Below, in pieces: positions 1 to 64,000 of a stretch of DNA of 64,000 nt (positions are counted from its first letter, which is position 1; each line of letters opens with the position of its first letter). Source of the DNA: Mycobacterium sp. BK086. Lineage in GTDB: Bacteria; Actinomycetota; Actinomycetes; Mycobacteriales; Mycobacteriaceae. The stretch lies in the NCBI GenBank assembly GCA_004362315.1, contig SNWL01000003.1, positions 1,984,001 to 2,048,000 of the forward strand, read 5' to 3'. The position numbers were made by a program, and so were the translations under genes. The notes under the pieces are model-generated. The model worked only from the letters and a program-made list of their open reading frames with translations. It was not told where the DNA came from and did no database searches.

Positions 1-1
1 T

Positions 2-1525
2 GCCTGGCGGCCGCTGTTCTGGATCGTCGCCGCGATCGCGCTGCTCGCTCTGGTGCTGGCCGCGCTGACCTTTGACGACGCGCCGCCGGCCGATCCCAGC
101 GCACCGCTCGATCTGACCGCGATCGCATTGGCCACCGTCGGGTGCACGGCCGCGTTCGTCGGCGCCGCGATGCTGACCACCCACGAGATCTCCGACCTCG
201 CAGTGACCGTGCCGATGTTCGGCGGGCTGGCCTTGATCGTGGTGCTCATCGTCTATCAGTTCCGGGCCCGCCGGCCGCTGCTGACGATCCGCACGATGAT
301 GACGAGCGCGATCCCGGTCGCCGGCGTCGGCGTCGCGCTGTTCGCCGCGGCAGCGTCGGTGGCAGCGACCGCACTGACCGCGTCGGTCTTCATGCAGCAC
401 TTCAGCCCAGTCCAGGTCGGGCTTCTGTACCTGCCCGAACTCGGCGGCGCACTGGTGATGGCCGTGGTGTTCGGCATCGTCATCTCCCGGCGTGCCATGC
501 ACTTCCTTCCGCTGGTCGGCATGTTCCTGCTGGCGGCCGGCATTGCGGTGTTCCGCGCATCCCTGCCCGCGAATGTGCCACTGGCACTTGTCGGTTCGGC
601 GTTGACGGGACTGGCGCTGGGGGCCACGGTCGCGCCCGCGCTGTTCGTCGCCGGATTCTCGCTGCAGTCCAACAGCCTGCAGCGGGTGTTCGCGATCATC
701 GAACTACTGCGCGCGGTCGCGGCGTTCATGGTGGCCCCGATCTTCGCCCACCTCGCCACCCGGTACTCCGGTGATCTCTTGGAGGGCACCGGCGTCGCGC
801 TGTGGGTCGGCTTCGCCCTCGCCCTCGGCGGGGCGCTGTTCGGGGTGGCGGTCTACGTCCTCAGCGGTGCGCGTCCCCAGACCCCCGACCTCGACGAGTT
901 CCTCGACGGCGACTCCCCTGCCTGGTATTCGCCGCCGCTGTTGGCTCGGCTGCGTTCCGGCGTGCCGCCACCCCTGCTCGCCACCGCGGGCCGGACGGCA
1001 GCTGTCGCACACCACCACCCCTTCAGTCCCACCGGGCCCGTGCTGTTCGCCTACGACGGTTCGGAACTGGCCGGTCATGCGATCGACCAAGCCGCCGAAC
1101 AACTTTCGCCGCGCGAGGCTGTCGTGGTCTGCGTCTGGCAGCCCGTCGACGTCGGCTTCACACCGGCCGACGGCCAGCCGTTCGACACCGATCGAGCCAG
1201 CCAGGTGCGACTGGCTGCCGAGCGGACGGCAGCCCACGGCGCGGCGCTGGCCGACGCTGCGGGGTTCCGATCGTGCAGCGTGGCGATCGAAGCGTCCCCG
1301 ACCTGGAAGGGCATCGTCGAGGCCGCGGCGCGGCACCGGGCCAGCATGATCGTGCTCGGACCGCATCGCCGCAACGGCCTGCTCGGCCACCTTCAAGGAA
1401 GCGTCGCCGCGGCCGTCGTGGCGCACACCGACACCCCGGTTCTGCTCGTCCCCCAGCCGTCGGGCGACCGCCCGAAGGAGACACCCCTACCCCGACAGGT
1501 TGCGCGAGTACCCTCGGCGCCATGA
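2..1525 (+). CDS. MFS transporter fused to C-terminal universal stress (USP) domain, 5' partial
   Basis: The reading frame is open from base 2, so the true start lies before the window. The visible part begins inside a chain of hydrophobic helices (roughly the first 290 residues) like the C-terminal half of a DHA2-type (14-TM) drug/proton antiporter. After a Pro-rich linker comes a soluble domain of about 145 residues beginning GPVLFAYDGSELA and ending in the USP nucleotide-binding type segment (VLGPHRRNGLLGHLQGS). Membrane exporter with a cytoplasmic nucleotide-sensing domain is the inference. The stop overlaps the ATG of the next gene by four bases (ATGA), suggesting co-translation. Substrate unknown. 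Confidence 0.8.
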   Translation, partial: AWRPLFWIVAAIALLALVLAALTFDDAPPADPSAPLDLTAIALATVGCTAAFVGAAMLTTHEISDLAVTVPMFGGLALIVVLIVYQFRARRPLLTIRTMMTSAIPVAGVGVALFAAAASVAATALTASVFMQHFSPVQVGLLYLPELGGALVMAVVFGIVISRRAMHFLPLVGMFLLAAGIAVFRASLPANVPLALVGSALTGLALGATVAPALFVAGFSLQSNSLQRVFAIIELLRAVAAFMVAPIFAHLATRYSGDLLEGTGVALWVGFALALGGALFGVAVYVLSGARPQTPDLDEFLDGDSPAWYSPPLLARLRSGVPPPLLATAGRTAAVAHHHPFSPTGPVLFAYDGSELAGHAIDQAAEQLSPREAVVVCVWQPVDVGFTPADGQPFDTDRASQVRLAAERTAAHGAALADAAGFRSCSVAIEASPTWKGIVEAAARHRASMIVLGPHRRNGLLGHLQGSVAAAVVAHTDTPVLLVPQPSGDRPKETPLPRQVARVPSAP

Positions 1526-2172
1526 ACACGCTGCGCGAGGAGAAGGTGGCCGCGGTCATCGATCGTATGTACGCCGAAGCAAGCGACCAGATGAGCAAGT
1601 TCCGCGAGCGCGGCGCCGAAATTCAGGCGGCGAAGACAGCACAGGAGCGCGCCGACGCCTTCCGCGAGTTCTACCTGCCGGTCACCCCGGAGTCCGGGCA
1701 ACTGCTCTACACGCTGGTGCGCGCGACCCGTCCCGCACTGGTGGTGGAGTTCGGAATGTCGTTGGGGCTCTCCGCAATTCATCTTGCAAGCGCGGTGCGC
1801 GACAACGGCGTCGGGCGGGTCGTCACGACCGAGCTCAGCGCCGACAAGGTGGTTGCCGCCAAGGCCAGCTTCGCCGAGGTCGGCCTCGACGACCTCATCA
1901 CCGTCTTGGAGGGTGACGCGACCGAGACGCTGGCCGCGATCGACGAGCCGGTCAACTTCGTTCTGCTCGATGGCTGGAAAGACCTGTACGTCCCGGTGAT
2001 CGAGCTACTGGGGCCCAAGCTGAGCCCTGGCGCACTCGTCATCGCCGACAACACCGGCTTGGCGGACGCGGCGCCGTACGTCGACTACATCCGCGATCCG
2101 GCGAATGGCTATGTGGGCGTGAGCTTTCCGGTCCGCAACTCCGACGCCATGGAGATCAGCTGCCGCGCCTGA
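1522..2172 (+). CDS. class I SAM-dependent O-methyltransferase
   Basis: 216 aa, cytosolic. The Rossmann SAM-binding motif I is VVEFGMSLGLSAIHLA (about residues 74-89), followed by an acidic TTELSADK loop and FVLLDGWKDLY, the pattern of the O-methyltransferase family 3 / CmoM-like predicted methyltransferases. Start chosen at the ATG that overlaps the upstream stop (ATGA), preceded by little spacing, so it is probably translated with the MFS-USP gene. Its stop abuts, end to end, the stop of the convergent acyl-AMP ligase. Substrate cannot be told from sequence. Confidence 0.8.
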   Translation: MNTLREEKVAAVIDRMYAEASDQMSKFRERGAEIQAAKTAQERADAFREFYLPVTPESGQLLYTLVRATRPALVVEFGMSLGLSAIHLASAVRDNGVGRVVTTELSADKVVAAKASFAEVGLDDLITVLEGDATETLAAIDEPVNFVLLDGWKDLYVPVIELLGPKLSPGALVIADNTGLADAAPYVDYIRDPANGYVGVSFPVRNSDAMEISCRA

Positions 2173-3807
2173 CTAGGTGACCAGCGCCACGGAGTTCGCG
2201 CGACGCAGCTTGCCCGACGGGGTCTTCGGGATGGTGCCCGGCCCGAGGACCACGACATTGCGCGGCCGCACGTCGACCTCGGTGACCACCTCGTGGGCGA
2301 CCTCGTGCTCGATCCGCCGTACCGCGGCAGGATCCTGCCAGGCGTTGGATTCGACGGCCACCGCGAATGTCTCGCGCGAATGGCCCGCGTCGAGCCGCAC
2401 CGCCACCGCGCATCCGGGGCGCACCCCGTCGACACGGCTGGCCGCCCGCTCGATATCGGTCGGGTAGATGTTGCGCCCGGCCATGATGATGACGTCCTTG
2501 ACGCGACCGCACACCACGACGTGGCCGTTCTCCAGCAGGTAGCCGAGGTCACCGGTGTCGTACCAGCCGTTCTCATCCTGGGCCGGCACGAAGCCGCCCA
2601 TGGTGATGTAGCCCGGGGTCAGCGATTCGCCGCGCAGCTCGATGATGCCCACGCCGCGCTCCGGCAACACGTTGCCGTCCTCGTCGACGATGCGCGCCTC
2701 GAGGTCGGTCAGCAGCGGGCCCAGCGTGGCCAGCCGGCGGGTGTTGCCCTTGGACGCGGGCACCGCGCGGCGCAGGGCGGCCAGCAGGTCGGCGTCGACC
2801 TCGTCGACCACGAGTCCGGCGTCGCATTCGGAGAAGGACACCGCCAGCGTGGTCTCGGCCATGCCGTAGGCCGGCAGAATCGCCGATTCGCGCAGACCGA
2901 ACGGCTTACCGGCGTCCAGTAGGTCCTCGACGTCGGCAGGCTCGACGGGCTCGGCGCCCGACAGGGCGAACCGCAGGGTGGACAGATCGAACTCGCCGGG
3001 CTTGGCCTGGCGGCGCAGCCGCTTGGCGAACAGCGCGTAGGCGAAGTTCGGCGCCGCGGTCATGGTGCCCTTGTACTTGTCGATGAGCTTGGCCCACAGC
3101 AGCGTGTCGCGCAGGAAGTCCATCGGGGTGACCTTGACCAGCTCGGCCCCGAAGTACATCGGGATCGTCAGGAAGCCGACCATGCCCATGTCATGGAAGC
3201 AGGGCAGCCAGCTGACCATGACGTCGTTCTCGATGTCGTACTTGGCGCCGATGAACATCGCCTCGGCGTTGGAGTGGATGTTGCGGTGGGTGATCACCAC
3301 GGCCTTGGGAGAGCCGGTCGACCCGGACGTCAGCTGCATCAGCGCGACATCGTCTTCGGAGGTCTCGATCGGGTCGATGGGCTCGGCGGCCAGCAGCGCC
3401 TCGACCGTGAGCACCTTGACGCCGCGCTCCTCGAGCACCGGGACGGCGACCAGGAACGGGTCGGAGACGATGACGGCCTTGGCCTCGATCATGTCGATGA
3501 CGGTGGCGGTGTCCTTGGCCCACTGCTCCAGATCGGTGCGCGGCGTGGGCTGGTGCAGCATCGTCAGGCTCGCGCCACGCATCCACAGAGCCTGGGCCGC
3601 CGGCGCGATCTCCACCGGAGCACCGGCCAGGACGCCTACCGCGTCACCGAGGCCGATTCCCGCAGCCTCCAGGCCGCCCGCGATACGACGTGCACGCTCG
3701 TGCACCTCCCACCACGTGTGCCGGACCGGCTCATGAGGCTCCCCAGTGACCATGCCCTTGGTGCTGACCATGGCGTTGTGGAACATCTTGTCGGTGAAAC
3801 GGCTCAC
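2173..3807 (-). CDS. pks16: fatty-acyl-AMP ligase / acyl-CoA synthetase, Pks16 type
   Basis: 544 aa adenylating enzyme of the ANL superfamily that activates a fatty acid with ATP. It has the P-loop-like [15 protein letters not shown], the A5 motif [11 protein letters not shown], the A7-A8 part [10 protein letters not shown] and [18 protein letters not shown], and a C-terminal [10 protein letters not shown] lysine. GTG at 3807 is preferred because GAGGAGG lies a few bases upstream and the product then starts [11 protein letters not shown], as in the M. tuberculosis homologue of the same length; the longer frame has no such support. Despite the name it carries no polyketide synthase domain. Neighbourhood (next to ispE) is conserved in mycobacteria. 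The lipid destination is not known. Confidence 0.88.
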
Positions 3808-4148
3808 GACGACCTCCTCGGCATCCGGAGCTGGGTGATCAGCGACGTTGAATTCATGCTCCACCTGCCGCAACGCACTGCATAGGAGGCACGCCAGTAC
3901 GACTGGGGAGCGGTTCGGTCTCGAAATGGTGATGGAGCGGAAAAACTGCTGGTACCGCTGCGCCACCGCCCGCCCCGGATCGGGGTGGGCGACTCGCACG
4001 TAGCCAGTGCCAGGCCGCTAGTCATCACCGCCGATCATCTTAAACTTCCCTTAAGTTACTGCCAAGTTTTCGAGGCTAATGAGAAGCGCGTCACACATGA
4101 TCCGGAGGGCAGGAGCGCAGCGACCCGGGAAATCGACACAGTGGTGAC
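3808..4148. other. 341-bp intergenic region, probable promoter zone of the acyl-AMP ligase
   Basis: No convincing gene. Both flanking genes are on the minus strand, so this is the leader and promoter region of the acyl-AMP ligase. It contains a local AT-rich patch at 4036-4075 with an inverted repeat AACTT-CCCTT-AAGTT (4043-4057), which could be an operator. M. tuberculosis has a small ORF (Rv1012) at the equivalent place as I recall; I could not find a credible counterpart here. Confidence 0.4.
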
Positions 4149-5093
4149 TCAACTGGAAACGATGCGGGCGCCGTGCACCGGACCGCTGGCAACCCGCACG
4201 GTGCGACACACATCCGCACCGGCCAGTTCGGTGCCGACGTCGACCGCCGCAGCGGCCGATTCGCACAGAAACGCGCAGGTCGGGCCCGATCCGGACACGA
4301 TGCCGGCCAGCGCCCCGGCTTCGGCTCCGGCGCGCAGCGTCCGGCGCAGACCAGGGTTGAGACTCAGTGCGGCCGCCTGGAGATCGTTACCCAGCAGCGC
4401 GGCCAGCTCGCGGGGGTTACCGCTTGCAAGTGCACCCAGTAGCGGCTCGGGATCACTCAGCCGCGGTGGATCCCCGCTCTCGCGCAGTCGATCGATCTCG
4501 TTGTAGACCTGCGCCGTCGACAGTCCACCCAGCCCGAAGGCCAGCACCCAGTGAAACGTGTTGCGGGCCAAGACCGTCGCCAACTCCTCGCCCCGGCCGG
4601 TGCCCAGCGCCGTGCCGCCGTGCAGCGCGAAGGGGACGTCACTGCCCAGCTGTGCGGCCAGGGCGTGCAGGTCGCGGCGCGGCACGCCCAGCTCCCAGAG
4701 GTTGTTCATCGCGACCAGGACGGCCGCGGCATTGGCGCTCCCGCCGGCCATCCCGCCGGCCACCGGGATCGACTTCTCGATGGTGATGTCCACATCGGGC
4801 GCGCGTCCGACGTGCTCGGCCATCAGCTCAGCCGCCTGCCAGGCGATATTGCGCTCGTCCACGGGCAGGTCGTCGGCGCCCTCCCCCACCACCCGCAGCG
4901 ACAGGACGTCGGCGTTGCGCACCGTCACCTCGTCGACCAGGGAAACGGCATGGAAGACGGTGACGAGTTCGTGATAGCCGTCGTCGCGGCGGTCGCCGAC
5001 CTCCAGATAGAGGTTCACCTTGCCCGGCACGCGCACGGTCACCGACCCGGTGGGCACCCATTCGGACGCGGTGGAGCCGTTGGACGGGGGCAC
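4149..5093 (-). CDS. ispE: 4-diphosphocytidyl-2-C-methyl-D-erythritol kinase
   Basis: About 314 aa GHMP-family kinase that phosphorylates CDP-ME in the non-mevalonate (MEP) isoprenoid pathway, cytosolic. Motif [23 protein letters not shown] near the N-terminus (PGKxNL substrate/active-site segment), the ATP-binding glycine loop [16 protein letters not shown] (about residues 111-126) and the C-terminal [13 protein letters not shown] are all intact. The GTG at 5093 gives the longest product; GTG at 5057 ([10 protein letters not shown]) matches the start used for the tuberculosis homologue and is an alternative. Usually downstream of rpfB-ksgA; here a kinase gene on the other strand intervenes. 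Confidence 0.93.
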
Positions 5094-5161
5094 CGGACGA
5101 GACTATCGCGCCTCACGCGATTCCCCGTCCCGTCACCGGCCCGCGAATCTAGGGTCAAAGC

Positions 5162-5958
5162 GTGGTGCATCCCGGGCAGACGTTCGCGGGCTATGCGATC
5201 GAGAACCTGTTGGGCCGCGGCGGCCAGGCAGCGGTCTACCTCGCCCGCGATGCGACCCAGCGGCATCCGGTCGTCGCGCTGAAGGTGCTTGACGAGCAGC
5301 ACCGCGACCACATGGGCACCGCCCGGCTGGCCCGGGAGTTCCGCATCGCAGATCGGCTGCGGCACCGCCACATCGTGACCGTTTACGACCACGGCGAGCA
5401 CTGGATGACGATGCAGTACGTCGACGGCGGCAATGCGGCCCGGCTGGCATCACTGGACGACAAGCTCACCGCACTCGGCCAGATCGCCGCCGCACTCGAT
5501 CACGCCCATCACGACGGCGTCGTGCACAGCGACGTGAAGCCTGCGAATATTCTTGTCCATCAAGACTTTTCGGAGCACGGCGCAGTGCTGATCGACTTCG
5601 GCGTCGCGCATGTGCTCGCCGAGGACGTCTGGCATCGCCCCACCCAGGTGGTGGCGTCGTTGCCCTATGCCGCTCCTGAACTCTTGGCGGGGCGCCTGCC
5701 GCAGGCCGCGACCGACGAATACGCGCTCGCCTGCACAGCCCTGGAGTTGCTCACCGGCGCACCACCGTTCGCCGCGGACGATCCGTTGACGCTCATCGAT
5801 GCACACCTACATGCGCCGCCACCGGAGTTGTCGCGGCAGATCCCTTGGCTGACAAGGTCATTCGACATGGTCCTGGCCAGAGCCATCGCGAAAGACCCAG
5901 ACCGCAGGTACCCGTCATGCACCGAGTTGGTGCATCAATTCGCCGAGGTTGTGCGCGC

Positions 5959-5971
<13 letters not shown>
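5162..5971 (+). CDS. soluble Hanks-type Ser/Thr protein kinase, non-RD
   Basis: 269 aa, a kinase domain with no transmembrane segment or sensor domain. Glycine loop [11 protein letters not shown] (17-26), ATP-anchoring Lys41 (VVALKVL), catalytic loop HSDVKPAN (122-129), DFG at 145-147 and APE-like YAAPELL. The Arg of the usual HRD is replaced by Ser, so it is a non-RD kinase that may not need activation-loop phosphorylation. GTG start at 5162, 68 bp divergent from ispE. The 3' end overlaps the convergent ksgA by 13 bp. It sits inside a gene order that, from memory, has no kinase in M. tuberculosis; targets unknown. Confidence 0.85.
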
Positions 5972-8006
<2,035 letters not shown>

Positions 8007-8010
8007 CTAG

Positions 8011-8048
8011 GCACTAACAAACAAACAGGGGCGCCAATGTGGCTCCCC
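8011..8048 (-). terminator. intrinsic terminator/attenuator-like hairpin in rpfB leader
   Basis: Read on the minus strand, 8048 down to 8028 folds as GGGG-A-GCCA-CAT-TGGC-G-CCCC (two perfect 4-bp stems around one mismatch), followed directly by TGTTTGTTTGTT. It lies between tatD and the rpfB start, i.e. in the 5' leader. A transcriptional RNA switch in the rpfB-ksgA leader has been described in M. tuberculosis; this fits, but the sensing part is not identified. Confidence 0.6.
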
Positions 8049-8117
8049 TTTGATCACAAGACGGTAACGAACCGGACCGGACCCGAGCAACCCGGGCTCG
8101 CGGCTCTCAACAGTCTC

Positions 8118-8951
8118 TTAGAGACCGTAGACCCGCCGCGCGGTGGCCGATGACTGCTCTGCCAGCAACCCCGCCGGGCGGTCGACCACCTCGGCCAGCG
8201 CCCGCACGGTGTAGGGCAGGCAATACGGCTCGTTGGGCGCCCCGCGGTACGGATGCGGGGTCAGAAACGGGGCGTCGGTCTCGACCAGAAGTTGGTCTGG
8301 CGGGATCAGCGTGGCCGCCTCTCGCAGGTCGCGAGCGTTCTTGAAGCTGACCGTTCCCGACAGGCTGAGCACCCAGCCCTCATCGACGCACGTCCGCGCC
8401 ATCTCGGGACCTGAAGAGAAGCAGTGGAAGATGACGGTGTCCGGGGCGCCCTCGGCGCGCAGCACGTCGAGTACCTCGGTGTCGGCGTCGCGGTTGTGGA
8501 TCATCAGCGGTTTGCCGGTGCGTTTGGCCAGGTCGATATGCCACGCGAAGGATTCCCGCTGAACCGAAGGGTCGGCACAGCCGTCGAGCTTGCCCGGCCA
8601 GTAGAGGTCCATGCCGGTCTCCCCGACCGCCACCACGCGCTCGTGGGCGGCCAGCCGTTCCAGCTCGGCGCGGGCGTCGTCGTCCAGCGCGTTGGCACGG
8701 GTCGGGTGCAAGGCGACCGCGGCGTAGACCCGCGGGTCCCAGGTGGCGGCTTGCGCGGCCCACCGCGCGGCGTCGAGGTCGTCGGCGATGGTGACGACGG
8801 CCTGCACGCCGGCGGCCTGCGCGCGATCGAGGATCGCGCGGACGTCATCGGCGTCGCGGGCTCCGCAGGCGTCCAGGTGGGTGTGGGCGTCGATCAGCGG
8901 GGTCAACGGCTCCGGCAGCGGCGGTGGCTCACGACGGTTGCTCACGTTCAC
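8118..8951 (-). CDS. tatD: TatD family metal-dependent DNase/hydrolase
   Basis: 277 aa amidohydrolase-fold protein. Metal ligands visible in order: IDAHTHLD (HxH, about residues 20-27), GETGMDLYW (Glu), MIHNRDAD (His), IFHCFSS (His) and LVETDAPFL (Asp). Such proteins are 3'-5' exonucleases linked to DNA and peptide quality control. GTG start at 8951, with a second GTG two codons later. Divergent from metG with only 22 bp between starts, and upstream of rpfB in the conserved block. Confidence 0.92.
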
Positions 8952-8973
8952 ACACCTTAAAGTTGTGTCTCAA

Positions 8974-10527
8974 ATGACCAAGTCCCCGTACTACCTCACC
9001 ACCGCGATCGCCTATCCCAACGGTGCGCCGCACATCGGGCACGCCTACGAGTACATCGCGACCGATGCGATCGCGCGCTTCAAGCGGCTCGACGGCTTCG
9101 ACGTGCGCTATCTGACCGGGACCGACGAGCACGGGCTGAAGATGGCGCAGACCGCCGCCGCGGAGGGCATCCCCACCGCCGAGCTGGCGCGCCGCAATTC
9201 CGATGCGTTCCAGGCGATGCAGGAGAAGCTCGGGGCGTCCTTCGACCGTTTCATCCGGACCACCGACGCCGACCATATCGACGCGTCGATCGAGATCTGG
9301 AAGCGGATGGACGCCGCCGGCGACATCTATCTCGACTCGTACTCCGGCTGGTACTCGGTGCGCGACGAACGCTTCTACACCGAGGACGAGCTCGAGACGC
9401 GCGCCGACGGCAACAAGTACTCACTCGAGACCGGCACGCCGGTGACGTGGACCGAGGAACAGACCTACTTCTTCCGGCTGTCGGCCTATGCCGAGCGGCT
9501 GCTGGCCCTCTACGAGTCGCACCCGGAGTTCATCGCTCCCGACGTGCGCCGCAACGAGGTCGTCAGCTTCGTCTCCGGCGGGCTGCGCGATCTGTCGATC
9601 TCCCGCACCACGTTCGACTGGGGAGTTCCCGTGCCTGGCCATCCCGATCACGTCATGTACGTGTGGGTGGACGCGCTGACCAACTACCTCACCGGCGCCG
9701 GATTCCCCGACACCGATTCCGAGTCGTTCCGCAAGTACTGGCCCGCCGACCTGCACATGATCGGCAAGGACATCATCCGGTTCCACACCGTGTACTGGCC
9801 CGCGTTCCTCATGTCGGCGGGCATCGAGCTGCCGCGACGGGTTTTCGTCCACGGCTTCCTGCTCAACAGCGGCGAGAAGATGAGTAAGTCGGTGGGCAAC
9901 GTCGTCGATCCGTTTGCGCTCATCGACGCCTTCGGCCTGGACCAGGTCCGGTATTTCCTGCTGCGTGAGGTGCCGTTCGGCCAGGACGGCAGCTACAGCG
10001 AGGATGCCATCATCGGCCGGATCAACGCCGACCTCGCCAACGAATTCGGCAACCTGGCGCAGCGCTCGCTGTCGATGGTCAACAAGAACCTCGAGGCGCA
10101 GGTTCCGGAGCCCGGTGAGTTCACCGACGCCGACCGGGAATTGCTCACGCTGGCCGACGAGCTGTTGCCGAAGGTGCGCGCACATTTCGACGTGCCCGCC
10201 ATGCACCTTGCGCTGGAAGCGATCTGGGCGATGCTCGGCGCGGCCAACCGGTACTTCTCCGCCCAGGAACCGTGGGTGCTGCGCAAGTCGGAGGTGGCGG
10301 GCGATCAGGAGCGGTTCAGGACGGTTCTGTACGTGACGCTCGAGGTGGTCCGGATCGCGGCGCTACTGGTGCAACCGGTCATGCCGACGTCGGCGGCCAC
10401 CCTGCTCGATCTGCTGGGCCAGCCCGAGTCGGAGCGCGATTTCGGCGCGGTCGCGGTGCGCATCGCGCCAGGCACCGCGCTGCCGGCGCCGACAGGGGTG
10501 TTCCCGAGGTACCAGCCGGCCGAGTGA
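8974..10527 (+). CDS. metG: methionyl-tRNA synthetase
   Basis: 517 aa class I synthetase charging tRNA-Met. HIGH motif is [14 protein letters not shown] close to the N-terminus and the KMSKS loop is [14 protein letters not shown] see no cysteine anywhere in the product, so the connective peptide cannot hold the Cys4 zinc knuckle found in the E. coli type; length also fits the compact zinc-free form used by mycobacteria (metS in M. tuberculosis). ATG at 8974 was chosen because the longer frame runs back antisense through tatD. Confidence 0.95.
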
Positions 10528-10541
10528 GCTGCGTCACGTAG

Positions 10542-10568
10542 CGTCACATTTGGGGGGCACCTGGTGTC
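10542..10568 (+). promoter_or_regulatory. ECF41-type promoter upstream of the flavoprotein-sigma operon
   Basis: CGTCACA at 10542-10548, 16 bases, then TGTC at 10565-10568. The published ECF41 / SigJ consensus, as I recall, is TGTCACA-N16-CGTC; only the first base of each box differs. It sits about 40 bp ahead of the gene start, and the sigma factor itself is encoded in the same operon, which implies autoregulation. Confidence 0.65.
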
Positions 10569-10609
10569 TCGAGGTCAGCACGCTCAAGCGACCTCAAAGG
10601 AGAGATGTG

Positions 10610-11782
10610 ATGACCGAGCAACGAGCCCGAGTTGTGGTGATCGGCGGCGGCTACGCCGGAGTGATCGCGGCCAACCACCTGCGGCTGCGCCCCGACGTGG
10701 ACATCACCCTGGTGAACCCCCGTCCGGACTTCGTCGAGCGGATCCGGCTGCACCAGCTGATCACCGGTTCCGACGATGCCGTCGTGGAGTTCGCCGACAT
10801 TCTCGGCGCGGGCATCGAGCTGGTGGTCGACGCCGCCACCCGCATCGACACGCAGGCGCGGCAGGTGGAACTGATCAGCGGCCCGCCGCTGCCCTATGAC
10901 TACCTGATCTACGCGGTCGGCAGCGGTTCGGCTGCGCCGGCCGTGCCGGGAGCCGACGAATTCGCTTATCCCATCGCCGATCTCGAGGAAGCGCAGCGAC
11001 TGACCGCCGCGCTGAACGACCTGCACTACGGCGCGCCGGTGTGCGTTGTCGGCGCCGGCCCGACCGGGATCGAGACCGCGGCCGAACTGGCCGAGCAGGG
11101 CCGCACCGTCACGCTGGTGTGCGGTGCGGTCCTCGGCCCGTACCTGAGCACCCCGGGCCGCCGGTCGGTGGCCAAGCGGTTGCGCAAGCTCGGCGTCGAG
11201 ATCGTCGACGGGCCGCACGCCATGGTGACCGCAGTGGCCGCCGACGCGGTGACGCTGGGTGATGGACGCCGGCTGCCCAGCTACGTGACGATCTGGACGG
11301 CAGGGTTCGGTGTTCCCGATCTGGCCGCCCGGTCCGGGCTGCGCACCGACGCGATGGGCCGCCTGCTCACCGACGAGACGCTGACCAGCGTGGACAGCGA
11401 CAGGATCGTCGCCGCCGGCGACGCTGCCGCCCCGTCGAACCAGCCACTGCGGATGAGCTGCCAGGCCGCGATCCCATTGGGCGCTCAGGCCGCCAACACC
11501 GTGCTGGCCCGCATCGCCGGCGAGCGGCCTGCGGTGATCAGCCAGGCGTTCACCGGCCAGTGCATCAGCCTGGGCCGCACTGGGGCCACGATCCAGATCG
11601 CCCGCACCAACGACGTGCCGTTGCCGCTGTACATCGGCGGACGCACCGCGGCGACGATCAAAGAGGCGGTCTGCAAGGGGACGATCAGCTTCCTGCGCAA
11701 GGAGGCCCGCAAGCCGGGGTCCTACTTCTGGCTCAAGGGTGGCGGGAAGCGCCCCGCACCGCAGCCGGTGGTCACCAAGTGA
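10610..11782 (+). CDS. FAD-dependent pyridine nucleotide oxidoreductase (NDH-2-like), ECF41 partner
   Basis: 390 aa, two Rossmann folds: FAD site VVVIGGGYAGVIAA at the N-terminus, NAD(P)H site VCVVGAGPTGIETA in the middle (about residues 143-157), and the C-terminal FAD contact IVAAGDAAA. Lacks the paired redox cysteines of disulphide reductases, hence closer to type II NADH dehydrogenase or ferredoxin-reductase-like enzymes. ATG at 10610 follows AAAGGAGA with good spacing. The stop overlaps the GTG of the sigma gene, and it lies behind an ECF41-like promoter, so it is the likely target gene of that sigma factor. Electron acceptor unknown. Confidence 0.85.
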   Translation: MTEQRARVVVIGGGYAGVIAANHLRLRPDVDITLVNPRPDFVERIRLHQLITGSDDAVVEFADILGAGIELVVDAATRIDTQARQVELISGPPLPYDYLIYAVGSGSAAPAVPGADEFAYPIADLEEAQRLTAALNDLHYGAPVCVVGAGPTGIETAAELAEQGRTVTLVCGAVLGPYLSTPGRRSVAKRLRKLGVEIVDGPHAMVTAVAADAVTLGDGRRLPSYVTIWTAGFGVPDLAARSGLRTDAMGRLLTDETLTSVDSDRIVAAGDAAAPSNQPLRMSCQAAIPLGAQAANTVLARIAGERPAVISQAFTGQCISLGRTGATIQIARTNDVPLPLYIGGRTAATIKEAVCKGTISFLRKEARKPGSYFWLKGGGKRPAPQPVVTK

Positions 11783-12672
11783 CCGCCGCCGACGAACACG
11801 CCGACCGGTTCACTCTGCTGCGGCCACTGCTGTTCACCATCGCCTACGAGATCCTGGGCTCGGCCACCGAGGCCGACGATGTCTTACAGGACAGCTATCT
11901 GCGTTGGGCGACAGTGGATTTGGATGAGGTGCGGGACACCAAGGCCTATCTGGCTCAACTGGTCACCCGGCAGGCACTGAACACGCTGCGCAGCCAGGCT
12001 CGCCGCAGGGAGGACTACGTCGGTCCGTGGCTGCCCGAGCCGCTGCTGCTCGACGAACGCGACGGTGCCGCGGATGTCGTTCTGGCCGAATCGGTCTCGA
12101 TGGCCATGCTGGTGGTGTTGGAGACGCTGACGCCCGACGAGCGCGCGGTGTTCGTGCTGCGCGAGGTGTTCGGCTTCAGCCACGACGAAATCGCGGACGC
12201 CATCGGCAAATCCACGGTCGCGGTGCGCCAGATGGCGCATCGCGCCCGTGAGCACGTGCACTCGCGACGCCGCCGGTTCGAGCCACTGGACCCGCAGCAG
12301 TCCGAACAGATCACCACCCAGTTCCTGATGGCGGCCGCGACGGGCGATCTGGACGGCTTGATGAGCTTGCTGGCACCCGATGTGGTGTTCACCTCCGACA
12401 GCGACGGGAAGGCCAGCGCGGCGCGGCGGCCGGTGCTGGGACCCGCCAAGGTCGCGAGGCTGATCATCGGACTGTTCCGCCAAGCGACCCCCGAGTACCG
12501 GATCGAAGGTGCGAACTACAACGGCGCTCCGGCGATCGTCGTCTACCGCGGCGATCAGGCCGAGTCGGTGATGTTGGTCGAGATCACCGACGGGACGATC
12601 ACGAACTTCTACGCGATGCGCAACCCGGAGAAGCTCGCGACCGTGACGGTGCGCCGGGAGATCAGTCGCTGA
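11779..12672 (+). CDS. sigJ: ECF41-family RNA polymerase sigma factor (SigJ-like) with SnoaL-like tail
   Basis: 297 aa. Region sigma-2 (LFTIAYEILGSATEADDVLQ) and sigma-4 (ALNTLRSQ...DERAVFVLREVFGFSHDEIA) are followed by a SnoaL/NTF2-like domain of about 110 residues that in ECF41 proteins tunes activity in place of an anti-sigma factor. Family hallmarks are present: WLPEPLL in the linker and NPEKL at the end. The DGGGK motif appears as DSDGK. GTG start overlaps the upstream stop. ECF41 genes are typically next to an oxidoreductase, epimerase or carboxymuconolactone decarboxylase, as here. Family assignment is firm; equivalence to SigJ itself is an inference. Confidence 0.87.
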   Translation: MTAADEHADRFTLLRPLLFTIAYEILGSATEADDVLQDSYLRWATVDLDEVRDTKAYLAQLVTRQALNTLRSQARRREDYVGPWLPEPLLLDERDGAADVVLAESVSMAMLVVLETLTPDERAVFVLREVFGFSHDEIADAIGKSTVAVRQMAHRAREHVHSRRRRFEPLDPQQSEQITTQFLMAAATGDLDGLMSLLAPDVVFTSDSDGKASAARRPVLGPAKVARLIIGLFRQATPEYRIEGANYNGAPAIVVYRGDQAESVMLVEITDGTITNFYAMRNPEKLATVTVRREISR

Positions 12673-12706
12673 CGCCTTTGCGTCTGCTGGCCCCAGGCGT
12701 CAGGCT

Positions 12707-13948
12707 ATGGCCATGCGCACCGACCGGCTCGGGGATCTCGGCACCGCCGCCGATGTTCTGCGCGCCGTGGCAGGCGGCGCGGAGCGGCACCGGCTGGCGC
12801 CGCCGGCCGCGCTCGTCGGCGAATGGTTCGGCGCGAGCGCGCTGATCGCCCCGGCCGTGTCGGTGCGGGCGGTCGACTCCGCCGAGGTGTTCGCCGTGCC
12901 ACCCGGCAATTCCGGGGACGCGGTCGGGGGCGGGTGGATCGGCTACCTGTCCTACCCCGACGCCGCATCCGACGGCGCGCCGCCGCGGATCCCGGAGGCG
13001 GCAGGCGGCTGGACCGACAGCGTGCTTCGACAGGACCATGACGGCTACTGGTGGCACGAAAGCCTTTCCGGCGCACCGATTGCGGGATGGGTCTCCGACG
13101 CACTCTCGTCTCCCCCGCCGCGCAGCACGTACGAAATCGACTGGGAAGAACCTGATTTCGCACGCCACCAAGACGGTGTGCTGGCCGCCCTTGCCGCGAT
13201 CGGCGCCGGTGAGATCTACCAGGCCTGCGTGTGTACGCAATTCACCGGCACGCTGCACGGCTCGTCGCTGGAGTTCTTCGCCGATGCGGTCACCCGGACC
13301 ACGCCGGCGCGAGCCGCCTACCTGGCCGGCGACTGGGGTTCGGTGGCCTCACTGTCACCAGAGTTGTTCGTGCGCAGGGTCGGTGACGAGGTCACGTCCA
13401 GTCCGATCAAGGGCACCCTGCCGTTGCAGTGCTCGCCCGCCGAGCTGCTGGCGTCGGCCAAGGACGTGGCCGAGAACATCATGATCGTCGACCTGGTGCG
13501 CAACGACCTCGGCCGCGTCGCCGACACCGGTACCGTCACCGTCCCTGAACTACTGACGGTCCAAGCCGCACCGGGTGTGTGGCATCTGGTGTCGACGGTG
13601 GCGGCCACGGTTCGCCCGGACATCCCGAACGCGGCACTACTGGACGCGGCGTTCCCACCCGCGTCTGTCACGGGAACACCGAAAGGCCGTGCCCGTCAAC
13701 TACTTTCACAGTGGGAGCCGCGGCGGCGGGGGGTGTACTGCGGCACCGTCGGGATGGCGTCGCCGATCGCGGGGACCGAACTCAACGTCGCGATCCGCAC
13801 CGTCGAATTCGACGCGCACGGTACGGCCGTCCTCGGCGTCGGCGGCGGGATCACCGCCGATTCGCACGCGGAAGCCGAATGGCAGGAATGCCTGCACAAG
13901 GCCGCCCCGGTGATTCACGATTCGCGCGAGCGCAGCACCGCCTCGTAG
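12707..13948 (+). CDS. pabB: aminodeoxychorismate synthase component I
   Basis: 413 aa chorismate-utilising enzyme that makes 4-amino-4-deoxychorismate for folate. The C-terminal chorismate-binding domain shows SLSPELFVRR, SSPIKGTLP, the metal/chorismate segment MIVDLVRNDLGR, SVTGTPKGRA and VGGGITADS. Trp-binding features of anthranilate synthase are not evident, and position next to rsmI and metS matches mycobacterial pabB. ATG 12707 taken; a second ATG two codons later is possible. It overlaps the convergent rsmI by 34 bp. Confidence 0.88.
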   Translation: MAMRTDRLGDLGTAADVLRAVAGGAERHRLAPPAALVGEWFGASALIAPAVSVRAVDSAEVFAVPPGNSGDAVGGGWIGYLSYPDAASDGAPPRIPEAAGGWTDSVLRQDHDGYWWHESLSGAPIAGWVSDALSSPPPRSTYEIDWEEPDFARHQDGVLAALAAIGAGEIYQACVCTQFTGTLHGSSLEFFADAVTRTTPARAAYLAGDWGSVASLSPELFVRRVGDEVTSSPIKGTLPLQCSPAELLASAKDVAENIMIVDLVRNDLGRVADTGTVTVPELLTVQAAPGVWHLVSTVAATVRPDIPNAALLDAAFPPASVTGTPKGRARQLLSQWEPRRRGVYCGTVGMASPIAGTELNVAIRTVEFDAHGTAVLGVGGGITADSHAEAEWQECLHKAAPVIHDSRERSTAS

Positions 13949-14754
13949 AGCTCATTCTTGGACGGTGCGCCCGGATGGGCCTCGACCACCTGCGCGCACG
14001 CATCCTTGACCCGCATCCCGTCGGCCACCAGATCCTCGACCTCGGCGACCAACGTCGGCAGGTCGGTGGTGGGCACCGCGCCGGCCAGCACCACGGTGAT
14101 CTCGCCCAGTACCTTCTCGTCGGCCCACTCCGCCAGCTCGGCCAGCGTGCCCCGCCGGATCTCCTCGTGCACCTTCGTCAGCTCACGGCACACCACCGCG
14201 CGGCGCTGCCCGCCGAGTTCGTCGACGGCGTCGTGCAGGCAGTCGGCCAGTCGCCGCGGTGATTCGAAGAACACACAGGTGCGCTGTTCGGTGGCCAACC
14301 CGGCCAGCCACGTCCGCCGCGCGGACTGCTTACGCGGCGCGAACCCCTCGAAGCAGAACCGGTCCGACGCCAGCCCGGACACGGCCAGCGCGGTGGTGAC
14401 GGCCGACGGGCCGGGCAAACACGAAACAGCCACCCCGACGTCAATACAGGCCGTCACCATCCGGTAGCCGGGATCGTTGATCAGCGGCATCCCGGCGTCG
14501 CTGACCACCAGCACGGTCGCCCCGGCCTTGATGTCGTCGATGAGTTGCGGTACCCGGGCGGCCTCGTTCTGGTCGAACAGGCTGACCACCCGTCCGCCGA
14601 TCCGAACACCGAGCGACTGGGCCAGGGTGCGGACCCGCCGGGTGTCCTCGGCGGCCACGATGTCGGCGGTGGACAGCGCATCGACCAGCCGCTTCGAGGC
14701 GTCGCCCGGCTGGCCTAACGGCGTGGCACCGAGCAGCAGTCGACCCTCCGTCAT
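13915..14754 (-). CDS. rsmI: 16S rRNA 2'-O-ribose C1402 methyltransferase
   Basis: 279 aa tetrapyrrole-methylase-fold enzyme modifying the decoding-site cytidine of 16S rRNA. LLLGATPLGQPGDAS, AAEDTRRV, VSDAGMPLINDPGYRMV and LPGPSAVTTALAVSG are the family's conserved blocks in order, as is FFESPRRL. ATG at 14754 gives the family length; the longer frame would run through the divergent pmt start. Only 25 bp separate it from pmt. Confidence 0.94.
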   Translation of the reverse strand: MTEGRLLLGATPLGQPGDASKRLVDALSTADIVAAEDTRRVRTLAQSLGVRIGGRVVSLFDQNEAARVPQLIDDIKAGATVLVVSDAGMPLINDPGYRMVTACIDVGVAVSCLPGPSAVTTALAVSGLASDRFCFEGFAPRKQSARRTWLAGLATEQRTCVFFESPRRLADCLHDAVDELGGQRRAVVCRELTKVHEEIRRGTLAELAEWADEKVLGEITVVLAGAVPTTDLPTLVAEVEDLVADGMRVKDACAQVVEAHPGAPSKNELYEAVLRSRES

Positions 14755-14779
14755 GCCCGACAGCCTACGATCGACAGCG

Positions 14780-16330
14780 ATGACCACCACCGCCGATGAC
14801 CTCGAGGCGCACCCGCGCCACGCACCCGTCATCAGCCCAGGCCCGCTGGTGCCGGTCGCCGACTTCGGCCCGCTGGATCGCATCGAGGGCTGGGTGGCCA
14901 CCGCCATCATCACCGCGCTGGCCGCGCTGACCCGGCTGATGAACCTCGGTTCGCCCACCGACGCCGGCACACCGATCTTCGACGAGAAGCACTACGCGCC
15001 GCAGGCCTGGCAGGTGCTGCACAACTATGGCGTCGAGGACAACCCCGGCTTCGGGCTGGTCGTGCACCCGCCGATGGGCAAGCAGCTGATCGCGTTCGGC
15101 GAGGCGATCTTCGGCTACAACGGTGTGGGCTGGCGGTTCACCAGCGCGGTCTTCGGGGTGATTCTGGTCCTGTTGGTGGTGCGCATCGTGCGGCGGATCA
15201 GCCGCTCGACGCTGGTCGGTGCGGTGGCCGGGCTGCTGCTGATCGCTGACGGCGTGAGCTTCGTCGCGGCGCGCACCGCGCTGCTGGACAGCTTCCTGAC
15301 GCTGTTCGTCGTCGCGGCGTTCGGCGCGTTGATCGTCGACCGCGACCAGATGCGCGAACGTATGCACAACGCGCTGCTCGAGGGACGCATCGCCGAAACA
15401 CCGTGGGGTCCGCGGCTGGGCGTGCGGTGGTGGCGCTTCGGTGCGGGCGTTCTGCTGGGTCTGGCTTTCGCGACGAAGTGGTCGGGGCTGTACTACATCG
15501 TGTTCTTCGGTGCGATGTCGCTGGCGTTCGACATCGCCGCGCGCCGGGCGTACCGGGTGCCGCGGCCGTGGTTCGGGGCGATCCGGCGCGATCTGGGCCC
15601 GACGGCCTATGTCTTCCTGGCGATCCCGTTCGCGGTGTACCTGGCGTCCTACGGGCCATGGTTCTCCTCGGAGACCGCGGTCAACCGCTACGAGGTCGGA
15701 CAGTCGATCGGCGAACGGCAGTGGTATCAGCCGCCGGACGCGATCCGCTCCCTGTGGCACTACACGTACAAGGCGTATCACTTCCATTCGACGCTGACGA
15801 ACTCCGCGGGCAACCACCATCCGTGGGAGTCCAAGCCGTGGACGTGGCCGATGTCGCTGCGGCCGGTGCTGTACGCGATCGACAACCAGAACGTGCCCGG
15901 CTGCGGGGCGGCCTCGTGTGTGAAGGCCGTGATGCTGGTCGGCACACCCGCGATGTGGTGGCTGGCGGTGCCGGTCCTCGTCTACGCGCTGTGGCGCGCG
16001 TTCGTGCGCCGCGACTGGCGGTATGCGGTCGTGCTGACCGGGTACTGCGCGGGATTCCTGCCCTGGTTCGCCGACATTGACCGGCAGATGTACTTCTTCT
16101 ACGCGGTACCGATGGCGCCGTTCCTGGTCATGGGGATCGCGCTGATCCTCGGCGACCTGCTGCACGCGCCCAACCAGAATGCCGAACGGCGAACGCTCGG
16201 GCTGATCGTCGTGAGTTGCTATGTCGCGCTGGTGATCACGAACTTCGCGTGGCTGTATCCGGTGCTGACCGGCGTGCCGATCTCGCAGTCGACGTGGAAC
16301 ATGGAGATCTGGCTGCCCAGCTGGCGTTGA
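14780..16330 (+). CDS. pmt: protein O-mannosyltransferase (GT39)
   Basis: 516 aa polytopic membrane enzyme that transfers mannose from polyprenyl-phosphomannose to secreted proteins during Sec export. The first extracytoplasmic loop carries the acidic catalytic motif IFDEKHYAPQ, then HPPMGKQLI; about ten hydrophobic helices follow, with SAGNHHPWESKPWTWP in the large loop. Equivalent to Rv1002c by sequence and position. ATG at 14780 is used because upstream in-frame sequence is antisense to rsmI. The 3' end is followed within 8 bp by a long palindrome that may stop transcription. Confidence 0.93.
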   Translation: MTTTADDLEAHPRHAPVISPGPLVPVADFGPLDRIEGWVATAIITALAALTRLMNLGSPTDAGTPIFDEKHYAPQAWQVLHNYGVEDNPGFGLVVHPPMGKQLIAFGEAIFGYNGVGWRFTSAVFGVILVLLVVRIVRRISRSTLVGAVAGLLLIADGVSFVAARTALLDSFLTLFVVAAFGALIVDRDQMRERMHNALLEGRIAETPWGPRLGVRWWRFGAGVLLGLAFATKWSGLYYIVFFGAMSLAFDIAARRAYRVPRPWFGAIRRDLGPTAYVFLAIPFAVYLASYGPWFSSETAVNRYEVGQSIGERQWYQPPDAIRSLWHYTYKAYHFHSTLTNSAGNHHPWESKPWTWPMSLRPVLYAIDNQNVPGCGAASCVKAVMLVGTPAMWWLAVPVLVYALWRAFVRRDWRYAVVLTGYCAGFLPWFADIDRQMYFFYAVPMAPFLVMGIALILGDLLHAPNQNAERRTLGLIVVSCYVALVITNFAWLYPVLTGVPISQSTWNMEIWLPSWR

Positions 16331-16337
16331 TGTCTTG

Positions 16338-16398
16338 CGCGAGATCGACACCAGGGTCGTGAATTCGACCGATTGACGACCCTCAGGCAGATCTCGCG
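16338..16398. repeat. 61-bp interrupted palindrome (copy 1 of hairpin repeat), possible bidirectional terminator
   Basis: Outer arms CGCGAGATC (16338-16346) and GATCTCGCG (16390-16398), a symmetric 6/6 internal loop, inner arms AGGGTCGT (16353-16360) and ACGACCCT (16376-16383). It lies between the convergent ends of pmt and the DUF559 gene, covering the latter's stop codon. It shares 19 identical bases, ATCGACACCAGGGTCGTGA, with an inverted copy at 17249-17267. Confidence 0.6.
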
Positions 16399-17168
16399 AG
16401 CGGAAACCGTCGCCGGTTGAAGGCGTCATTCACTCGCTGAAGGATGTAGGCACGGCTGTGCTCCTTCACCACCCGAATGATGAGCCAGCCCAACTCTTCC
16501 AACAGATCCTGGCGGCCGATGTCCCACACGAATTGGGCTCGATCCGACTGGTGGTGCCCGCCCTCGTATTCGAGCCCGATTTTCGGTTCGTCCCAACCGA
16601 GATCGATGAACGCTCTTCGATAGCTGTCGGATACCGGAATCTGCGTGACGGGTCGGGGAAAGCCGGCATCGATCAGCAAGAGCCGAAGCCACGACTCCCG
16701 CGGCGACTGTGCCCCGGCGTCAGTCAGCGGTGCGATGGCGCGGGCTCGTCGCACTCCTCGAGCGCCCCGGTAGCGGTCGGCAAGCCCGAGCGAGGCGTCC
16801 GGCTCGATTCCGGTGGCCGCCGCGAGGGCGTCGAGGCGGGCGAGCGCCTCGGAGCGCGGAAGGTGGCGGGCGAGGTCCAGCGCGGTGCGCTCCGGCGTGG
16901 TGACGAGGAGGTCGCACATCGAGACGACTTCGTCGGCCGCGATTCGCTCTTCGCGCACGATAACGCCGGGTTGTCGGCGGCGCGCGCATCCGATGAGTTC
17001 GACTGGCGTCTCTGCTGCGACCCAGGACGCCCCATGCACGTCGAGGGTGCGTTCGGATCCGTTGGGGACGTACACGTCAGGGTGTATTGCGGTGTAGTTC
17101 CAGCGCAGCTGACCCCGCGTCAGCAAGCCCCTGGCGACCGCTTCGCTTCCGATGAACGGCGATGACAT
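16383..17168 (-). CDS. AbiEi-like N-terminal domain plus DUF559 PD-(D/E)xK nuclease-fold protein
   Basis: 261 aa. The N-terminal part (GLLTRGQLRWNYTAIHPDVYVP) resembles the winged-helix antitoxin-like domain of AbiEi/DUF4095-type proteins; the C-terminal third has FIDLGWDEPKIGLEYEGGHHQ then a basic helix, the pattern of the Vsr/MTES-like DUF559 endonuclease fold. No partner toxin gene is adjacent, so a classical toxin-antitoxin pair is unlikely. Very common as a stand-alone gene in mycobacteria; function unknown. It is bracketed by two inverted copies of a hairpin repeat. Confidence 0.7.
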   Translation of the reverse strand: MSSPFIGSEAVARGLLTRGQLRWNYTAIHPDVYVPNGSERTLDVHGASWVAAETPVELIGCARRRQPGVIVREERIAADEVVSMCDLLVTTPERTALDLARHLPRSEALARLDALAAATGIEPDASLGLADRYRGARGVRRARAIAPLTDAGAQSPRESWLRLLLIDAGFPRPVTQIPVSDSYRRAFIDLGWDEPKIGLEYEGGHHQSDRAQFVWDIGRQDLLEELGWLIIRVVKEHSRAYILQRVNDAFNRRRFPLARSA

Positions 17169-17243
17169 GTCCGCATACTGGTCGGTGGGCCCGACAAGAT
17201 CGGCCTCGCCGCGGCGAAAACGCCGTCAGGGCTGTGGAATTCT

Positions 17244-17271
17244 CGAAATCACGACCCTGGTGTCGATTTCG
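17244..17271. repeat. hairpin repeat copy 2
   Basis: CGAAATC (17244-17250), 14-base loop, GATTTCG (17265-17271). The loop and inner arms carry the same 19-base core as the palindrome at 16338, in inverted orientation. It sits just after the stop of the LLM oxidoreductase and before the DUF559 gene start. Confidence 0.55.
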
Positions 17272-17278
17272 GCGAATG

Positions 17279-18205
17279 TCAGAGCCCGAGTACCGGCTTC
17301 AGCAGCTCCGCCACCGCGGTGACGCCACCGGGCTTGTACCCGTTGATCGTTGCCGAGCTGAGGATGACCCCGTCGACGCCGGCGTCGAGCACCTTGGTCT
17401 TGATCTGCTCGGCGATCTGCTCCGGGCTGCCGAACACGGCCTGCTGCTTGAAATCGTCCGGGATCATGTCGGCGGTGATGTTCTCGTCGATCAGCGCGAT
17501 GGCGAGCACACTCGTTTCCAGCGTTGCCGGGTCGCGGCCGATCTTCTCGCACGCCTCGTTGACCACCTGGACCTTGCGGGGCAGCTCGTCGAAACCGGCG
17601 ATGATGTTGAGGTGGTCGAAGTACTTGGCGGCCAACGGGATTGTCTTCTTCTCACCGCTGCCGCCGATCATCAGCGGAATGTGGTCGCGGAAGCGGGGAT
17701 TGGCGAACGCCTCCTGCGTGCGGTAGTACTTGCCGTCCACGGTGACGCGCTCGCCCTTGAGCATCGGCAGGATGATCTCGAGCGCCTCGTCAAGCTTCTT
17801 GAACCGGTCGGTGAACGTGCCGAACTCGTAGCCCAGCGAGTCGTGCTCCAGCTCGAACCAGCCGGTGCCGATTCCGAGGATGGCCCGGCCCTGACTGATC
17901 ACGTCCAGCGTGGTGATCGTCTTCGCCAGATGGGTCGGGTTGCGGTAGGTGTTTCCGGTGACCAGCGTGCCCAGCTGGACGCGTTCGGTGGCGGTGGCCA
18001 GCGCGCCCAGCGCCGTGTACGCCTCGAGCATCGGCTCCTCGGGAGCACCGAGGCCGGGCAGTTGGTAGAAGTGGTCCATCACGAAGACGGAGTCGAATCC
18101 GGCCGCCTCGGCCTCTTGAGCCTGGGCGATCACGGTGGGAAAGAGTTCCTCGACGCCGGTGCCGTAGGAGAAGTTCGGGATCTGAAGTCCAAGTTTGATT
18201 GCCAC
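17279..18205 (-). CDS. LLM-class F420-dependent oxidoreductase
   Basis: 308 aa luciferase-like TIM-barrel protein. N-terminal LGLQIPNFSYG, VFVMDHF, GTLVTGNTYRNP, ILGIGTGWFELEH and PLMIGGSGEKKT follow the order of F420-binding oxidoreductases of the mycobacterial TIGR03560-like group. Likely a hydride-transfer enzyme using coenzyme F420H2; substrate not predictable. GTG start at 18205. Divergent (90 bp) from the alcohol dehydrogenase-CoA transferase pair, which may share its control. Confidence 0.85.
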   Translation of the reverse strand: MAIKLGLQIPNFSYGTGVEELFPTVIAQAQEAEAAGFDSVFVMDHFYQLPGLGAPEEPMLEAYTALGALATATERVQLGTLVTGNTYRNPTHLAKTITTLDVISQGRAILGIGTGWFELEHDSLGYEFGTFTDRFKKLDEALEIILPMLKGERVTVDGKYYRTQEAFANPRFRDHIPLMIGGSGEKKTIPLAAKYFDHLNIIAGFDELPRKVQVVNEACEKIGRDPATLETSVLAIALIDENITADMIPDDFKQQAVFGSPEQIAEQIKTKVLDAGVDGVILSSATINGYKPGGVTAVAELLKPVLGL

Positions 18206-18295
18206 GAGCTCAACGTAAGCCCGGATAAGCGGGGCGCGCGCCCCGTTTCACTCTCCGCGAACTGAGGAATATCTCCGGCCCGTAAGGTCAGGGCC

Positions 18296-19435
18296 ATGAG
18301 GAGCCGCGCCGCCATCGTCCGCGAGATGGGCGGCGACTGGTCCGTCGAGGAGTTCGAGCTCGATCCCCCGCGCGCCGGTGAGGTGCTGATCCAGATGGCC
18401 GCCGCCGGCCTCTGCCATTCCGACGACCACATCCGCAACGGTTTCATGTCGCCTCCCGGCGCGCCCACCAGCCGACCGCCGACCATCGGCGGCCACGAGG
18501 GCTCGGGCGTCGTCGTCGAGGTCGGGCCGGGCGTGACCGGGCTGGCCGCAGGCGATCACGTGGTGACCTCGTTCGTCGCGGTGTGCGGGCACTGCCGCTG
18601 GTGCGCTTCGGGCATGGAGTACCTGTGCGACAAGGGCGCCGGAGTGCTGATCCCCGGCATGCCGACCGACGGCACGTTCCGCCATCACACCCTCGACGGG
18701 GAGGACGTCGGGCACACATCCAAGATCGGCGCTTTCGCCGAACACACTGTCGTGGCGGCCGATTCGCTGGTGAAGATCGACCCCGACATCCCGCTGGTGC
18801 CCGCCGCCCTGCTGGCCTGCGCGATTCCCACCGGCTACGGCTCTTCCGCCCACCGCGGCAATGTCCGCGGCGGCGACACCGTCGTGGTGGTCGGCGCGGG
18901 CGGCATCGGGACGGCGGCCATCCAGGGCGCCCGCATCAACGGAGCGACGACGATCGTCGCGGTGGATCCCCGTGATACCAAACGCAAGTCGGCCTGCGAC
19001 TTCGGCGCGACGCACACGGCCGTCTCGGCAGGCGATGCGAACGATCTGGTTCGCGACCTGACCCGCGGGGTGATGGCCGACTGCGTGGTGGTCGCCCCCT
19101 CCGATATCACCGGTGACGATGTCCGCGACGCGCTCGCGCTGACCCGCAAGGGCGGAACGTGCGTCTTGACCGGGATGGCGCCGTCCGGCGCACTGCCGGT
19201 GCAGCTGGATATCCAGGACCTGGTGCTGATGAACAAGAACCTGTGTGGGACGGTGTTCGGGTCGTGTAATCCACGCTCCGAAATCCCTTTGCTGGCAGGC
19301 ATGTACACCGCCGGCCAGCTGCGCCTCGACGAGATGATCACCCGCCGCTACCACCTCGACGACATCAACACCGCGTTCGATGACCTGCTCGGGGGCGAGC
19401 TGGTCCGCGGCGTGATCGACTTCGGGATCGCCTGA
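18296..19435 (+). CDS. zinc-dependent alcohol dehydrogenase, NDMA-dependent type
   Basis: 379 aa medium-chain dehydrogenase. Catalytic zinc ligands in GLCHSDDH and GGHEGSGVV; structural zinc cysteines in VCGHCRWCASGMEYLC (CxxCxxC...C); NAD site VVVVGAGGIGTAAIQGA. The length and the inserted segment resemble the nicotinoprotein (NDMA-dependent) alcohol dehydrogenases of actinobacteria, in which NADH stays bound. It probably oxidises an alcohol intermediate in the same pathway as the CoA-transferase starting 5 bp downstream. Confidence 0.85.
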   Translation: MRSRAAIVREMGGDWSVEEFELDPPRAGEVLIQMAAAGLCHSDDHIRNGFMSPPGAPTSRPPTIGGHEGSGVVVEVGPGVTGLAAGDHVVTSFVAVCGHCRWCASGMEYLCDKGAGVLIPGMPTDGTFRHHTLDGEDVGHTSKIGAFAEHTVVAADSLVKIDPDIPLVPAALLACAIPTGYGSSAHRGNVRGGDTVVVVGAGGIGTAAIQGARINGATTIVAVDPRDTKRKSACDFGATHTAVSAGDANDLVRDLTRGVMADCVVVAPSDITGDDVRDALALTRKGGTCVLTGMAPSGALPVQLDIQDLVLMNKNLCGTVFGSCNPRSEIPLLAGMYTAGQLRLDEMITRRYHLDDINTAFDDLLGGELVRGVIDFGIA

Positions 19436-19440
19436 ATCAC

Positions 19441-21729
19441 ATGACGTCTCCGCTGTCGGGTATCCGAGTGCTCGAGATCGGCGATCGCATCGCCACCGCA
19501 TACTGCGGCAAGTTGTTGCGTGACGCCGGTGCCGATGTGGTGATGGTGGAACCCCCCGCCGGACATCGGCTGCGACGGTACCGGCCCGCCGGTGTTCCGC
19601 CATCTGCCGGTGACAGCCCGTTCTTCTCGTTCCTGTCCGGCGGAAAGCGCAGCATCAGCAGCCCGACGGTTCCGCCCGAGTTGGTGGACTCCGCCGACAT
19701 CGTCATCTTGGGGTCGACGCCGGCGGAGGCCGCCGACCTCGGCCTCGACGTCGACGAGATCGCTTGCCGCACATCGGTGATCACCGTCTCGAACTTCGGC
19801 TGGAGTGGCCCGTGGATCGACGTGCCCGCCACCGAGTTCACCCTGCAGGCCTGGTGCGGATCGACCGGTTCACGCGGTGAGCCCGAGCGCCCACCCATCG
19901 CCGTGGGCGGGGATCTGGGTGAGTTCATCGCCGGCAGCTACGCCGCGTTCTTCGCCCTGGCCGCACACCGCGGCGGCGGACCGTTCGACATGTCGGTCCT
20001 GGAGGCCATGACCACCTCGATGCAGGTGTTCTCCTGGCTGCGCAAGGAATTGATGCTGCTGGAGGTACTCGGCCGATCCACCGAGGTGCCGTCGGTCGAG
20101 CGCGCCAAGGACGGCTATGTCGGCATCTCGATGGCCACCGGGCAGCAGTGGCAGGACTTCTGCGCGATGGTCGAGTGCCCCGATCTGGCCGACGTCCCCG
20201 AGTTGCGCTTCCAGGTGGGACGTTGGGAACAGCGGGATCTCATCCGAGCCCGCACCGCCGACTTCTTCGCCACGCACACGGTGGCGGAGATCGTCGAGCT
20301 GGCCGCGCTGTTCCGGATTCCGATGACGGCCATCGGCAACGGCGAAACCCTCTCCAGCATGGACCATTTCATCGAACGGGAATCGTTCCTGAGCCATCCC
20401 TCAGGGTTCCGAGCGCCCCGGGCACCGTGGCGGATGAGCGCCACACCCCCACTGCCACCTGCCCTGCCGCCCGCCCTCGGTGACACTGATTCGCCCTGGA
20501 CGCCCCGCGAATCGCGCGCCGAGCGGACCGGCCTGCCGCTGGACGGTGTCCGGATCGTCGACCTCACGGCGTTCTGGGCCGGCCCGACGGCCACCCATCT
20601 GTTGGGTATGCTCGGCGCCGACGTCGTGAAGATCGAATCGGTACAGCGCCCGGACGGAATGCGTTTCGCCGGCGGATTCCGCGAGGACGTCGAACGCTGG
20701 TGGGAGTACAGCTGGGTGTTCCACGGCGTGAACTCCGGTAAGCGCTCGATCACCCTGGATCTCGGATCTGAGGAAGGCCGAGCGCTTTTCGGCCGGATGG
20801 TCGCCGAGGCCGACGTGGTGGTGGAGAACTTCACTCCGCGGGTGATGGAGAATTTCGGGCTGAGCTACGACGAGTTGCGCGGGTTCAACGAACAGATCAT
20901 CGAGGTCCGGATGCCGGGCTTCGGGCTCGACGGCCCGTGGCGCGACCGGGTCGGATTCGCGATGACGATGGAACAGCTGGCCGGATTGGCTTGGCTCACC
21001 GGCTATCCCGACGGTCTGCCCACCGCGCCGCGCGGTGCCTGCGATCCCCTGGCCGGCGTGCATGCCGCCTTCCTCACGCTGGCCGCCCTGGAGCACCGGC
21101 GCCGCACCGGGCAGGGCCAGCTGGTCGAGCTGCCGATGATCGACGTGGTGCTCAACGCCAGCGCCCTGCAGGTGATCGAACGTGACGTCGCCGGGGTTCT
21201 GCTGACCCGGCGGGGCAATCGCGGTCACGAGTTCGCCGTGCAGAACGTCTACGCCTGCGCCGGAGACGATCAATGGATTGCCGTGAGCGTCCGCGACAAC
21301 GATGATTGGCACGCACTGAAAGCTGTTCTCGGACAACCCGTATGGGCACACGACCTTATCTACGCCGAAGACACCGCCGACCTCATCGACGGCCATCTTG
21401 CCGACTGGTGCAAGGACCAGCCCCGCGACGAGACCGTATCGGCGTTCCTTGCCGCGGGCATCCCGGCCGCACCAGTCGTCCAGCCGCCCGACGTGATCGA
21501 CAACGCCGCGCTGCAGGCAAGGGGCTTCTTCCAGACCCTCGATCACCCATTGTGCGGCCCACTGCCCTACCCGCGACCGCCGGTCACCGGCCACTTCGTG
21601 AACAGTGCCGCACCGCTACTGGGCCAGGACAATGCCCAAATACTCGGCAGTTCATTGGGATTGACGGCTCAGGACTTGGCTCGGCTGGAAGACGACAAGG
21701 TCATCGGGTCCTGGCCGCTGGGCTTGTGA
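19441..21729 (+). CDS. tandem-domain class III CoA-transferase (CaiB/BaiF)
   Basis: 762 aa with two CaiB-type halves. The first (residues about 1-340) has SGIRVLEIGDRIATAYCGKLL but is diverged; the second begins LDGVRIVDLTAFWAGPTATHLLGMLGADVVKIE at about 360 and keeps the family's order through NVYACAGDDQW. Whether both have the catalytic Asp is unclear: the second has EVRMPGFGLDGPWRDR, the first ITVSNFGWSGPW. Likely transfers CoA between carboxylic acids in a degradation route. It starts 5 bp after the dehydrogenase. Its last 61 bp overlap the convergent monooxygenase gene. Confidence 0.85.
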   Translation: MTSPLSGIRVLEIGDRIATAYCGKLLRDAGADVVMVEPPAGHRLRRYRPAGVPPSAGDSPFFSFLSGGKRSISSPTVPPELVDSADIVILGSTPAEAADLGLDVDEIACRTSVITVSNFGWSGPWIDVPATEFTLQAWCGSTGSRGEPERPPIAVGGDLGEFIAGSYAAFFALAAHRGGGPFDMSVLEAMTTSMQVFSWLRKELMLLEVLGRSTEVPSVERAKDGYVGISMATGQQWQDFCAMVECPDLADVPELRFQVGRWEQRDLIRARTADFFATHTVAEIVELAALFRIPMTAIGNGETLSSMDHFIERESFLSHPSGFRAPRAPWRMSATPPLPPALPPALGDTDSPWTPRESRAERTGLPLDGVRIVDLTAFWAGPTATHLLGMLGADVVKIESVQRPDGMRFAGGFREDVERWWEYSWVFHGVNSGKRSITLDLGSEEGRALFGRMVAEADVVVENFTPRVMENFGLSYDELRGFNEQIIEVRMPGFGLDGPWRDRVGFAMTMEQLAGLAWLTGYPDGLPTAPRGACDPLAGVHAAFLTLAALEHRRRTGQGQLVELPMIDVVLNASALQVIERDVAGVLLTRRGNRGHEFAVQNVYACAGDDQWIAVSVRDNDDWHALKAVLGQPVWAHDLIYAEDTADLIDGHLADWCKDQPRDETVSAFLAAGIPAAPVVQPPDVIDNAALQARGFFQTLDHPLCGPLPYPRPPVTGHFVNSAAPLLGQDNAQILGSSLGLTAQDLARLEDDKVIGSWPLGL

Positions 21730-23231
21730 CCAGCTCCGCGGTGAATCCAGTCCCGGGGCCGCAGGCGCCAGGTGCGCCGCGCGTATTCGAGCTCGTTATA
21801 CGGCCACTGCGTGACGATGCGGCCGGCCGGTGACTTGTAGTAGCTGCCACACTGCGTCCACACCGTTTGCTCGAGTTCGGCGGAGATCTCGTCGTTGAAC
21901 CGCCGCTCGGCGTCGGCCCGCACCTCCAGCGTGCCGCCCGCGCGGGCGAGGCGGTTCACCGCGTCGGCGACCATCCGGGCCCCGGCCTCCAGGATGTATA
22001 CGATCGAGTTGCCGCCCTGATTGGTGTTGGGGCCGTACAGCATCAGGAAGTTGGGGAACCCGCTGACGGCGACGCCCAGGTAGGCGCTCGGGTCCTCACC
22101 CCAGCGCTCGTGCAGCGACTGGCCGTCGGTACCGGTCACGTCGATTCCCGACAGGTAGTGGCTGGTCTGGAATCCGGTGGCCAGCACGATGACGTCGACA
22201 TCGGTCGTCGATTGTGCTGTGCACACCGATGTCTCGGTGACCTTGTCGATGGGCTCGGTCACCAGTGACACGTTGTCCTGCTGCAGCGCGGCGTAGTAGT
22301 CGCCGCCGAGCAGCACCCGCTTGCACCGAAAAGGATAGTCGGGGGTCAGTGCCGCGCGGAGGTCGTCGTCGGCGACGCTGCGCTGCAGGAACCCTTCGGC
22401 GATGCCCTGCCGCCCGGCGACCAGCGGGTCGTCGCGGCGCAGCGCGGTGTTGTCGTGCTGTTCCTTCCACAGTCGCCAGCGTTCGCGGCGGGCCGCGAAC
22501 GGGCTGCGGCGGAACCTGTTCAGCTGGTCGTCGGTGAAGGCCCGATCGTCCTTGGGCACCATCCACGGCGGCGTCCGTTGAAACACCGTCACTTCGGCTG
22601 TAACCTTGGCGATCTCGGGAACAGCCTGCACGGCACTGGCTCCCGTGCCGATCACCGCGACCCGACGCCCGGCGAGATCGATACTCGCATCCCACCGGGA
22701 GGTGTGCATGATCGAGCCGCCGAAGTCGGTCAAGCCGTCGATATCGGGCAGTTTCGGCTCCCCGAACAGACCCACCGCGCTGACCACCACATCGGCGGTG
22801 CAGGCGAAATCGTCTCCCGTGGCCAGTGATTCGAGGTCGAGGTCCCACCGTGAGGTGTCGGAGTTCCATCGGATGCTCCGCACGGCCGTTTCAGTCATCA
22901 GGTGCCGCCGCAGGTCGAAGTCGTCGGCCACCGACTCCAGGTATGCGAGGATCTCGGGCTGGCGCGCGTAGGTGCGGCTCCAGTTCCGGTTCGGGGCGAA
23001 CGAGAACGAATACAGGTGGCTCTGGATATCGCACGCCGCACCGGGATAGGTGTTCAGCCGCCAGGTTCCGCCCACCCCGTCAGCGCGCTCGATGATCACC
23101 AGATCGTCGATACCCCTGCGCCGCAACGCCACTGCCGCAGCGAGGCCGCCGAAACCCGCACCGATGATGGCGACCCGCGGCGAGGGCCGCCTACGGAGGG
23201 CCGCCCGAAGACGCCCGGCCGCATACTTCAC
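21669..23231 (-). CDS. flavin-containing Baeyer-Villiger-type monooxygenase
   Basis: 520 aa. FAD motif VAIIGAGFGGLAAAVAL near the start, BVMO fingerprint FGGSIMHTSRWD (FxGxxxHTxxWD), NADPH motif VAVIGTGASAVQAVPEI, and a second glycine-rich FAD contact region. Inserts an oxygen next to a carbonyl or oxidises a heteroatom with NADPH and O2. GTG start overlaps the stop of the upstream monooxygenase (GTGA). Last gene of the arcA-ALDH-BVMO-BVMO operon; extends 61 bp into the convergent CoA-transferase gene. Confidence 0.87.
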   Translation of the reverse strand: MKYAAGRLRAALRRRPSPRVAIIGAGFGGLAAAVALRRRGIDDLVIIERADGVGGTWRLNTYPGAACDIQSHLYSFSFAPNRNWSRTYARQPEILAYLESVADDFDLRRHLMTETAVRSIRWNSDTSRWDLDLESLATGDDFACTADVVVSAVGLFGEPKLPDIDGLTDFGGSIMHTSRWDASIDLAGRRVAVIGTGASAVQAVPEIAKVTAEVTVFQRTPPWMVPKDDRAFTDDQLNRFRRSPFAARRERWRLWKEQHDNTALRRDDPLVAGRQGIAEGFLQRSVADDDLRAALTPDYPFRCKRVLLGGDYYAALQQDNVSLVTEPIDKVTETSVCTAQSTTDVDVIVLATGFQTSHYLSGIDVTGTDGQSLHERWGEDPSAYLGVAVSGFPNFLMLYGPNTNQGGNSIVYILEAGARMVADAVNRLARAGGTLEVRADAERRFNDEISAELEQTVWTQCGSYYKSPAGRIVTQWPYNELEYARRTWRLRPRDWIHRGAGHKPSGQDPMTLSSSSRAKS

Positions 23232-24973
23232 CAGCGATCACCGCGCCCGACATCGAGTCCGTCGAGCGTGCCGTCGGCTCGCCAGGCCGCCAGGATGTCG
23301 GCGTATTCGGTCGGTGTGCCGTAGAAGAAGCTGCCCTGCCGGGTGGTGGCGTTGGCCTGCCCTTCCCGGTTGTAGTAGCCGGGGGTGCAGGACCGGGCCC
23401 GGTCAGCGGTGCCCGCCGACCGGCCCACCACGGTGTCGACCCAGCCGTCCTCGGCGGCGGTGGTCGGTTCGAGTCGGGCGACGTCACGCGCCAGCGCCTC
23501 GGCGATGATCCACGCGACATGGGAGGCCTGGACATCGAGCAGGTAGGGGAAGTTCACCGTAAACCCGGATTGCGCAATGCTTTCCACGAACAGGTTCGGG
23601 AATCCCGCGACCATCAGTCCGTGCAGGGTCCGTACCCCGTCGGCCCACTTGCCAGTCAAGGTGAGCCCGTCACAGCCGACGATCTCGAAACCCGTCCGCC
23701 GCGCGTATTCCGTGCCGACCTCGAATCCTGTCGCGAAGATCAGGCAGTCGATCTCGTGCTCGACACCGTCGACCACGACGCCCCGTTCGGTGATGCGTTG
23801 CACGCCATGGCCACCCGTGTCCACCAGGGTCACGTTGGGCCGGTTGAACGTCGCCAGGTAGTCGTCGTGGAAGCACGGTCGCTTGCAGAAGTAGCCGTAC
23901 CACGGTTTGAGTGCCTCGGCGGTGTCGCGGTCGGTGACGATCGCATCGACGCGCGCGCGGACCTCCTCCATCTTCGCGAAATCGGCGAGCTCGCCATCCC
24001 GCATCACCAGCAGGGTCTTGGTGATCGACGTCCAGGCGTCGGCCACCAGGTCCTCGTCGGCCTCACCGCCGGCCGTGAGCTGCTGGAAGTTCTCGATCCG
24101 GCGGCGCTGCCAGCCGGGTGTCAGGGTCGCGGCCCACTGCGGGTCGGTCGGCTGGTTGTTGCGGACGTCCACCGACGACGGCGTGCGCTGGAACACCGAA
24201 AGGTGCCCCACCGCGCGCGCCAGGTGCGGGACGCACTGCACGGCGGTCGCACCGGTGCCGATGATGCCGATTCGCTTGTCGGCCAACAGTTCCAGGTCTT
24301 TACCGGTGTAGTCGTAGTCCCAGCGGCTGGTGTGGAACGTGTGCCCGGCGAACGTCGCGATACCGGGGATACCAGGGAGCTTCGGCTTCTGCAGGTAGCC
24401 GTTGGCCATCGACACGAACCGGGCGCGGATCGCATCGCCGCGGTCGGTCTCCACGATCCAGCGCGAGAGCCCCTCGTCCCACCGGATCTGGCTGACCTCG
24501 GTGTGCAGGCAGGCATCCCGGTAGAGGTCGTAGTGCTCGGCGATGCGCTGGCAGTGCGCGAAGATCTCCCGGCCTTTGGCGTACTTCTCGGTCGGCAGGT
24601 AGCCGGTCTCTTCGAGCAGCGGCATATAGACGTAGGACTCGACGTCACACGCGATACCGGGGTACCGGTTCCAGTACCAAGTGCCGCCCACGTCGGCGGC
24701 CTTGTCGATCAGCCGGATCCGCGGCACACCGAGTTCGCGCAGCCGCGCCCCGGTCAGCAGGCCGCCGAATCCGGCGCCGATGATCGCGACGTCCACCTCG
24801 TCGGTCAACGGCTCGCGCTCGGCGGGTTCGCCCGACCACGGGTCATCGGCGAATCCCGCGAAGTCACCCGCCACCTCGACGTACTGCCCGATTCCGTCGG
24901 AACGCAGCCGGACCTCACGCTCGCGTGCATATCGGGCGCGCAGCGCGTCGGGGTCGAAGGGCAGGTCGGTCAC
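23228..24973 (-). CDS. Baeyer-Villiger monooxygenase (cyclohexanone/phenylacetone type)
   Basis: 581 aa, longer than its neighbour because of an N-terminal extension before the FAD motif VAIIGAGFGGLLTGARL (about residue 62). Fingerprint FAGHTFHTSRWDYD, NADPH motif IGIIGTGATAVQCVPHL, and LFVESIAQSGFTVNFPY in the C-terminal part are as in classical type I BVMOs of ketone degradation. The two BVMO genes overlap by four bases but are clearly diverged, so they probably act on different substrates or as an oligomeric pair. The start is 24 bp after the ALDH stop. Confidence 0.9.
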   Translation of the reverse strand: MTDLPFDPDALRARYAREREVRLRSDGIGQYVEVAGDFAGFADDPWSGEPAEREPLTDEVDVAIIGAGFGGLLTGARLRELGVPRIRLIDKAADVGGTWYWNRYPGIACDVESYVYMPLLEETGYLPTEKYAKGREIFAHCQRIAEHYDLYRDACLHTEVSQIRWDEGLSRWIVETDRGDAIRARFVSMANGYLQKPKLPGIPGIATFAGHTFHTSRWDYDYTGKDLELLADKRIGIIGTGATAVQCVPHLARAVGHLSVFQRTPSSVDVRNNQPTDPQWAATLTPGWQRRRIENFQQLTAGGEADEDLVADAWTSITKTLLVMRDGELADFAKMEEVRARVDAIVTDRDTAEALKPWYGYFCKRPCFHDDYLATFNRPNVTLVDTGGHGVQRITERGVVVDGVEHEIDCLIFATGFEVGTEYARRTGFEIVGCDGLTLTGKWADGVRTLHGLMVAGFPNLFVESIAQSGFTVNFPYLLDVQASHVAWIIAEALARDVARLEPTTAAEDGWVDTVVGRSAGTADRARSCTPGYYNREGQANATTRQGSFFYGTPTEYADILAAWRADGTLDGLDVGRGDRW

Positions 24974-24997
24974 GTTCCCCGCACTATATTTGTTCTG

Positions 24998-26446
24998 TCA
25001 TGCCTTGATCGCATAAGCGATCACCTTGGTCTCGAGGTATTCCTCGAACCCCGCCACGCCCATCTCGCGGCCGTTGCCCGACTGCTTGTAGCCACCGAAC
25101 GGTGCGTCGGCCGAATACCACACTCCCCCATTGACGCTGACGGTGCCGGTCCGCAGCCGCGCCGCCACGACCGCTGCCCGTTCCGAGGAACCCCACACCG
25201 CCGCGGACAAGCCGTACGGCGAATCGTTCGCGATGCGGACCGCGTCGTCGTCGCCGTCGTGGGCGAGCACCACCAGTACCGGCCCGAAGATCTCCTCGCG
25301 GGCCACGCGTGCGGAGTTGTCCAGCCCGCGGATCACCGTCGGCGAGATGAAGAACCCGGCGCGCAGCCCCGCAGGCCTGCCGCCACCGCACGCAAACGAA
25401 CCACCCTCTGCCACAGCCAGATCCAAATAGCTCTGCACCCTCATCCGTTGTCGAGCCGAGATCAGCGGGCCGCACACCGTCGCTGGGTCGGTCGGGTCCC
25501 CGACCGGGATGCCGGCCATGGCCGCGGCGGCCGCCTCGACGGCCTCGTCGTAGCGGCCACGGGGCACCAGCAGCCGGGTGGTGAACGCGCAGCCCTGCCC
25601 GGCGTGGCGCGAGACCGCCATCGCCGATGCGCCGCAGGCCCGGTCCAGTTCGGCATCGTCGAGGACGACGAATGCCGATTTGCCGCCGAGTTCCAGACAG
25701 ACCTTGGTGATGGTGCCCGCCGCGGCGGCCATCACCGCCGCACCGGTGGCGCTCGACCCCGTGAACGACACCACGTCCACCCGGGCGTCTTCGCTCAGTC
25801 GCGCGCCGACACGAGGGTCACTGGAGGTGACGATGTTGACGACGCCGGGGGGAAAGTCGGTGTGCTCGGCGATGATCCGCCCGATATGGGCGGCACACCA
25901 CGGGGTTTCGGGGGCCGGCTTGAGCACCACCGTGTTGCCCGCCGCCAACGCGGGCCCGAGCTTGGCGAGGTTGATCTGGTGCGGAAAGTTGAACGGGGTG
26001 ATGGCGCCGACCACACCGTAGGCTTCGCGCACCAGCGAGCGCCGTGATGCGATCCCCATCGGCGATGCCACCCCGAGATCGGTGGTCCACGAATAGTTTT
26101 CCGCGACCCCGGCGGGATATTCCAGGTCGTCGATCGGACCCTGGAGGTGCGAGGAGTAGGTGCCGGTGACCGGCGCGCCCACCTCGGCAACCGTGATCCT
26201 GCGCAGCTCTTCGATCTCAGCGTTCAGTGCCGAGCGCAACTGGCGCAGGCAGTGCACCCGCAGCGCCACATCACGCGACCAGTCGCTGTCGTCGAATGCC
26301 GAACGGGCCGCCGCGATCGCGCGGTCCATGTCCGCGGCGTCGCCGTCGGCGGCCGGTCCGATCGGTTCCTCGGTGGCCGGGTTGATCGTGTCGAACGTAC
26401 CGCTCCCGCCGGCGACCAGCCGCCCGCCGATCAGCAGTTCGGTCAC
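24998..26446 (-). CDS. NAD(P)-dependent aldehyde dehydrogenase
   Basis: 482 aa. [34 protein letters not shown], the general-base Glu in [10 protein letters not shown], and catalytic Cys in [11 protein letters not shown] are intact. GTG at 26446 is chosen because it overlaps the arcA stop (GTGA). Oxidises an aldehyde to its acid; in this operon it may process products of the downstream monooxygenases. Confidence 0.9.
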
Positions 26447-27648
26447 AGCGGATCCCGCGCGACCGGGCAGGACATACAGCGCGGACCACCGCGGCCGGTG
26501 CCGAGTTCGGAGGCGGCGATGGGCAGCACCTCGATGCCCGAATCCTGCAGTCTGGCATTGGTTTCGGAGTTGCGCTCGTAGGCGACGACGACGCCGGGCG
26601 CGAGCGCCAGCGTGTTGTTGCCGTCGTCCCACTGCTCACGTTCGGCGGTCACCGGATCAAGTCCGGTGTCGATGACCCGTAACTGCTCGATTTCCATCGC
26701 CTCAGCGGCGGCCTTGACGAACGGGGCCTCGTCGAGAATCGTCACGCCGTCCGGGGTGCGCTTGATGGTGAACGCCGACAGCGAATCGCTGATGGCCGGA
26801 TACATCACCACGGCGTCGACGTCGACCATCGTGCACACGGTGTCCAGATGCATCTGCGCCCGCTCCTGGGCGATCGGCACGGCCAGCACGGTGTGGGCCA
26901 GGCCGTCGTCGAACAGGCTGCGCGCCAACGCTTCCGCGCCGGCCGGGGTGGTGCGCTCGCCCACCCCGACAGCCACCACACCCGGCGAGAGCAACAGCAC
27001 GTCGCCGCCCTCCACCGGCGCGGTGTGCGATTCGTACGCGCGCCGGACCCCGAGAAACCGCGGGTGGTGGGCGTAAATCAGGTCGGTCAACGAGGTTTCG
27101 CGGATCCGGGCCGGCAGGGCCAGCGAGGTGATCGCCACCCGCGGTCCGATCCAGAACGACGAGTCGCGGGTGAACAACAGATTGGGCAGCGGTTCGATGA
27201 CGAAGTCGCCACCGTGATGCATGCGCCGCACCAGCGAGGTGTCGGTCTTGGCGGACGGCAGCTCGGTGAAGGTCATGCCCGCCGTCAGCACGTGCGCCAG
27301 CGCAGCGGGTTCCAGGCTGCGCAGATAGGCCGAAAGTTCCTGCGCCAGAGGCAATCCCAGGCGGCGCGAATCCACGGCGGCGGCAATGCCCTGCATCCGG
27401 GCCGCGCCACTGTTCAGCGCCTCGGTGAGCAGCTCGGACATCAACAGTACTTCAACACCGCGGGAGCGCAGCAGATCGGCGAACGCGTCGTGCTCCTCCT
27501 GGGCCCGCGACACCCACGGCAGTCCGTCGAAAAGCAGCTTGTCGTTGTTGCGCGGCGTCAGCCGCTGCAGCTCGGCGCCGGGGCGGTGCAATATGACCAC
27601 GCGCAGCGTCCCCACCTCGGAGTTGGAACCCAGCACGGCAGCAGTCAC
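26443..27648 (-). CDS. arcA: arginine deiminase
   Basis: 401 aa pentein-fold enzyme converting L-arginine to citrulline and ammonia. [40 protein letters not shown] (His) and the catalytic Cys in GGPRCMSCP are present. GTG at 27648 is preferred over GTG 27657: it fits the homologue's start, and a TACGGT -10 box (27661-27656, minus strand) lies exactly 7 bases before it, predicting a leaderless mRNA. First gene of a four-gene chain with ALDH and two BVMOs, divergent from soxR; no other ADI-pathway gene (arcB, arcC, arcD) is nearby. Confidence 0.92.
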
Positions 27649-27676
27649 GAATAGCACCGTAACAACAGGTCAGCCA

Positions 27677-27694
27677 CCCCAACTATCGTTGAGG
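27677..27694. promoter_or_regulatory. SoxR box-like palindrome between soxR and arcA operon
   Basis: CCCCAAC (27677-27683), TATC, GTTGAGG (27688-27694): 7-4-7 architecture with one arm mismatch, the same layout as the E. coli soxS operator CCTCAAG-TTAA-CTTGAGG. The embedded TATCGT (27684-27689) would be a -10 box six bases ahead of the soxR GTG, so soxR would be leaderless and autorepressed; on the arcA side the box covers the -35 zone. Confidence 0.65.
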
Positions 27695-27695
27695 T

Positions 27696-28127
27696 GTGAC
27701 CGAGCACGAACTGACGCCCGGCGAGCTCGCCCAGCGGGCCGGTGTGGCGATCTCGGCACTGCACTTCTACGAACGCGAGGGGCTGATCATCAGCCGCCGA
27801 ACGTCGGGCAACCAGCGCCGCTATCCGCGCGACACGCTGCGGCGGGTGGCGTTCATCCGGATGTCCCAGCGTCTCGGCATCCCCTTGGCGCGGGTCCGGG
27901 AGGCGCTGTCGACGCTGCCAACCGACCGGGTGCCGACCAGCAGGGATTGGGCGAAGCTGTCCGCGGGCTGGCGGGAGGATCTCGACGAGCGGATCGTGCA
28001 CCTGCAGCGGTTGCGCGACAACCTCGCCGACTGCATCGGGTGCGGGTGCCTCAGCCTGCGCAGCTGCGCGCTCTCCAACCCCGAGGATGTGCTGGCCGGC
28101 CAAGGACCCGGGGCGGCAAAGCTTTAA
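27696..28127 (+). CDS. soxR: redox-sensitive MerR-family regulator SoxR
   Basis: 143 aa. N-terminal MerR helix-turn-helix (LTPGELAQRAGVAISALHFYE), dimerisation helix, and the [2Fe-2S] ligand set C113-x2-C116-x-C118-x5-C124 (CIGCGCLSLRSC). In actinobacteria SoxR responds to redox-cycling compounds and typically controls oxygenases and reductases rather than soxS. GTG start with a SoxR-box-like palindrome immediately ahead. Likely controls itself and the arcA-ALDH-BVMO operon. Confidence 0.93.
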   Translation: MTEHELTPGELAQRAGVAISALHFYEREGLIISRRTSGNQRRYPRDTLRRVAFIRMSQRLGIPLARVREALSTLPTDRVPTSRDWAKLSAGWREDLDERIVHLQRLRDNLADCIGCGCLSLRSCALSNPEDVLAGQGPGAAKL

Positions 28128-28136
28128 ATCGAACAG

Positions 28137-28754
28137 ATGTGCGATACCCTTGATCGCGTGTCTGTGGCGAGTCAGGGCGCGCTGTTCGAGCACAGTGAGC
28201 GCCGCGACCTCGGCGCCGGAGCGTGGATCGACCTGCGTTCGGCGTGGGTTGACGATGCCGACGCGCTCTTCGACGGCCTGCTGGACGAAACCCCCTGGCG
28301 CGCCGAGCGACGGCAGATGTACGACCGGGTCCTCGACGTCCCGCGACTGGTCAGCTTCCACGACCTGACCACCGAGGAGCCGCCGCACCCCGACATCACC
28401 AAGCTGCGCCGCCGCCTCAACGACATCTACGGCGGCGAACTTGGCGAGACGTTCACCACCGCCGGCCTGTGCCTGTACCGCGACGGCACCGACAGCGTGG
28501 CGTGGCACGGCGACACCATCGGCCGGAGCAGCACCGAGGACACCATGGTCGCCATCGTCAGCCTCGGCGCGAGCCGGGTGTTCGCGCTGCGGCCCCGCGG
28601 CGGTGGGCCGTCGCTGCGGCTGCCCCAACACCACGGCGACCTTCTGGTGATGGGTGGTTCGTGCCAACGCACCTGGGAGCACGCGGTTCCCAAGACCGCA
28701 CGCCCGAGAGGGCCTCGGATCAGCATTCAGTTCCGCCCGCGCGACGTGCGCTGA
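28137..28754 (+). CDS. AlkB-family 2-oxoglutarate/Fe(II) dioxygenase
   Basis: 205 aa. Jelly-roll oxygenase with the iron ligands H124-x-D126 (VAWHGDTIG) and H182 (TWEHAVPKT), and the arginine-rich 2-oxoglutarate/substrate segment RISIQFRPR near the end; FTTAGLCLYRDG precedes the HxD as in AlkB proteins. Probably removes alkyl lesions from nucleic acid bases. ATG 28137 used; GTG 28158 is an alternative. Follows soxR by 9 bp on the same strand, but position next to arcA is also conserved in M. tuberculosis without soxR. Confidence 0.87.
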   Translation: MCDTLDRVSVASQGALFEHSERRDLGAGAWIDLRSAWVDDADALFDGLLDETPWRAERRQMYDRVLDVPRLVSFHDLTTEEPPHPDITKLRRRLNDIYGGELGETFTTAGLCLYRDGTDSVAWHGDTIGRSSTEDTMVAIVSLGASRVFALRPRGGGPSLRLPQHHGDLLVMGGSCQRTWEHAVPKTARPRGPRISIQFRPRDVR

Positions 28755-28756
28755 GC

Positions 28757-29416
28757 TCAGCTGCGGATGGCGTTGACGCCGGCGATCAGGAGGTCGCGGG
28801 CCCGCTGGGTGTTCACCGGCACGACCGGCTTGTCCGGCAGCACCAGAGGATTGGCGCTGACGATCACTTGATAGACGCCGAAGTGGGCGGAGTAGTTGTA
28901 GCTCTCGCCGGTGCGCGTCTGGTTGTTGATCACCGTCTGCAGGATTCGGTGCACACCGAGGGTCTGAGTGCCGTCGATCGTCGGCGTCTCGACGGCCTCG
29001 ACCATCCCGCGTAGCCCGGGGCCGGTGAACGTGACCTTCTGGCAGTCCGCTCCGGGCTCGGTCACCGGGACCGCGGAATTGGTCTCGACGGCGATGACGA
29101 TGAAGCGGTTGCCGGCTCCCTCGGCGGACAGGGCCGCCATGTTGCCCTCGGTGCCCGTCGGCACCAGTTGCCCGGTGGCGAATTTCGCACAGGCGGGTGG
29201 GTCGAAGGTCACGCCGTCAGGCAGCTTCTGCCCGGCCAGGAGTTTGGGATCGATGCCGGTCTTGGCGGTCTCGGATACCTGGAAGTCCGGGCCGAAGCTG
29301 GACTTCAGCGTCGTCACCTTGCCGATGTCGGCCTTCGGCTCGCCCGATCCGCCCGAGCTACACGCGACAAGGAATCCGGCACACAGCACCGCTATGACCG
29401 CGCCGGGTTTCAGCAT
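28757..29416 (-). CDS. DUF5642-type secreted lipoprotein
   Basis: 219 aa. Signal peptide with lipobox LVAC (Cys19) followed by a short Ser/Gly linker; the mature part is a small globular domain with two further Cys (PPACAKF, ADCQKVTF) that could form a disulphide. Family is mycobacterial and of unknown function. Paralogous in layout to the next gene upstream, 29 bp away on the same strand. Confidence 0.75.
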   Translation of the reverse strand: MLKPGAVIAVLCAGFLVACSSGGSGEPKADIGKVTTLKSSFGPDFQVSETAKTGIDPKLLAGQKLPDGVTFDPPACAKFATGQLVPTGTEGNMAALSAEGAGNRFIVIAVETNSAVPVTEPGADCQKVTFTGPGLRGMVEAVETPTIDGTQTLGVHRILQTVINNQTRTGESYNYSAHFGVYQVIVSANPLVLPDKPVVPVNTQRARDLLIAGVNAIRS

Positions 29417-29445
29417 CGTGGGCCAATCTACCCAATAGCGAGTGC

Positions 29446-30111
29446 TCAGCCGCGCAGGGCGGACACGGTTGCACCCAAGAGATCGGCGACGACGTGCGAA
29501 TCCAGTGGCGGGTGCGGGGATCCGGGCTCGGTGACCAGGGTGACGAAGACGACGTGGCCGTCCAGATAGGCCTGCGCGGTGACCGCCTGGCCGTCGGTCT
29601 CGGTGCCGGATTCGACGACGGTGCGGGTGGCGACGGTCATCGCGACGGTGTCCGCACCATCGATGTGGGGTGCGTCGAACAGAGTGACATCACCCGTCGT
29701 GTGCGCGAACGCCATCGTCCAGTGCGCGCAGTCGCCGAGCAGCCCGCCGTCGGGGGCACCCTGGCCGGGCACCGCGACGACGACGTAGACGATCCCGCCC
29801 GGCCCCGACGCCGAATATCCGCGCGCACCCGGGTCGGCCGGGGCCGGGTCGGCAAGCGATGCGCACTGCGGGGGCGCCGCCGTCCATCCGGATCCGAAGC
29901 CCCATAACCCCGCCGCGCTCAGCGGCCCGGACACGTCGGCGATCTCGTAGCCGGCGGGCAGCGCCGGCCGGATCCGCTTGATATTGGCCATGTTGATCGG
30001 CCCCACGCTGGGCGGGGTGCTGGGCGACGACGACGTTGACGGTGCCGTATCGGGCTGCGCCGCACACGCGGCCAGCCAGAGCGCCATCAGGCAGACGATG
30101 AGCTGCCGCAC
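29446..30111 (-). CDS. second DUF5642-like lipoprotein
   Basis: 221 aa. Lipobox LAAC (Cys16), then a Ser/Pro/Thr-rich linker typical of O-mannosylated exported proteins, then a domain with PPQCASL and GDCAHWTM cysteines spaced much as in the neighbouring lipoprotein. The two probably arose by tandem duplication. No function is known. Confidence 0.72.
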   Translation of the reverse strand: MRQLIVCLMALWLAACAAQPDTAPSTSSSPSTPPSVGPINMANIKRIRPALPAGYEIADVSGPLSAAGLWGFGSGWTAAPPQCASLADPAPADPGARGYSASGPGGIVYVVVAVPGQGAPDGGLLGDCAHWTMAFAHTTGDVTLFDAPHIDGADTVAMTVATRTVVESGTETDGQAVTAQAYLDGHVVFVTLVTEPGSPHPPLDSHVVADLLGATVSALRG

Positions 30112-30173
30112 GGAATTTTGATACCACTGAATGTTTGCTTGATGCGCGCGCCTCGCGGGCTAGCCTGTCAGCC

Positions 30174-31136
30174 ATGTGTACTCGAGTGCTGTGGAACACC
30201 AACGACCTCGCCGTTCTGACCGGGCGCTCGATGGACTGGCCGGAGTCGACTCAGCCGCTGATCGTCGGGTTTCCCCGCGGCCGTGAGCGCGACGGAAGCC
30301 ATCCGGCCGGGCTCGTCTCCGATCCGAATCCGCTGCGGTGGACCGGCACGCACGCCAGCCTGGTCACCACGGTCTACGGGCTGGGCACCGTGGATGGCAT
30401 CAACGAGGTGGGTCTGGCCGGGCATGCGCTGTACCTGAACGAAACCGACTTCGGCCCACGCGATCCGGCGAAGCCCGGGGTGCACGCCGGACTGTGGTTG
30501 CAGTACCTGCTCGACCAGGCCGGCACGGTGGCCGAGGCGCTGGCGCTGATGGACACGATTCAGGTGTTCAGCGTCTCAGCGCACGGACGCGACGCCAACC
30601 TGCACCTCGCACTCGAAGACGTCGGCGGCGACTCGGCGATCATCGAATTCGCGAACGGCAAACCGGTTGTCCACCACGGCCGCCAGTTCACATTGATGAC
30701 CAACGATCCGACATACGACGAGCAGCTGAAACTGCTTTCCCTGCAGGACTTCTCACACCCCAGCCGGGATATGCCGCTGCCCGGCAACGTCAATCCGGTC
30801 GATCGCTTCCAGCGGGCCGCCTACTACTCGGCGCTGCTGCCCAAGCCCGGGTCGCAACGTGAGGCCATCGCGTCGGTGATGGCGATCATGCGCAACGTGT
30901 CGGTTCCGTTCGGCGCACCCTACGGCGACTTCGGCGTCTACAACACCGAATACCGAACGGTCACCGACCTGACCAATCGGATGTATTTCTTCGAGCTGAC
31001 CACCAGCCCCAATGTCATCTGGGTCGACATGGACCGGCTCAAGCTCGATGGCGAACCCGTCGCGGTGAACCCGTATGACGAGTCACTGGTCGGCGATGTC
31101 ACCGACCGCTTCGCGCCGCACGCATTGCTGTTCTAG
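30174..31136 (+). CDS. linear amide C-N hydrolase (choloylglycine hydrolase / penicillin V acylase family)
   Basis: 320 aa Ntn hydrolase. Start fixed at 30174 because the protein then begins Met-Cys: after Met removal Cys2 is the catalytic N-terminal nucleophile, as in this family; LTGRSMDWPE follows with the conserved Arg and Asp, and GINEVGLAGHALYLN and NDPTYDEQL (Asn) are family blocks. Cytosolic; could hydrolyse acyl amides such as N-acyl homoserine lactones, penicillin V or conjugated bile acids. Its stop overlaps the convergent TspO stop (CTAG). Confidence 0.88.
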   Translation: MCTRVLWNTNDLAVLTGRSMDWPESTQPLIVGFPRGRERDGSHPAGLVSDPNPLRWTGTHASLVTTVYGLGTVDGINEVGLAGHALYLNETDFGPRDPAKPGVHAGLWLQYLLDQAGTVAEALALMDTIQVFSVSAHGRDANLHLALEDVGGDSAIIEFANGKPVVHHGRQFTLMTNDPTYDEQLKLLSLQDFSHPSRDMPLPGNVNPVDRFQRAAYYSALLPKPGSQREAIASVMAIMRNVSVPFGAPYGDFGVYNTEYRTVTDLTNRMYFFELTTSPNVIWVDMDRLKLDGEPVAVNPYDESLVGDVTDRFAPHALLF

Positions 31137-31609
31137 CGGTTGAGGCGCCAGATGTCGGTGGACATCAGCGTCGCGAACGAGCACCACAGTGGGTACGGCG
31201 CCAGCGCGGCACCGAGCTTCGGGTCCACGGCGGCGCTGCGCCGTGCCAGATCGGCGCTGCTGACGGCCAGCGCACCCGCCACCACCGCCGACGCTCCGAG
31301 CTTGTGCTGCTTGAAGAACAGCCAGCTCCATCCGGCGTTGAGAACCAGATTGGCGCCCAGCGCACCCGCATATGCGCGGGCCTTGCCGCCGTCGCCTGCG
31401 GCGCGCAACTTCTCGATCGTCGCCGACGACGTCACCGCGATATCGGCGTACAGCGATGTCCACGCCACCGGAAACACCGCGTTCGGCGGAACATAACGGG
31501 GCTTGCGCAGCGTCGGGTACCAGGTCTCGACACCCTGACGGCTCGCGATGCTACCGATGACGGCCGCTGCGGCCGTGCCCAACGACGTTGCGATGATCGA
31601 TTTGCCCAT
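31133..31609 (-). CDS. TspO/MBR family membrane protein
   Basis: 158 aa from ATG 31609 (a TTG three codons earlier is less likely). Five hydrophobic helices with the family's WYPTLRKPRYVPPNAVFPVAW segment and LNAGWSWLFF. TspO proteins bind tetrapyrroles and cholesterol-like ligands and are linked to stress responses. The C-terminal end STDIWRLNR keeps the W..N pattern. Overlaps the 3' end of the upstream PE-PPE gene by 59 bp on the same strand. Confidence 0.85.
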   Translation of the reverse strand: MGKSIIATSLGTAAAAVIGSIASRQGVETWYPTLRKPRYVPPNAVFPVAWTSLYADIAVTSSATIEKLRAAGDGGKARAYAGALGANLVLNAGWSWLFFKQHKLGASAVVAGALAVSSADLARRSAAVDPKLGAALAPYPLWCSFATLMSTDIWRLNR

Positions 31610-32963
31610 GGGCGCCAACGTACCCTCGCGCCGGGCGGGCTAACCCTGGCCCTGTGCGGGGCTTCAGTCCGGCCGCACCGCGCGGCGTGACAGACGGTTG
31701 CCGGACGGCGGGCGCCCTCGGGGATGTCGATGAGGGCGTGGGTACGCCGACGCCGAACGTTCCCGCCGGTCGGGTTCCGAGCGAACGTCCGAACCCCGCG
31801 TCCTGCAGTCCGTTGTCCAGCCCGACGGGGATGGCGGCCAGCAGGTTACGGATCTTGGTCACCGGGTCTCCCCTCACCGCCAGCGTTGCCGGGCTCGGAT
31901 CACCCGGGTTGATCGCGCGGTCATAGCCCCATTCGACGATCACCCGCAACGGCGCGTCGAGCACATCGAGAATCGGCGCGGGAACCCCGAGTTGGGCGAG
32001 GGGCATCAACAACGGCAGCCGCGCCGACGGCAGGAGGTAGTAGTCGGTGTCCCCGGTGCGGCCCTGATATATCGCGGCGTCCACCGATTCGGTGTAGTTC
32101 TGGTGCAGGTAGGCGATCCCGGCCAGCGCGTTGAGATCGGCAAGCAGGTTCAGCGGCCGGCGCGGGAAGTCGGCGTACCCGTCGTACTGCCAGGTGATGT
32201 CGGCGGTCGGGAACCGGCAATTCGTACCGTCCGCGTCACAACTGTTCGTCGGCGTCGCGCCGTTGAACGTCACTCCCAAAACCGGAATGTGCAGTCCGGC
32301 GAAGCGCTCCAGAATGCCTCCGTTGGGACGGTTCGGATTGCTGACCAGAACGAAGGAGGCATGCAGCTCCGCGCCATTGGAATCGACTGTGGGAAGCCAT
32401 GTTCCGTCCGGATTGCGGTACCGGTCGAGCAGGTTTCGTTTCTCGATGGTCGCGATCACGGCGCTCTGCGAGTACCCGAAGATCACATAGTCGGCACTCA
32501 GTGCGACGTCACCGAAATAATGTGCCGTGCATGATGTCCGCCCCTGCACGCAGTTGTCCAGATTCGCGGCACCGGTTGCGACCGACGTATCGAACCGGTC
32601 CGGACCGATTACCGGCCAGAACTGCTCGGGTGTGCGCACGGCAACCGGATCGTAGGCAGCGGGATCAGTCGAGCCGGCCCGAACCGATCCGGTGGGTGCG
32701 ATGAACCGGGCGACGGCGTCGTCGACGTACTGGTCGACGAATCCCGCGGACTCGCCGTACGGGTACGACACCAACGAACCACCCGGGCCGGCAAAGCCTG
32801 CGGACGGTTGCGAGCTCACCAGTGGGTGCCCGGTACCGCCCATGATCAACGCGGTGGTGGCCGTTAGCTGAACGCCGATCGCGAGTGGTCCGACGGACCC
32901 GGCGGCGGCCGTCGCCACAACGCCCAGTACCGCCGCGCACAGCGAGCGGACAATGTTGGCCAT
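31551..32963 (-). CDS. secreted PE-PPE-domain serine hydrolase
   Basis: 470 aa. Sec signal peptide (about residues 1-30), then an alpha/beta-hydrolase-like PE-PPE domain (PF08237): SYPYGESAGFVDQYVDDAV near the start and a nucleophile elbow VIFGYSQSA (GxSxS) at about residue 165. Unlike true PE/PPE proteins it has no PE or PPE N-terminal domain. Such proteins show esterase activity and are thought to act on mycolate-containing or trehalose lipids. ATG 32963 begins a classic signal sequence; the in-frame TTG upstream is ignored. The C-terminal 80 residues are Pro/Arg-rich and disordered-looking. Confidence 0.82.
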   Translation of the reverse strand: MANIVRSLCAAVLGVVATAAAGSVGPLAIGVQLTATTALIMGGTGHPLVSSQPSAGFAGPGGSLVSYPYGESAGFVDQYVDDAVARFIAPTGSVRAGSTDPAAYDPVAVRTPEQFWPVIGPDRFDTSVATGAANLDNCVQGRTSCTAHYFGDVALSADYVIFGYSQSAVIATIEKRNLLDRYRNPDGTWLPTVDSNGAELHASFVLVSNPNRPNGGILERFAGLHIPVLGVTFNGATPTNSCDADGTNCRFPTADITWQYDGYADFPRRPLNLLADLNALAGIAYLHQNYTESVDAAIYQGRTGDTDYYLLPSARLPLLMPLAQLGVPAPILDVLDAPLRVIVEWGYDRAINPGDPSPATLAVRGDPVTKIRNLLAAIPVGLDNGLQDAGFGRSLGTRPAGTFGVGVPTPSSTSPRAPAVRQPSVTPRGAAGLKPRTGPGLARPARGYVGAHGQIDHRNVVGHGRSGRHR

Positions 32964-33188
32964 GGCGCCCCCGTACGCCACGCGCAACGCTCATGGTGGC
33001 TTCGCCCGATCCACCGCCGCGACCACGCTGCGCCTTTGCAATTACGCGGCCTAAGAGCATGGTGCACCTATACCGGGGTGGGTTGCCAAACATTCACGCG
33101 AATTCCGCTGTGAATCCCATTAAGCTGCTCAATCGAATTTGGTTGGTCGCTGACAGCAGCGCGCCACAACATAAGGAGAACGCGTTCG

Positions 33189-33893
33189 ATGAACAAGATG
33201 ACGGCGGTAGCTACGGCGGGCTTGGCCGCTGTTTCGTTGAGTTTCGCGCTCGTCGGCTGTGGCTCGGACAGCAAGACCGAGAACAAGACGTCCACGTCGA
33301 CCGCCACGTCCACGTCGACGACCACGTCGAAGGCGACGGAGACCTCGGCGAGCCCGACGGCAACCGCCGGCAAGAACAAGACGATTCAGGATTACCTGAA
33401 GGAGAACCAGATCCAGGAAGCCCCGGTCCACCGCGGCGATCCGGGTTCGCCGAACATCGACCTGGCAATGCCGCCGGGCTGGTCGGATGCCGGCGCACAG
33501 ACGCCGGAATGGGCCTACGGAGCCATCGTCTTCGACAGCCCGCAGGACAAGGCTGACCCGCCGAGCATCATCGCGATCGTCTCCAAGCTCACCGGCAACG
33601 TCGACCCGAAGAAGGTCCTCGAGTACGCGCCCGGCGAGCTGGCGAATCTGCCCAGCTGGGAGCCGCTCGGTGATCCCAACAAGAGCACCCTGAGTGGGTT
33701 CGACGCCGTTCAGCTCGGTGGCAACTACACCAAGGACGGCAAGAAGCGGATCATCGCGCAGAAGACCGTCGTGATCCCGGGCCAGGATGGCCTGTACGTC
33801 CTGCAGATGAACGCCGATGCATTGGATGGCCAGGAAGGCCCGCTGATGGATGCCACCGGCGTCATCGACGAGAAGACGACGATCACTCCCTGA
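33189..33893 (+). CDS. LpqN/LpqT family lipoprotein
   Basis: 234 aa. Signal peptide with lipobox LVGC (Cys24), a 40-residue Ser/Thr-rich, probably glycosylated linker, then an LpqN domain beginning KTIQDYLKENQIQEAPV and ending in QMNADALDGQ. LpqN-family proteins are surface lipoproteins implicated in envelope biogenesis and lipid handling. AAGGAGA lies about 10 bases before the ATG. Followed within 5 bp by a small membrane protein gene. Confidence 0.88.
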   Translation: MNKMTAVATAGLAAVSLSFALVGCGSDSKTENKTSTSTATSTSTTTSKATETSASPTATAGKNKTIQDYLKENQIQEAPVHRGDPGSPNIDLAMPPGWSDAGAQTPEWAYGAIVFDSPQDKADPPSIIAIVSKLTGNVDPKKVLEYAPGELANLPSWEPLGDPNKSTLSGFDAVQLGGNYTKDGKKRIIAQKTVVIPGQDGLYVLQMNADALDGQEGPLMDATGVIDEKTTITP

Positions 33894-33898
33894 TCTTC

Positions 33899-34198
33899 GT
33901 GACAGAACAAGAGCAGCAGCCGGTGGAGGCACCTGAAGCCTCCACCGGCGCTCGCATGCTGAGCGCTCTGAGCCCGCGCGCCGTCATGGCGATGGCCGAG
34001 GGTCAGCCGGTGGTGCTCAAGCAGTTTGTGCAGTTCTGCTTGATCATCGTCTACCCGGCGTGGGTGGTCGGAATGTTGGTGGCGCTCGCCTTCTACTACG
34101 CCGGATACGGCGTGCTGTGGGTGCTGTTCGCCCCGATACGGTTGTGGATGAAGAAGAATCGGCCCGACGAGTACGCGGCGAGCCAGCTGAAGAACTAG
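33899..34198 (+). CDS. small membrane protein, unknown function
   Basis: 99 aa, GTG start, probably co-transcribed with the LpqN-type lipoprotein 5 bp upstream. One or two hydrophobic segments between residues 40 and 82 (VQFCLIIVYPAWVVGMLVALAFYY), a charged N-terminus and a basic C-terminal end. No recognised domain. The stop overlaps that of the convergent AroE-like gene (CTAG). Confidence 0.65.
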   Translation: MTEQEQQPVEAPEASTGARMLSALSPRAVMAMAEGQPVVLKQFVQFCLIIVYPAWVVGMLVALAFYYAGYGVLWVLFAPIRLWMKKNRPDEYAASQLKN

Positions 34199-35016
34199 GC
34201 GCGGGAGAACTCTGACGCCTCGGCGACCTGCTGCGGGCTCGGCCGGACACCGGTGTAGCGCTCGAATTGTTCGGCTGCCTGCAGAGCGATCACCTCGGCG
34301 CCGGTGATGACACGCTTGCCTGCCGAGCGGGCCGCGACGATCAACGGCGTCTCTGATGGCAGCGCGACGACGTCGAAAACCGTTTGTGCGGATGCGATTA
34401 CATCGTCGTCGTAGGCCGGTTCGTGTTCCTCGGGCCCGTCCGCCATCCCGATCGGCGTCACGTTGACGATCACCGGCGCACGCAGGTCACCCACCTCGCC
34501 GCGCCACTCATAGCCCAAGCGCTCCGCCAGTTCGAGTCCACTGTCGGCATTCCTGGCGACGATCGTGCCTTCGACAAAACCGCTGTCGCGGAACGCTGTT
34601 GCCACCGCGCTGGCCATTCCGCCACTGCCCCGGATCAGCACTGCCGTATGCGGATCCAACCCGTGCTCGGCGATCAGTCGTTGCACGGCGGTGTAATCGG
34701 TGTTGGCCGCGGTCAGCACGCCGTCGTCGTTGACGATCGTGTTGACGGCGTTGATCGCGCGCGCGGACTTCTCCACATGGTCCACCAGCGCCAGCACGTC
34801 CTGTTTGAACGGCATCGACACCGAACATCCGCGAATGCCCAACGCCCGCACGCCACCGATGGCGGCAGCGATATCCGTTGTGGTGAAAGCCTTGTAGATG
34901 AAATCCAGCCCGAGTTGCTCGTAGAGATAATTGTGGAAGCGCGTGCCGATATTGCTCGGTCTGGCCGCCAGCGAGATGCACAGCCGGGTGTCCTTGTTCA
35001 GCGCGGGCCTGGGCAT
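34195..35016 (-). CDS. shikimate 5-dehydrogenase-like protein
   Basis: 273 aa with the AroE fold: N-terminal substrate domain (RPSNIGTRFHNYLYEQLGLDFIYKAF), the catalytic Lys in VSMPFKQDVL, NTIVNDDG, AANTDY, and NADP loop IRGSGGMASAVATAFRD. The Ser-x-Ser of true AroE near the N-terminus (SLSPxxHN) is changed to LAARPSN, so it may be a paralogue acting on a related quinate or aminoshikimate-like substrate rather than the housekeeping enzyme. 3 bp from the upstream acetyltransferase. Confidence 0.75.
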   Translation of the reverse strand: MPRPALNKDTRLCISLAARPSNIGTRFHNYLYEQLGLDFIYKAFTTTDIAAAIGGVRALGIRGCSVSMPFKQDVLALVDHVEKSARAINAVNTIVNDDGVLTAANTDYTAVQRLIAEHGLDPHTAVLIRGSGGMASAVATAFRDSGFVEGTIVARNADSGLELAERLGYEWRGEVGDLRAPVIVNVTPIGMADGPEEHEPAYDDDVIASAQTVFDVVALPSETPLIVAARSAGKRVITGAEVIALQAAEQFERYTGVRPSPQQVAEASEFSRA

Positions 35017-35019
35017 ACG

Positions 35020-36081
<1,062 letters not shown>

Positions 36082-36936
36082 CTAGAGGTGCTTCGAGCGG
36101 TTGACGAAACGGCCCGCGCGCGGTGAAAACAGCCAGCCACCACCCGCTTTCGTCCCGCCGTCGACCGGGATGTTGTGTCCGGTGACGAATCCTGACACCT
36201 CCGATGCCAGGAACAGTGCCACCCGCGCTTGCTCTTCAGGCCAGCCGACGCGGCCCACCGGCGCCCAGGATTCCCACAGGTGCTCGACGTCCTCGTAGCC
36301 GGTGAGATAGTCCACTTGCGGGGTCTGGGTGAGATCTGTCCCGATGCCGTTGACGCGGATACCGTGCCTACCCAGATCGACCGCCAAGCACGTCGTGAAA
36401 TGTGCGACAGCCGCTTTCATCGCGCCATACACCGGATCGCGAGGGAACCCGCGCATCCCCTCGACCGAGTGGACATTGACGATGCTGCCACTGCCCGCCG
36501 CCATCATGGCCGGGACGAATGCCCGAGTGACGGCAAAGACATGCCGCAAGTTGATGTCGTACATCCGCTGCCAGCTCTGCGGCGTCGACTCCTCGAACGC
36601 CACCATCGGCCGATAATCCCCAACGTTATTGACCAACACGTCGACCCGCCCGTGCTCGGCCAGTACCGCATCGGCCAGGCGCGCGACATCGTCGTCGACG
36701 GTGACGTCGACCACGTGGCTGCGGATCGCACCGCCGGCCGCGGACACATCGCGGCTGATCCGCTCGGCTCGGTCGGGATCGATCTCGGCGACCTCGACGG
36801 CGGCACCATGCGCGGCGAACAGCGTCGCGATCGCCCCGCCGATACCGTCGCCGCCCCCGGTGACCACCGCAACACGACCGTCCAGCAGGCGATTCCAGTT
36901 CGCGATGTCCGCGACGCCACGGGGGCCGTTGCTCAT
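36082..36936 (-). CDS. short-chain dehydrogenase/reductase
   Basis: 284 aa. Cofactor motif VTGGGDGIGGAIA, NNVGDYRP, catalytic Ser (NVHSVEG), and YGAMK (Tyr-x3-Lys). EVAEIDPDR after beta-2 suggests NAD(H) preference. ATG 36936 gives a normal SDR length and lies 20 bp after the FAD monooxygenase stop, so this is probably the distal gene of the polyketide operon, perhaps adjusting a keto group. Link to the pathway is positional. Confidence 0.8.
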   Translation of the reverse strand: MSNGPRGVADIANWNRLLDGRVAVVTGGGDGIGGAIATLFAAHGAAVEVAEIDPDRAERISRDVSAAGGAIRSHVVDVTVDDDVARLADAVLAEHGRVDVLVNNVGDYRPMVAFEESTPQSWQRMYDINLRHVFAVTRAFVPAMMAAGSGSIVNVHSVEGMRGFPRDPVYGAMKAAVAHFTTCLAVDLGRHGIRVNGIGTDLTQTPQVDYLTGYEDVEHLWESWAPVGRVGWPEEQARVALFLASEVSGFVTGHNIPVDGGTKAGGGWLFSPRAGRFVNRSKHL

Positions 36937-36956
36937 AGCGGCGCAGCCTACGCCGG

Positions 36957-37973
36957 TCAGTACGCCAGCAGGTTCACAATCCTGGTGAACCCGCTGGGCA
37001 CCGCGGCGGCGGCGGGCATGATCGTCGACCGCGTCGGGGCGAACTCGACGGCCTGCAACAGACCCGCCGTCAGCAGCCGATAGCGCCGCGACATCTTGCG
37101 CCACTGCCGGTCGTAGTCCCCCGGCCGGTCGGCCAGAACACAATTCACCAACAGCTCGGCGCCGCCGAAGGCGATACCCAGGCCCTCCCCGGTCAGCGCG
37201 TCGACGTAGCCGGCCGCATCGCCCACCAGCAGCACGCGCCCCGCTCGCCGGCTCGCGACCCGTTGGCGCAGCGGCCCCGCGGCCCGCTCGGGCCCGTGCT
37301 GGTGACCATCGACACGTTCACTGAGCGCACCGAACTCGGCCAGGCGGCTCTCGAACGAGCCCTGCCGCGCGGTCAGGATCGCGATGCCCACGCAATCGTC
37401 GGCAACCGGGGTGACGTAGGCCTCGGCACCGTCGCCCCAGTACACCTCGACGCGCTCACTCCACGGTGCGATGTGGACATGCCGTCGCAGACCCCACCGG
37501 CGTGACCCACGGCTGGGCCGGGCCAGGCCCAGTGACCGCCGGATCGGCGAGTGCAGCCCGTCCGCGGCAGCCAGATAGCGGGCTCGAAACCCCGCGCACT
37601 GAACCGAATCCGTGTCCTGGGTGATCGATCCGACATGGGCGGTGACCACGTCGACGCCCGCCGCGCTGACCGCATCCATCAGTGCGCTGTGCAAGGCGGT
37701 ACGTCGCACCCCGAGCCCCGGTCCTGCGCGAAACGGAGCGTCGACGCGTCGGGTGGAGTCCAGATAGGTGATACCCCGAAAAGGCTTGCCGGGCGGCGTG
37801 ATTCCGAGTTTTCCCAACTGCTCGACCGTGTAGGGCATCATGCCCTCACCACAGGCCTTGTCAATCGGCGCACGGCGCCGCTCGACAACGGTGACGCTCA
37901 GCCCGGCGCGCGCGGCGTGCAGCGCGGTGACCAGCCCGGCCGGCCCGCCGCCCGCGACCAGGAGATCGATCAC
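36957..37973 (-). CDS. FAD-dependent monooxygenase (SrsC-like hydroxylase)
   Basis: 338 aa. FAD site LLVAGGGPAGLVTALHAARAG, VVERR, a substrate-side GEGMMPYTVEQL, DGLHSPIRRSLGL and the second FAD motif RVLLVGDAAGYVDALTGEG. Belongs to the aromatic-hydroxylase / geranylgeranyl-reductase group. GTG start overlaps the methyltransferase stop (GTGA). In the srs operon of Streptomyces and reported mycobacterial clusters the equivalent enzyme oxidises an alkylresorcinol to a quinone; the same role is inferred here from gene order. Confidence 0.8.
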   Translation of the reverse strand: MIDLLVAGGGPAGLVTALHAARAGLSVTVVERRRAPIDKACGEGMMPYTVEQLGKLGITPPGKPFRGITYLDSTRRVDAPFRAGPGLGVRRTALHSALMDAVSAAGVDVVTAHVGSITQDTDSVQCAGFRARYLAAADGLHSPIRRSLGLARPSRGSRRWGLRRHVHIAPWSERVEVYWGDGAEAYVTPVADDCVGIAILTARQGSFESRLAEFGALSERVDGHQHGPERAAGPLRQRVASRRAGRVLLVGDAAGYVDALTGEGLGIAFGGAELLVNCVLADRPGDYDRQWRKMSRRYRLLTAGLLQAVEFAPTRSTIMPAAAAVPSGFTRIVNLLAY

Positions 37974-38479
37974 GACAGGCTTGCCAGAGCGGCGTTTTCG
38001 GTGCGAATGCGGGTTCGCAGCAATGCGGCGTTGAGCACGGTGAAGACCAGTGCGGTGATCCATCCGGTGTGTACGAGTGGCAGGGCGATGCCCTCGGCGA
38101 TCACCGCAACGTAGTTGGGGTGGCTGAAGAATCGGTAAGGACCGCCGACAACTCGCTGCGCACCGGGGATCACCACGACCCTTGTGTTCCACTGCTGCCC
38201 GAGAGTGGTGATGCACCACCACCGCAAGCCTTGGGCCGCAACGACTATCGCCAGCATCGGCCAGCCGAGCGCAGGCAGGAACGGTCGGTGCAGTCCGATG
38301 ACCTCCACCACGGCTCCGATCAGCAGCCCCGTGTGCAGGACCACCATCACCGGATAGTGGCTGGCTCCGAATTCGACACCGCCCTGCGTCCGGCTCCAGG
38401 CCAGATTGCGCCGCGCGACAACCAGTTCAGCGACCCGCTCCACCGCGACCGCGGCGACCAGCAGTACATACCAAATCAT
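37970..38479 (-). CDS. isoprenylcysteine carboxyl methyltransferase-family membrane methyltransferase (SrsB-like)
   Basis: 169 aa, four or five TM helices, with the C-terminal SAM-binding signature VVGGPYRFFSHPNYVAVIAEG. Despite the family name, bacterial members next to type III PKS genes O-methylate polyketide phenols or pyrones. ATG shares one base with the PKS stop (TGATG), and its stop overlaps the FAD monooxygenase start, so the three form one translational unit. Confidence 0.85.
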   Translation of the reverse strand: MIWYVLLVAAVAVERVAELVVARRNLAWSRTQGGVEFGASHYPVMVVLHTGLLIGAVVEVIGLHRPFLPALGWPMLAIVVAAQGLRWWCITTLGQQWNTRVVVIPGAQRVVGGPYRFFSHPNYVAVIAEGIALPLVHTGWITALVFTVLNAALLRTRIRTENAALASLS

Positions 38480-39591
38480 CAGTGCCAGCGCAGAAGCACC
38501 AGTTCCGAGCAGAACCCGGGACCCATGGCCATCATCACGCTCGGGCCTGCTGACGGACGCTTCGCGATGGTGTCGCGCAACACGTGCAGCACCGACGACG
38601 AGGAGATGTTGCCGATATCAGCCAGCGACCGCCAGGTCAGTTCGAGAGCCTCATCGGGCAGGTGCAGGCTGTTCACGATCGCCTCGATGATCTTGGGGCC
38701 ACCGGGGTGGCAGACCCACGTGCCGATGTCATCGAGCGTAAGGCTATGTGCGCCAAGGAATTCGTCGACGTCATCGGGCAAGTAGCGTTCGATCACCTCG
38801 GGCAGGTCCGCGGACAGCACGAGCTCAAGACCGTCTGCGCCGACATCCCAGCCCATGGTGCGCAACGAGTCCGGATACAGATGACTGCGCGAGTCGATCA
38901 CGTCGGGGCCGCTGGCGTTGATCTTCGCGGCCCGCCGCTCGCCGACCGCCACCACGGCCGCGGCACCGTCGGCGAACAGCGCGCTGCCGACCAGCCCGGG
39001 CAGCGTGGGCTTGTTCGCGGTGTAAGTCATCGAGCAGAGTTCGACCGACACCAGCACCGCCACACCGTCGGGGTCCCCGCGCAGGTAGTCGTGCAGCCGG
39101 GCCACACCCGCCGCACCGGCCACACAGCCCAGCCCGAACATCGGTACCCGGCGGACATCGGGCCGCATCCCCAGCCGGCCGGCGATCCGGGCCTCGATGG
39201 ACGGGGCCGCGACACCGGTCACGGTGGTCGACACGATCAGGTCGACGTCCGCAGGTGTCAGGCCCGCCTCCTCGAGCGCACCCGCGACGGCGGCCGAGCC
39301 GAGCTCCACAGCGTTCTCGATGAACAGGTCGTTGGCTTCGCCGAAATCCTTCAGCGCCGGGTATTGATCCAGCGGTAGGACGAAATGGCGGTTGTCGACC
39401 TTGGCACTGCGATGCAGTTTGCGCAGGATTTCTTCGTATTCGCCGTATCCGCCGATCGTCAGGAAGGCCTCGGTGACTTCGGCCTGACTGAAGCGGTGCG
39501 CTGGCAATTCACCACGCACACCGGCGATAACACTGATCGGACGCATGTCTTCAACACGAGAACCGGCACTCACTGGTTCACCAACCTTCAC
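38479..39591 (-). CDS. type III polyketide synthase (chalcone/alkylresorcinol synthase-like)
   Basis: 370 aa ketosynthase homodimer type. The catalytic triad is visible: Cys156 (FGLGCVAGA), His295 (VCHPGGPK) and Asn328 (IGNISSSS). Extends an acyl-CoA starter with malonyl-CoA to alkylresorcinol or alkylpyrone products. GTG 39591 has GAGGGGG about six bases ahead; ATG 39546 (MRPISVIAG) is an alternative. Tightly coupled to a methyltransferase and a flavin hydroxylase downstream and preceded 23 bp away by an MMPL gene. Confidence 0.93.
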
Positions 39592-39614
39592 TGCGACCCC
39601 CTCTACTTGCTACG

Positions 39615-41852
39615 TCAACCAGTATGCCGCGCCGGGCCGCTTTCGCGGATGCCTACCCTTTGATGCATCCACGCCAGTGGCTTGGGCGCCCACCAGTTCC
39701 ACCGGCCCATGACGTGCATGAATGCCGGCACCAGAATCAGCCGCACCAACGTTGCGTCGGCAAGCACCGCCAGTGCCAGCCCCAGCCCGAACATCCGCAT
39801 GAACGACACATGCGCGGCGATCAGGGCCGCGAACGAGATCGCCATGATCAGTGCCGCTGCGGTGATGACCCGACCGGTGTGGGCCACGCCCAGTGCGACG
39901 CTCTCGTCGTTGTCAGCCACCCCGCCTTGCGGTGACGCGAGCCAGAACTCCCGGATCCGCGATACCAGGAACACCTCGTAGTCCATCGAGAGCCCAAAAG
40001 CTATGCAGAACAACAAGACTGGCATGTTGGCAACAAGGGTGCCCGTCGAGGTCGTGCCGAAGGCTCCGAGGTGTCCGTCCTGGAATATCCACACCATGGC
40101 GCCGAACGCGGCGGTCAACGACAGCACGTTGAGCACCAGGGCTTTCAGCGGTAGCACCACGCTTCCGGTCAGCAGGAACAACAGCACCAACATGATCGCC
40201 GCGATCAGCCCCAATACCGCGGGAAGGCGTGAGGTGATGGCATCGACACTGTCCCGATTGGTCTGTGCCGTACCGGCGAACTCGACCGTCCGGTTGCCCG
40301 GCGTGGAGACCTCGTGCAGCCGGTCGAGCTGACCGGCTGAACGGTCCGAGAACAGCGGAGCGCTGCTTTCCACCGTGAGCAGCGCACTGCCCGACGCCAG
40401 AGCGGTCGCTGCCGACGGCGGGCCCACGAGGTTTCCGCCGACATAGGCCCCCATCGGCGCCGATACCGCCGAGACGTCGGCGACCCGGGACAGGTCGGCT
40501 GCATAGCGGGCGATCTGCGCGTCGGAGAGGCCGCCGGCATCGGGGATGAGGACCGGGATCGCCGTTTCGGAGTTGTTGGTGAAGTCACCGCGGAGCTGAT
40601 CCCCCACCTGATGGGCGGAGGCCGACGACGGCAACACCCGGTCGTCGGGGAAGCCCGGGCGGACACCGAGGAAGGGCGCACCCAGGATCACCAACACCAC
40701 CACGCCGGCCAGCCCGATCGGGATCGCGCGCCTCATCACGAATTTCGTTGAGCGGTACCAGAATTGCTGTTCGATGGGCCGTGGCACCGGTTCGGTGCGA
40801 CCGAACACGCGCCGGAATAGCCGCCGCACGTCGAGCGAGTCGAGCCGATCGCCGAGCAGGCTGATCGCGGCTGGGGTGATCACGATCGCGGCCAGCGCGG
40901 CGAACGCGACGGTGGCCACACCGGCGTAGGCGAACGATTTCAGGAAGTGCATCGGGAACAGCACCATGGCGCCCATCGACAACGCGACGGTGGTGGCCGA
41001 GAACAGCACCGTGCGCCCGGCCGTCATCATGGTCCGCGTCAGTGCCTCGTCACGATCGGCGCCCTCGGCCAGTTCGTCGCGATAGCGACTGATCATCAGC
41101 AGGGTGTAGTCGATCGCGAGCGCGAGGCCCATCGCGGTCGTGAGGTTCAGCGCGAAGATCGACACGTCGGTGAAGAACGTCGTCACCCGCAGGACGGCCA
41201 GTGCACCGAGGATCGCGACCAACCCGACGGCCACGGGCAGCGCGGCGGCGAACACCCCGCCGAACACCCACACCAGCACCAGGAAGCTGAGCGGAATCGC
41301 GATCGACTCCATCAGCAACAGGTCATGCTGCGATTGTTCGGTGACCTGCAGGTTCACCATCGCCGTCCCGCCGGTTCGAACGACAATGCCGTCGCTGTCG
41401 CGGGTGATGTCGTCGGAAAGTTCTTTGGCGTAGGTCTGCTGGTCGCTCTCGTCGCCGGTGATCCCGGCGGTGATCAGGCCCGACTTCTGGTCACGGCTGA
41501 CCAGCGCGGCCGCGGCCTGCGGCGGGGACGTCCATGGTGACACGATCCCGATGACGTGACCGGACCTCTTCAATTGGTCGATGACATCGAGAGCGGCGGT
41601 GCGCACCGCGGGGCTGTCGAACCGATCAGTCGCGGTGACCACCACGAGCAGCTGGACGTCGCCCTGCCCGAATTTGTCGGTGAGCAGTTGGGTGGCTCGC
41701 GACGATTGGGAGTTCGGATCCGCGAACCCGCTCGGGGACAGATGCTTGGCGACCGGTACGCCGAAAATGCCGATCGCCACCATCAGCAGGATCGCGATGG
41801 CGACCACCCGTCGTGGCGCGGCAATGGCTAGCCGGGCAGTCGCTCGCAGCAA
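39615..41852 (-). CDS. MMPL-family RND transporter
   Basis: 745 aa, two repeats of one TM plus a periplasmic loop plus five TM helices. The proton-relay Asp-Tyr pairs of MmpL proteins appear in ALAIDYTLLMISRYRDE and FGLSMDYEVFLVSRIRE. Likely exports or flips the lipid made by the adjacent type III PKS operon. TTG 41852 is taken as the start because AAGGA lies eight bases upstream and no ATG/GTG precedes the first helix. Confidence 0.9.
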   Translation of the reverse strand: MLRATARLAIAAPRRVVAIAILLMVAIGIFGVPVAKHLSPSGFADPNSQSSRATQLLTDKFGQGDVQLLVVVTATDRFDSPAVRTAALDVIDQLKRSGHVIGIVSPWTSPPQAAAALVSRDQKSGLITAGITGDESDQQTYAKELSDDITRDSDGIVVRTGGTAMVNLQVTEQSQHDLLLMESIAIPLSFLVLVWVFGGVFAAALPVAVGLVAILGALAVLRVTTFFTDVSIFALNLTTAMGLALAIDYTLLMISRYRDELAEGADRDEALTRTMMTAGRTVLFSATTVALSMGAMVLFPMHFLKSFAYAGVATVAFAALAAIVITPAAISLLGDRLDSLDVRRLFRRVFGRTEPVPRPIEQQFWYRSTKFVMRRAIPIGLAGVVVLVILGAPFLGVRPGFPDDRVLPSSASAHQVGDQLRGDFTNNSETAIPVLIPDAGGLSDAQIARYAADLSRVADVSAVSAPMGAYVGGNLVGPPSAATALASGSALLTVESSAPLFSDRSAGQLDRLHEVSTPGNRTVEFAGTAQTNRDSVDAITSRLPAVLGLIAAIMLVLLFLLTGSVVLPLKALVLNVLSLTAAFGAMVWIFQDGHLGAFGTTSTGTLVANMPVLLFCIAFGLSMDYEVFLVSRIREFWLASPQGGVADNDESVALGVAHTGRVITAAALIMAISFAALIAAHVSFMRMFGLGLALAVLADATLVRLILVPAFMHVMGRWNWWAPKPLAWMHQRVGIRESGPARHTG

Positions 41853-41869
41853 TGATCTGTCCTTCGGTT

Positions 41870-42706
41870 TCAGCCCTGCCTTCTGCTGATACGTGCTCGA
41901 CCAGCAGCAGGTTCACAATGCCTCCCCGAAGGACTTCGTGGCCTACCCGGCCACGGTAACCAATAAGGCACCCTGCTCGCATAGTTGTCGAACGCAGAAC
42001 CATGAATCCGGCGGTACCGGGCCTCCTTGAAAAGGGGCGCTACCAGGCAATACGCGGTGAAAGTGGCGGCCACTGCCAGTTGGTCGGGAGTCCATGTCGG
42101 CACGGTCCACACAGTCAGGGTGAAGGCGACGTAGATGGGCTGCCGAATGAATCTAAAAAGGCCGGTCGTCGGCATCTTCGGGTACACGAGGCGCCGCCCG
42201 CGCAACAATGTGAGCCAGCCGAGGGTGCCGATCTGGACCGAGAGGCCGGCGTCGAACATGGCTTTGCCGAGCAGGATCCAGGCGCACGCGTACAGCACGT
42301 CCAAAACGACCAGCGCCGGCCCGTGCGCCTGCCACCAGATCGTTCCCGAGGGGGACCACAGCGCAAACAGCGCCAGCACCTGAAGTGAGGCGATGGCGAC
42401 GAAGGTGGTGGGCGCCAGCGTCGCGCCCGAACTACCGGGCCCGAGCCGGTTGACCACGGCCCGGCCCCACCCGGTGAGCAGCAGCGAATGGACGACCGGG
42501 AACTGAACCAGCAGCGCGGCATTGGCGATCCAGCTCCACGGGGCCGACAGCGTGCCCAGGGAGCGGCTCATCCCGAAGTACATCGCGGCCATCATCGCGC
42601 CGACACCCAGAGCGAACGCGACGTGGCAGAAGAGGCCGTAGCTCACCGCTACGAGAACCCGGCCGACGCGTCCCGGTGCGGCCGGTGGTGACGAATCTGC
42701 CCGCAC
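41870..42706 (-). CDS. membrane methyltransferase (ICMT/NnrU-like)
   Basis: 278 aa with about six TM helices; the C-terminal half has PKMPTTGLFRFIRQPIYVAFTLTVW and a FKEARYRRIHGSAFDNYASRVP tail, the pattern of the phospholipid/isoprenylcysteine methyltransferases. GTG 42706 is preferred because GGAGGG lies five bases ahead; earlier TTG/ATG codons lack a ribosome site. 17 bp before the MMPL gene, so probably the first gene of the polyketide operon and a candidate second tailoring methyltransferase. Confidence 0.75.
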   Translation of the reverse strand: MRADSSPPAAPGRVGRVLVAVSYGLFCHVAFALGVGAMMAAMYFGMSRSLGTLSAPWSWIANAALLVQFPVVHSLLLTGWGRAVVNRLGPGSSGATLAPTTFVAIASLQVLALFALWSPSGTIWWQAHGPALVVLDVLYACAWILLGKAMFDAGLSVQIGTLGWLTLLRGRRLVYPKMPTTGLFRFIRQPIYVAFTLTVWTVPTWTPDQLAVAATFTAYCLVAPLFKEARYRRIHGSAFDNYASRVPYWLPWPGRPRSPSGRHCEPAAGRARISRRQG

Positions 42707-42750
42707 AGAACCCTCCAGTGGCATCCCCGAGCACAACGTAGCGTGGGGAT

Positions 42751-43503
42751 ATGACGCTTCGCCAGCATTTTCCGCTGCTGCGATGGTCGGTGATCCGCAC
42801 CGGCATCGGTATCCGTAATTTCAACAGAACCGGTCAGATCGGTGACGGCCGGGAGGCCGCAGCGGCCGATTATGTCGAAGCCAATGCCCGCCGCGGCGAC
42901 ATCGATCACGTGCTGGCCACCATCGACGAGTACGCGTACGCGAAGTCGTTTCTGGTGAATATCGGCGACAAGAAGGGCGCGCTGCTCGACGCCGCGGTGC
43001 GTCGCGCCGATCCGCGACTGGCGCTGGAACTGGGCACCTACTGCGGCTACGGCGCGCTGCGGATCGCCCGTGCCGCGCCGTCGGCGCGAATATTCTCCGT
43101 CGAGCTGGCGGCGGCAAATGCGGCGGTGGCCCGCCGGATTTGGGCGCATGCGGGCGTGGACGATCGCATCACGTGCGTGGTGGGAACGATCGGCGACGGT
43201 GGGACGACCCTGGATGTCCTGCGCGACCAATTCGGATTCGGTTCGGGCACAATCGATTTCTTGTTCATCGACCACAACAAGAATCTGTACCTCGCCGACC
43301 TGCTCAGTATCGCCGAGCGTGGTTGGCTGCGGCGGGGCACCGTCGTCGTCGCCGACAACGTCGGATTCCCCGGCTCGCCGAAGTACCGGGGCTACATGCG
43401 TGAGCATCAGGGCAAGGACTGGGAGACGGTGGAACACCGCAGTCACATGGAATACCAGAATCTGGTGCCCGACCTCGTGCTCGAGTCACGGTACCTGGGC
43501 TGA
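42751..43503 (+). CDS. catechol-type O-methyltransferase
   Basis: 250 aa. N-terminal segment DEYAYAKSFLVNIGDKKG matches catechol O-methyltransferases, then SAM motif LALELGTYCGYGALRIA, IFSVEL, and the metal-binding FLFIDHNKNLY with VVVADNVG. It would methylate an ortho-dihydroxy aromatic in a Mg-dependent way. Divergent from the polyketide operon across a gap of about 45 bp, so it may share its promoter region and act on its product. Confidence 0.82.
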   Translation: MTLRQHFPLLRWSVIRTGIGIRNFNRTGQIGDGREAAAADYVEANARRGDIDHVLATIDEYAYAKSFLVNIGDKKGALLDAAVRRADPRLALELGTYCGYGALRIARAAPSARIFSVELAAANAAVARRIWAHAGVDDRITCVVGTIGDGGTTLDVLRDQFGFGSGTIDFLFIDHNKNLYLADLLSIAERGWLRRGTVVVADNVGFPGSPKYRGYMREHQGKDWETVEHRSHMEYQNLVPDLVLESRYLG

Positions 43504-43505
43504 CG

Positions 43506-43542
43506 ATTTCGGCCCCCTCCGCCAAGCAGAGGGGGCCGAAAT
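43506..43542. terminator. strong bidirectional intrinsic terminator
   Basis: Perfect 14-bp arms ATTTCGGCCCCCTC (43506-43519) and its complement (43529-43542) around a 9-base loop, between the convergent methyltransferase and histidine phosphatase genes. The A/T outer ends give short T tracts on each strand. Confidence 0.85.
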
Positions 43543-43548
43543 TCGTTG

Positions 43549-44748
43549 TCAGGCAGCCGCTTTATGCGCGCTTGCCCGCCGGCTCGAGCCGGTGCCCTTC
43601 TTGGCTCCCCCGTCTGCCTTGCCGGTCGTCGCGCCCTGGCCGTCGTCGTCCGACGCCGCCTGAGACGCACCCGCACGCCGGCTCGCCGCAGCACTGGTCT
43701 TGGCGGGTTCGGCCTTGTTGCCGTCGGTCAGATCGGTCGCGCCGTTCGAGGTCTCCGACACGGTGGCCGCGGCCGAGGTGACCTTGGTCGCGGCGGGCTT
43801 GGCCGCAGCGGCACCCGGGAGTGCACCACGGATCGCCTGCGCGATATCGGTGACCGAGGCCCGGACGAACTCCACGCCGGCCTTGGCGACGTTGACGACG
43901 CCGTCGCGGACGGCAGCCACGATCTGGTTCAGGTCGCGGGACTTGACGGCCTGCACGACGTTGTAGACGGCGGTCTGCGGCGCCACCACCAGGTTGCGGA
44001 TGTTGACGAACATCTTGCCGCCGAGGCCCGGATTCTGGCTCACCGCAACACCATCCCAGCTCTGCAACATCCAGCCGTCCTCAGGATTGCCGGTCACCAC
44101 GACCACGGCGGTGTTACCGAGCGGGTGCGTGAGCAGAAGCATGATGTCCGGATTGTCGACGTTCATCATCGTCCAGATCATGATGGTCGCGCCGTGCGAG
44201 AAGAGCACGGGCTTGGTGTCACCGTTGGCGATCACGTCGTCGATGACGCTGTTGACCCGCGCCTCGAAACCGTTGCCGTTCTCACCGCCCGGAATGGGCA
44301 GGCTGCGCAGCCCGAGCGTCCAGGCCACCGGGATCAAGAAGTAGCCGATACGGCCGAGCCCGCTGTCAATGGGCGAACCCTCGAAGATGCCCGCGCCGAT
44401 CTCGCGGATACCGGCGTTGTTGTTGGACACCGGGAGCAATGGCTTGAGCGCTTCGAACGGCGCGGCGGTCTGCTGCGTACGGATCATGTTGGAGGTGTAG
44501 ATGCTGTCGTAGTTGCCGGCCGCGAGCACCGCCGCGATGGCGGCGGCCTGCTGCTCGCCGAGCGGAGTGAGACTGGGCCCTGGCACCTTGGTGTCGATCC
44601 CGGCGCCGGCGACGTTTCCGTAGGACTCGCCGTGACGGACCCAGGTGAGGGTGATCGAATCGGCAGCCCACGCGGGCAGCGCTGATACCAGGAACAGCGC
44701 GACGGCCGAGACAACCGTCACTAGTGCTTTCAAGGCACGATTTTTCAT
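43549..44748 (-). CDS. secreted histidine phosphatase (phosphoglycerate-mutase-like) with long basic tail
   Basis: 399 aa from ATG 44748 (GGAG six bases upstream; ATG 44760 is an alternative). Signal peptide ending LPAWA, catalytic TWVRHGESYGN (RHG), second Arg in SNMIRTQQTA, and LFSHGATIMIW (second His). The domain ends near residue 270; the last 100 residues are Ala/Lys/Thr/Arg-rich (AKPAATK, ASRRAGASQAAS), low complexity and histone-H1-like. Secreted phosphatase is clear, the tail's job is not: binding to polyanions or the cell wall is possible. Confidence 0.8.
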   Translation of the reverse strand: MKNRALKALVTVVSAVALFLVSALPAWAADSITLTWVRHGESYGNVAGAGIDTKVPGPSLTPLGEQQAAAIAAVLAAGNYDSIYTSNMIRTQQTAAPFEALKPLLPVSNNNAGIREIGAGIFEGSPIDSGLGRIGYFLIPVAWTLGLRSLPIPGGENGNGFEARVNSVIDDVIANGDTKPVLFSHGATIMIWTMMNVDNPDIMLLLTHPLGNTAVVVVTGNPEDGWMLQSWDGVAVSQNPGLGGKMFVNIRNLVVAPQTAVYNVVQAVKSRDLNQIVAAVRDGVVNVAKAGVEFVRASVTDIAQAIRGALPGAAAAKPAATKVTSAAATVSETSNGATDLTDGNKAEPAKTSAAASRRAGASQAASDDDGQGATTGKADGGAKKGTGSSRRASAHKAAA

Positions 44749-44937
44749 TCGCAACTCCATCTGATCCCCCAACGGCGGTACAACGCTGTCGACAATAACG
44801 ACTGTGCGCTCGGTCACAGTACACAATCGTAAATCTGTCTACAAACACCCTGGCCGCGGTCTCAGAAAACTAACGATCGCGTGGATTCTCGGTATCGGCG
44901 GTCCCGCACCCGCACACCCCGTGGTGTCGTGGAAGCA

Positions 44938-45462
44938 ATGTCTTCTCTCCCGATCCGGGCCGCCGGTGTTGCGGCGGCCGCGGCATGCTCCGCTTTGCTC
45001 GTGATCGCGCTGCCCCACGCCTGGGCCGCCCCCGCCTTCGACTCACAGGGCTACGTCGACTCGACGGCGCGGTGCTCTGACGCTGCTGTCCTGTTCGGCA
45101 GTACCGACACCTCCCGGGTGGCGATCTGCAAGACGTCCAGCGGATACGAGTACCGCGGCGTGCGGGTGCGCGATGGCGCCAAGCTGATCCTGTCCGCGTC
45201 CAGCGCCGGTGGCGGCTCGTACACCGCGGTGAACGACGGCATCACCTACACGGTCAGCTCCAGTTCGCTGGCCGTCAGTTCGGGCGGCAGCGTGGTCCGC
45301 AAAGAATCGTGGGTCGACTTCCACGGGCCGACCTCATCACAGTCCTCGACGACCTCGTCATCGGTGCCGACCACCTCGGTAGCACCGACCAGCACCACCC
45401 CGACCTCCACGACGCCACTCGGGCCGCCGCTGCCCGCCGAGGTCGGCGGGGGCGGGCGTTAG
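44938..45462 (+). CDS. secreted protein, unknown function
   Basis: 174 aa from ATG 44938, preceded by GGAAG. Signal peptide ends HAWAAP; mature part of about 95 residues has two cysteines (ARCSDAA, VAICKTS) and a beta-rich look, then a Ser/Thr/Pro-rich tail likely to be O-mannosylated. 189 bp separate it from the divergent phosphatase. Not recognised beyond this. Confidence 0.7.
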   Translation: MSSLPIRAAGVAAAAACSALLVIALPHAWAAPAFDSQGYVDSTARCSDAAVLFGSTDTSRVAICKTSSGYEYRGVRVRDGAKLILSASSAGGGSYTAVNDGITYTVSSSSLAVSSGGSVVRKESWVDFHGPTSSQSSTTSSSVPTTSVAPTSTTPTSTTPLGPPLPAEVGGGGR

Positions 45463-45881
45463 ACCTTGAGGGCAGCGGCCAGCGTCCGTACACCCCGGTG
45501 AGTGCTCCGCAGGACGTCCTCGCTCACCGCGTGGAGAAGCCGGCGGTTCTCGACCGCGGCGAGCTTGCCGATCCGGGTCAGCACGCCGCGACCGTGGTCA
45601 GTGAGGCTCAATAGCGACGACGTCTGGTGATCGGGATTGTCGCGGAGATCAACCAGACCCTCGCTGACGAGTTCGTTGGCGACGCGTTGCACGGCCTGCC
45701 TCGTCACGCCGAGCCGACGAGCCGCCTGCGGCACCGTCAGCGCTTCATCGGAGATCACACTGAGCAACTGCCAGCGTGCCTGTGTCTGGCCCTCGCGTGC
45801 CGCCAGCGCCTCGCCCGAACGCCGAAGCAGGCCGGCAAGTTCGTAGATGTCGGCGACCAGCAACGCCATCTCGTCAGCCAT
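45459..45881 (-). CDS. MarR-family transcriptional regulator
   Basis: 140 aa. Winged helix with LTVPQAARRLGVTRQAVQRVANEL as the recognition region and DHQTSSLLSLTDHGRGVL as the wing. Divergent (48 bp) from a DUF1398 gene with a near-perfect palindrome between the starts, so it probably represses both. No ligand evident. Confidence 0.9.
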   Translation of the reverse strand: MADEMALLVADIYELAGLLRRSGEALAAREGQTQARWQLLSVISDEALTVPQAARRLGVTRQAVQRVANELVSEGLVDLRDNPDHQTSSLLSLTDHGRGVLTRIGKLAAVENRRLLHAVSEDVLRSTHRGVRTLAAALKV

Positions 45882-45895
45882 CGATCCTCCACTTT

Positions 45896-45911
45896 TGACA
45901 ACACGTTGTCA
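45896..45911. promoter_or_regulatory. MarR operator
   Basis: TGACAAC-AC-GTTGTCA, perfect 7-bp arms, 14 bp ahead of the marR start. A further half site TTGTCA (45925-45930) overlaps the ATG of the divergent gene. Confidence 0.75.
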
Positions 45912-45929
45912 TTACGGTTTGATGTTGTC

Positions 45930-46373
45930 ATGATAGCGACGAGCCCCGCGATACGGAATCTGGACGCCGCGCTGCGCGACGCGATGGCCAACCGGCCTGC
46001 CACACAAGGTTTTCCCCACCTCGCCGAAACCCTGCGGCGAGCGGGCGTCCGAACCAATACGTGGTGGCTGCCCGCAATGCAGAGCTGCTACGAGACCGAC
46101 TCCGGACCGGTCGTCATCCAGCAGGCCCCACTGCTTGACGGCATGGCCGACGTGCCGCCGTTCGACCGCGCCGCCCTTGTCGCGGCGTTACGCGCCGATC
46201 AATCCGGGCAGAGCACGTTCGAAGAGTTCGCAGCGGCGGCGTGGCGAGCGGGTGTGGTCCGCTGGGTGGTGGCACTTGACGACCGCACGTGCACCTACTT
46301 CGGACTTGGCGGTCAAACGTACGTCGAAGAGTACGCGGCAGTGGATGTTCCGTCAGGAGAAGCTGAGTTGTAG
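45930..46373 (+). CDS. DUF1398 family protein
   Basis: 147 aa from ATG 45930, just beyond a MarR-type palindrome. The C-terminal half, STFEEFAAAAWRAGVVRWVVALDDRTCTYFG...YVEEY, matches DUF1398 (E. coli YbcV-like), a small cytosolic family without known activity. The final 21 bp overlap the convergent P450 gene. Confidence 0.78.
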   Translation: MIATSPAIRNLDAALRDAMANRPATQGFPHLAETLRRAGVRTNTWWLPAMQSCYETDSGPVVIQQAPLLDGMADVPPFDRAALVAALRADQSGQSTFEEFAAAAWRAGVVRWVVALDDRTCTYFGLGGQTYVEEYAAVDVPSGEAEL

Positions 46374-47573
46374 ACGTTCGAGACGCCGGACCAGCAGACT
46401 CGGTAGCCACCGGCCGACGTCGGCGGCCTCGATCGCCGAGGTGCGCTCGAGCAGGTGTCCGATGACGATCCTGGCCTCCAGGCGGGCGAGCGCCGCTCCG
46501 ATACAGAAGTGCGCACCCTTGCCGAAACTGATGTGGCCCTTGCCCTCTGCCCGGTCGATCCGGAACTCGGCCGGGTGGCCGAAATGGGCGGGATCCCGGT
46601 TTGCCGCGCCCCACAGCAGAAGCAGGCGTGATCCGGCTTCGAGTTCGGTACCGAAGAGTTCGGTGTCGTTGACGACATGGCGATAGTGCCCGCGAAACGG
46701 CGGCTCGTAGCGGAGCACCTCTTCCAGGAACGGGCCGAGTAGGTCCGGCCGGTCCCGGAGCTCCCGCTGAATGTCGGGGTGCGTCGCGAGAAGGTAAGCG
46801 GCCGAACCGATCAGCGATGCCGTCGACTCTCCCCCGGCGCTGAACAGCGTGATCATCATCGCCTGCGCCACCAGGGTGCTGAGCTCATCGGTCGCGCATG
46901 CGGTGGCCAGATCCCCCAGCAGGTTGTCCCCGGGACGCATCGCCGCGAGACCGAATTGTTCGGTGATGTAGGCGCTGAGTTCCATCACAGCGATGCCCGC
47001 GGATTCCACTTGGGCTTGGGTCAGCAGGCCTTCGACCACCTGGGTCGCCGCGTACCCCCACTCGATGAGCTTGCCGACGTCCGTGTCGGGCACCCCGATG
47101 ATCCGGCCGACGATCATCATCGGCAAGCGGTTGGCCATCGCGCTCATCCATTCGATACCACCGTCTTTGGCGTTCGTCTCCCAAAGGTGCGCGGCGGTAT
47201 CGGCCATGTACGGTTCGGCCGCGCGGATCCGCTTGGCGGCCAGTTGTGGAAGCAGGAGCTTGCGGTGCACCGAGTGCGCGGGCTCGTCGGCGGTCGCCAG
47301 AGCCTGCATCTCCCCGCCGAGTTCGCCGATCTCGAAGGGTGTCACCTCACCGCCGGGTTGATACATCATCGTGGCGGTCAGGTTCGAGGAGAAGTCGCCG
47401 CTCCGGGCGACGGCCTCGTTGACGGCCGCCCAACTGCTCACGGCGTAGAAGCCCGACTCACCGATGCGATGGACATGGCCGACGTGATGCATATGCGCAT
47501 AGAGCTCGTGCGGATCCTGGAGATACCGATCCTCGAAGAGCGCCAGCCCGAGACCGGTATCCGCCACTGTCAT
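46353..47573 (-). CDS. cytochrome P450
   Basis: 406 aa soluble bacterial P450. Heme-binding loop ISFGKGAHFCIGAALARLE (Cys ligand), K-helix FLEEVLRYEPP (ExxR), I-helix SAGGESTAS where the usual acid-alcohol pair is Glu-Ser/Thr. Needs ferredoxin and reductase supplied elsewhere; none is adjacent. ATG 47573 follows no obvious longer homologous extension. Divergent from a TetR gene with inverted repeats between them. Substrate unknown. Confidence 0.92.
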   Translation of the reverse strand: MTVADTGLGLALFEDRYLQDPHELYAHMHHVGHVHRIGESGFYAVSSWAAVNEAVARSGDFSSNLTATMMYQPGGEVTPFEIGELGGEMQALATADEPAHSVHRKLLLPQLAAKRIRAAEPYMADTAAHLWETNAKDGGIEWMSAMANRLPMMIVGRIIGVPDTDVGKLIEWGYAATQVVEGLLTQAQVESAGIAVMELSAYITEQFGLAAMRPGDNLLGDLATACATDELSTLVAQAMMITLFSAGGESTASLIGSAAYLLATHPDIQRELRDRPDLLGPFLEEVLRYEPPFRGHYRHVVNDTELFGTELEAGSRLLLLWGAANRDPAHFGHPAEFRIDRAEGKGHISFGKGAHFCIGAALARLEARIVIGHLLERTSAIEAADVGRWLPSLLVRRLERLQLSFS

Positions 47574-47691
47574 GCCTCCACGCTGAGGGGCGATCACCCG
47601 CCGCGTCAATCCTGGCCGGAGAAGTCGCGACCCCGGCACTGCTGGGGACGCTGCCGTTGTCTCAATCGAGTGCGTTCACCTGGCCAAAGTG

Positions 47692-47726
47692 TGAGATTGA
47701 TAGCAATGTCTGTCTCATATTTGAGA
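47692..47726. promoter_or_regulatory. putative TetR operator region between P450 and tetR
   Basis: TGAGA (47692-47696) and TCTCA (47713-47717) plus TGAGA (47722-47726): the last two form TCTCA-TATT-TGAGA. Located 12 bp ahead of the tetR ATG and 120 bp from the P450 start. Confidence 0.45.
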
Positions 47727-47737
47727 AGATAGTGATC

Positions 47738-48322
47738 ATGGTTCGCGACGATTGGATCCTCGGCGGCGACCGTTCCGCGGCGGCGGCGGATCGCATCTAC
47801 GCGGCGGCCACCGAGCTCGTGATCCGGGACGGGCTGGACGCTCTCGACATCGACGCCCTGGCGGCGAGGGTGCACTGCTCACGGGCGACGGTCTACCGCC
47901 ATGCCGGGGGCAAGGCAGCGATCCGCGATGCCGTACTGACGCGTCTGGCGGCGGCCATCATCGACAAAGTGCGGAGGGCTGTCGACGGGCTCACCGGCTC
48001 GGAACGCGTGATCGTCGCAATCACGGTGGCGCTGAGAGAGATCCGATCCGATCCATTACGCCGCCTGATGTTCACTGCAGGCAACCTGCCGGAGGTCAAG
48101 GAGCTGCATTCCTCGCCGGTGCTCGCTCACCTGGCCGCCGAACTCACCGGCATCACCGACGACGATCCCCAAGCGGCACAGTGGATCGTGCGCGTCGTCG
48201 TCTCGCTGGCCTACTCGCCCATCGCGAATGTTCGCGACGAACGAGAAGTGCTGGCGCGCTTCGTCGCACCCGCGTTCGACAGGACCGCCAGCACCGAGAC
48301 GACGAAGCAAGCCACCGTGTAG
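47738..48322 (+). CDS. TetR-family transcriptional regulator
   Basis: 194 aa from ATG 47738. Helix-turn-helix ALDIDALAARVHCSRATVYRHAGGKAAIRDA, then an all-helical ligand domain. Likely represses the divergent P450. Its last 112 bp are antisense to the 3' part of the convergent membrane protein gene, an unusually long coding overlap; both frames look genuine. Confidence 0.85.
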   Translation: MVRDDWILGGDRSAAAADRIYAAATELVIRDGLDALDIDALAARVHCSRATVYRHAGGKAAIRDAVLTRLAAAIIDKVRRAVDGLTGSERVIVAITVALREIRSDPLRRLMFTAGNLPEVKELHSSPVLAHLAAELTGITDDDPQAAQWIVRVVVSLAYSPIANVRDEREVLARFVAPAFDRTASTETTKQATV

Positions 48323-49338
48323 AGCAGGCTGCCTGTCGGAGTTCCATCGGCCGTGACGCCGTTCGTCGCCGCGAAATAGTCGGCGAGGGCGCTGATCCAC
48401 AGTGCGCCCAGGACAACCAGATAGATCGGCCCGAAGATGCGGACGAACTCGCTGGGTTCTCGATCGTCGCGGGAACCCAGCCATTGCCGGGCCAGAACCG
48501 GGACGGCGATCACGGCGACGACCACCAACTCGACCGCGAACACTATCGCCTGCGCCGTCGTGTTGGGTTTGTCGCCGCCGAACAGCGACGTGGGAATGCT
48601 CAGGATCGCCAACCCCAGTGGCACAAGGAAACCCGCGAGCAGGGTCCGCCAGGTCAGCGACCATCCGGTCGAACGCTTCCGGCCCACCAGCAGCATCACC
48701 AGCAAGGTCACCACGATCGGGCCGAGCGTGGCGAAGATGAACACGCTGGTCATCGGCACCGAGGTGAACAGCGGATGGTTGATCGGATTGTCGGTATTCC
48801 ACGCCCACCAGCGCAGCTGCGGCCCCAGTTGATCGAATACCTCGTAGAGGCAGTGGTGCACGAAGCCGACGCAGATGGCGCCGACGACCACCCCGCGGTC
48901 CCTGAAGATCCCGAGGCTGCGCACGATTTCGTAGGCGAGTGTCACAACGGCCGGATACAGCGCGACGATGTAGAGCGGCAACCGGTCGAACAGAAACCCC
49001 ACCGTGAAGACGTTGTGCGCGAACACAACTCCGAGTTGGTCCTGGATGCCGAAGATGTTGGGAAAGTACAGTGGGATCTCGATCACGAACAGATAGACCA
49101 CCGTCGCGCACCACAGCGCCAGGTTGATCGGGTCACCGTGTCGTCTCAGGCGACGGATCGAGTAGATCAGTGCGAGAACCGCACCCGTCACCATCATCAG
49201 TTCCAGAACCGGCAGCGTCCAGTTGCTCAGCGCCAACGGGTTGCGCAGGTGGATGAAGGCCGGCGCATTCTGGCAGGTGAAATCACCGAGAGGTCGGGCG
49301 ATTGCGTCGAATGCGGCGGTGCACTGTTCGGCCATCAT
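48211..49338 (-). CDS. polytopic membrane protein, unknown function
   Basis: 375 aa, about eight or nine TM helices. The first 30 residues contain FTCQNAPAF before the first helix; acidic and His residues lie near membrane faces (VHHCLYEVFDQLG, WWAWNTDNPINHPLF). No family recognised with confidence; an AveC-like or carotenoid-enzyme-like fold was considered but not supported. The ATG overlaps the stop of the PF10118 gene (ATGA), so the two are co-translated and probably functionally linked. Confidence 0.7.
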   Translation of the reverse strand: MMAEQCTAAFDAIARPLGDFTCQNAPAFIHLRNPLALSNWTLPVLELMMVTGAVLALIYSIRRLRRHGDPINLALWCATVVYLFVIEIPLYFPNIFGIQDQLGVVFAHNVFTVGFLFDRLPLYIVALYPAVVTLAYEIVRSLGIFRDRGVVVGAICVGFVHHCLYEVFDQLGPQLRWWAWNTDNPINHPLFTSVPMTSVFIFATLGPIVVTLLVMLLVGRKRSTGWSLTWRTLLAGFLVPLGLAILSIPTSLFGGDKPNTTAQAIVFAVELVVVAVIAVPVLARQWLGSRDDREPSEFVRIFGPIYLVVLGALWISALADYFAATNGVTADGTPTGSLLYTVACFVVSVLAVLSNAGATKRASTSRSSRTFAMGE

Positions 49339-50252
49339 GCTCCTGGTGCGACGGGTTGGCTTGTGTACCAGCGGGTTATGTCATCGCCGGCTTTCCAGCG
49401 AGCAAACCACCGGTCGGCGAATTCGGGCAGCCTGTCATTGGCCGGATCGTGAAAAGGTGTCTGGCTCATCAATACCCGGCCGGCCGACACGAGACGTTCA
49501 CGGCGCGGGACAGTCGCGAACGCGTTCGGTGTCGACGCCTGGCGCCGGGCCAGCCGTTGCTTCACTGCTTGGCGCATACTGAACGCCGGCAGGAAGGTGC
49601 GGGCATCGACCTTCCGATCCTCCTCGGGCACATGCTCGTTCACGCCCTCGGCGATGATCCGCGCCACGCTCAAGAGATGACGGACCACGGCAGGGAGCGC
49701 CCTGATCCGGTACCAGCTGTCGCCGATGGCGGCGTTGTACACCACCAGCGCCGAACTGCGATGCTCGACTTCTTCGACGAAGTGCCACAGCAGCAGCGAC
49801 GCCACCCGGTCGTCGCCGGGACGGAACAGCGTCTCCTCGTTGTCGAGCATCATCTTGAAACTCGGCGTGAAGGTGGCTTCGAGATCGGCGATGTAGGCCA
49901 GCCGGAACTTCAACGGCGTGGTCTTGGTGACGTGGTCGAAGCTGGCGCATGCGGCGTCCAGGGTCTGCGCCAAACCCGGGTAGCGACGAATCAGGGCGCT
50001 GACATGCTTGCGGTGGGTGCTGGAATGCTGGGCCTCCTGACGCAGGAACGCCGTTGCCTCGGCGGCGGCCTCCGGATCGGTGATCAGCGGCGCGGCCTCC
50101 TGGACGGCAGCCACGATCATCTGCTCGAAGCAGATCGCGATGATCGACGTCGCATTCATGAAGAACGAGAACTGCGGGTTGTCCGGATTCCACTCCCACG
50201 GCACGTCGTCGGTGAAATCGAACTTGGGCCGCCGGACCTCCAGGGCCGTCAT
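49335..50252 (-). CDS. PF10118-type putative metal-dependent hydrolase (diiron-like helical protein)
   Basis: 305 aa, mostly helical. Two ExxH motifs, RQEAQHSSTH (about residues 71-80) and VEEVEHRSS (about 156-164), plus other Glu/His along the helices, resemble a ferritin-like carboxylate-bridged metal site, although the family is annotated as a predicted hydrolase. Coupled by ATGA overlap to a membrane protein and divergent from a TetR gene whose palindromic operator sits between. Confidence 0.75.
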   Translation of the reverse strand: MTALEVRRPKFDFTDDVPWEWNPDNPQFSFFMNATSIIAICFEQMIVAAVQEAAPLITDPEAAAEATAFLRQEAQHSSTHRKHVSALIRRYPGLAQTLDAACASFDHVTKTTPLKFRLAYIADLEATFTPSFKMMLDNEETLFRPGDDRVASLLLWHFVEEVEHRSSALVVYNAAIGDSWYRIRALPAVVRHLLSVARIIAEGVNEHVPEEDRKVDARTFLPAFSMRQAVKQRLARRQASTPNAFATVPRRERLVSAGRVLMSQTPFHDPANDRLPEFADRWFARWKAGDDITRWYTSQPVAPGA

Positions 50253-50275
50253 CGCGCCTCCGTCATCTAATCATT

Positions 50276-50298
50276 ACACACAATACTCACTTGTGTGT
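50276..50298. promoter_or_regulatory. TetR operator between PF10118 operon and tetR
   Basis: ACACACAA (50276-50283), seven bases, TTGTGTGT (50291-50298): perfect 8-bp arms in the divergent gap, 24 bp from the PF10118 start. Confidence 0.7.
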
Positions 50299-50342
50299 CA
50301 TGTGTGTATTCTTGGATCAATCGGAGGGAAGAGTCAAGGCTG

Positions 50343-50960
50343 ATGGCACGAAAGGGTTGGGGCGGTTCACCGCCCGCCGACGACGCGGAGGCGCGCAAGC
50401 GGATCATCGACGCCGCCCTGCGCCTGGTCGACCGCCGCGGAGCCGCGCAGACCACCGTGCTCGACATCGCCGACGAGCTGGGCATCACCCGGCGCACCGT
50501 GTACCGCTACTTCGCCGGAACCGACGAGCTGTTCGCCGCCGCCGCCGAGGCGGCGCTCGGAAGCTTCGTCACCCAGATCGACCGGGTCGTCGCGGACTTG
50601 GACGTCGCCAGCCAGCTCATCGAGGTCGTCGCCTACATCATCGAGCGGCTCCCGCAGGAGCCGCAGCTCGCGCTGCTGCTGGCCAACGACCGCTCCAACA
50701 TGTTCAGCCGGGCGATGCTCACCGCCGACGTGATCGCGCGCTGCCGGACCGTGCTCCACCACGCGCAGATCGACTGGGATCAACTCGGCTTCGACGATCA
50801 GATGATCGACGAACTGATCGAGCTCCTCCTGCGGACGATCCAGTCGATGGTCATCGCGCCGCTCGACCCGCCACGGACCGGCACGGAATTGCGTGCATAC
50901 CTGCACCGCTGGCTCGGCCCGGCGCTTGCGCCGCGAGCCGCTACCGAGTCGGCTGGCTGA
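50343..50960 (+). CDS. TetR-family transcriptional regulator
   Basis: 205 aa from ATG 50343 (MARKGWGG). HTH TTVLDIADELGITRRTVYRYFAGTDELFAAA. Divergent from the PF10118/membrane protein pair, with an 8-7-8 palindrome between, so the likely repressor of that pair. GGAGGGAAG lies 14-20 bases before the ATG. The 3' end overlaps the convergent DUF4239 gene by 20 bp. Confidence 0.88.
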   Translation: MARKGWGGSPPADDAEARKRIIDAALRLVDRRGAAQTTVLDIADELGITRRTVYRYFAGTDELFAAAAEAALGSFVTQIDRVVADLDVASQLIEVVAYIIERLPQEPQLALLLANDRSNMFSRAMLTADVIARCRTVLHHAQIDWDQLGFDDQMIDELIELLLRTIQSMVIAPLDPPRTGTELRAYLHRWLGPALAPRAATESAG

Positions 50961-51729
50961 GAAACGACACCACCTCGTAGAGGGGATCGGGCGTCACAGA
51001 GACTCCGCCGATGAACGGATGGGACAGCTCGAGGATGAGGAACAGATTGGTCGCGACGATCAACCCCACGATGGCCACCATCGGGTAGTGCATCCCGGGC
51101 TTCTCGACTCCGTAGACGACGACTGTCCCCAGCACCATGGCACTGGTGAGGAAGATGACCGCCCACAACGGCCACGGCGGCCCGGTGTCTTCGCGCGCGG
51201 TCAACAGCCGCACCGAGCGTGCCTGACTTATCTTGTCCAGGTTGGCATATGACGTTGCCAAGATGCTCTTCTGACCATCGGCCGTCGCATTCGCCTGACG
51301 GTAGGCCGCTGACAGCTGAGCCAGCGCGGCGTCAGCCTCTGGCGAACGGATGCCGCCACTGTCCCACTCGGTGATGGCGGCCTTCTCGTAGGCAACCAGA
51401 CTCTGTCTGATGCGATCCGCATCCGCTTGCGCGAAAATATCTAGATCCCTTGCCATTTCGATCGCTGCCGCACCCTCGGCCCGAGCGTTCGCGTCGGCTG
51501 TGTTGATCTCCCCCCACATCGACGAGACGACGAAGCCGATGAAGAAGGCGTAGATGAAGCCGATGAAACTGTAGGTGAATTTGGTGACGTCGTTGTGTTC
51601 GTCCCGGGTCAGGGCGGGGAACCGGCGCCGAACCCATGCCACCAGAAGCATCGCGCCGCCGGCGATGACCACGATCAGAGCGACCAGCAACAGCCCGGGC
51701 GGGATCGTGCTCACCAGCCATCCGCTCAT
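50941..51729 (-). CDS. DUF4239 membrane protein
   Basis: 262 aa. Two N-terminal TM helices (IPPGLLLVALIVVIAGGAMLLVAWV and FTYSFIGFIYAFFIGFVVSSMW), a long helical soluble middle, and two C-terminal TM helices, the arrangement of the bestrophin-like DUF4239 family. Possibly an ion channel. Ends the minus-strand run of membrane genes; 68 bp after the previous gene, so membership in that operon is uncertain. Confidence 0.75.
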   Translation of the reverse strand: MSGWLVSTIPPGLLLVALIVVIAGGAMLLVAWVRRRFPALTRDEHNDVTKFTYSFIGFIYAFFIGFVVSSMWGEINTADANARAEGAAAIEMARDLDIFAQADADRIRQSLVAYEKAAITEWDSGGIRSPEADAALAQLSAAYRQANATADGQKSILATSYANLDKISQARSVRLLTAREDTGPPWPLWAVIFLTSAMVLGTVVVYGVEKPGMHYPMVAIVGLIVATNLFLILELSHPFIGGVSVTPDPLYEVVSFLSQPTR

Positions 51730-51797
51730 GCCTCGACTCTATGGGGCCACGCGCGGACCTTCAGCCGATTGGGGCACCGAGGGTTGCTTGTCGACGG

Positions 51798-52202
51798 TCA
51801 GTGCCCGCCCTGCTGTGCTTGACGCGCGATGCGTTCGTCGTGGATGCGGACCAGTTCACGGAAACCGATGCGGTGGTATTTCGGAACCGGCTGAATGCCC
51901 CACTGGTCCTGCGCGGTGTCCTTACCCGCGGCTCCCTCGGGTGGGCCCAGCGGCGGGTACGGGTACTTGCACTCCATCGTGTCGTCGGAGTAGCGCACCT
52001 TCAGCAGCTCACTGCAGATCTCGGTGAGGCTGAGTGTCGGATACCCGTAGTACACCGCCATGAACGGCAGCGTGAAGGCGCCCTCGACGACCAGCGCGAC
52101 CAGGCAGACCAAGACCGCGCGTTTGATCCACTTGTGCATCCGTGCGTAATACGGGGTGGTGCCCGGCGGCAGGTCCTCGATCTTCTCTTCGGTGGTTGTC
52201 AC
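51798..52202 (-). CDS. single-TM membrane protein of the duplicated-membrane-protein cluster
   Basis: 134 aa from GTG 52202, chosen because GAAGGGA lies five bases upstream; a longer frame would cover the previous gene's stop. One TM helix at about residues 28-48 ([25 protein letters not shown]), then about 85 residues outside, with two Cys ([17 protein letters not shown]) that could pair. The N-terminus is short and acidic. No family recognised. 10 bp after the polytopic protein. Confidence 0.7.
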
Positions 52203-52212
52203 GGGAATCCCT

Positions 52213-52572
52213 TCAGTCGGAGAAGATTTCACGGTTGACCGTGTGCAGATACGGGATGGCCAGGAACGGGGTGATGTAGAAGATGTCGTAGAGCCACCAG
52301 CCGATCACCGGCAGGACGACCCCCGCGTAGCGGACATCGGCGTACATCGTCATGTTGAACACGTAGCCGCACCAGATGACCAGACCCATCCAGCAGGTCA
52401 CGATCATCCACTGATGCCCCCACCGCTTCATCTGCAAGAACCCGATCGCGGCGGCGCAGCGCATCGCGAAGACGGTGAGAATCAGCCCCGCGACCCAAGC
52501 CTTTTCGCCAGGGCCGGCCGCGCCGCCGATCCACAGTTCGTTGTAGTGCCAGAAGTAGCCGGCGTCGAACAT
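52213..52572. repeat. direct repeat (copy 1) of 3' half of duplicated membrane gene
   Basis: About 360 bp of clear nucleotide similarity to 55490-55849 in the same orientation, 3.3 kb apart, with long runs identical. Recombination between copies would delete the ATPase, VWA and both small genes. Confidence 0.75.
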
Positions 52573-52914
52573 CGCACCCCAGCCCACCATCAGCACCCGG
52601 TTGATCAGGGTGTGATTGGCCACCAGATCCAGCGCCCAGCCCAGGCTGTTGAGCGCACCGTCGATCAGCACGAGATAGCCGATCAGCGTGACGATCATCG
52701 GCCGGACCGACAATCCGGCCCGTAATGCCTGGCGCTGCAGCCAGACTCCGCGCATGAAGATCGGAAACCCGATGAGGCCGGGTGCCCACATCCCCATCAG
52801 GGCGGCACCGACGATCATCCACTTGTCGGCGCGACGCTGCGCAAGCCGCGACTGCTCGTGGTGAACCTCGAGTCCGACCGGACCGTCGGTGCGGCTGATC
52901 GGGGTCGCGGTCAC
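52213..52914 (-). CDS. polytopic membrane protein A of unknown system (paralogue of 55490-56185)
   Basis: 233 aa from GTG 52914, whose GTGA overlaps the stop of the 43-aa gene. About five or six TM helices. Polar residues recur in or next to helices: [61 protein letters not shown]; such Asp/His/Glu placement would suit a metal or quinone site. About the last 120 residues are nearly identical to protein B. Sits just downstream of a MoxR ATPase/VWA pair that may mature it. Function unknown. Confidence 0.75.
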
Positions 52915-53042
52915 AAATCCCACCAGCCCCGCGCGAAGGACATGTAGAGCTGGATTCCGAACATCGTCAGCAGGTAGCCGTAGATGACGATCTGCAAGAT
53001 GATGAGTGCCCGCTTGCGCTTTCGTTCCTTTTGATCGACCAC
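52911..53042 (-). CDS. 43-aa single-TM protein
   Basis: GTG start at 53042 with GGAAGGG about nine bases upstream. A strongly basic N-terminus (KERKRKRA) followed by one TM helix (LIILQIVIYGYLLTMFGIQLYM) and WWDL at the end. Lies between the MoxR ATPase (14 bp) and protein A (overlap GTGA). Size and place suggest a small accessory subunit, comparable in concept to CydX-type peptides. Confidence 0.65.
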   Translation of the reverse strand: MVDQKERKRKRALIILQIVIYGYLLTMFGIQLYMSFARGWWDL

Positions 53043-53055
53043 GTGTCCACCCTTC

Positions 53056-53841
53056 CTAGAGATCCGCGGCAGCCAAACAGGCCGCCGCCACTTCACGTAA
53101 CCCGTCGCTTATCGCGCCGTCGGTGCTCAGCGGCGCCAGAATGCACGCGTCGGCGGCCTCCAATTCCGTTGCCCCCGCTGCGATCAATTGCGCCGCGGTG
53201 ACCAGCACCCGGGTCGACGGCGGTTCGAAGTGGAACGCCTCGTCGGCCGTGCGGATCGCGACCGCGCACCCGACCAGCCGCCGCGCGGTCGGCAGATCGA
53301 CCCCTGTTTCCGCGACCACCACCTCCGCTTCGCGGTCCGGCGGCAGATAGCCCATCGACAGCGTCGCAAAACGTTGCCGGAACGAGGGTTTGAGCTCCTT
53401 GAGTGAACTGCGGTAGGCAGGGTTGTAGGAGCACACCAGCATGAACTCGTCCGGTGCGCGCACGACCTCGCCGGCCCGGTCGAGATAGAGGGTGCGGCGA
53501 TGGTCGGTCAGCGAGTGCAGCACCGCCAGCGAATCGTGGCGGGCTTCGACGACTTCGTCCAGATAGCAGATCGCGCCGTCCTTCACCGCCCGGGTGAGCG
53601 GGCCGTCCGTCCACACGACGTCCCCGCCGGTCACCATGAACCGGCCGACGAGGTCCGAACTGGTCAGGTCGTCGTGGCAACTGATGGTGACGACCGGCCG
53701 GCCCAGCAGCAGCCCCATGTGCTCGACCAATCTGGTCTTGCCGCAGCCGGTCGGTCCGGTCAGCATGACCGGGATGCGCTGGCCGAACGCCTGCTCGAAC
53801 AATTTGACTTCGTTGCCGAAGGCGAAATAGGTCTCTGTCAT
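53056..53841 (-). CDS. MoxR-type AAA+ ATPase, CbbQ/NirQ/NorQ group
   Basis: 261 aa. Walker A GPTGCGKT (29-36), Walker B ICYLDEVVEA, sensor-1 type LVCSYNPAYRSS and an Arg-rich C-terminal lid. In this group the ATPase works with a VWA protein to activate metal enzymes (NorBC nitric oxide reductase, form I/II Rubisco). The ATG overlaps the VWA stop (ATGA), so the two are stoichiometrically coupled. No norB, cbbL or similar client is nearby; the client is probably one of the adjacent membrane proteins. Confidence 0.9.
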   Translation of the reverse strand: MTETYFAFGNEVKLFEQAFGQRIPVMLTGPTGCGKTRLVEHMGLLLGRPVVTISCHDDLTSSDLVGRFMVTGGDVVWTDGPLTRAVKDGAICYLDEVVEARHDSLAVLHSLTDHRRTLYLDRAGEVVRAPDEFMLVCSYNPAYRSSLKELKPSFRQRFATLSMGYLPPDREAEVVVAETGVDLPTARRLVGCAVAIRTADEAFHFEPPSTRVLVTAAQLIAAGATELEAADACILAPLSTDGAISDGLREVAAACLAAADL

Positions 53842-55367
53842 GTCGACACCAGCTCTCGATGGACGTGCGCCAGCACACGCGGGAGTTCATCCACTCGCCG
53901 GATACGTTGCGAGCGGCGGGATCCGAAGACCTCGGGCAATGGATCCACGCGGGCCGGACCGACGCCGACGTAGTAGACGGAAACCCCGGCGTCGTTGGCC
54001 TCCTCCACGGCATGCGCCGTGTCGGCCCATGCGTAACGGCCCTCGTATCCCTCGTCGGAGATCAGCCCGTCGCCCACGACGATGAGCAGCCGCCGCTCGG
54101 AGGGCTGGGCCAGCAGCCGACTCGTCAGATGCCGCAGCGGCGCCCCCAGCCGGGTGTAGCCGCCGGTTTCCAGGCCGAGCTTGCTGGGCGGAATGAACCG
54201 CGGGTCGTCGAAGTCCTTGAGGCAGCGCACTTCTACTCGGTGGCGGGTGTTGCCGGTGAAGACGAACACCCCGTGGCGCTCCTTGGCGAGGTTCATCGCC
54301 CGCGACAGCGCATCGGCGCAGGCCAGCTCCAAGCGGAAGATCCGGCCGCCGTGGGTGCCCAGCGACGAGCTGCCGTCCAGTAATAGCGCAGTGGTGACGT
54401 CCCGGCTGACCGGCAACAGCCCGCGGAAGATCCGCGGTTCGGTCGCCTCGCCGGTGGCCATGTCGATGTAGTGCCCGACGTACCGTTCGACGTCGATGTC
54501 CGAGCCGTCTTCGAGGCGGCTCTTCATGGCCCGGTGGGTGTGTTCTTCGAACCACGCCCGCAGGTCGACCTGGCTCGATCCGCTCTGGCCTCGACGGTCG
54601 TAAGAACGTTCCAGCACCGCAACGTGATTGGGTATGAACTTCTTGGTCCACGCGTTCCATTCCGGGTACGGGATACCGGGACGGTGATCGGGCGTGATGT
54701 CCAGGTCGTTGTCCTGCGGCCGGCTGGGTGGCGGGAGATTGGAATTGCGGACGCCACCGTCGCCGCCGACCGGCACCGAGTAGGGCCGCGGCATGCGCTT
54801 CTGTGTCGTCGTCCACGGCATCCGCCCGAACGTGCGGCGCAATCGCTCGTTCAGCCCCGTTGGCGCAGTGTGGGCCACCGGGAGCACACCCAACAACGGA
54901 TCGATACCCAGCTGTTTTTCGTTGCGCGCCAAGCTGATTGCCCTGCCGAGCATCTCTTCGGCGCTAGTCTCCGCAGGCACTACCGCCAGATCGGGCAGGG
55001 CTCGTCGCAGCTCGGCGACCAGACCCGGCCAGCGTGTCGCGATCCAGGCCATGGCCGCGCCCGCCTCGACGAGGGTCAGCGCACGCAGCTCGCGGCTCGA
55101 CAGCTCGTTGAGCCGATAGGTGGTAACCCGCTCCTTGGACGGCGAACACTGCAGTGCGACACCGCATGTGATGCTCCGGCGGGTCCAGCCCCCGACGATC
55201 GCCGGGTACGGGACGTGGACGTGGCTCAGCGTCGCGTTCAGCCCGAAGGAGCGATGTTGGCCGGTGACCAGCCGAACGCCTTCTCGGCGCCCTTCACTCA
55301 GCGCGACGGCAGTGATCGCGCAGCTGCGCTCCAGTGCCAGCGCACCCGCGTCGGACAAGTCAGCCAC
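53838..55367 (-). CDS. VWA-domain protein, NorD/CbbO-like
   Basis: 509 aa. C-terminal von Willebrand A domain with MIDAS LLLDGSSSLGTHGG (DxSxS) near residue 330 and the later Asp in VVGDGLISDEGY. N-terminal 300 residues are the NorD-type helical part. Partner of the MoxR ATPase gene just downstream. A strong case for a metalloenzyme-activation pair; the activated enzyme is not a known one. Starts 6 bp after the 34-aa gene. Confidence 0.87.
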   Translation of the reverse strand: MADLSDAGALALERSCAITAVALSEGRREGVRLVTGQHRSFGLNATLSHVHVPYPAIVGGWTRRSITCGVALQCSPSKERVTTYRLNELSSRELRALTLVEAGAAMAWIATRWPGLVAELRRALPDLAVVPAETSAEEMLGRAISLARNEKQLGIDPLLGVLPVAHTAPTGLNERLRRTFGRMPWTTTQKRMPRPYSVPVGGDGGVRNSNLPPPSRPQDNDLDITPDHRPGIPYPEWNAWTKKFIPNHVAVLERSYDRRGQSGSSQVDLRAWFEEHTHRAMKSRLEDGSDIDVERYVGHYIDMATGEATEPRIFRGLLPVSRDVTTALLLDGSSSLGTHGGRIFRLELACADALSRAMNLAKERHGVFVFTGNTRHRVEVRCLKDFDDPRFIPPSKLGLETGGYTRLGAPLRHLTSRLLAQPSERRLLIVVGDGLISDEGYEGRYAWADTAHAVEEANDAGVSVYYVGVGPARVDPLPEVFGSRRSQRIRRVDELPRVLAHVHRELVST

Positions 55368-55373
55368 GGCGAA

Positions 55374-55478
55374 TCAGAACGTACCGATGTTGGAGAACAA
55401 CCAGTACCAGAACGCGATGATCAGAATCGTGCCGCCCCATGCGGCGACGTATCGAAGGATCTCCCAGAGATATCCCAT
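55374..55478 (-). CDS. 34-aa single-TM protein
   Basis: ATG 55478, preceded seven bases away by AAAGGGG. Sequence opens MGYLWEILRYVAAWGG and continues into one aromatic-rich TM helix ending IGTF. It fits exactly between protein B (11 bp) and the VWA gene (6 bp), mirroring the 43-aa gene beside protein A. Too short for most annotation pipelines. Confidence 0.6.
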   Translation of the reverse strand: MGYLWEILRYVAAWGGTILIIAFWYWLFSNIGTF

Positions 55479-55489
55479 CAACTGCCCCT

Positions 55490-55849
55490 TTAGTCGGAGA
55501 AGATTTCGCGGTTGACCGTGTGCAGATACGGGATCGCGAGGAACGGCGTGATGTAGAAGATGTCGTAGAGCCACCAGCCGACGACCGGCAACACCACACC
55601 GGCAAAACGGACGTCGGCGTACATCGTCATGTTGAACACGTAGCCGCACCAGATGACCACACCCATCCAGCAGGTCACGATCATCCACTGATGCCCCCAC
55701 CGCTTCATCTGCAGAAAGCCGATCGCAGCCGCGATGCGCATGGTGAAGACGGTGAAGATCAGGCCGATTTCCCAGCCCTTCTCGCCGGGCCCGGCCGCAC
55801 CACCGATCCACAATTCGTTGAAGTGCCAGAAGTAACCGGCGTCGAACAT
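55490..55849. repeat. direct repeat (copy 2) of 3' half of duplicated membrane gene
   Basis: Same orientation and strong similarity to 52213-52572. The identity is highest toward the 3' end, which could reflect recent gene conversion. Confidence 0.75.
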
Positions 55850-56185
55850 GTTGCCCCAGCCGGTCAGCAGTACCCGGGCCAGCAGAGTGTGGTTACCGAC
55901 CATGTCCAGCGCCCACCCGACCGCATTGATGGCGGCGTCGATGATCACCAGATATCCGAGCAGCGTGACCAGCATCGGCCGCACTGTCAGGCCGTTGCGC
56001 TGCGCGCGGCGCAGCAGCCACACGCCGCGCAGAAACAGCGGCAGGCCGAAGATCCCGAGGGCGGCCGACCCGATGAGAATGCTGCCGGCGATCAGCCAGC
56101 GGTCGGCTTGGCGCTGCGCCAGCCGCGACTCCTCCAGGTGCTCATCAAGTCCGCTGCCAGTAGGTATGGACGAAGCCAAGCTCAC
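55490..56185 (-). CDS. polytopic membrane protein B of unknown system (paralogue of 52213-52914)
   Basis: 231 aa, same topology and conserved Asp/His/Trp positions as protein A ([46 protein letters not shown]); the N-terminal third has diverged. GTG 56185 is seven bases after a TATAGT -10 box that lies inside a 16-bp palindrome, predicting a leaderless, TetR-repressed transcript. First gene of the operon B - 34 aa - VWA - ATPase - 43 aa - A - 134 aa. Confidence 0.78.
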   Translation of the reverse strand: MSLASSIPTGSGLDEHLEESRLAQRQADRWLIAGSILIGSAALGIFGLPLFLRGVWLLRRAQRNGLTVRPMLVTLLGYLVIIDAAINAVGWALDMVGNHTLLARVLLTGWGNMFDAGYFWHFNELWIGGAAGPGEKGWEIGLIFTVFTMRIAAAIGFLQMKRWGHQWMIVTCWMGVVIWCGYVFNMTMYADVRFAGVVLPVVGWWLYDIFYITPFLAIPYLHTVNREIFSD

Positions 56186-56188
56186 GAA

Positions 56189-56204
56189 ACTGACTATAGT
56201 CAGT
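56189..56204 (-). promoter_or_regulatory. TetR operator overlapping the -10 box of the membrane-protein operon
   Basis: ACTGACTATAGTCAGT, a perfect 16-bp palindrome. On the minus strand it contains TATAGT (56198-56193), a TAnnnT -10 element seven bases before the GTG at 56185. Its core TGACT-N2-AGTCA recurs at 56829-56840. Confidence 0.75.
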
Positions 56205-56208
56205 AAAA

Positions 56209-56811
56209 CTAGTGAGACTCAATACTGCGCAACGACCTCGTCACGTAGTCATCGATCATCTCGCCCTGCGCCGGCCAGGCGTGGGTTGTCGTCAGCAGGG
56301 CATAGAGGCCCAGCAGGAAGAAGACCGCGCTGTTGATCGGAATCACCGTGGGATCAACCTGACCGCGCTGCTGAAGTCGCTCGATCTCGCCGGCAACCGC
56401 GACCACCACCGGATGTTCCTTACTCTCATCGGTCGGCCGGGTCTGCGAGAAGTGCAGTGCGAGAAAGTCTTTGAACAAGACGGCGCCGAGCCGGCGCTCC
56501 AGGCCCATCACCAGACGCACCGCCTCGTGCAGCGTCGATTCGAGGTCATGCTCCGAACCGGCTTGGTAGCGGGCGAATTGCTTGGCGATCCGCTCTTCTT
56601 CGCGACGTTCGAGCTCCAGGAGCACGTGTTCCTTTGTCGGGAAATGAAAGAAGAACGTGCCGTGTGCGACGCCTGCGGCGGCGACGATGGCGCCGACGTC
56701 AGCCGCGGCGATGCCCGACCGCTTGAACTCGGCGATCGCCGCGCCCATGAGTCGCTCTCGGGTCTGAAGCCGCTTGGCCTCACGTGTGGACGTCTTATCT
56801 ACCACCGACAT
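56209..56811 (-). CDS. TetR-family transcriptional regulator of the membrane-protein operon
   Basis: 200 aa from ATG 56811, six bases after a TATTCT -10 box, so probably leaderless. HTH AAADVGAIVAAAGVAHGTFFFHFPTKEHVLLE. Ends 23 bp before the operon's first gene on the same strand. Matching palindromes lie at its own promoter and at the operon's, so it likely represses both until a hydrophobic ligand binds. Confidence 0.87.
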   Translation of the reverse strand: MSVVDKTSTREAKRLQTRERLMGAAIAEFKRSGIAAADVGAIVAAAGVAHGTFFFHFPTKEHVLLELERREEERIAKQFARYQAGSEHDLESTLHEAVRLVMGLERRLGAVLFKDFLALHFSQTRPTDESKEHPVVVAVAGEIERLQQRGQVDPTVIPINSAVFFLLGLYALLTTTHAWPAQGEMIDDYVTRSLRSIESH

Positions 56812-56828
56812 GTGACAAGAATATCCGT

Positions 56829-56840
56829 TGACTTGAGTCA
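56829..56840 (-). promoter_or_regulatory. autoregulatory TetR operator
   Basis: TGACT-TG-AGTCA lies just upstream of the TATTCT -10 box (56823-56818) of the tetR gene; same arms and spacing as the operator at 56191-56202. Confidence 0.7.
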
Positions 56841-57030
56841 GTTCTCTGATACAGCGGCGATCACCGTCGGTAACGCGACGAAGGCCTGGGTCGATAGACA
56901 AGGTGGGTACGGGAAAGGCGCTTGACGAGCTGGCGCATACGTTGCCCGTTCTCAGTCCCCGATGTCTGCGAGAACGTATCGCTTGCCGATCGGCATTCGG
57001 TGCAGACCCAATGACGAAGGAGTATCGAAG

Positions 57031-57375
57031 ATGAAGCTGATGAAAATCGCCGCGAAGAGTGCTGTTGCGGCCGCAATAGGGGCCGGTGTTCTCGGCGCCG
57101 GTGCAGGTGTTGCTCAGGCCGACCCGCACTGGCCGTGGCCGCAGCCGCCGGGACCCGGCGTCAATGTCGGTGGGCCCGGCAATCCGTTGCCTCCGGGACA
57201 GGACGGGTTACCGCCGCCCGGGCACCGGTGGACGCCGGTGAGCATCGGCGTACCGCCGATCTGGGCGCCGCCGGCCCCGCCGCCCCCGCCGTGGGCACCG
57301 TTCGCGCCGGTGGTCTGGAACGCTGACGCCCAGATCTGGGGCATCCAGGTCGGCACGTCGTTCGTGGCCCTCTAG
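57031..57375 (+). CDS. small secreted proline-rich protein
   Basis: 114 aa. GAAGGAG eight bases before the ATG. Signal peptide ends VAQADP (AxA site), leaving about 84 residues with repeated Pro/Gly/Trp clusters (PHWPWPQPPGPG, PPAPPPPPWAP) and no cysteine. Secreted; no known domain. A 219-bp gap separates it from the divergent tetR; a terminator hairpin follows. Confidence 0.72.
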   Translation: MKLMKIAAKSAVAAAIGAGVLGAGAGVAQADPHWPWPQPPGPGVNVGGPGNPLPPGQDGLPPPGHRWTPVSIGVPPIWAPPAPPPPPWAPFAPVVWNADAQIWGIQVGTSFVAL

Positions 57376-57384
57376 TCCGACCAG

Positions 57385-57429
57385 CACCTATCTCCCCGTG
57401 TAAGCGTCGTGCGCGCGGGGAGATAGGTG
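57385..57429. terminator. bidirectional intrinsic terminator
   Basis: CACCTATCTCCCCG (57385-57398) and its exact complement (57416-57429), loop 17 bases, between the convergent secreted protein and aldehyde dehydrogenase genes. Confidence 0.8.
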
Positions 57430-57436
57430 TATCGGT

Positions 57437-58843
57437 CTACAGACTGACATAGACCGCCTTGGTGTTGAAGTAGGCCTCGATTCCCTTCTTGCCGCGTTCG
57501 CCGCCCCAGCCCGATTGCTTGTGGCCGCAGATCGGCATCGACGGGTCGGCCCCAAGGGCGCAGTTCACCCAGACCTGGCCCGCCCGAAGCTCATTGGCCA
57601 TGCGATGGGCACGGCCCAGGTTTTCGGTCCAGATGGCGCCCGCCAGACCGTATTCCGTGTCATTCGCGGCAGCGAGCACCTCGTCCTCGTCGTCGAACGG
57701 AATGATGCAGCCGACCGGTCCGAAGATCTCCTCTTTGATGAGACGCATATCCGGCGTGGTGTTGGTGATGATCGTCGCCTCGTAGAAGAAGCCCTTGCGA
57801 TCCAGCCGCTTACCACCGGTGATGATCTCAGCTCCGCGGGAAACCCCCTCCGCCACAATGCCTTCTACGCGTTGGCGTTGCTTTTCACTGATCAGCGGCC
57901 CGAGCACCGATTCGGGATCTTCACTGCCACCCATCGGGAGCATCTTGGCGAATCCCGCGATACCGTCCACCACCTGGTCGTAGATGCCGCGCTGGACGTA
58001 GATACGCGATGTGCAGGAACAGTTTTGGCCGGAGCCCGCGAGCAGGCCCAGGCTCGCGTTCATGATCGCCTTGTCGAGATTGGCGTCATCGAACATGATC
58101 AGCGGGGACTTGCCGCCGAGTTCGAGAGTGAGCCGCTTGAGGTTTCCCGCGGCGGCCTGCACGATCAGCCGGCCGACCTCCGTCGACCCGGTGAAGGCGA
58201 TCTTGTCCACATCGGGATGTGCGGCCAGCGCCGCCCCGGCGGTCTCCCCGTACCCGGTGATGACGTTGAAGACACCGTCGGGCAGCCCCGCCTCGCGGAA
58301 GATTTCCTCCAATTTCAGTGCGGTGAGCGGAGTCTCCTCGGCAGGCTTGAGGACACAGCTACAACCCGCGGCGAGAGCGGGCGCTGCTTTGAGCATCGCG
58401 ACGAAGAACGGGCCGTTCCACGGGATGATGAGCCCGGCGACGCCGACCGGCTCGAGCTGAGTGAAGTTGTGGAAGCTCTCGTAGTTACCGAGGAGGCCGT
58501 CGGACACGACATTGCTCGATTCACCGTGGATCTTGCCGACCCAGCCCGCGTAGTACAGCAGCATCTCGTTGGCGACCTTGATGATCTGCTGGGCGGCCAC
58601 CGCGTTCATACCGTTGTCTTGGGACTCCAGCGCCGCCAGCTCGTCGGTGCGCTGCTTGACGATCTCGGCGGCCTTGAACAGCACCTCGGCACGTCGCGCG
58701 GCAGGCAGCTTGCGCCACACGCCCGACTCGAACGTCTCGCGGGCTCGGGCCACCGCGGCGTCGACGGCCGCCTTGTCGGCGTCGGCGACCTCGGCGATCA
58801 ATTCCTCTGTGCTGGGATTGAAAACCTCAATGGTGTCAGTCAT
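57437..58843 (-). CDS. aldehyde dehydrogenase
   Basis: 468 aa. IIPWNGPFFVAMLKAAPALAAG, catalytic Glu in LELGGKSPLIM and Cys in GSGQNCSCTSRI, then EEIFGPVGCIIPF. Follows a second ALDH gene by 18 bp on the same strand and is about half identical to it by eye, so a tandem duplication with different substrate preference is likely. Possibly oxidises aldehydes formed by the nearby oxygenases. Confidence 0.9.
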   Translation of the reverse strand: MTDTIEVFNPSTEELIAEVADADKAAVDAAVARARETFESGVWRKLPAARRAEVLFKAAEIVKQRTDELAALESQDNGMNAVAAQQIIKVANEMLLYYAGWVGKIHGESSNVVSDGLLGNYESFHNFTQLEPVGVAGLIIPWNGPFFVAMLKAAPALAAGCSCVLKPAEETPLTALKLEEIFREAGLPDGVFNVITGYGETAGAALAAHPDVDKIAFTGSTEVGRLIVQAAAGNLKRLTLELGGKSPLIMFDDANLDKAIMNASLGLLAGSGQNCSCTSRIYVQRGIYDQVVDGIAGFAKMLPMGGSEDPESVLGPLISEKQRQRVEGIVAEGVSRGAEIITGGKRLDRKGFFYEATIITNTTPDMRLIKEEIFGPVGCIIPFDDEDEVLAAANDTEYGLAGAIWTENLGRAHRMANELRAGQVWVNCALGADPSMPICGHKQSGWGGERGKKGIEAYFNTKAVYVSL

Positions 58844-58861
58844 CGTCCACGTTCCTTTCGA

Positions 58862-60328
58862 TTACAGCTGGGCCCAAACCGATTTGGTCTTTAGGTAGCC
58901 CTCGAGGCCCTCCTTGCCGAACTCGTGGCCCCAACCGGACTGCTTGTAGCCGCCGAACGGCACATCGTGATCGAAGATCAGCTGGCAGTTGATCTGCACG
59001 CTGCCAGCATGCAGACGCTTCACCAGCCGATGACCGCGGCTGATATTGGTGGTCCAAACCGTGCCCGCGAGCCCGTAGGTGGTGTCGTTGGCCATCGCGA
59101 TGGCTTCGTCTTCGTCGTCGAACGGGATGATCGACACCACCGGCCCGAAGATCTCCTGCTGATACAGCCGCATGTCGGGGTTGACGTTGGTCAGCACCGT
59201 CGGGTGTACGAAGTAGCCCTTGCGGTCCAGGCGATGCCCGCCGGTGACCACCTCGGCACCGTCACGCTTGCCCTCCTCGATGAATCCCAGCACGCGGTCG
59301 AGTTGTTTGGCGCTGATCAGCGGACCGCTCATCACCCCCTCTTCGTCCGGGCCGCCGTACTTCATGAAGTTGGCCACCCCGGCAATGCCCTCGACAACCT
59401 GGTCGTAGACACCCCGCTGCACGAAAATCCTTGAACCGCAGACACATCCCTGGCCGGAGTGCACGAAGATGCCCATCGCCGCGCCGAAGATGGCCTTGTC
59501 CAGATCCGCGTCGTCGAAGATCAGCACCGGCGACTTGCCGCCGAGCTCGAGCATGACCTTCTTGAGGTTGCCCGCCGAGGCCTGCACGATCATCTTGCCG
59601 ACCTCGGTGGAGCCGGTGAACGCAACCTTCTCGACGTCGTCGTGTGCGGTGATCGCCGCGCCTGCGGTGTGTCCGTAGCCGGTGATGAGATTGACCACCC
59701 CGTCGGGCACCCCGGCCTCGTGGATCAACCGGTCCAGCAAGACCGCCGAAAGTGGTGTCTCTTCAGCGGGTTTCACCAGGCTGCTGCAGCCCGCGGCCAG
59801 CGCGGGGGCGATCTTGGCGCAGGCGTTGAAGATCGGGCCGTTCCACGGAAAGATCAGGCCGACAACGCCATAGGGCTCCTTGAGCGTGTAGGCGTGAAGG
59901 TCGACGTAGCTGTCGGCGGCAATCCCGGTGGTCTTCACGTCGTACGAGGTGCCGTTGATCTTGGAACACCAGCCCGCGTAGTAGCGGAAGAACTCCGCAC
60001 AGGTGGGCACCACCATCTCCGACTGCAGCTTCATCATCCCGGTGTTGGCAGAGTCGATCGCCGCGAACTCGGCCGCATGCTCGTCGATCAGGTCGGCGAT
60101 GCGCCACATGACCTTGGCCCGCTCACGCCCTGGCAGTTCGGACCACACGCCGGACTCGAACGACGCCTTGGCCCGGGCGACGGCACCGTCGACGGCTTGC
60201 TGCCCACAGTCGGTGAACTCGCCGATCTGCTCCTCGCTCACCGGATCGATGATCGGGATGACGTCCCCGTCGCCCGGCCGGCTTCGGATGTCGTCCAGTA
60301 CGGCCTGCAGCGTCATCGTTGACCTCAT
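58862..60328 (-). CDS. aldehyde dehydrogenase
   Basis: 488 aa from ATG 60328 (ATG 60316, MTLQAVLDD, is equally possible). IFPWNGPIFNACAKIAPALAAG, LELGGKSPVLIF (Glu) and HSGQGCVCGSRI (Cys) are complete. Upstream partner of the ALDH at 57437. The gap to the alpha/beta hydrolase gene is 103 bp and may hold the pair's promoter. Confidence 0.9.
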   Translation of the reverse strand: MRSTMTLQAVLDDIRSRPGDGDVIPIIDPVSEEQIGEFTDCGQQAVDGAVARAKASFESGVWSELPGRERAKVMWRIADLIDEHAAEFAAIDSANTGMMKLQSEMVVPTCAEFFRYYAGWCSKINGTSYDVKTTGIAADSYVDLHAYTLKEPYGVVGLIFPWNGPIFNACAKIAPALAAGCSSLVKPAEETPLSAVLLDRLIHEAGVPDGVVNLITGYGHTAGAAITAHDDVEKVAFTGSTEVGKMIVQASAGNLKKVMLELGGKSPVLIFDDADLDKAIFGAAMGIFVHSGQGCVCGSRIFVQRGVYDQVVEGIAGVANFMKYGGPDEEGVMSGPLISAKQLDRVLGFIEEGKRDGAEVVTGGHRLDRKGYFVHPTVLTNVNPDMRLYQQEIFGPVVSIIPFDDEDEAIAMANDTTYGLAGTVWTTNISRGHRLVKRLHAGSVQINCQLIFDHDVPFGGYKQSGWGHEFGKEGLEGYLKTKSVWAQL

Positions 60329-60431
60329 CCTGTTCTGTTCCGAATGCTGTGCAACTGCTTAGCATCGCGCCCGGCGAGAGGTCAAGATCCGTACACGCGG
60401 CATGAAGTAACTGATAGATCCGCAAGTGCGG

Positions 60432-61160
60432 CTATATCTCTTGTGTCGCCGCTTCCAGCAGTCGGTGGGCGAAGCCGGACGGGTCGACGAACGGCGACAT
60501 GTGCGCCCACTCGTCGACGATGTCCAACCGGGCGTTGGGCAGGTCGGTCGCCAGGGTCGACATGACCTGCGGCGTGCAGCCCCGATCGAGACGCCCGCAC
60601 AGAAGAGCGGCCGGCGTGGCGACGAGCGCGGCTTGGGCCCGGCGATCGTAGGTTGCCAACGCCTCCAACGTGATCGCGTACGCCGACGGCAGCACCGCAT
60701 CGAGGCGGTCGCGCACGCCCCGGATCACCGGGCCGTTGTCGGCGATCTCGGAATCCGTGAACCAGCGTCGGACGGTGGCTTCGACATCGATCGGGGCGCC
60801 GTCGCGCAATGCCCGTGCGGCATCACGAAATTCCGGCACCGGAACGTCGCGGGTGCAGACGAGGATCAACCGCTCGAGGCGGTGGGGCGCAAGCAAGGCC
60901 ATCTCGATGGCGACCTGACCGCCCAGGGAATGGCCGACGACCACCAACGGACCGTCCGGCTCCTCAGCGAGGACGGCGCGGGCGAGCTCGTGTTGCAGAA
61001 CGCCACCGGTCCCGATCTGCCGGTTGAGATCTGGGGCGATCGACGGGATGGGCAAGTGCTCACGCACCGCATCCCAGACGGCGGGACCAAGCGGTGTGCC
61101 GTGCAGAAGCACCCAGCGCGCCGGCGGTGTGCGCATCGATCCTCGTGGCTCATCGTTCAT
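60432..61160 (-). CDS. alpha/beta hydrolase
   Basis: 242 aa. Oxyanion segment LLHGTPLG, nucleophile elbow VVGHSLGGQVA (Ser), and the C-terminal His in VDEWAHMSPFVDP; an Asp in CGRLDRGCTP is the likely third residue. Esterase or lactonase type. Divergent from the P450-MFS pair with 36 bp between starts. Confidence 0.87.
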   Translation of the reverse strand: MNDEPRGSMRTPPARWVLLHGTPLGPAVWDAVREHLPIPSIAPDLNRQIGTGGVLQHELARAVLAEEPDGPLVVVGHSLGGQVAIEMALLAPHRLERLILVCTRDVPVPEFRDAARALRDGAPIDVEATVRRWFTDSEIADNGPVIRGVRDRLDAVLPSAYAITLEALATYDRRAQAALVATPAALLCGRLDRGCTPQVMSTLATDLPNARLDIVDEWAHMSPFVDPSGFAHRLLEAATQEI

Positions 61161-61196
61161 CGTCGCAGCCCAAGGTAGCCGCTGTACGCTCCGCTC

Positions 61197-62546
61197 ATGA
61201 GTCAGTCGACGCGGCCGTTACCTCCCGGTCCGCGCCTCAATTCCTGGGTTCAGACGGCGATCATGCTGCCGTTCTCGCCGCGGCTGCTGGCGGCCTGCCG
61301 GCGCCGCTACGGCAGCACGTTTACCCTGCGCGCCAATGGCGTCGACACACTCGTCTATGTCACCGATCAGGCCGATATCAAGGCCATGTTCGCCGGCGAT
61401 CCCGCCGTGTTCCACGCCGGCGAAGCGAACTCGCTCTTGGCCGGCCTGCTCGGGGACAGTTCGGTGCTGCTCGTCGACGAGGACACCCACCGCGACCGGC
61501 GCCGCCTGATGATGGCCCCCTTCCGCCGGGAGGCCATCAAGAGGCAAGTCGGGACGATGACCGAGATCGCCGCGGCCGAGATCGCCGGCTGGCCGGTGGG
61601 AACCGAATTCGCGGTGGGCCCCAGGATGGCCGCTCTGACGCTCGACGTCATTCTCCGGACGGTTGTGGGTACCACCGACCCTCAGCGCCTTGCCTCGCTG
61701 CGGGCGGTGATGCCGCGGCTGCTCAGCTTCGGCTATCTCGGCATGTTGGCGATCGCCACGCCGACGCTGCTGGAGTACCGCCCGTGGCGCGGGTTACGCA
61801 GGCGGATCGAGGAGGCGAACCGGCTGTTGTATGCCGAGATCGCAGATCGGCGCAGTGACCCCGCGCTCGCCGAACGTGCGGACGCGCTGTCCATGCTGGT
61901 GCGGGCCGCCGACGAGGACGGCCGGACGATGACCGATGCCGAACTACGGGACCAGCTCTTCACCCTGCTGTTCGCCGGGCACGACACGACAGCGATCTCA
62001 CTGACCTGGGCGCTGGAGCGGCTGGTCCGGCACCCCGCCGTTCTGCAGCGCGCGGTTGCCGCGGCCGACGCGAGCGCAGCCGGTGATCCGGCGGGCGACG
62101 AGTATCTCGATGCGGTCTTGCGCGAGACCATGCGCGTGCGGCCCGTCATCACCCGTGTCGGGCGGGTTCTCACCGCACCCGTCACGCTCGGCGGCTACGA
62201 GCTGCCTGCCGGAACGATCGTCGTCGCGGCCATCGGGCTGGTCCACTCCGATCCGCAAATCTGGTCGCAGCCACAACAATTCGACCCCGGCCGCATCTCT
62301 GACGGCACCGCAACTCCCACCACCTGGCTGCCGTTCGGCGGTGGGAACCGGCGCTGTCTCGGTGCCGCGTTCGCAAGCGAGGAGATGCTTGTGGTGCTGC
62401 GCGAAGTGCTGCGCCGCGTGGACCTCGAGACGACGATCGCGCCGGCCGAGCGGCAGAAAGTCCGCCACGTGATCCTCGAGCCACATCGCGGCGCACGCAT
62501 CCGGGTGCGCGCTCGCCGGAACGCGGACGAGCTGGCGCAAGCGTGA
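61197..62546 (+). CDS. cytochrome P450 (CYP135/138-like)
   Basis: 449 aa. Proline-rich start LPPGPRLNSW, I-helix LLFAGHDTTAIS, K-helix LRETMRVRPV (ExxR), heme loop LPFGGGNRRCLGAAFA. This class E-like layout is shared with mycobacterial CYP135/CYP138, whose substrates are unknown. The stop overlaps the GTG of the MFS gene, so the product may be pumped out by that carrier. Confidence 0.9.
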   Translation: MSQSTRPLPPGPRLNSWVQTAIMLPFSPRLLAACRRRYGSTFTLRANGVDTLVYVTDQADIKAMFAGDPAVFHAGEANSLLAGLLGDSSVLLVDEDTHRDRRRLMMAPFRREAIKRQVGTMTEIAAAEIAGWPVGTEFAVGPRMAALTLDVILRTVVGTTDPQRLASLRAVMPRLLSFGYLGMLAIATPTLLEYRPWRGLRRRIEEANRLLYAEIADRRSDPALAERADALSMLVRAADEDGRTMTDAELRDQLFTLLFAGHDTTAISLTWALERLVRHPAVLQRAVAAADASAAGDPAGDEYLDAVLRETMRVRPVITRVGRVLTAPVTLGGYELPAGTIVVAAIGLVHSDPQIWSQPQQFDPGRISDGTATPTTWLPFGGGNRRCLGAAFASEEMLVVLREVLRRVDLETTIAPAERQKVRHVILEPHRGARIRVRARRNADELAQA

Positions 62547-63802
62547 CCTCTCGACGCCAGGTCACCCTGCTGCTGATCGCGACGCTGACGGCTGCCGCGG
62601 GCAATGGCATCACCATGGTGGCGTTCCCGTGGCTGGTGTTGCAGCGCAACGGAAGTGCGATCGAAGCCGCGATCGTCGCCGGTGCCGCATCATTGCCACT
62701 GCTGGTGTCATCCCTGTTGGCGGGCACAGCGGTCGACTTTCTGGGCAGGCGGCGCATCTCGATCATCTCCGACGTGCTCTCCGGCGTAACGGCCGCCGCC
62801 GTGCCCATTCTGGTGTTGGCATTCGGGCAGGGCGGTCTCACGGTAGGCACCCTGGCCTTGCTGGCGGCGCTGGGAGCAGTATTCGATCCGGCGGGTATGA
62901 CCGCGCGTCAGTCGATGCTGCCCGAAGCCGCAACCAGTGCGGGCTGGACGCTCGACCGCATCAACGGCATATATCAGGCCGTCTTCCAGGTCGCCTACAT
63001 CGCGGGCCCAGGCCTGGCCGGCGTACTGATCGCGATCTTCGGCGGAGTCAACGCCATGTGGGTGACCGCAGCGTTCTTCCTGGTGTCGATCCTCGCCGTC
63101 GCGGTGATGCGCCTGGAAGGTGCCGGTCCGCCGACCGAAGAGGAACGCCCCGAAGGGGTTTGGGCCGGAACGGTTCAGGGCTTCCGGTTCATCTGGAACA
63201 CCAAGGTGCTGTTGACGCTGGCCATCATCGACCTCACGCTCACCGGGTTGTACGTGCCGATGGAGAGCGTGCTGTTCCCCAAGTACTTCACCGACCGCCA
63301 GGAACCCACGCACCTGGGCTGGGTGCTGATGGCGTTGTCGATCGGGGCGTTCGTGGGCGCGCTGGCGTATCCGGTTCTGGTGCGCCACTTGTCGCGGCGG
63401 CTGATCCTGCTCACGTCGTCTCTGGTGCTCGGGGTGTCCATGGCGATCATCTCGGTGCTGCCGCCGCTCGGGGTGATCCTGGTGCTGTGCGCGCTGGTGG
63501 GTCTGGTATTCGGCCCCATTCCCCCGATCTACAACTACGTGGTGCAGACGAAGTCGCCGCCAGAGATGCGTGGCCGACTCGTCGGCGCCATGACCACGTT
63601 CTCGTTTGCCGCTGGGCCACTGGGACTTACGTTCGCAGGCCCGCTCGCCGATGCCTTCGGATTGCGAGTCACCTTTCTGGTGCTGGCGATCCCCATGATC
63701 GTGCTCGGTGTGGTGTCACTGTGGTTGCCGGCACTGCACGAACTCGATCGTGAAACCGACCCCGCCGCTGATGCCCAAGCCGATCCGAGAGGAACACCAT
63801 GA
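62543..63802 (+). CDS. MFS transporter
   Basis: 419 aa, about 12 TM helices, with DFLGRRRISIISD in the loop between helices 2 and 3 (motif A position). Resembles the enterobactin exporter/macrolide efflux (EntS/MefA) group. GTG overlaps the P450 stop and its own stop overlaps the next ATG, making a three-gene translational chain. Exporter role is inferred. Confidence 0.85.
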   Translation: MTSRRQVTLLLIATLTAAAGNGITMVAFPWLVLQRNGSAIEAAIVAGAASLPLLVSSLLAGTAVDFLGRRRISIISDVLSGVTAAAVPILVLAFGQGGLTVGTLALLAALGAVFDPAGMTARQSMLPEAATSAGWTLDRINGIYQAVFQVAYIAGPGLAGVLIAIFGGVNAMWVTAAFFLVSILAVAVMRLEGAGPPTEEERPEGVWAGTVQGFRFIWNTKVLLTLAIIDLTLTGLYVPMESVLFPKYFTDRQEPTHLGWVLMALSIGAFVGALAYPVLVRHLSRRLILLTSSLVLGVSMAIISVLPPLGVILVLCALVGLVFGPIPPIYNYVVQTKSPPEMRGRLVGAMTTFSFAAGPLGLTFAGPLADAFGLRVTFLVLAIPMIVLGVVSLWLPALHELDRETDPAADAQADPRGTP

Positions 63803-64000
63803 TCGAGGTTCGCGCGATAACGTCTACGAGCCCAGAGGATCTGGACCTTCTGCACCGATTCGTCGAAGACGCGTTCAAGGTGTCGTTTCCCGGTGACGAC
63901 GAGCGCGACGTCGAGGCGTACTTTCATCGCGACCAGCGAGGCGAGCTCGGGCCCAACAAGACCCACGTCGTGGTCGCCACCGACGACGGCGAGGTGGTCG
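63799..64000 (+). CDS. GNAT-like protein, 3' partial
   Basis: Only the first 67 residues are in the window. ATG overlaps the MFS stop (ATGA), with AGAGGAAC before it. Opens MIEVRAITSTSPEDLDLLH and reaches THVVVATDDGEVV, consistent with the first strands of an N-acetyltransferase fold; the acetyl-CoA motif would lie outside. Confidence 0.5.
   Translation, partial: MIEVRAITSTSPEDLDLLHRFVEDAFKVSFPGDDERDVEAYFHRDQRGELGPNKTHVVVATDDGEVV

Follow-up and report, generated by a model that had tools for sequence, protein, structure and literature searches.

Which proteins are served by the MoxR/VWA pair encoded in an operon that is present in many mycobacteria? To our knowledge, few clients of MoxR/VWA machines are known, and no description of this operon was found in the open-access literature, judged by titles and the beginnings of abstracts. 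The operon was analysed in a 64,000-nt window of Mycobacterium sp. BK086 (contig SNWL01000003.1), to which all coordinates refer, and its conservation was surveyed in the best-ranked 80 of 299 relatives (genome_contigs loci), the loci being related to each other. An earlier note on this DNA had described a seven-gene run on the minus strand behind a TetR gene, and every gene named there was found, with the starts and stops of the genes from TetR to p134 checked on the sequence:

56829..56840, unstranded: palindrome TGACTTGAGTCA, putative operator 1, upstream of the TetR gene; motif in 79/80 loci (best 80 of 299 relatives)
56209..56811, minus strand: TetR-family regulator, 200 aa (PF00440); homologue above 80 bits in 78/80 loci (best 80 of 299 relatives)
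56191..56202, unstranded: palindrome TGACTATAGTCA, putative operator 2, between TetR and B, from the motif scan
55490..56185, minus strand: protein B, polytopic, 231 aa, predicted to have six long helices, without a Pfam or NCBIfam match
55374..55478, minus strand: s34, a conserved 34-aa single-TM protein and cassette member
53838..55367, minus strand: VWA protein, 509 aa, with a NorD-type VWA domain and intact MIDAS motif
53056..53841, minus strand: MoxR AAA+ ATPase of the CbbQ/NorQ type, 261 aa (PF07728 and PF08406), Walker motifs conserved
52911..53042, minus strand: s43, a conserved 43-aa single-TM protein with a basic N-terminus, cassette member
52213..52914, minus strand: protein A, polytopic, 233 aa, sharing 75% identity with B, with a GTGA overlap with the s43 stop
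51798..52202, minus strand: p134, a conserved 134-aa single-TM protein without a family match

Between B and p134 the successive genes are spaced by 11, 6, -4, 13, -4 and 10 bp (negative values denote overlap), so that the previously reported overlaps or gaps under 15 bp are correct for this part of the run; 23 bp separate TetR from B. No copies other than A and B were found in the source genome (search at E 0.001). The full cassette, defined as two A/B copies, s34, s43, VWA, MoxR and p134, was present in 78 of the best 80 of 299 relatives; the two incomplete loci (L037 and L082), where a contig end falls inside the cassette, were scored as misses. This conservation exceeds chance. The C-terminal part of p134 is conserved, with two Cys, and is absent from the shorter counterparts at distant loci. 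Among the same best 80, the bestrophin-like gene that lies 68 bp past p134 (50941-51729, PF14023), inside the range given by the earlier note, occurs in four loci and was dropped as a part of the system, as were the DUF7802 and PF10118 genes (0/80 each).

The NorQ/NorD-type identity suggested for the pair was borne out by domain and PDB-sequence matches. The MoxR protein carries the required combination of AAA_5 and CbbQ_C (PF07728, 3.5e-36; PF08406, 4e-21), its best relative among PDB sequences is NorQ (4.9e-77), and the Walker motifs GPTGCGKT and CYLDE are conserved in its homologues. ATPases of this type form a hexameric ring and are stimulated by their VWA partner. The VWA protein matches PF00092 (4.9e-5) with conserved C-terminal DxSxS...T...D MIDAS residues, and its VWA domain is most similar to NorD (6.7e-32) over residues 228-507, residues 1-227 being unaligned to NorD in the best-scoring stretch. 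The pair also tracks A/B across genomes: an orthologous VWA (>200 bits) was found in 31/33 A/B-positive genomes versus 0/20 A/B-negative relatives, the latter hand-picked among genomes without a match in the A/B searches, while lower-scoring VWA paralogues (~45-100 bits) are present in both groups. The earlier note saw no known client (NorB, Rubisco or CoxL) here, and in the genome survey, which covered Rubisco, this enzyme is not the general client, its large subunit being encoded in just 6/33 A/B-positive genomes.

Homologues of A/B lacking the pair, which the earlier note would have counted against its proposal if regularly found, were confined to divergent or extra copies. Extra copies at L163 and L164 group s34, s43, A and p134 but lack MoxR/VWA, in genomes that also hold the full cassette elsewhere; at L157/L158 an FtsH-like AAA domain replaces the pair; and the divergent homologues at L105 (an M. 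branderi plasmid) and L156 have neither ATPase in the stretch examined, from which it follows that MoxR/VWA is not indispensable for every A/B family member. The M. branderi record was the single one returned by the plasmid search for relatives, and none of 30 stretches of viral contigs matching a pattern coded for a relative. The short TM genes accompany A even where MoxR/VWA is absent or swapped for the FtsH-like ATPase. Because VWA co-occurs with A/B and the short TM genes stay with A without the pair, A/B and the three small TM proteins are, on sequence comparison, probably the client complex of the MoxR/VWA pair.

The surroundings of the cassette point towards catabolism. A P450 (>60 bits) occurs in 70 of the best 80 of 299 relatives, and DapB/DAP_DH_C-type genes in at least 52, at least 50 and at least 21 of these 80 loci, these DapB/DAP_DH_C counts being lower bounds from a rough gene caller based on codon-position GC. 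Proximity to a P450 alone is weak evidence, since genomes of this kind are very rich in P450s; PF00067 matches the 6.93-Mb source genome 91 times, in some cases more than once through pieces of a single gene. The input from nearby P450s and ALDHs envisaged at the outset found no support, as the genes in the window are not conserved neighbours in the best 80 of 299 relatives (ALDH1 and ALDH2, 1/80 loci each; P450_1 and P450_2, 3/80 and 0/80), and they were dropped as parts. The palindrome TGACTNNAGTCA is found in 79 of the same best 80 loci, where 142/144 sites lie upstream of a gene for TetR, A/B or s34 at a distance of at most 330 bp; in the window alone its count is not above that of shuffles (21/100 shuffles reach it). 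Only five sites occur in the source genome, of which one precedes a P450 gene at 490 kb of contig C1, ~1.5 Mb from the operon, and two others show no link. Homologues of this distant P450 (62-65%) adjoin the cassette in some relatives, and the palindrome before it is seen in the source genome only; it is a better-supported partner than the P450s of the window itself. Neither TGACT nor AGTCA occurs in the main text of PMC4482099.

The profile and structure searches proposed in the earlier note did not place A and B in a known family. Neither the proteins nor their alignments gave anything usable in Pfam, NCBIfam or PDB sequences, and Foldseek by itself yielded no match with E under 0.001 among PDB structures or viral ones. 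The sterol isomerase EBP ranked first by fold for both of two predicted models. A/B gave no match to the EBP/EXPERA profile PF05241, hhalign against two bacterial EBP-family alignments yielded non-significant probabilities of 0.6% and 1.0%, and the profile comparison does not support homology to EBP. Eleven residues are invariant in the alignment of A/B-family sequences (42/42), including Asp83, Asn87, Asp115, Glu135 and four Trp, as well as Arg. Of the Asp, His and Trp residues emphasised in the earlier note, Asp and Trp thus stood, but no His is invariant (His99, 41/42; His121, 37/42; His165, 36/42; His222, 39/42). EBP has acidic residues at positions 80 and 108 (PMC4263179), whose counterparts in A/B are Asn87 and Asp115 by a manual register rather than a residue-level structure alignment. 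An alternative is that A and B are metal-free EBP-like isomerases, in which the invariant acids would add protons to a hydrophobic polycyclic substrate and remove them, with the pair only assembling or repairing the complex, like CbbQ/CbbO for Rubisco. We consider this unlikely, if the foremost of the alternatives.

The small TM subunits, the catabolic gene neighbours and an AAA+ motor exchangeable for an FtsH-like one would also suit a transporter, or other machinery that takes up or exports a hydrophobic compound and that the ATPase either powers or assembles. However, NorQ/NorD are described as maturation chaperones (PMC9976466, PMC13036017), the invariant Asp, Asn, Glu and Trp residues are suggestive of a site, and A/B matched no transporter family in Pfam, NCBIfam or alignment searches, which makes a transporter improbable. 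The same judgement applies to the reading favoured in the earlier note, a quinone-linked oxidase or hydroxylase whose metal site would consist of His and Asp, no sign of metal, quinone or oxidase activity having been seen. NorB and the haem-copper oxidases have invariant His ligands, and A/B do not share this feature, none of the His positions being invariant in the 42 sequences; the VWA-associated L159 and L176 are without His 121, 165 and 222. The sole oxidase structures among the Foldseek matches listed were R2-like oxidases (E 3.9 and 5.9, not significant); haem-copper oxidase and copper monooxygenase structures were absent from the fold matches listed, which is not an exclusion, and no Rieske homologue was detected at 1e-4 in L105, L156, L159, L178, L179 or L180. 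A metal in A/B is possible. Finally, a chance location of the pair beside A/B, with its true client being an unrelated enzyme such as Rubisco, CO dehydrogenase or NO reductase, is highly implausible: a gene for the Rubisco large subunit is present elsewhere in the source genome, but the strict VWA-A/B co-occurrence speaks strongly against it, as do the fixed gene order with 4-bp overlaps, the rarity in A/B-positive genomes of Rubisco, the one of these three clients searched for, and the low-scoring VWA paralogues in both genome groups.

The gene set, its conservation, the identity of the pair, the co-occurrence, the conserved palindrome and the predicted fold were all established computationally, and the explanation towards which we lean, by a modest preference, is a membrane complex of B, A, s34, s43 and p134 with a dedicated NorQ/NorD-type chaperone, a hydrophobic substrate and a role in P450-linked catabolism. 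The complex is likely a membrane enzyme in such a pathway. The six-helix proteins B and A would join s34, s43 and p134 in one complex, on which the MoxR ring with its VWA adaptor may dock after assembly; ATP use would then open or twist the complex and render its active site competent, probably through placement of a metal ion. Against the last step, CbbQ/CbbO-type pairs are held to remodel their target and not to insert metal (PMC12657314), and the chances that the complex holds a metal appear about even. The active complex would work inside the membrane, at a putative site formed by Asp83, Asn87, Asp115 and Glu135, on a hydrophobic substrate of a pathway whose other enzymes may comprise a P450, SDRs, DapB/DAP_DH-like dehydrogenases and AMP-binding enzymes of the acyl-CoA ligase type, with TetR as the presumed repressor of the operon through TGACTNNAGTCA. 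The boldest form of this explanation is doubtful: a new class of intramembrane metalloenzyme with an EBP-like fold, in which NorQ/NorD would supply metal to Asp83/Asn87/Asp115/Glu135 of a five-protein complex with micro-subunits, and an FtsH-like protein would stand in for the pair in some lineages.

A widespread mycobacterial operon is thus described in which strict co-occurrence has likely identified the client of a MoxR/VWA pair. The client is small enough for expression, so that MoxR/VWA action on a membrane protein becomes testable in a second system, and, should the complex be an enzyme, mycobacterial P450-linked catabolism would gain a step in the membrane.

Several known systems invite comparison. 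The EBP/EXPERA superfamily (sterol delta8-delta7 isomerase and the sigma-2 receptor/TMEM97) resembles A/B in the first-ranked fold of the two models, but A/B have no sequence-profile support for membership, possess an extra N-terminal helix and are adjoined by ATPase genes. The CO dehydrogenase cluster contains another mycobacterial MoxR-VWA pair, MSMEG_0748/MSMEG_0751, for which metalloenzyme maturation is likewise proposed (PMC12657314); it lies in a different gene neighbourhood. The CbbQ/CbbO Rubisco activase shares the CbbQ_C domain and the VWA partner, whereas the window operon has no Rubisco gene. The closest likeness among PDB sequences is to NorQ/NorD, known from the cytochrome c nitric oxide reductase operon norCBQDEF. 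A and B show no similarity to NorB or NorC (no Pfam or PDB-sequence family match), and the match to NorD is limited to residues 228-507 of the VWA protein, but the ATPase and VWA domain of the window are close sequence relatives of NorQ and NorD, retain the Walker and MIDAS motifs and, as in norCBQDEF, share an operon with polytopic and small membrane proteins (PMC13036017).

The seven-gene minus-strand run behind a TetR gene described in the earlier note was confirmed in full. The cassette holds a MoxR ATPase and a VWA protein (the pair), three small single-TM proteins (s34, s43 and p134; 34, 43 and 134 aa) and two polytopic proteins sharing 75% identity:

55490-56185, minus strand, polytopic protein B
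52213-52914, minus strand, polytopic protein A

The most plausible start codon of A is GTG at 52914, giving a four-base overlap with the s43 stop; MoxR likewise overlaps VWA, and this spacing suggests a single translation-coupled operon. A bestrophin-like gene behind p134 (50941-51729; PF14023, 2e-50) is probably a local addition, since only 4 of the best 80 of 299 relatives keep it. At 48211-50252, a DUF7802 polytopic protein gene overlaps one for a PF10118 'metal-dependent hydrolase' that shows a weak resemblance to ferritin-like proteins; the two may be a further membrane/metal pair and are not retained with the cassette.

A/B turned up in 14 of 151 family-level genomes, 25 of 394 at class level (including G638, a weak match at 5.4e-4) and 10 of 396 at phylum level (including G938, a borderline one at 0.0098); the samples overlap. 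Scanning of GTDB genome contigs gave 299 relatives; the best 80, which were kept, are nearly all from Mycobacterium, Mycolicibacterium and Mycolicibacter, plus two from Aldersonia. All genes of the set are present in 78 of these 80 loci, in the near-constant order TetR, B-type, (in some, a second TetR), s34, VWA, MoxR, s43, A-type, p134; in locus L060 the B-type copy stands apart from the remaining cassette and faces it. In a 32-row tree, whose deepest part is unsure owing to long branches, the mycobacterial copies fall into two sister clades (each 100/99), one of upstream B-type and one of downstream A-type copies, nested inside single-copy lineages, and two adjacent copies in genome G031 represent a separate duplication.

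The proposed co-occurrence of A/B with the pair was borne out: of 33 A/B-positive genomes, 31 carry an orthologous VWA (>200 bits), against none of 20 A/B-negative ones; weaker VWA paralogues occurred in both groups. The lowest-scoring of the 31 (209 bits, G841) lies directly behind an A homologue and is followed by a MoxR homologue. Two of the 33 genomes are exceptions. What follows the A homologue in G387 is an AAA domain with lid, interpreted as an FtsH-like one that has no protease part; in G441, A adjoins a P450 gene and the fetched stretch shows no ATPase. Distant A homologues followed by such a protease-less FtsH-like domain occur at L157:8890-11938 and L158:7730-9688, both near a Rieske ferredoxin gene, and G409 carries one FtsH-type and one NorQ/NorD-type locus. 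G317 and G289 possess, besides the full cassette, extra sets lacking MoxR/VWA:

L163:8419-9413, s34-s43-A-p134
L164:7938-9313, s34-s43-A-p134

Short hydrophobic ORFs stay beside A in distant loci, their assignment to s34, s43 or p134 counterparts being partly by eye. The travelling unit is therefore A with its small TM proteins, and the ATPase is an exchangeable servant. Rubisco is not the general client, since its large subunit occurs in 6 of the 33 A/B-positive genomes, the window's own among them:

C1:1024055-1024978, Rubisco large-subunit gene, own genome

A/B are very probably the client of the MoxR/VWA pair.

R69, D83, N87, W91, D115, Y118, E135, W173, W179, R193 and W205 are invariant in 42 aligned sequences; plasmid homologue L105, outside this set, retains the conserved residues except Y118. 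No histidine is invariant (H99 41/42, H121 37/42, H165 36/42, H222 39/42). H121, H165 and H222 are absent from L159 and L176, distant members that have the VWA, which makes a His-based metal site unlikely; a carboxylate site is possible. A PF05241 (EBP family) gene lies elsewhere in the own genome (C1:961867-962196).

The palindrome TGACTNNAGTCA, a putative operator, flanks the TetR gene on both sides; its count within the window is not above shuffled expectation. Among the best 80 of 299 loci, it occurs in 79 (144 sites in 1.29 Mb), with 142 sites at most 330 bp ahead of a gene for TetR, A/B or s34. In an 18-genome test, the 12 genomes with the cassette held 34 sites against 14 for a reversed-pattern control, and the six without held 1 against 9. 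There are five sites in the whole 6.93-Mb own genome. The third precedes, by 36 bp, the ATG of a P450 gene (PF00067; C1 490 kb) about 1.5 Mb from the window:

L201:8468-9682, P450 gene with TGACTNNAGTCA before its start

In some relatives, homologues of this P450 (62-65%) adjoin the cassette; for the other two sites of the own genome no obvious link emerged. G052 and G099 carry further sites beside related TetR genes (55-58%), and around position 1501 of L210 and L205 such paralogues adjoin TGACTNNAGTCA and a divergent unknown membrane protein gene. Gene clusters near the cassette, each checked through one member (Pfam; that of the 50-locus cluster fell below cut-offs), include, among the best 80 of 299 loci, DapB/DAP_DH_C-type dehydrogenases (at least 52, 50 and 21 loci), SDRs (at least 33 and 22), an AMP-binding enzyme (at least 29) and P450s (at least 28, 18, 17 and 9). 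Together with the Rieske ferredoxin genes and the palindrome-linked P450, these neighbours suggest that a hydrophobic compound is catabolised; a sterol- or terpenoid-like substrate is a tentative and rather unlikely specification.

Searches of an open-access library gave no account of the operon, as judged by titles and abstract openings. The complex is probably an enzyme, and that it holds a metal is possible, if somewhat doubtful. MoxR carries AAA_5 and CbbQ_C domains (Pfam) and has NorQ as its nearest relative among PDB sequences (4.9e-77), the C-terminal half of the VWA protein matches NorD (6.7e-32), and its DxSxS-T-D MIDAS motif is conserved across relatives. In a M. asiaticum genome, a second MoxR (50%) and VWA (28%) pair is located close to the cassette (L061:13497-15829). 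NO reductase is reported to need NorQ/NorD for non-haem iron insertion, via ATP-driven remodelling (PMC9976466, PMC13036017); the operon likely encodes a membrane enzyme complex that is likewise NorQ/NorD-served, with an unusual client.
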